A stretch of DNA of 10,674 bases from an uncultured Oribacterium sp. (GTDB taxonomy: Bacteria; Bacillota; Clostridia; Lachnospirales; Lachnospiraceae), in NCBI GenBank assembly GCA_938030845.1, contig CALHIC010000436.1:1-10674 (forward strand), given 5' to 3'. Positions 1-10,674 of this stretch are shown in pieces. The position numbers and the translations under genes were made by a program. Under the pieces are notes generated by a model. The model saw nothing but the letters and a program-made list of their open reading frames with translations, made no database searches and was not told where the DNA came from. Position 1 is the first letter of the stretch. Every line of letters starts with the position of its first letter.

Positions 1-790
1 CACCCTGGTCTGCATACTGCTGAGCCTGTTCTACGGAAAGGTCTGTTAACCACTCCTGATCCGGCTTACCGTAACGGATAGCAACCTTCTCTACAGCAGT
101 CAAGATAATCAGCATATCTGCTTCCAGGCTCTCTGCCAAAAGTGCTGCAGCGAAGTCCTTATCGATAACCGCAGCGGCTCCGGCAAGGTGCTTTCCTTCA
201 GAAACTACAGGAACTCCGCCACCACCGCAGCAGATTACCAGCTCACCTGCATCAGACATAGCCTTAATAGCGGAAAGCTCTACAATCTCCTTTGGCTTTG
301 GAGAAGCAACTACACGACGATATCCACGTCCTGCATCTTCCTTAATGTTCCAGCCTCTCTTCTGTGCCTCAGCCTCAGCCTCTTCCTTAGTCATGAAACG
401 ACCGATTGGCTTGGTGGGATTACTGAAAGCAGGGTCATCCTTATCTACACGAACCTGAGTTACTACGGTTACTACTGGAGGTACCTTTCCTCCTCTGTTC
501 AGGAATTCCTCTCTCAAGGCATTCTGGATATCATAACCGATGTACGCCTGGCTCATGGCTACACATACAGAAAGAGGAGTCGGCTCCTCTTTGTGCTCGG
601 AAGCGAACTCTCCCATAGCATTGTTGATAACACCAACCTGAGGACCATTTCCATGAACAACTACTACTTCATTTCCGTCTTCTACAAGGTCAACGATAGC
701 CTTTGCGGTTGTCTTTACGGCTACCATCTGCTCCGGCAAATTATTTCCCAGGGCATTTCCCCCTAAGGCGATAACAATTTTCTTTCCCAT
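1..790 (-). CDS. arcC: Carbamate kinase, C-terminus beyond window edge
   Basis: Carbamate kinase transfers phosphate from carbamoyl phosphate to ADP, giving ATP, CO2 and ammonia in the cytoplasm. About 263 codons are present of the usual ~310; the reading frame is still open at base 1, so the gene continues off the left edge. The N-terminus reads MGKKIVIALGGNALGNN, the classic amino acid kinase glycine-rich start. Further on are VVHGNGPQVG, a PTKPIGRFM segment and the glycine-rich CCGGGGVPV loop near residue 195, all typical of the ArcC/YqeA family. The ATG at 790 is preceded by GGAG eight bases upstream. It is the last visible gene of the leftward unit, 225 bp after ygeW and beyond two hairpins, so it may be expressed at a different level. 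Next to a carbamoyltransferase, its likely job is to make ATP from carbamoyl phosphate released during ureide breakdown. Assignment to carbamate kinase is very secure; the exact paralogue name (arcC or yqeA) is not. Confidence 0.95.
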   Translation of the reverse strand, partial: MGKKIVIALGGNALGNNLPEQMVAVKTTAKAIVDLVEDGNEVVVVHGNGPQVGVINNAMGEFASEHKEEPTPLSVCVAMSQAYIGYDIQNALREEFLNRGGKVPPVVTVVTQVRVDKDDPAFSNPTKPIGRFMTKEEAEAEAQKRGWNIKEDAGRGYRRVVASPKPKEIVELSAIKAMSDAGELVICCGGGGVPVVSEGKHLAGAAAVIDKDFAAALLAESLEADMLIILTAVEKVAIRYGKPDQEWLTDLSVEQAQQYADQG

Positions 791-863
791 AATTATTCTC
801 CAATAAAAATTTATACTCCTGAAACAGGAACAATAGGCTTTTCAAATCCTTTTTAAGGGAAGA

Positions 864-892
864 ATAGCGCCCCGAATAATTCGGGACGCTAT
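864..892 (-). terminator. Hairpin in ygeW-arcC gap, possible weak terminator or attenuator
   Basis: Arms 864-876 and 880-892 form a 13-bp stem with a 3-nt loop. Read on the minus strand the only irregular position is a G-U wobble, whereas the plus-strand RNA would have a C-A mismatch, so the structure fits leftward transcripts better. The flanks (GGGAGA upstream, TCTTCCC downstream on the minus strand) could extend the stem. The downstream tract is pyrimidine-rich rather than a clean U run, so termination may be partial and would reduce arcC relative to ygeW. Confidence 0.5.
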
Positions 893-920
893 ATCATTCT
901 CCCTCTAAGCTTTTATTCTT

Positions 921-955
921 AACGAGTATCGCACGCGTAGTGTGCGATACTCGTT
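921..955. repeat. Perfect 14-bp inverted repeat between ygeW and arcC
   Basis: Arms 921-934 (AACGAGTATCGCAC) and 942-955 are perfect reverse complements around a 7-nt centre. On the minus strand it lies 60 bases after the ygeW stop, but A-rich sequence rather than a U run follows, so it is not a textbook terminator for ygeW. On the plus strand only a short TTTT follows. It may be an mRNA-stabilising or processing hairpin, or a dyad operator in front of arcC. Confidence 0.6.
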
Positions 956-957
956 TT

Positions 958-1044
958 GCTTCAAAGGTTCTATCTGTCTGCATGAATTATGCTTCAGATT
1001 TTATCTTGTCTGCATTTATGCTTCGAAGATTCTATCCTGTCCGC
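958..1044. repeat. Degenerate direct triplication of the ygeW 3' end
   Basis: Three related segments begin with GCTTC at 958, 991 and 1020 and run for about 25-26 bases each (958-983, 991-1015, 1020-1044). They share the pattern GCTTC, A/G-rich, then TTCTATC or TTTATC, then TGTCTGC. The copy at 1020 encodes the C-terminal residues GQDRIFEA of YgeW; the other two lie just beyond the stop codon at 1016-1018. Start spacing is 33 and 29 bases. This looks like an old tandem duplication of the coding end that has since drifted. Confidence 0.65.
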
Positions 1045-2221
1045 GCTTCTGTAACTCCTCTAATACCTTTGCAGGATCCTTGAACTTCTCAAGAAGGATC
1101 ATAGCTGCGATAACGTATGGCTTGTAGGAAGCCTCCTTGTAAAGTGGGTCTCTGTAACGATCGAATACAGTTGCGTCAACCTCACCTTCCTTGCAGGATA
1201 CGCCGGTGATATCAGCAGGTAAGCAGTGCATGTAGAGAGCCTTTCCGTCCTTGGTCAGCTTCATCATCTCTTCTGTACAAGCCCAATCCTTGTGCTGAGC
1301 GTTCTGTGCAAGAAGCTCCTTCTCAAGAGCCTTGATGCCCTCTGTGTCACCCTCACCGTAAAGGTTGGTTCTCTTCTCCATAGCTGCAAATGGAGCCCAA
1401 GACTTTGGATATACGATATCAGCATCCTTGAATGCTTCCTTCATATCATTGGTAACCTTGAAAGATCCACCGGACTGCTTAGCATTCTTCTCAGCTACGT
1501 CTACAACGTCCTTCATTACATCATATCCTTCCGGATGAGCAAGAACTACTTCCATACCAAGTCTTGTGAAAAGACCGATTACACCCTGAGGTACGGAAAG
1601 TGGCTTTCCGTAAGAAGGAGAGTATGCCCAAGTCATAGCCAGCTTCTTACCCTTTAAGTTCTCGATTCCGCCCATCTCGTGGATTACGTGTAAAGCGTCA
1701 GCCATACACTGTGTCGGGTGGTCGATATCACACTGTAAGTTAACCAGTGTAGGTCTCTGCTCTAAAACGCCGTCCTTGTGTCCTGCCTCAACAGAATCAG
1801 CAACTTCGTGCATGTAAGCATTTCCCTTACCGATATACATATCATCACGAATACCGATTACGTCTGCCATGAAGGAAATCATGTTTGCAGTCTCTCTAAC
1901 GGTCTCACCGTGCGCAACCTGAGACTTTCCTTCATCCAAGTCCTGAACCTCTAATCCAAGAAGGTTACAAGCGGAAGCGAAGGAGAAACGAGTTCTTGTG
2001 GAATTATCACGGAATAAAGAAATTCCTAAGCCGGAATCAAAAACCTTAGTGGAGATGTTTCTCTCTCTTAAGTTTCTGAGGGCATCTGCTACATCCCATA
2101 CTGCCTTTAACTCATCATCAGACTTTTCCCATGTAAGGAAGAAATCGTTTAAGTACATCTTGTCAGTCTTAAGTCCCTTAATTTCCTTTACTAACTCTTC
2201 AAACTGCTGCTTCTTATCCAT
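1016..2221 (-). CDS. ygeW: YgeW family knotted carbamoyltransferase
   Basis: This 401-residue protein belongs to the aspartate/ornithine carbamoyltransferase superfamily; E. coli YgeW is about 396 residues. The carbamoyl-phosphate motif STRTR is at residues 74-78, followed by a long loop rich in charged residues (DEGKSQVAHGET, 95-107), HPTQ at 168-171 and HCLP at 332-335. The N-terminal domain binds carbamoyl phosphate and the C-terminal half should hold the second substrate. YgeW proteins belong to the knotted transcarbamylases, and a natural substrate was not established when the family was named. The start is supported by AAGGAG upstream of the ATG at 2221. It lies 128 bp after ygeY and upstream of arcC, so the reaction probably runs towards carbamoyl phosphate from a ureido compound, feeding the kinase (inference). 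Ordinary ornithine or aspartate transcarbamylase is unlikely given the neighbours and the length. Confidence 0.94.
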   Translation of the reverse strand: MDKKQQFEELVKEIKGLKTDKMYLNDFFLTWEKSDDELKAVWDVADALRNLRERNISTKVFDSGLGISLFRDNSTRTRFSFASACNLLGLEVQDLDEGKSQVAHGETVRETANMISFMADVIGIRDDMYIGKGNAYMHEVADSVEAGHKDGVLEQRPTLVNLQCDIDHPTQCMADALHVIHEMGGIENLKGKKLAMTWAYSPSYGKPLSVPQGVIGLFTRLGMEVVLAHPEGYDVMKDVVDVAEKNAKQSGGSFKVTNDMKEAFKDADIVYPKSWAPFAAMEKRTNLYGEGDTEGIKALEKELLAQNAQHKDWACTEEMMKLTKDGKALYMHCLPADITGVSCKEGEVDATVFDRYRDPLYKEASYKPYVIAAMILLEKFKDPAKVLEELQKRGQDRIFEA

Positions 2222-2333
2222 TTTAATCTCCTTTAAAAATGTGTTTATCCGATAAAGCCCTATGGCTTAATCTTTATTCTTATTTTGTACCCTCTACTCC
2301 GGCATGACCGAAAAGTATAGTACCTGATTTACA

Positions 2334-2348
2334 CTTTAGACTCTAAAG
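2334..2348. repeat. Short palindrome next to ygeY stop codon
   Basis: CTTTAGA at 2334-2340 and TCTAAAG at 2342-2348 flank a single central C, directly after the ygeY stop codon on the minus strand. A one-base loop cannot form as RNA, so about five pairs would close around a small loop. No U tract follows, so I do not call it a terminator. The rest of the ygeY-ygeW gap (2222-2333) holds only the ygeW ribosome binding site and a weak AAGCC/GGCTT hairpin. Confidence 0.35.
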
Positions 2349-2349
2349 C

Positions 2350-3678
2350 TTAGTCACAGTAGTACTGTGGAAGTGCTGCGTAGAATGCTGCACAGGTTAC
2401 AAGGTCCTTCTTCCATGTGATCTCGTTAGGTGCGTGAGCCTGAGCCTCAGCTCCGGGTCCGAATCCGATTACAGGGATACCGTTTCTTCCCATGATGGAA
2501 ACACCGTTTGTAGAGAAGGTCCACTTGTCAAGAAGAGGTCTTGGCTCTCTCTCTGCCACTGTATCCACTTCACCGATTCTCTTCTCACCGAAAAGATCCT
2601 TGTAAGCAGCAACGGATGCCTTACATAACTTGTGATCCTCAGGAAGTACCCATGTTGGGAAGTAGCACTCGATTGGGTATACACATCCTGTGAAGGAAGG
2701 ACGATCATAGTTGTACATAGAAACTACTACATCCTCGCCGTACTTCTTTACTGCAGGAAGCTGTCTGATTTCCTCAAGGCAAGACTCCCAAGTCTCTCCG
2801 GCAGTCATTCTTCTGTCTAAAGATACAGCGCAGCTATCAGCTACTGCACAACGAGAAGGAGATGTGAAGAAGATCTCGGAAGCGGTAACAGTTCCTCTTC
2901 CTAAGAAACGAGCCTCTTTCCACTGCTCATTGTACTTCGGATTTAACATCTTAACCAATCCGCGGATAGAAGTAGACTCTGCATCTCCGTTGTTGTTTAA
3001 TGCACGAACATCGGAAAGAATGTCAGCCATCTTGTAGATTGCATTGTCTCCTCTTTCAGGAGCGGAACCGTGGCAGGAAACACCCTTCACGTCAATGCGG
3101 ATCTCCATACGGCCTCTCTGTCCTCTGTATAATCCACCATCTGTAGGCTCGGAAGATACAACGAACTCAGGACGAATCTTGTCTTCGTTGATGATGTACT
3201 GCCAGCAAAGACCGTCACAGTCCTCTTCCTGTACAGTTCCTACTACCATAACGCGGTACTTATCGTTCAGAAGTCCCATGTCCTTCATAATCTTAGCAGC
3301 ATATACAGCAGAAACGGTTCCGCCAAGCTGGTCGGAAACACCTCTTCCACCGATCTTGGTGTCATCCTCGTATCCGTCATATGGATCAAATGTCCAGTTT
3401 GATCTGTTACCGATTCCTACGGTATCGATATGTCCGTCAAAGCAGATCAGAGTCTTTCCGGATCCCATGAATCCCATTACGTTACCCTGTGGGTCAACCT
3501 TAACCTCATCAAAGCCAACCTTCTCCATCTCGTTCTTGATGGTCTCAACGTGCTTTGCCTCGTCAGCGGACTCTCCGGGGTTCTTTACGATTGCTCTTAA
3601 GAAAGCGCTCATGTCAGCCTTATAGCCTTCTGCTCTCTTCTTAATCTCTTCCAAAACTTCCTTATTTAACTGTCCCAT
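2350..3678 (-). CDS. ygeY: YgeY family M20-type metallohydrolase/deacylase
   Basis: A 442-residue member of the M20 peptidase/ArgE/DapE superfamily of two-metal amide hydrolases. Expected metal and catalytic residues are visible: H83 and D85 in GHIDTVG, D116 in [10 protein letters not shown], the glutamate pair E151-E152 in QEEDCDG, E177 in SSEPTDGG, H203 in the dimerisation domain ([10 protein letters not shown]) and H415 in QAHAPNE near the C-terminus. I chose the ATG at 3678 because GGAGG lies a few bases upstream; an in-frame ATG at 3795 would overlap ygeX by 37 bases and add 39 residues that do not look like the family. Even so it is roughly 40 residues longer than the E. coli protein as I remember it. 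It sits 80 bp after ygeX in the same leftward unit. Cytoplasmic; the likely substrate is a carbamoyl or acyl derivative of a diamino acid on the route to diaminopropionate (inference). Confidence 0.92.
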
Positions 3679-3758
3679 ACTAATATCCTCCTTAGTTATA
3701 TATAAGCCTGTTATCCAGGGTGTTGCACAATTTGTCTTTTTGAAAATGAAGTTTATCC

Positions 3759-4952
3759 TTACTTCTCTTTTGCTTCCCAGATGATGTTCTTCCAACGCTC
3801 AGGGTCTGTATCTCCCTCGGTGTTGAAGCAAAGCACCTTACTGTTCTCGTTAAGCTGTAACTTCTCTCTTAAATCCTTGAAGTCATCCTGTAACATGATG
3901 GCAGCCAATGCACCGAAGCCTGCTGCACCGGACTCTCCGGAGAAGACCTGATCGTCTCCCTTTAACGGAGCGTTCAGCATTCTCATTCCTCTTGCGGCAA
4001 CGATATCCTCTGCAGAAATAAATGCCTTTGCATGGTTCTTCAAGATATCCCAAGAAGTGATGTTCGGCTCTCCGCAAGCAAGACCTGCCATGATGGTAAT
4101 CATGTCGCCGTCTACAATACGGATGTTTCCGTCATTTGCCACAGCGCCCTTGTAAAGGCAATCTGCAACGGAAGCCTCAACCACAACCATGATAGGAGGA
4201 TTCTCCTTGTAACGGTTAGCGAAGTATCCTACAACTGCACCTGCCAAGGAACCTACGCCGGCCTGTACGAATACGTGTGTGGGTCTTTCTCCCAGCTGGT
4301 CAGCCGCCTCATCCGCCATGGTGCCGTAGCCTTCCATAATCCAAGCAGGAATCTTCTCATAGCCTTCCCAAGCGGTATCCTGTACTACGATTCCGTGCTC
4401 TTCCTTCTCGGCAAGAGCTGCAGCCTGTCTTACACACTCGTCATAGTTTACATCGGAAATCCATGCCTTGGCATTCTCAGCCTTGATGTGGTTCAAACGG
4501 GTCTCTGTAGAGCCCTTCGGCATGATGATTACACAGTTCTGTCTTAACTTATTAGCCGCCCAAGCTACTCCTCTTCCGTGGTTTCCGTCGGTAGCGGAGA
4601 AGAAGGTTGCTGTTCCGAACTCTTCCTTTAACTTCTCGGAGGTTAAAACATTGTAGGGAAGCTCGGAAATATCCTTTCCTGTTTCCTCGGCAATGTAACG
4701 AGCGATAGCGTAGGAACCGCCTAATACCTTGAAGGCATTTAAGCCGAAACGATAGGACTCATCCTTCACGTAGATGTTTCCCAGGCCAAGATATTTTGCC
4801 ATATTGGGAAGCTTGCAAAGAGGGGTCTCAGAGTACTGAGGGAAGCTCTCGTGGAAGGTTCTTGCCTTCTTTACTTCTTCCATAGACATAAGAGGAAGAT
4901 TCTTATCCTCTGTCTTTGGCATTTCGTTAATTTTCCATTTTAAATCCTGCAT
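3759..4952 (-). CDS. ygeX: 2,3-diaminopropionate ammonia-lyase (PLP enzyme)
   Basis: Diaminopropionate ammonia-lyase converts 2,3-diaminopropionate to pyruvate and two ammonia molecules. At 397 residues it matches the family length (E. coli YgeX about 398). It is a fold-type II PLP enzyme: the Schiff-base lysine is K75 in [13 protein letters not shown], the ATDGNHGRG segment (residues 121-129) holds the aspartate and asparagine expected at the active site, and GVGSLAG (231-237) is the phosphate-binding loop. A C-terminal [10 protein letters not shown] segment is also family-typical. The ATG at 4952 follows a clear AAAGGAGG. It lies 32 bp after the regulator gene and 80 bp before ygeY, so the three are probably co-transcribed. 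In the inferred pathway this is the step that yields central carbon as pyruvate. Confidence 0.96.
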
Positions 4953-4984
4953 GGCTATTCCTCCTTTTTTTCGCCACTATACTG

Positions 4985-5632
4985 TTACTTTTTGCTCTGG
5001 TCAATATAGCTGTATAAAGTAAATTTGCTGATGCCGTAGAAATTGGAAACCTTGTCCCCTGACTTGGTAATCAGGAAGGCTCCCGCATCCCGTAAGAACT
5101 GGATGGCTTGAATTTTTTCTTCCTTATTCATCAGAGCCGGCGGCTTTCCAATCCGCTTCACACTTTGATTAATCAGGTTGTCCAAAAGGTCATTCACGTT
5201 CAAAGGAATCTGTCCGTCCCCGTTACTGTCATGGCTCTCCACCGTGGTAATGGACTGTAATGCCGCATCCACATTCATCAGTGCGGTTACATCATAGTTG
5301 ATGCCCAGAACCCAGCGATATTTTCCGGTGCTGTCCTTCAGGAAAACTGTAGAGGACTTTAGGATTCTGCCGTCCTGGGTAGTAGTGCGATAGCCCAGAT
5401 GGTCCACAATGATGTCTCCCTTTTCTATCGCTTCCAGAGTTTCCAGTACCACCTTTGAGGCGCCGTCCCCAATTTTTCTGCCGCTCACATGTCCGTTGAT
5501 GATGAAAATGATGGTATGTTCCAAATCCTTTACGGAAAGGTCATGGATACAAACCTCGCAATCCTTTCCGAACTGTCTGGCAATACCGTGGGCCGTACTC
5601 ACCAGCATTTCCAAGCTGCTGTCCTCTGCCAT
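4985..5632 (-). CDS. YheO-type PAS-like/HTH transcriptional regulator
   Basis: This 215-residue protein has the layout of the YheO family. A PAS-like sensor domain covers roughly residues 8-120, with the landmarks EVCIHDL, GHVSGRKIGDG and LKSSTVFLKDSTGKYRWVLGINYD. A linker of about 40 residues follows (120-165), then a C-terminal helix-turn-helix region at about 168-213 (NKEEKIQAIQFLRDAGAFL through VSNFYGISKFTLYSYI). The ATG at 5632 is preceded by AGGAGG. It is the first gene of the leftward unit, divergent from ssnA, with its stop only 32 bp ahead of ygeX. That suggests local control of both arms by a pathway metabolite, but the ligand cannot be read from the sequence. DauR-type regulators of D-amino acid catabolism are relatives. 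No transmembrane or signal segment is seen, so it acts in the cytoplasm. Confidence 0.88.
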   Translation of the reverse strand: MAEDSSLEMLVSTAHGIARQFGKDCEVCIHDLSVKDLEHTIIFIINGHVSGRKIGDGASKVVLETLEAIEKGDIIVDHLGYRTTTQDGRILKSSTVFLKDSTGKYRWVLGINYDVTALMNVDAALQSITTVESHDSNGDGQIPLNVNDLLDNLINQSVKRIGKPPALMNKEEKIQAIQFLRDAGAFLITKSGDKVSNFYGISKFTLYSYIDQSKK

Positions 5633-5689
5633 TTTCCCTCCTTTCTACCGGATTTTATGCTTTCAAAATCTATCGAAAAAGCACTACCT

Positions 5690-5779
5690 AAAAATTTTTT
5701 ATGTATCCCTATCTTAGCACGGTTTTTTTACTTTGCAATGGTTTTTTCAAAAAATTTTTTAGCTTCCAAAAATTTTTTT
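5690..5779. repeat. Three A5-6/T6-7 palindromic tracts in the divergent control region
   Basis: AAAAATTTTTT occurs at 5690-5700, AAAAAATTTTTT at 5749-5760 and AAAAATTTTTTT at 5768-5779, with centres about 60 and 18 bp apart. Such tracts bend DNA and are common binding targets for nucleoid proteins and AT-hook-like regulators. The spacing is not an integral number of helical turns, so simple additive curvature is not implied. They make up part of the 306-bp gene-free stretch 5633-5938; the rest holds the two promoters and the ssnA leader. Confidence 0.5.
5711..5738 (-). promoter_or_regulatory. Candidate promoter for the regulator-ygeX-ygeY-ygeW unit
   Basis: On the minus strand, TTGCAA (5738-5733) serves as a -35, followed by a 16-bp spacer and TAAGAT (5716-5711) as -10. 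A TG at the right place upstream (TGC then TAAGAT) makes it an extended -10 promoter. Transcription would begin near 5704, giving a leader of about 70 nt before the ATG at 5632. Found by eye, not scored against a matrix. Confidence 0.5.
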
Positions 5780-5794
5780 ATGTTCTCCATTGCA
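5734..5794. promoter_or_regulatory. Mirror-image TGCAATGG/CCATTGCA sites, candidate operators
   Basis: TGCAATGG at 5734-5741 and CCATTGCA at 5787-5794 are perfect 8-bp inverted copies with centres 53 bp apart, about five helical turns. Each overlaps the -35 element of one of the two divergent promoters, and in the same orientation relative to each promoter. This arrangement would suit one dimeric regulator, plausibly the adjacent YheO-type protein, acting on both sides. Assignment of the protein is inference. Confidence 0.45.
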
Positions 5795-5818
5795 TTTACT
5801 TTCAGGGAATGATAAAAT
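5790..5818 (+). promoter_or_regulatory. Candidate promoter for ssnA (and perhaps ygfK)
   Basis: TTGCAT (5790-5795), a 17-bp spacer and TAAAAT (5813-5818) form a plausible promoter. TG at 5810-5811 gives an extended -10 that compensates for the weak -35. The expected start is near 5825, leaving an ssnA leader of about 115 nt. An alternative -10 is TATACA at 5883-5888, but I find no suitable -35 at normal spacing for it. Confidence 0.5.
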
Positions 5819-5832
5819 CCTATCAAATCTGT

Positions 5833-5913
5833 TTTTTCCTAGAATTTTCAAGGCTTTACAGCGATTTTTTTAGGAAAAACTGTATACAATTTTTCGCACT
5901 GAGCCAAGGGCTC
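5833..5913 (+). promoter_or_regulatory. ssnA 5' leader with two hairpins
   Basis: If transcription starts near 5825, the ssnA leader contains a 9-bp perfect inverted repeat, TTTTTCCTA at 5833-5841 and TAGGAAAAA at 5871-5879, enclosing a 29-nt loop. It is followed by a small hairpin, GAGCC (5901-5905), AAG, GGCTC (5909-5913). The second hairpin ends 10 bases before the AAGGAGG ribosome binding site (5924-5930). No poly-U tract follows either hairpin in terminator position. It could tune mRNA stability or ribosome access; I do not recognise a known riboswitch. Confidence 0.4.
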
Positions 5914-5938
5914 TTAGAAAGAAAAGGAGGATTGAGCT

Positions 5939-7270
5939 ATGTTTTTAATCGGAAATGGACGTCTTTTCACCAGAGACGAAAAGAACAGCTTTTTCGAGAA
6001 TGGCGCAGTAGTTTGGGAAGACAATACTATTGTAGAAGTCGGGGATTTTGAGACATTAAAGAAAAAATACGCAGATGCGGAATTTATTGACGCAAAGGGT
6101 GGTGTGATTCACCCGGCTTTTATCAATACCCACGAGCACATCTACTCTGCTTTGGCAAGAGGCTTATCCATCAAGGGCTATGCTCCCAACGGATTCTTAG
6201 AGATTCTGGACGGACTTTGGTGGACTATTGACCGGAATCTGGACAACGACTTAACCAAGCTTTCCGCAGAAGCTACCTATTTAGAGTGTATCAAGAACGG
6301 AGTAACCACCATCTTCGATCACCATGCTTCCTTCGGAGAGATTCCCGGTTCCCTTTTCGCCATCGAAGAGGCTGCCAGAGACTTCGGCGTACGTTCTGTT
6401 CTTTGCTATGAGATTTCCGATCGTGACGGTAAAGAAAAGGCACATGCCGCTATCAAGGAAAATGTTGACTTTGCAAAGCACGCTCTTTCCCTGAAGGATG
6501 ACTTCATCAAGGGTATGATGGGTATGCATGCAAGCTTTACCATCTCCGATGAAACCATGGAGCTTTGCCGTAAGGAGAAGCCGAAGGAGATCGGATACCA
6601 CATCCACGTAGCGGAGGATATCCTGGACCTTCACCGTTGCTTAAAGGAGCACGGCAAGAGAATCGTAGACAGACTCTATGACTGGGACGTATTAGGGGAG
6701 AAGACCTTACTGGCACACTGCATTTATGTAAATCCTCACGAGATGGATTTGATTCGCGATACCAATACCATGGTAGTACACAACCCGGAATCCAACATGG
6801 GTAATGCCTGCGGATGTCCTCCCACCATGGAGATTGTACATAAAGGAATTCTTACAGGATTAGGTACAGACGGATACACCCATGATATGATAGAATCCTG
6901 GAAGGTGGCTAATATTCTCCATAAGCATCATTTGGTAGACCCGGGTGCCGCTTGGGCAGAGGTTCCGGAAATGCTTTTCCAGGGCAATGCTCGTATCGCT
7001 AACCGTTATTTTGAAAAGAAGCTGGGCGTATTAGAGAAGGGTGCAGCTGCGGATATCATCATCACCGACTATATCCCGCCAACACCGATGAACGCCGGCA
7101 ACTTAAACGGCCACATGCTCTTCGGTATGAACGGTCGTTCCGTAGTTACTACCGTAGGAAATGGTAAGATTCTGATGAAGAACAGAGAGCTTCAGGGAAT
7201 CGACGAAGAGAGATGCCTTGCCAAGATTCGCGAGGGTGCAGCTCGTTTAGAGAAGAAAATTAACGGTTAA
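5939..7270 (+). CDS. ssnA: SsnA amidohydrolase-superfamily aminohydrolase
   Basis: A 443-residue metal-dependent hydrolase of the amidohydrolase/cytosine deaminase-like superfamily, matching SsnA in length (about 442 in E. coli). Metal ligands are visible: H65 and H67 in NTHEHIYSA, H221/H223 in YHIHVAED, H260 in LLAHCIYV and D311 in GLGTDGYTHDM. The family hydrolyses C-N bonds in rings or amidines, and E. coli ssnA sits next to ygfK. AAGGAGG at 5924-5930 with an 8-base spacer fixes the ATG at 5939. It is the first gene of the rightward unit and is separated from ygfK by a 204-bp structured leader. In context its likely job is deaminating or opening a purine-derived ring before or after YgfK acts (inference); guanine deaminase-like or dihydropyrimidinase-like activity are both possible. 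Cytoplasmic, no signal peptide. Confidence 0.93.
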   Translation: MFLIGNGRLFTRDEKNSFFENGAVVWEDNTIVEVGDFETLKKKYADAEFIDAKGGVIHPAFINTHEHIYSALARGLSIKGYAPNGFLEILDGLWWTIDRNLDNDLTKLSAEATYLECIKNGVTTIFDHHASFGEIPGSLFAIEEAARDFGVRSVLCYEISDRDGKEKAHAAIKENVDFAKHALSLKDDFIKGMMGMHASFTISDETMELCRKEKPKEIGYHIHVAEDILDLHRCLKEHGKRIVDRLYDWDVLGEKTLLAHCIYVNPHEMDLIRDTNTMVVHNPESNMGNACGCPPTMEIVHKGILTGLGTDGYTHDMIESWKVANILHKHHLVDPGAAWAEVPEMLFQGNARIANRYFEKKLGVLEKGAAADIIITDYIPPTPMNAGNLNGHMLFGMNGRSVVTTVGNGKILMKNRELQGIDEERCLAKIREGAARLEKKING

Positions 7271-7278
7271 AACGGAAT

Positions 7279-7306
7279 TTCACAAAAAGCAAAGTATTTC
7301 TATAGA
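7279..7306 (+). promoter_or_regulatory. Candidate internal promoter for ygfK
   Basis: TTCACA (7279-7284), a 16-bp spacer and TATAGA (7301-7306) lie just after the ssnA stop. The -10 sits inside a perfect 10-bp palindrome TTCTATAGAA (7298-7307), which could also be an operator. Transcription would start close to the GGG at 7313, exactly at the base of the first leader hairpin. Recognised by eye only; ygfK may instead be read through from ssnA. Confidence 0.35.
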
Positions 7307-7307
7307 A

Positions 7308-7474
7308 GAAAAGGGTAGCTGAGAACCCTTTTCGTTCTGGAAACTTTGTTCGCAACATTAATGGGCCATTCTTGGTCAGGCAAGAATACCCCATCAGGGA
7401 AAAGCCCTCCTGTAAATCAGGAGAAGACGCAGGATCTTAAGCAGGAGGGCTGTTTACCCGAAAAGGAGATTTCC
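7308..7474 (+). ncRNA. Structured leader RNA of ygfK, candidate riboswitch/attenuator
   Basis: Several nested structures occupy the gap before ygfK. Hairpin 1 pairs GAAAAGGGT (7308-7316) with ACCCTTTTC (7325-7333). A small stem with a TTCG loop lies at 7346-7355. Hairpin 2 pairs ATGGG (7361-7365) with CCCAT (7390-7394) and, across a 2x2 internal loop, ATTCTTG (7368-7374) with CAAGAAT (7381-7387) around GTCAGG. Hairpin 3 pairs GCCCTCCTG (7404-7412) with CAGGAGGGC (7442-7450), competing with CTCCTG/CAGGAG (7407-7412 with 7418-7423). CTCCT at 7407-7411 can also pair with the ygfK Shine-Dalgarno AGGAG (7464-7468). GGGTA (7313-7317) could close with TACCC (7455-7459). I do not match it to TPP, SAM, glycine, purine or Moco consensus elements. 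A candidate RNA motif named after ssnA has, as I recall, been reported; I cannot say whether this is one. Confidence 0.5.
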
Positions 7475-10468
7475 ATGAGTGATATTATGACCCCGATTCC
7501 CTTTGACAGATTGATGAACCGTATTTTGGTAGAGCATCAACAGGGAGCTGTTTTTGGTATGCAGAAATGCTACCAGGCAAAAAACCTTCAGCCAAACACT
7601 CTTTTTGGCAGAAAATTAGAAGGACAGATTGGACCTGCTGCAGGACCTAACACCCAGCTTGCCCAGAACATCGTTGCTTCTTACTACGGCGGCGCTCGTT
7701 TCTTCGAGTTAAAGACCGTACAGAAGATGGACGGTAGAGAGCTGGCAGCTTGTGTAGCAAAGCCCTGTATCACAGCAGAGGACGAGTGTTACAACTGTGA
7801 GTGGTCCACAGAGTTGGAAGTACCACAGGCTTTTGCAGAGTATGTAAAGGGCTGGTTCGCTTGTAAGGTTATGGCGAAGGAGTATGATTTAGGCGATCCG
7901 GATGCTTTCCAGTTCAACATTTCCGTAGGATATGATCTGGAAGGAATCAAGCTTCCCAAGGTAGACCGTTTCATCAACGAGATGAAGGACGCTAAGGATA
8001 CCGAAATCTTTAAGGAGTGTAAGGCATGGCTTTTGGCTAACCTTGACCGTTTCCGGAAGGTGACCAAGGAAGATGTAGAGGCTATTCAGTCCGAAATCAT
8101 CAACAGCGTTACCGTTTCCACCCTTCACGGCTGTCCTCCTTCCGAGATTGAGGCGATTGCTTCTTACCTGATTCAGGAAAAGCATTTGCACACCTTCGTA
8201 AAGTGTAACCCTACTCTCTTAGGATATGAAACCGCTCGTGCAATCTTAGACGAGATGGGCTACGACTACATCGCTTTCACAGACTTCCACTTCAAGGATG
8301 ACTTACAGTACAGCGATGCAGTACCTATGTTAAAGCGTTTGCAGGAATTGGCAAAGAGCTTGAACTTAGCCTTCGGTGTAAAGATTACCAACACCTTCCC
8401 TGTAGATGTGAAGAATAACGAGCTTCCTTCTCAGGAAATGTATATGTCCGGTAAGTCCCTCTTCGCTCTTTCCATGTCTGTAGCGAAGATGCTGACCAGA
8501 GACTTTAACGGAAGCCTTCGTATCTCCTTCTCCGGCGGTGCGGATTACTTCAACATTGAGCGTATCGTGGAAGCCGGCATTTGGCCTGTAACCATGGCAA
8601 CCACCCTCTTAAAGACCGGTGGATACCTTCGTTTCATCCAGATGGCTGAGCTTTTAGAGAAGAACCTTGCAAAGCCTTGGGAAAAGGTTGAGCTTTCCTT
8701 AGTGGAGAAGATGATTGCAGACGCTAAGAGCGATAAGCACTTAGTAAAGCCCGTTAAGCCCCTTCCCAACAGAAAGTCCGATAAGAAGGTTCCTTTGGTT
8801 GATTGCTACACCATGCCCTGTCGTGACCGTTGCCCAATCCACCAGGATATCACCAGCTACGGCCGCCTGGTAAATGAAGGCAAGTTCCAGGAAGCTTTAG
8901 AGGTTATCTTAGATAAGAACCCGCTTCCCTTCATGACCGGAAATATCTGTACTCATACCTGTCAGTCTGCTTGTACCAGAAATCACTATGAGACAGACGT
9001 ACAGATTCGTACCAACAAGTTAATCGCTGCAAGAGGCGGATATGATGCCGTTCTTCCCGGATTAAAGCAGGAAGGTTCTGTGCAGAAGAAGGTTGGTGTT
9101 ATCGGAGCAGGCCCTGCAGGTATCTCTGCCGCTTTCTTCTTGGCAAGAGCAGGCGTAGAAGTACATGTTTACGATAAGGACGCTGTAGCCGGCGGTGTAG
9201 TAGCCAACGTTATCCCCGGATTCCGTATCCCTGCTGAAGAAATTCAGAAGGACGTAAACCTGGCTAAGCAGTACGGCGCTCAGTTCCACCTTGGACAGGA
9301 AGTGAACGATATTGACGCTTTCCGTAAGGAAAATAACTTTGACGCTGTAGTCGTTGCTATCGGTGCCCACAAGGAAGCTCCCCTTGTACTGGAAAAGGGA
9401 GAGGCTTACAACGCTCTACATTTCCTGGCAGACTTCAAGGCACAGGACGGCAAGTTAAACTTAGGAAAGAACGTTGTTGTAGTAGGTGCAGGAAACACCG
9501 CTATGGACGTTGCAAGAGCTGCGAAGAGAAATGCAGGAGTAGAAAATGTTTATCTGGTTTACAGAAGAACAAAGCGCTACATGCCTGCGGATCAGGAAGA
9601 ATTGGAAGAGGCTATTGAAGAGGGCGTAAACTTCCAGGAGCTCCTTGCTCCATTTACCCATGAGAACGGCAAGTTACTTTGCCATCGCATGGTACTCTCC
9701 GATGTGGATGCTTCCGGAAGACGTTCCGTTAAGGAAAGCGACGAGGTGGTTGAGATTCCCTGCGATACCGTAATCGCTTCCATCGGTGAGAAGGTAGACG
9801 GTTCTTACTATGAGAAGAACGGCATTGCCGTTACCGAGAAGGGACTGCCTGTATTAAAGAAGGAAAGCAACGAGACTTCCGTAGCCGGCGTTTACGCTGC
9901 AGGAGACGGTGCTTTCGGCGCTTCCGTAATTGTAAAGGCTATTGCCGATGCTAAGCTTGCTTGCGAAGCAATCTTAAACAAGACCATCGGTACCGACCGT
10001 CCTTCTCAGACAACAGATGAGAAGATTTACGGAAAGAAGGGTAATCTTGTAGAGCCGGAGAAGGGATTAAATCCTGACAAGCGTTGTCTTGCCTGCGACC
10101 ACATCTGTGAGAACTGCTGCGACGTATGTCCTAACCGTGCAAACTTCGCCATTAAGGTTCCCGGCGTAGAGATGCACCAGATTATCCACGTGGATTACAT
10201 GTGTAACGAGTGTGGTAACTGTGAGACCTTCTGCCCATACGATTCCGCTCCTTACAAGGAGAAGTTCACCCTCTTCCACAGAGCCGAGGAAATGGAAGAC
10301 TCCACAAACGACGGATTTGCATTCGTTGACAATGATGGAAATGCCATTGTACGCGTAGGCGGCGAGAAGATGAACTACAAGGTAGGCGATAAGAACTCTA
10401 AGCTCTTCTATCGTCTGGCTGAACTGGTAGATACCGTTTACAACGATTATTCTTACCTCTTAATCTAA
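7475..10468 (+). CDS. ygfK: YgfK multidomain FMN/FAD/Fe-S oxidoreductase
   Basis: This 997-residue protein is a YgfK-type oxidoreductase (often labelled putative selenate reductase subunit; E. coli YgfK about 1032). Residues ~1-430 form a dihydroorotate dehydrogenase-like TIM barrel with the segments KCNPTLLGYE, FGVKITNTF and SFSGGADYFNIERIVEAGIW. Next comes a GltD-like module: Fe-S cysteines at 449, 453, 492, 496 and 500, an FAD loop GAGPAG (544-549), an NAD(P) loop GAGNTA (671-676) and a C-terminal YAAGDGAFGAS. A bacterial ferredoxin-like tail holds cysteines 871, 874, 878, 881, 882, 885 and CNECGNCETFCP (910-921). These are the same modules as dihydropyrimidine dehydrogenase in a different order, so I infer reduction of a purine-derived ring. 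I chose the ATG at 7475 because AAAAGGAGA precedes it; an in-frame ATG at 7346 would translate the structured leader. Confidence 0.93.
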   Translation: MSDIMTPIPFDRLMNRILVEHQQGAVFGMQKCYQAKNLQPNTLFGRKLEGQIGPAAGPNTQLAQNIVASYYGGARFFELKTVQKMDGRELAACVAKPCITAEDECYNCEWSTELEVPQAFAEYVKGWFACKVMAKEYDLGDPDAFQFNISVGYDLEGIKLPKVDRFINEMKDAKDTEIFKECKAWLLANLDRFRKVTKEDVEAIQSEIINSVTVSTLHGCPPSEIEAIASYLIQEKHLHTFVKCNPTLLGYETARAILDEMGYDYIAFTDFHFKDDLQYSDAVPMLKRLQELAKSLNLAFGVKITNTFPVDVKNNELPSQEMYMSGKSLFALSMSVAKMLTRDFNGSLRISFSGGADYFNIERIVEAGIWPVTMATTLLKTGGYLRFIQMAELLEKNLAKPWEKVELSLVEKMIADAKSDKHLVKPVKPLPNRKSDKKVPLVDCYTMPCRDRCPIHQDITSYGRLVNEGKFQEALEVILDKNPLPFMTGNICTHTCQSACTRNHYETDVQIRTNKLIAARGGYDAVLPGLKQEGSVQKKVGVIGAGPAGISAAFFLARAGVEVHVYDKDAVAGGVVANVIPGFRIPAEEIQKDVNLAKQYGAQFHLGQEVNDIDAFRKENNFDAVVVAIGAHKEAPLVLEKGEAYNALHFLADFKAQDGKLNLGKNVVVVGAGNTAMDVARAAKRNAGVENVYLVYRRTKRYMPADQEELEEAIEEGVNFQELLAPFTHENGKLLCHRMVLSDVDASGRRSVKESDEVVEIPCDTVIASIGEKVDGSYYEKNGIAVTEKGLPVLKKESNETSVAGVYAAGDGAFGASVIVKAIADAKLACEAILNKTIGTDRPSQTTDEKIYGKKGNLVEPEKGLNPDKRCLACDHICENCCDVCPNRANFAIKVPGVEMHQIIHVDYMCNECGNCETFCPYDSAPYKEKFTLFHRAEEMEDSTNDGFAFVDNDGNAIVRVGGEKMNYKVGDKNSKLFYRLAELVDTVYNDYSYLLI

Positions 10469-10530
10469 TAGGAAAGAAATATAAGACTGCAGAATAGGTT
10501 ATAGTTTCATGCAGTTGCAGGTCTAAAGCT

Positions 10531-10561
10531 AAGGCGGGCTCTCACAGAGCTCGCCTTTTTT
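10531..10561 (+). terminator. Intrinsic terminator after ygfK
   Basis: An 11-bp stem (10531-10541 with 10547-10557, one G-U wobble) and a TCACA loop are followed by a run of six T residues ending at 10561. It lies 63 bases after the ygfK stop and marks the end of the rightward unit. An imperfect inverted repeat (AGACTGCA at 10484-10491 and TGCAGGTCT at 10516-10524, one bulge) precedes it in the 3' UTR. Confidence 0.9.
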
Positions 10562-10641
10562 GCGTTGGACTTAAAAAGCAAAATAGTAAAGAAATTTTCG
10601 GCAATATAGGTCTGAATATGGGGTAGTCTGAGCCCGTCGGT

Positions 10642-10674
10642 ACTTGCGAAAAACAAGTGAAACGAAGTTTTTCG
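10642..10674. repeat. Overlapping inverted repeats cut by the right window edge
   Basis: CGAAAAAC (10647-10654) and GTTTTTCG (10667-10674) are perfect 8-bp inverted copies around AAGTGAAACGAA. ACTTG (10642-10646) and CAAGT (10654-10658) form a second, competing stem. The compact palindromic design resembles dispersed intergenic hairpin elements in Clostridia, and the outer part of the structure may continue beyond the window. The rest of the stretch after the terminator (10562-10641) shows no gene. Confidence 0.4.

Follow-up and report, generated by a model that had tools for sequence, protein, structure and literature searches.

Orphan structured leader RNAs of bacteria are conserved multi-hairpin RNAs located just ahead of a single metabolic gene. 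The anaerobic breakdown of urate by gut bacteria is relevant to gout. For the reductive urate pathway, the enzymatic steps were reported in 2025 (PMC12507026), and the available text of that report assigns the conversion of yanthine into ureidomethyl-hydantoin to YgfK together with SsnA. The window analyzed here, the whole 10,674-nucleotide stretch of DNA from an uncultured Oribacterium sp., carries both genes on the plus strand: ssnA, for the amidohydrolase acting with YgfK (5939-7270; NCBIfam NF005540, 658 bits against a cutoff of 444), and ygfK (7475-10468; TIGR03315, 1305 bits against a cutoff of 835), separated by a gap of 204 nt. The minus strand contains carbamate kinase, ygeW, ygeY and ygeX genes and a gene without an NCBIfam match (4985-5632). 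The window's YgfK shares 99% identity with its counterpart in Oribacterium sinus (locus L016; Lachnospiraceae, Bacillota) and 97% with that in O. parvum (L001), and by sequence the window is close to O. sinus.

The ssnA-ygfK gap contains a real, lineage-restricted orphan structured leader RNA, present in some bacteria of the mouth. In the consensus fold of the window, O. sinus and O. parvum sequences, 52 pairs are predicted across three plus-strand hairpins, P1, P2 and P3. P1 (7288-7350) has 25 pairs and the apical loop AGCUGAGA (7317-7324), and in this three-sequence consensus 100% of its cells are paired, with two one-sided changes that keep pairing and no two-sided change. P2 (7361-7394) comprises 7+5 bp around a CC/AC internal loop and is capped by the hexaloop GUCAGG (7375-7380); two of its 12 pairs are altered on both sides in O. 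parvum. P3 (7397-7459) consists of an outer stem (7397-7401 with 7455-7459), in which A7400/A7456 is unpaired in the window and paired in O. sinus and O. parvum, an inner stem (7404-7412 with 7442-7450) with one two-sided change that keeps pairing, and a tip that varies in sequence and length. The end of P3 directly precedes the ribosome site of ygfK, the Shine-Dalgarno sequence AAAAGGAG (7461-7468). The first-pass annotation, made from the window alone, had proposed an unassigned structured leader RNA at 7308-7474, and its 5+7-bp hairpin with a 2x2 internal loop and its 9-bp long-range stem correspond to P2 and the inner stem of P3. Its start at 7308 has to be moved, as the first hairpin reaches 20 nt further upstream to 7288, and the transcription start suggested at 7308 found no support in a scan for the sigma-70 consensus only, which gave one promoter-like site in 7000-7700 (0.8 expected), located inside ssnA.

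The dense stems noted at 7308-7474 were borne out by folding: the minimum free energy is -59.3 kcal/mol, compared with a mean of -43.6 (sd 3.9) for shuffled sequences (z -4.00), and none of 200 shuffles folded as well. For the whole gap, z is -5.6 in the window, -6.5 in O. sinus and -5.9 in O. parvum (100 shuffles each). The first-pass view that a plain spacer would not normally be so dense in stems is only partly upheld. A comparison was made with 89 co-directional gaps of 110-320 nt from 400 kb of the O. parvum genome, with a plain open-frame criterion for calling genes and with the O. parvum leader scored apart from the 89; 14 of these gaps have z of -4 or below, and because six lie below the z of the leader, its structure is strong but not unique. 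Two of the six adjoin group II introns, two share a long inverted repeat recognized by eye, and two are others. The introns are neighbours in O. parvum, identified by Rfam matches (L123:10264-12086 and 16270-17942), and the inverted repeats, with a common core by eye, lie in two intergenic gaps (L129:5617-5877 and L127:4970-5203). Among other ssnA-ygfK gaps, that of L019 contains a long hairpin resembling these O. parvum elements, and that of L020 contains a repeat-like element (4826-5000) with terminal inverted repeats, GTAACTGTTCAGTA...TACTGAACAATTAC.

The pattern of change between the window and O. parvum points to maintenance of the pairing. Alignable sequence is confined to two close species (three rows, the window with O. 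sinus and O. parvum). For P2 and inner P3, both named beforehand from the window alone, the changes in O. parvum provide a fair test. Across P1 and P2, 99 of 109 columns are identical, and all 37 pairs survive the 10 substitutions; these touch four pairs, all four of which are kept, two through two-sided change. When 10 changes were placed at random, at least two kept two-sided pairs arose in 0.0062 of 200000 trials, and together with the absence of any broken pair in 0.0002 of 200000; absence of a broken pair alone occurred in 0.0036 of 50000. Over all 52 pairs, seven of the eight touched are still paired in O. parvum. Sliding the pairing partner by 1-3 columns lowered pairing from 98.7% to 43.5-60.6%, in a structure derived from the same rows, and shuffling of the 3' letters, a weak control with three rows, reached the covariation score and two-sided count in 15 of 500 trials and the number of pair types in 500 of 500. 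Within these three alignable sequences, a conserved secondary structure with compensatory changes is present, and the check for such changes in relatives that the first-pass annotation had proposed favours structure through the two-sided changes in P2 and P3. Identity in itself says less than this pattern, because ygfK is also well conserved between the species: at the sequence level P1+P2 is only modestly above the ygfK block (third codon positions 81.7% identical between window and O. parvum), and 7397-7474 is identical in 53 of 89 columns. Third codon positions of ssnA are 54.3% identical in the same comparison. Because identity to O. parvum is far higher in ygfK than in ssnA, and is likewise high in P1+P2, the sequences hint at gene exchange or a different constraint over 7288-10468, with a break near the end of ssnA.

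Searches of databases and genomes indicate a narrow distribution. With Rfam 15 there were no matches at gathering thresholds in the window, and likewise in its relatives, in agreement with the first-pass impression of no known riboswitch class. A permissive Rfam scan of 7200-7560 gave seven weak matches (mir-198, P31, RAGATH-7 and others), far below gathering and at chance level. The TPP riboswitch (CUGAGA), ANTAR targets and CsrA sites were also considered for a likeness and set aside, the Rfam scans having given no such match. In the best 80 of 482 confirmed ygfK loci, ssnA is upstream of ygfK in 78, with a gap of at most 100 nt in 43, 101-300 nt in 12 and more than 1400 nt in 23; the gaps in O. 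sinus, O. parvum and a third Oribacterium, L002, span 203-269 nt. The custom covariance model R1 matches the leaders of two loci among these 80, those of O. sinus and O. parvum. Among 83 sources, its matches are in the window and the same two loci, three further rows being weak antisense matches within the latter. In genome sets drawn from larger groups, overlapping and strictly filtered, R1 was accepted in O. sinus and O. parvum, one copy each, among 397 family genomes (E <= 0.1), and in the same two species only among 392 order genomes (E <= 0.01). Two further R1 matches among the family genomes, the L114/L115 pair, were discarded: the first (G359) is a terminator-type inverted repeat on reading the DNA, and the second (G251) was judged to be coding sequence without a gene call. 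A full-length ygfK match is present in five of 17 genus genomes (O. sinus, O. parvum, that of L002, G011 and G017), and the gaps in G011 (39 nt) and G017 (58 nt) leave no room for such a leader. No leader match in plasmids was obtained by BLAST, one exact core pattern was absent from viral contigs, and the titles and abstracts retrieved from open-licence literature describe no ygfK, ssnA, urate-riboswitch or Oribacterium leader RNA of this kind.

The third Oribacterium leader, that of Oribacterium sp. oral taxon 078 F0262 (L002; YgfK 73% identical, gap 269 nt), is more diverged. The custom model, while matching O. sinus and O. parvum, missed this gap in a normal search, and BLAST gave no match at E 0.1; with filters off, R1 returned 13 low-scoring pieces, the best with 11.8 bits on the opposite strand and a P2 piece with -1.1 bits. 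MAFFT with L002 yielded no usable P2 alignment, so P2 was compared by eye and by constrained folding. The L002 stems differ from those of O. sinus and O. parvum, and its gap contains GCUGAG followed 62 nt downstream by GUCAGG, words that occur in the P1 and P2 apical loops of O. sinus and O. parvum at spacings of 56 and 57 nt. Among the 12 gaps of 101-300 nt in the best 80 of 482 loci, both words are present in three (O. sinus, O. parvum and L002), and the gaps of L010, L012 and L021 contain GCUGAG without GUCAGG. In L002, GUCAGG lies within the loop of a hairpin of -27.4 kcal/mol whose stem bases are different, and CUGAG can be placed at the edge of a P1-like loop; the unconstrained fold places CUG in a short stem. 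Among shuffles of the L002 gap, a fraction of 0.0008 (of 20000) contained both words in the same order, 26 of 60000 had them 50-70 nt apart, and five of 60000 combined this spacing with a local folding energy of at most -10 kcal/mol. The pattern GCTGAG-N46..58-GTCAGG occurs six times in genomes G001, G002 and G003 (five times for a reversed control), three of the six being ygfK leaders. The descriptor matched 26 times in 100 loci. Five of these matches fold locally at -10 kcal/mol or below, namely in L001 (again as L131), L002, L016 and L071; the L071 match, at exactly -10.0 kcal/mol with a spacing of 73 nt, lies outside the ssnA-ygfK gap and was dismissed. Because the words were chosen after inspection, their recurrence in L002 is suggestive, not proof. 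As CUGA (7319-7322) and UCAG (7376-7379) are complementary, a 4-bp loop-loop contact between P1 and P2 is plausible.

Folds that include the coding sequence bear on how the leader might act. In the predicted folds of the window, O. sinus and O. parvum, the ribosome site pairs not with P1-P3 but with ygfK codons, in the window ATT CCC TTT, forming a local plus-strand hairpin, P4 (7462-7504); long-range pairing differs between the species. The predicted cost of opening the ribosome site in full context is 1.6 kcal/mol in the window, 1.7 in O. sinus and 5.2 in O. parvum, compared with 2.9, 3.3 and 4.0 kcal/mol without the leader, so that opening is made easier by the leader in the window and O. 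sinus and harder in O. parvum. When the coding sequence is included, the predicted O. parvum fold loses the outer P2 stem to pairing with ygfK, which could be an effect of fold prediction or a hint of a switch. A duplex between the 3' arm of P1 and the Shine-Dalgarno sequence is predicted at -11.3, -9.3 and -7.0 kcal/mol, the last in O. parvum, whose sequence interrupts this pairing, and whole P1 is more stable (-20.7 to -24.5 kcal/mol). The ygfK frame is open through the leader at 7346-7474 of the window, and stays open over more than 50 codons ahead of ygfK in O. sinus, O. parvum and L002 as well as in the window, probably by chance. An N-terminal extension of YgfK was rejected. The in-frame ATG at 7361 has no visible ribosome site ahead of it, the alignments of 78 among the best 80 of 482 loci begin at an ATG corresponding to 7475 (this start is not contained in L026 and L056), and by eye the changes track RNA pairing, not codons.

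Taken together, 7288-7474 is somewhat more probably than otherwise an Oribacterium-specific, cis-acting intercistronic leader RNA of ygfK, a reading based on comparison and predicted folds. Under this model, the P1 and P2 loops would touch through CUGA/UCAG, and the contact would fold P1-P2 into a compact domain. This domain, with P3 beside the ribosome site, may set YgfK output separately from that of SsnA, through an effect on the initiation of translation or on how the ssnA-ygfK message is cleaved or how stable it is. A passive region, in which P1 would be a duplex cut site or weak terminator and P3 would shield the 5' end of ygfK, with neither sensing nor a tertiary fold, is rather unlikely. 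The 25-bp P1 is long enough for a double-strand RNase; it begins 17 nt after the ssnA stop and has an AGGGU/ACCCU core followed by a T-rich tract, and the free variation of the P3 tip would fit a stem whose strength alone matters. The P1 core, however, has three G-C pairs only and was not reported by the terminator scan, and a passive stem would need neither identical loops nor the loop words shared with L002. Still less credit is due to a chance or relic inverted repeat, for example a remnant of a mobile repeat, which is highly improbable: repeat-like hairpins do occur in other ssnA-ygfK gaps (L019 and L020) and repeat-like structured gaps elsewhere in O. parvum, but O. sinus and O. parvum each contain a single match to the leader, the plasmid search by BLAST and the viral search with one core pattern were negative, and the changes are compensatory.

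The first-pass annotation had guessed a purine, ureide, flavin or molybdenum-related ligand, and a metabolite riboswitch for a purine or pathway intermediate (urate, xanthine or yanthine) controlling ygfK is unlikely. In its favour, the processing of yanthine by YgfK and SsnA, as described in the available text on the urate pathway (PMC12507026), makes an inducer a natural idea, a xanthine/urate class is on record in NMT1 (PMC7373994, in the text available), and the loop words outlast the stem sequences in L002. Against this guess stand the scan of 7000-7700, which flagged no plus-strand terminator, the predicted folds, in which P1-P3 do not mask the ribosome site, and the lack of an Rfam match. 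The R1 matches to leaders of just two loci among the best 80 of 482, with one site per genome where found and no accepted match before a gene other than ygfK, likewise weigh against it. With neither a terminator nor P1-P3 masking nor a link to a ligand found, the results favour a cis-acting element of control or processing over a purine riboswitch, which is possible but not supported. Should it serve processing alone, the leader would still be a real, if modest, orphan RNA.

Another structured RNA occupies the ssnA-ygfK gap in an Enterocloster group, including L021, [Clostridium] clostridioforme AGR2157, now placed in Enterocloster. This leader lies at L021:4856-4990, L010:4858-4990, L012:4875-4998 and L022:4838-4959, and is also found in L117, L142, L144 and L146. 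Like the Oribacterium leader, it sits between ssnA and ygfK, with one BLAST match in each of four source genomes (none in two others searched) and no Rfam match at gathering in L010, L012, L021 and L022, apart from one weak match in the L021 gap. The model R2, built from these four loci, matches eight of 17 genus genomes (E <= 0.01), in all eight between ssnA and ygfK. It also matches five family genomes, of which L118-L120 were set aside, their roughly 3-kb loci giving no ssnA or ygfK hit. Pairing is 98.8%, with three pairs and seven cells changed on both sides; in an alignment fitted to the model, none of 500 shuffles reached the cell count and 94 of 500 reached the pair count. Folding z in the four gaps is modest (-1.6 to -3.3). 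The two-sided changes all fall within one helix. Unlike the Oribacterium leader, this RNA has a branched fold with near-invariant junction sequences, because of which it looks more aptamer-like than the element of the window, and it is the stronger orphan RNA of the two. Kinship between the leaders was considered and dropped, as both models gave only low-scoring pieces and no full match.

These two leaders raise the idea that ygfK has independently gained at least two unrelated purine sensors, a kissing-loop RNA in Oribacterium and a junction RNA in Enterocloster, which would set YgfK separately from SsnA in response to a purine, oxidised or reduced, from the anaerobic pathway of urate. This joint claim is a long shot. 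Because two unrelated conserved RNAs occur at the same gene, the sensing hypothesis is directly testable, and regulation of ygfK by an RNA, if true, would add a new level of control.

Among described RNAs, NMT1 offers one likeness, a hairpin with an internal loop before a purine-breakdown gene, P2 being likewise a two-part hairpin; Rfam scans with 4227 models, NMT1 not being confirmed among them, gave no NMT1 match. In the text available, NMT1 is reported only from Proteobacteria (alpha-, beta- and gamma-), with conserved junction bases and common sequestration of the ribosome site (PMC7373994), whereas the Oribacterium leader is from Bacillota and no sequestration by P1-P3 is predicted. The Oribacterium leader is like the orphan leader RNAs of bacteria in build and in position, and differs from them in being known from two alignable species and one diverged candidate, and before one gene only.
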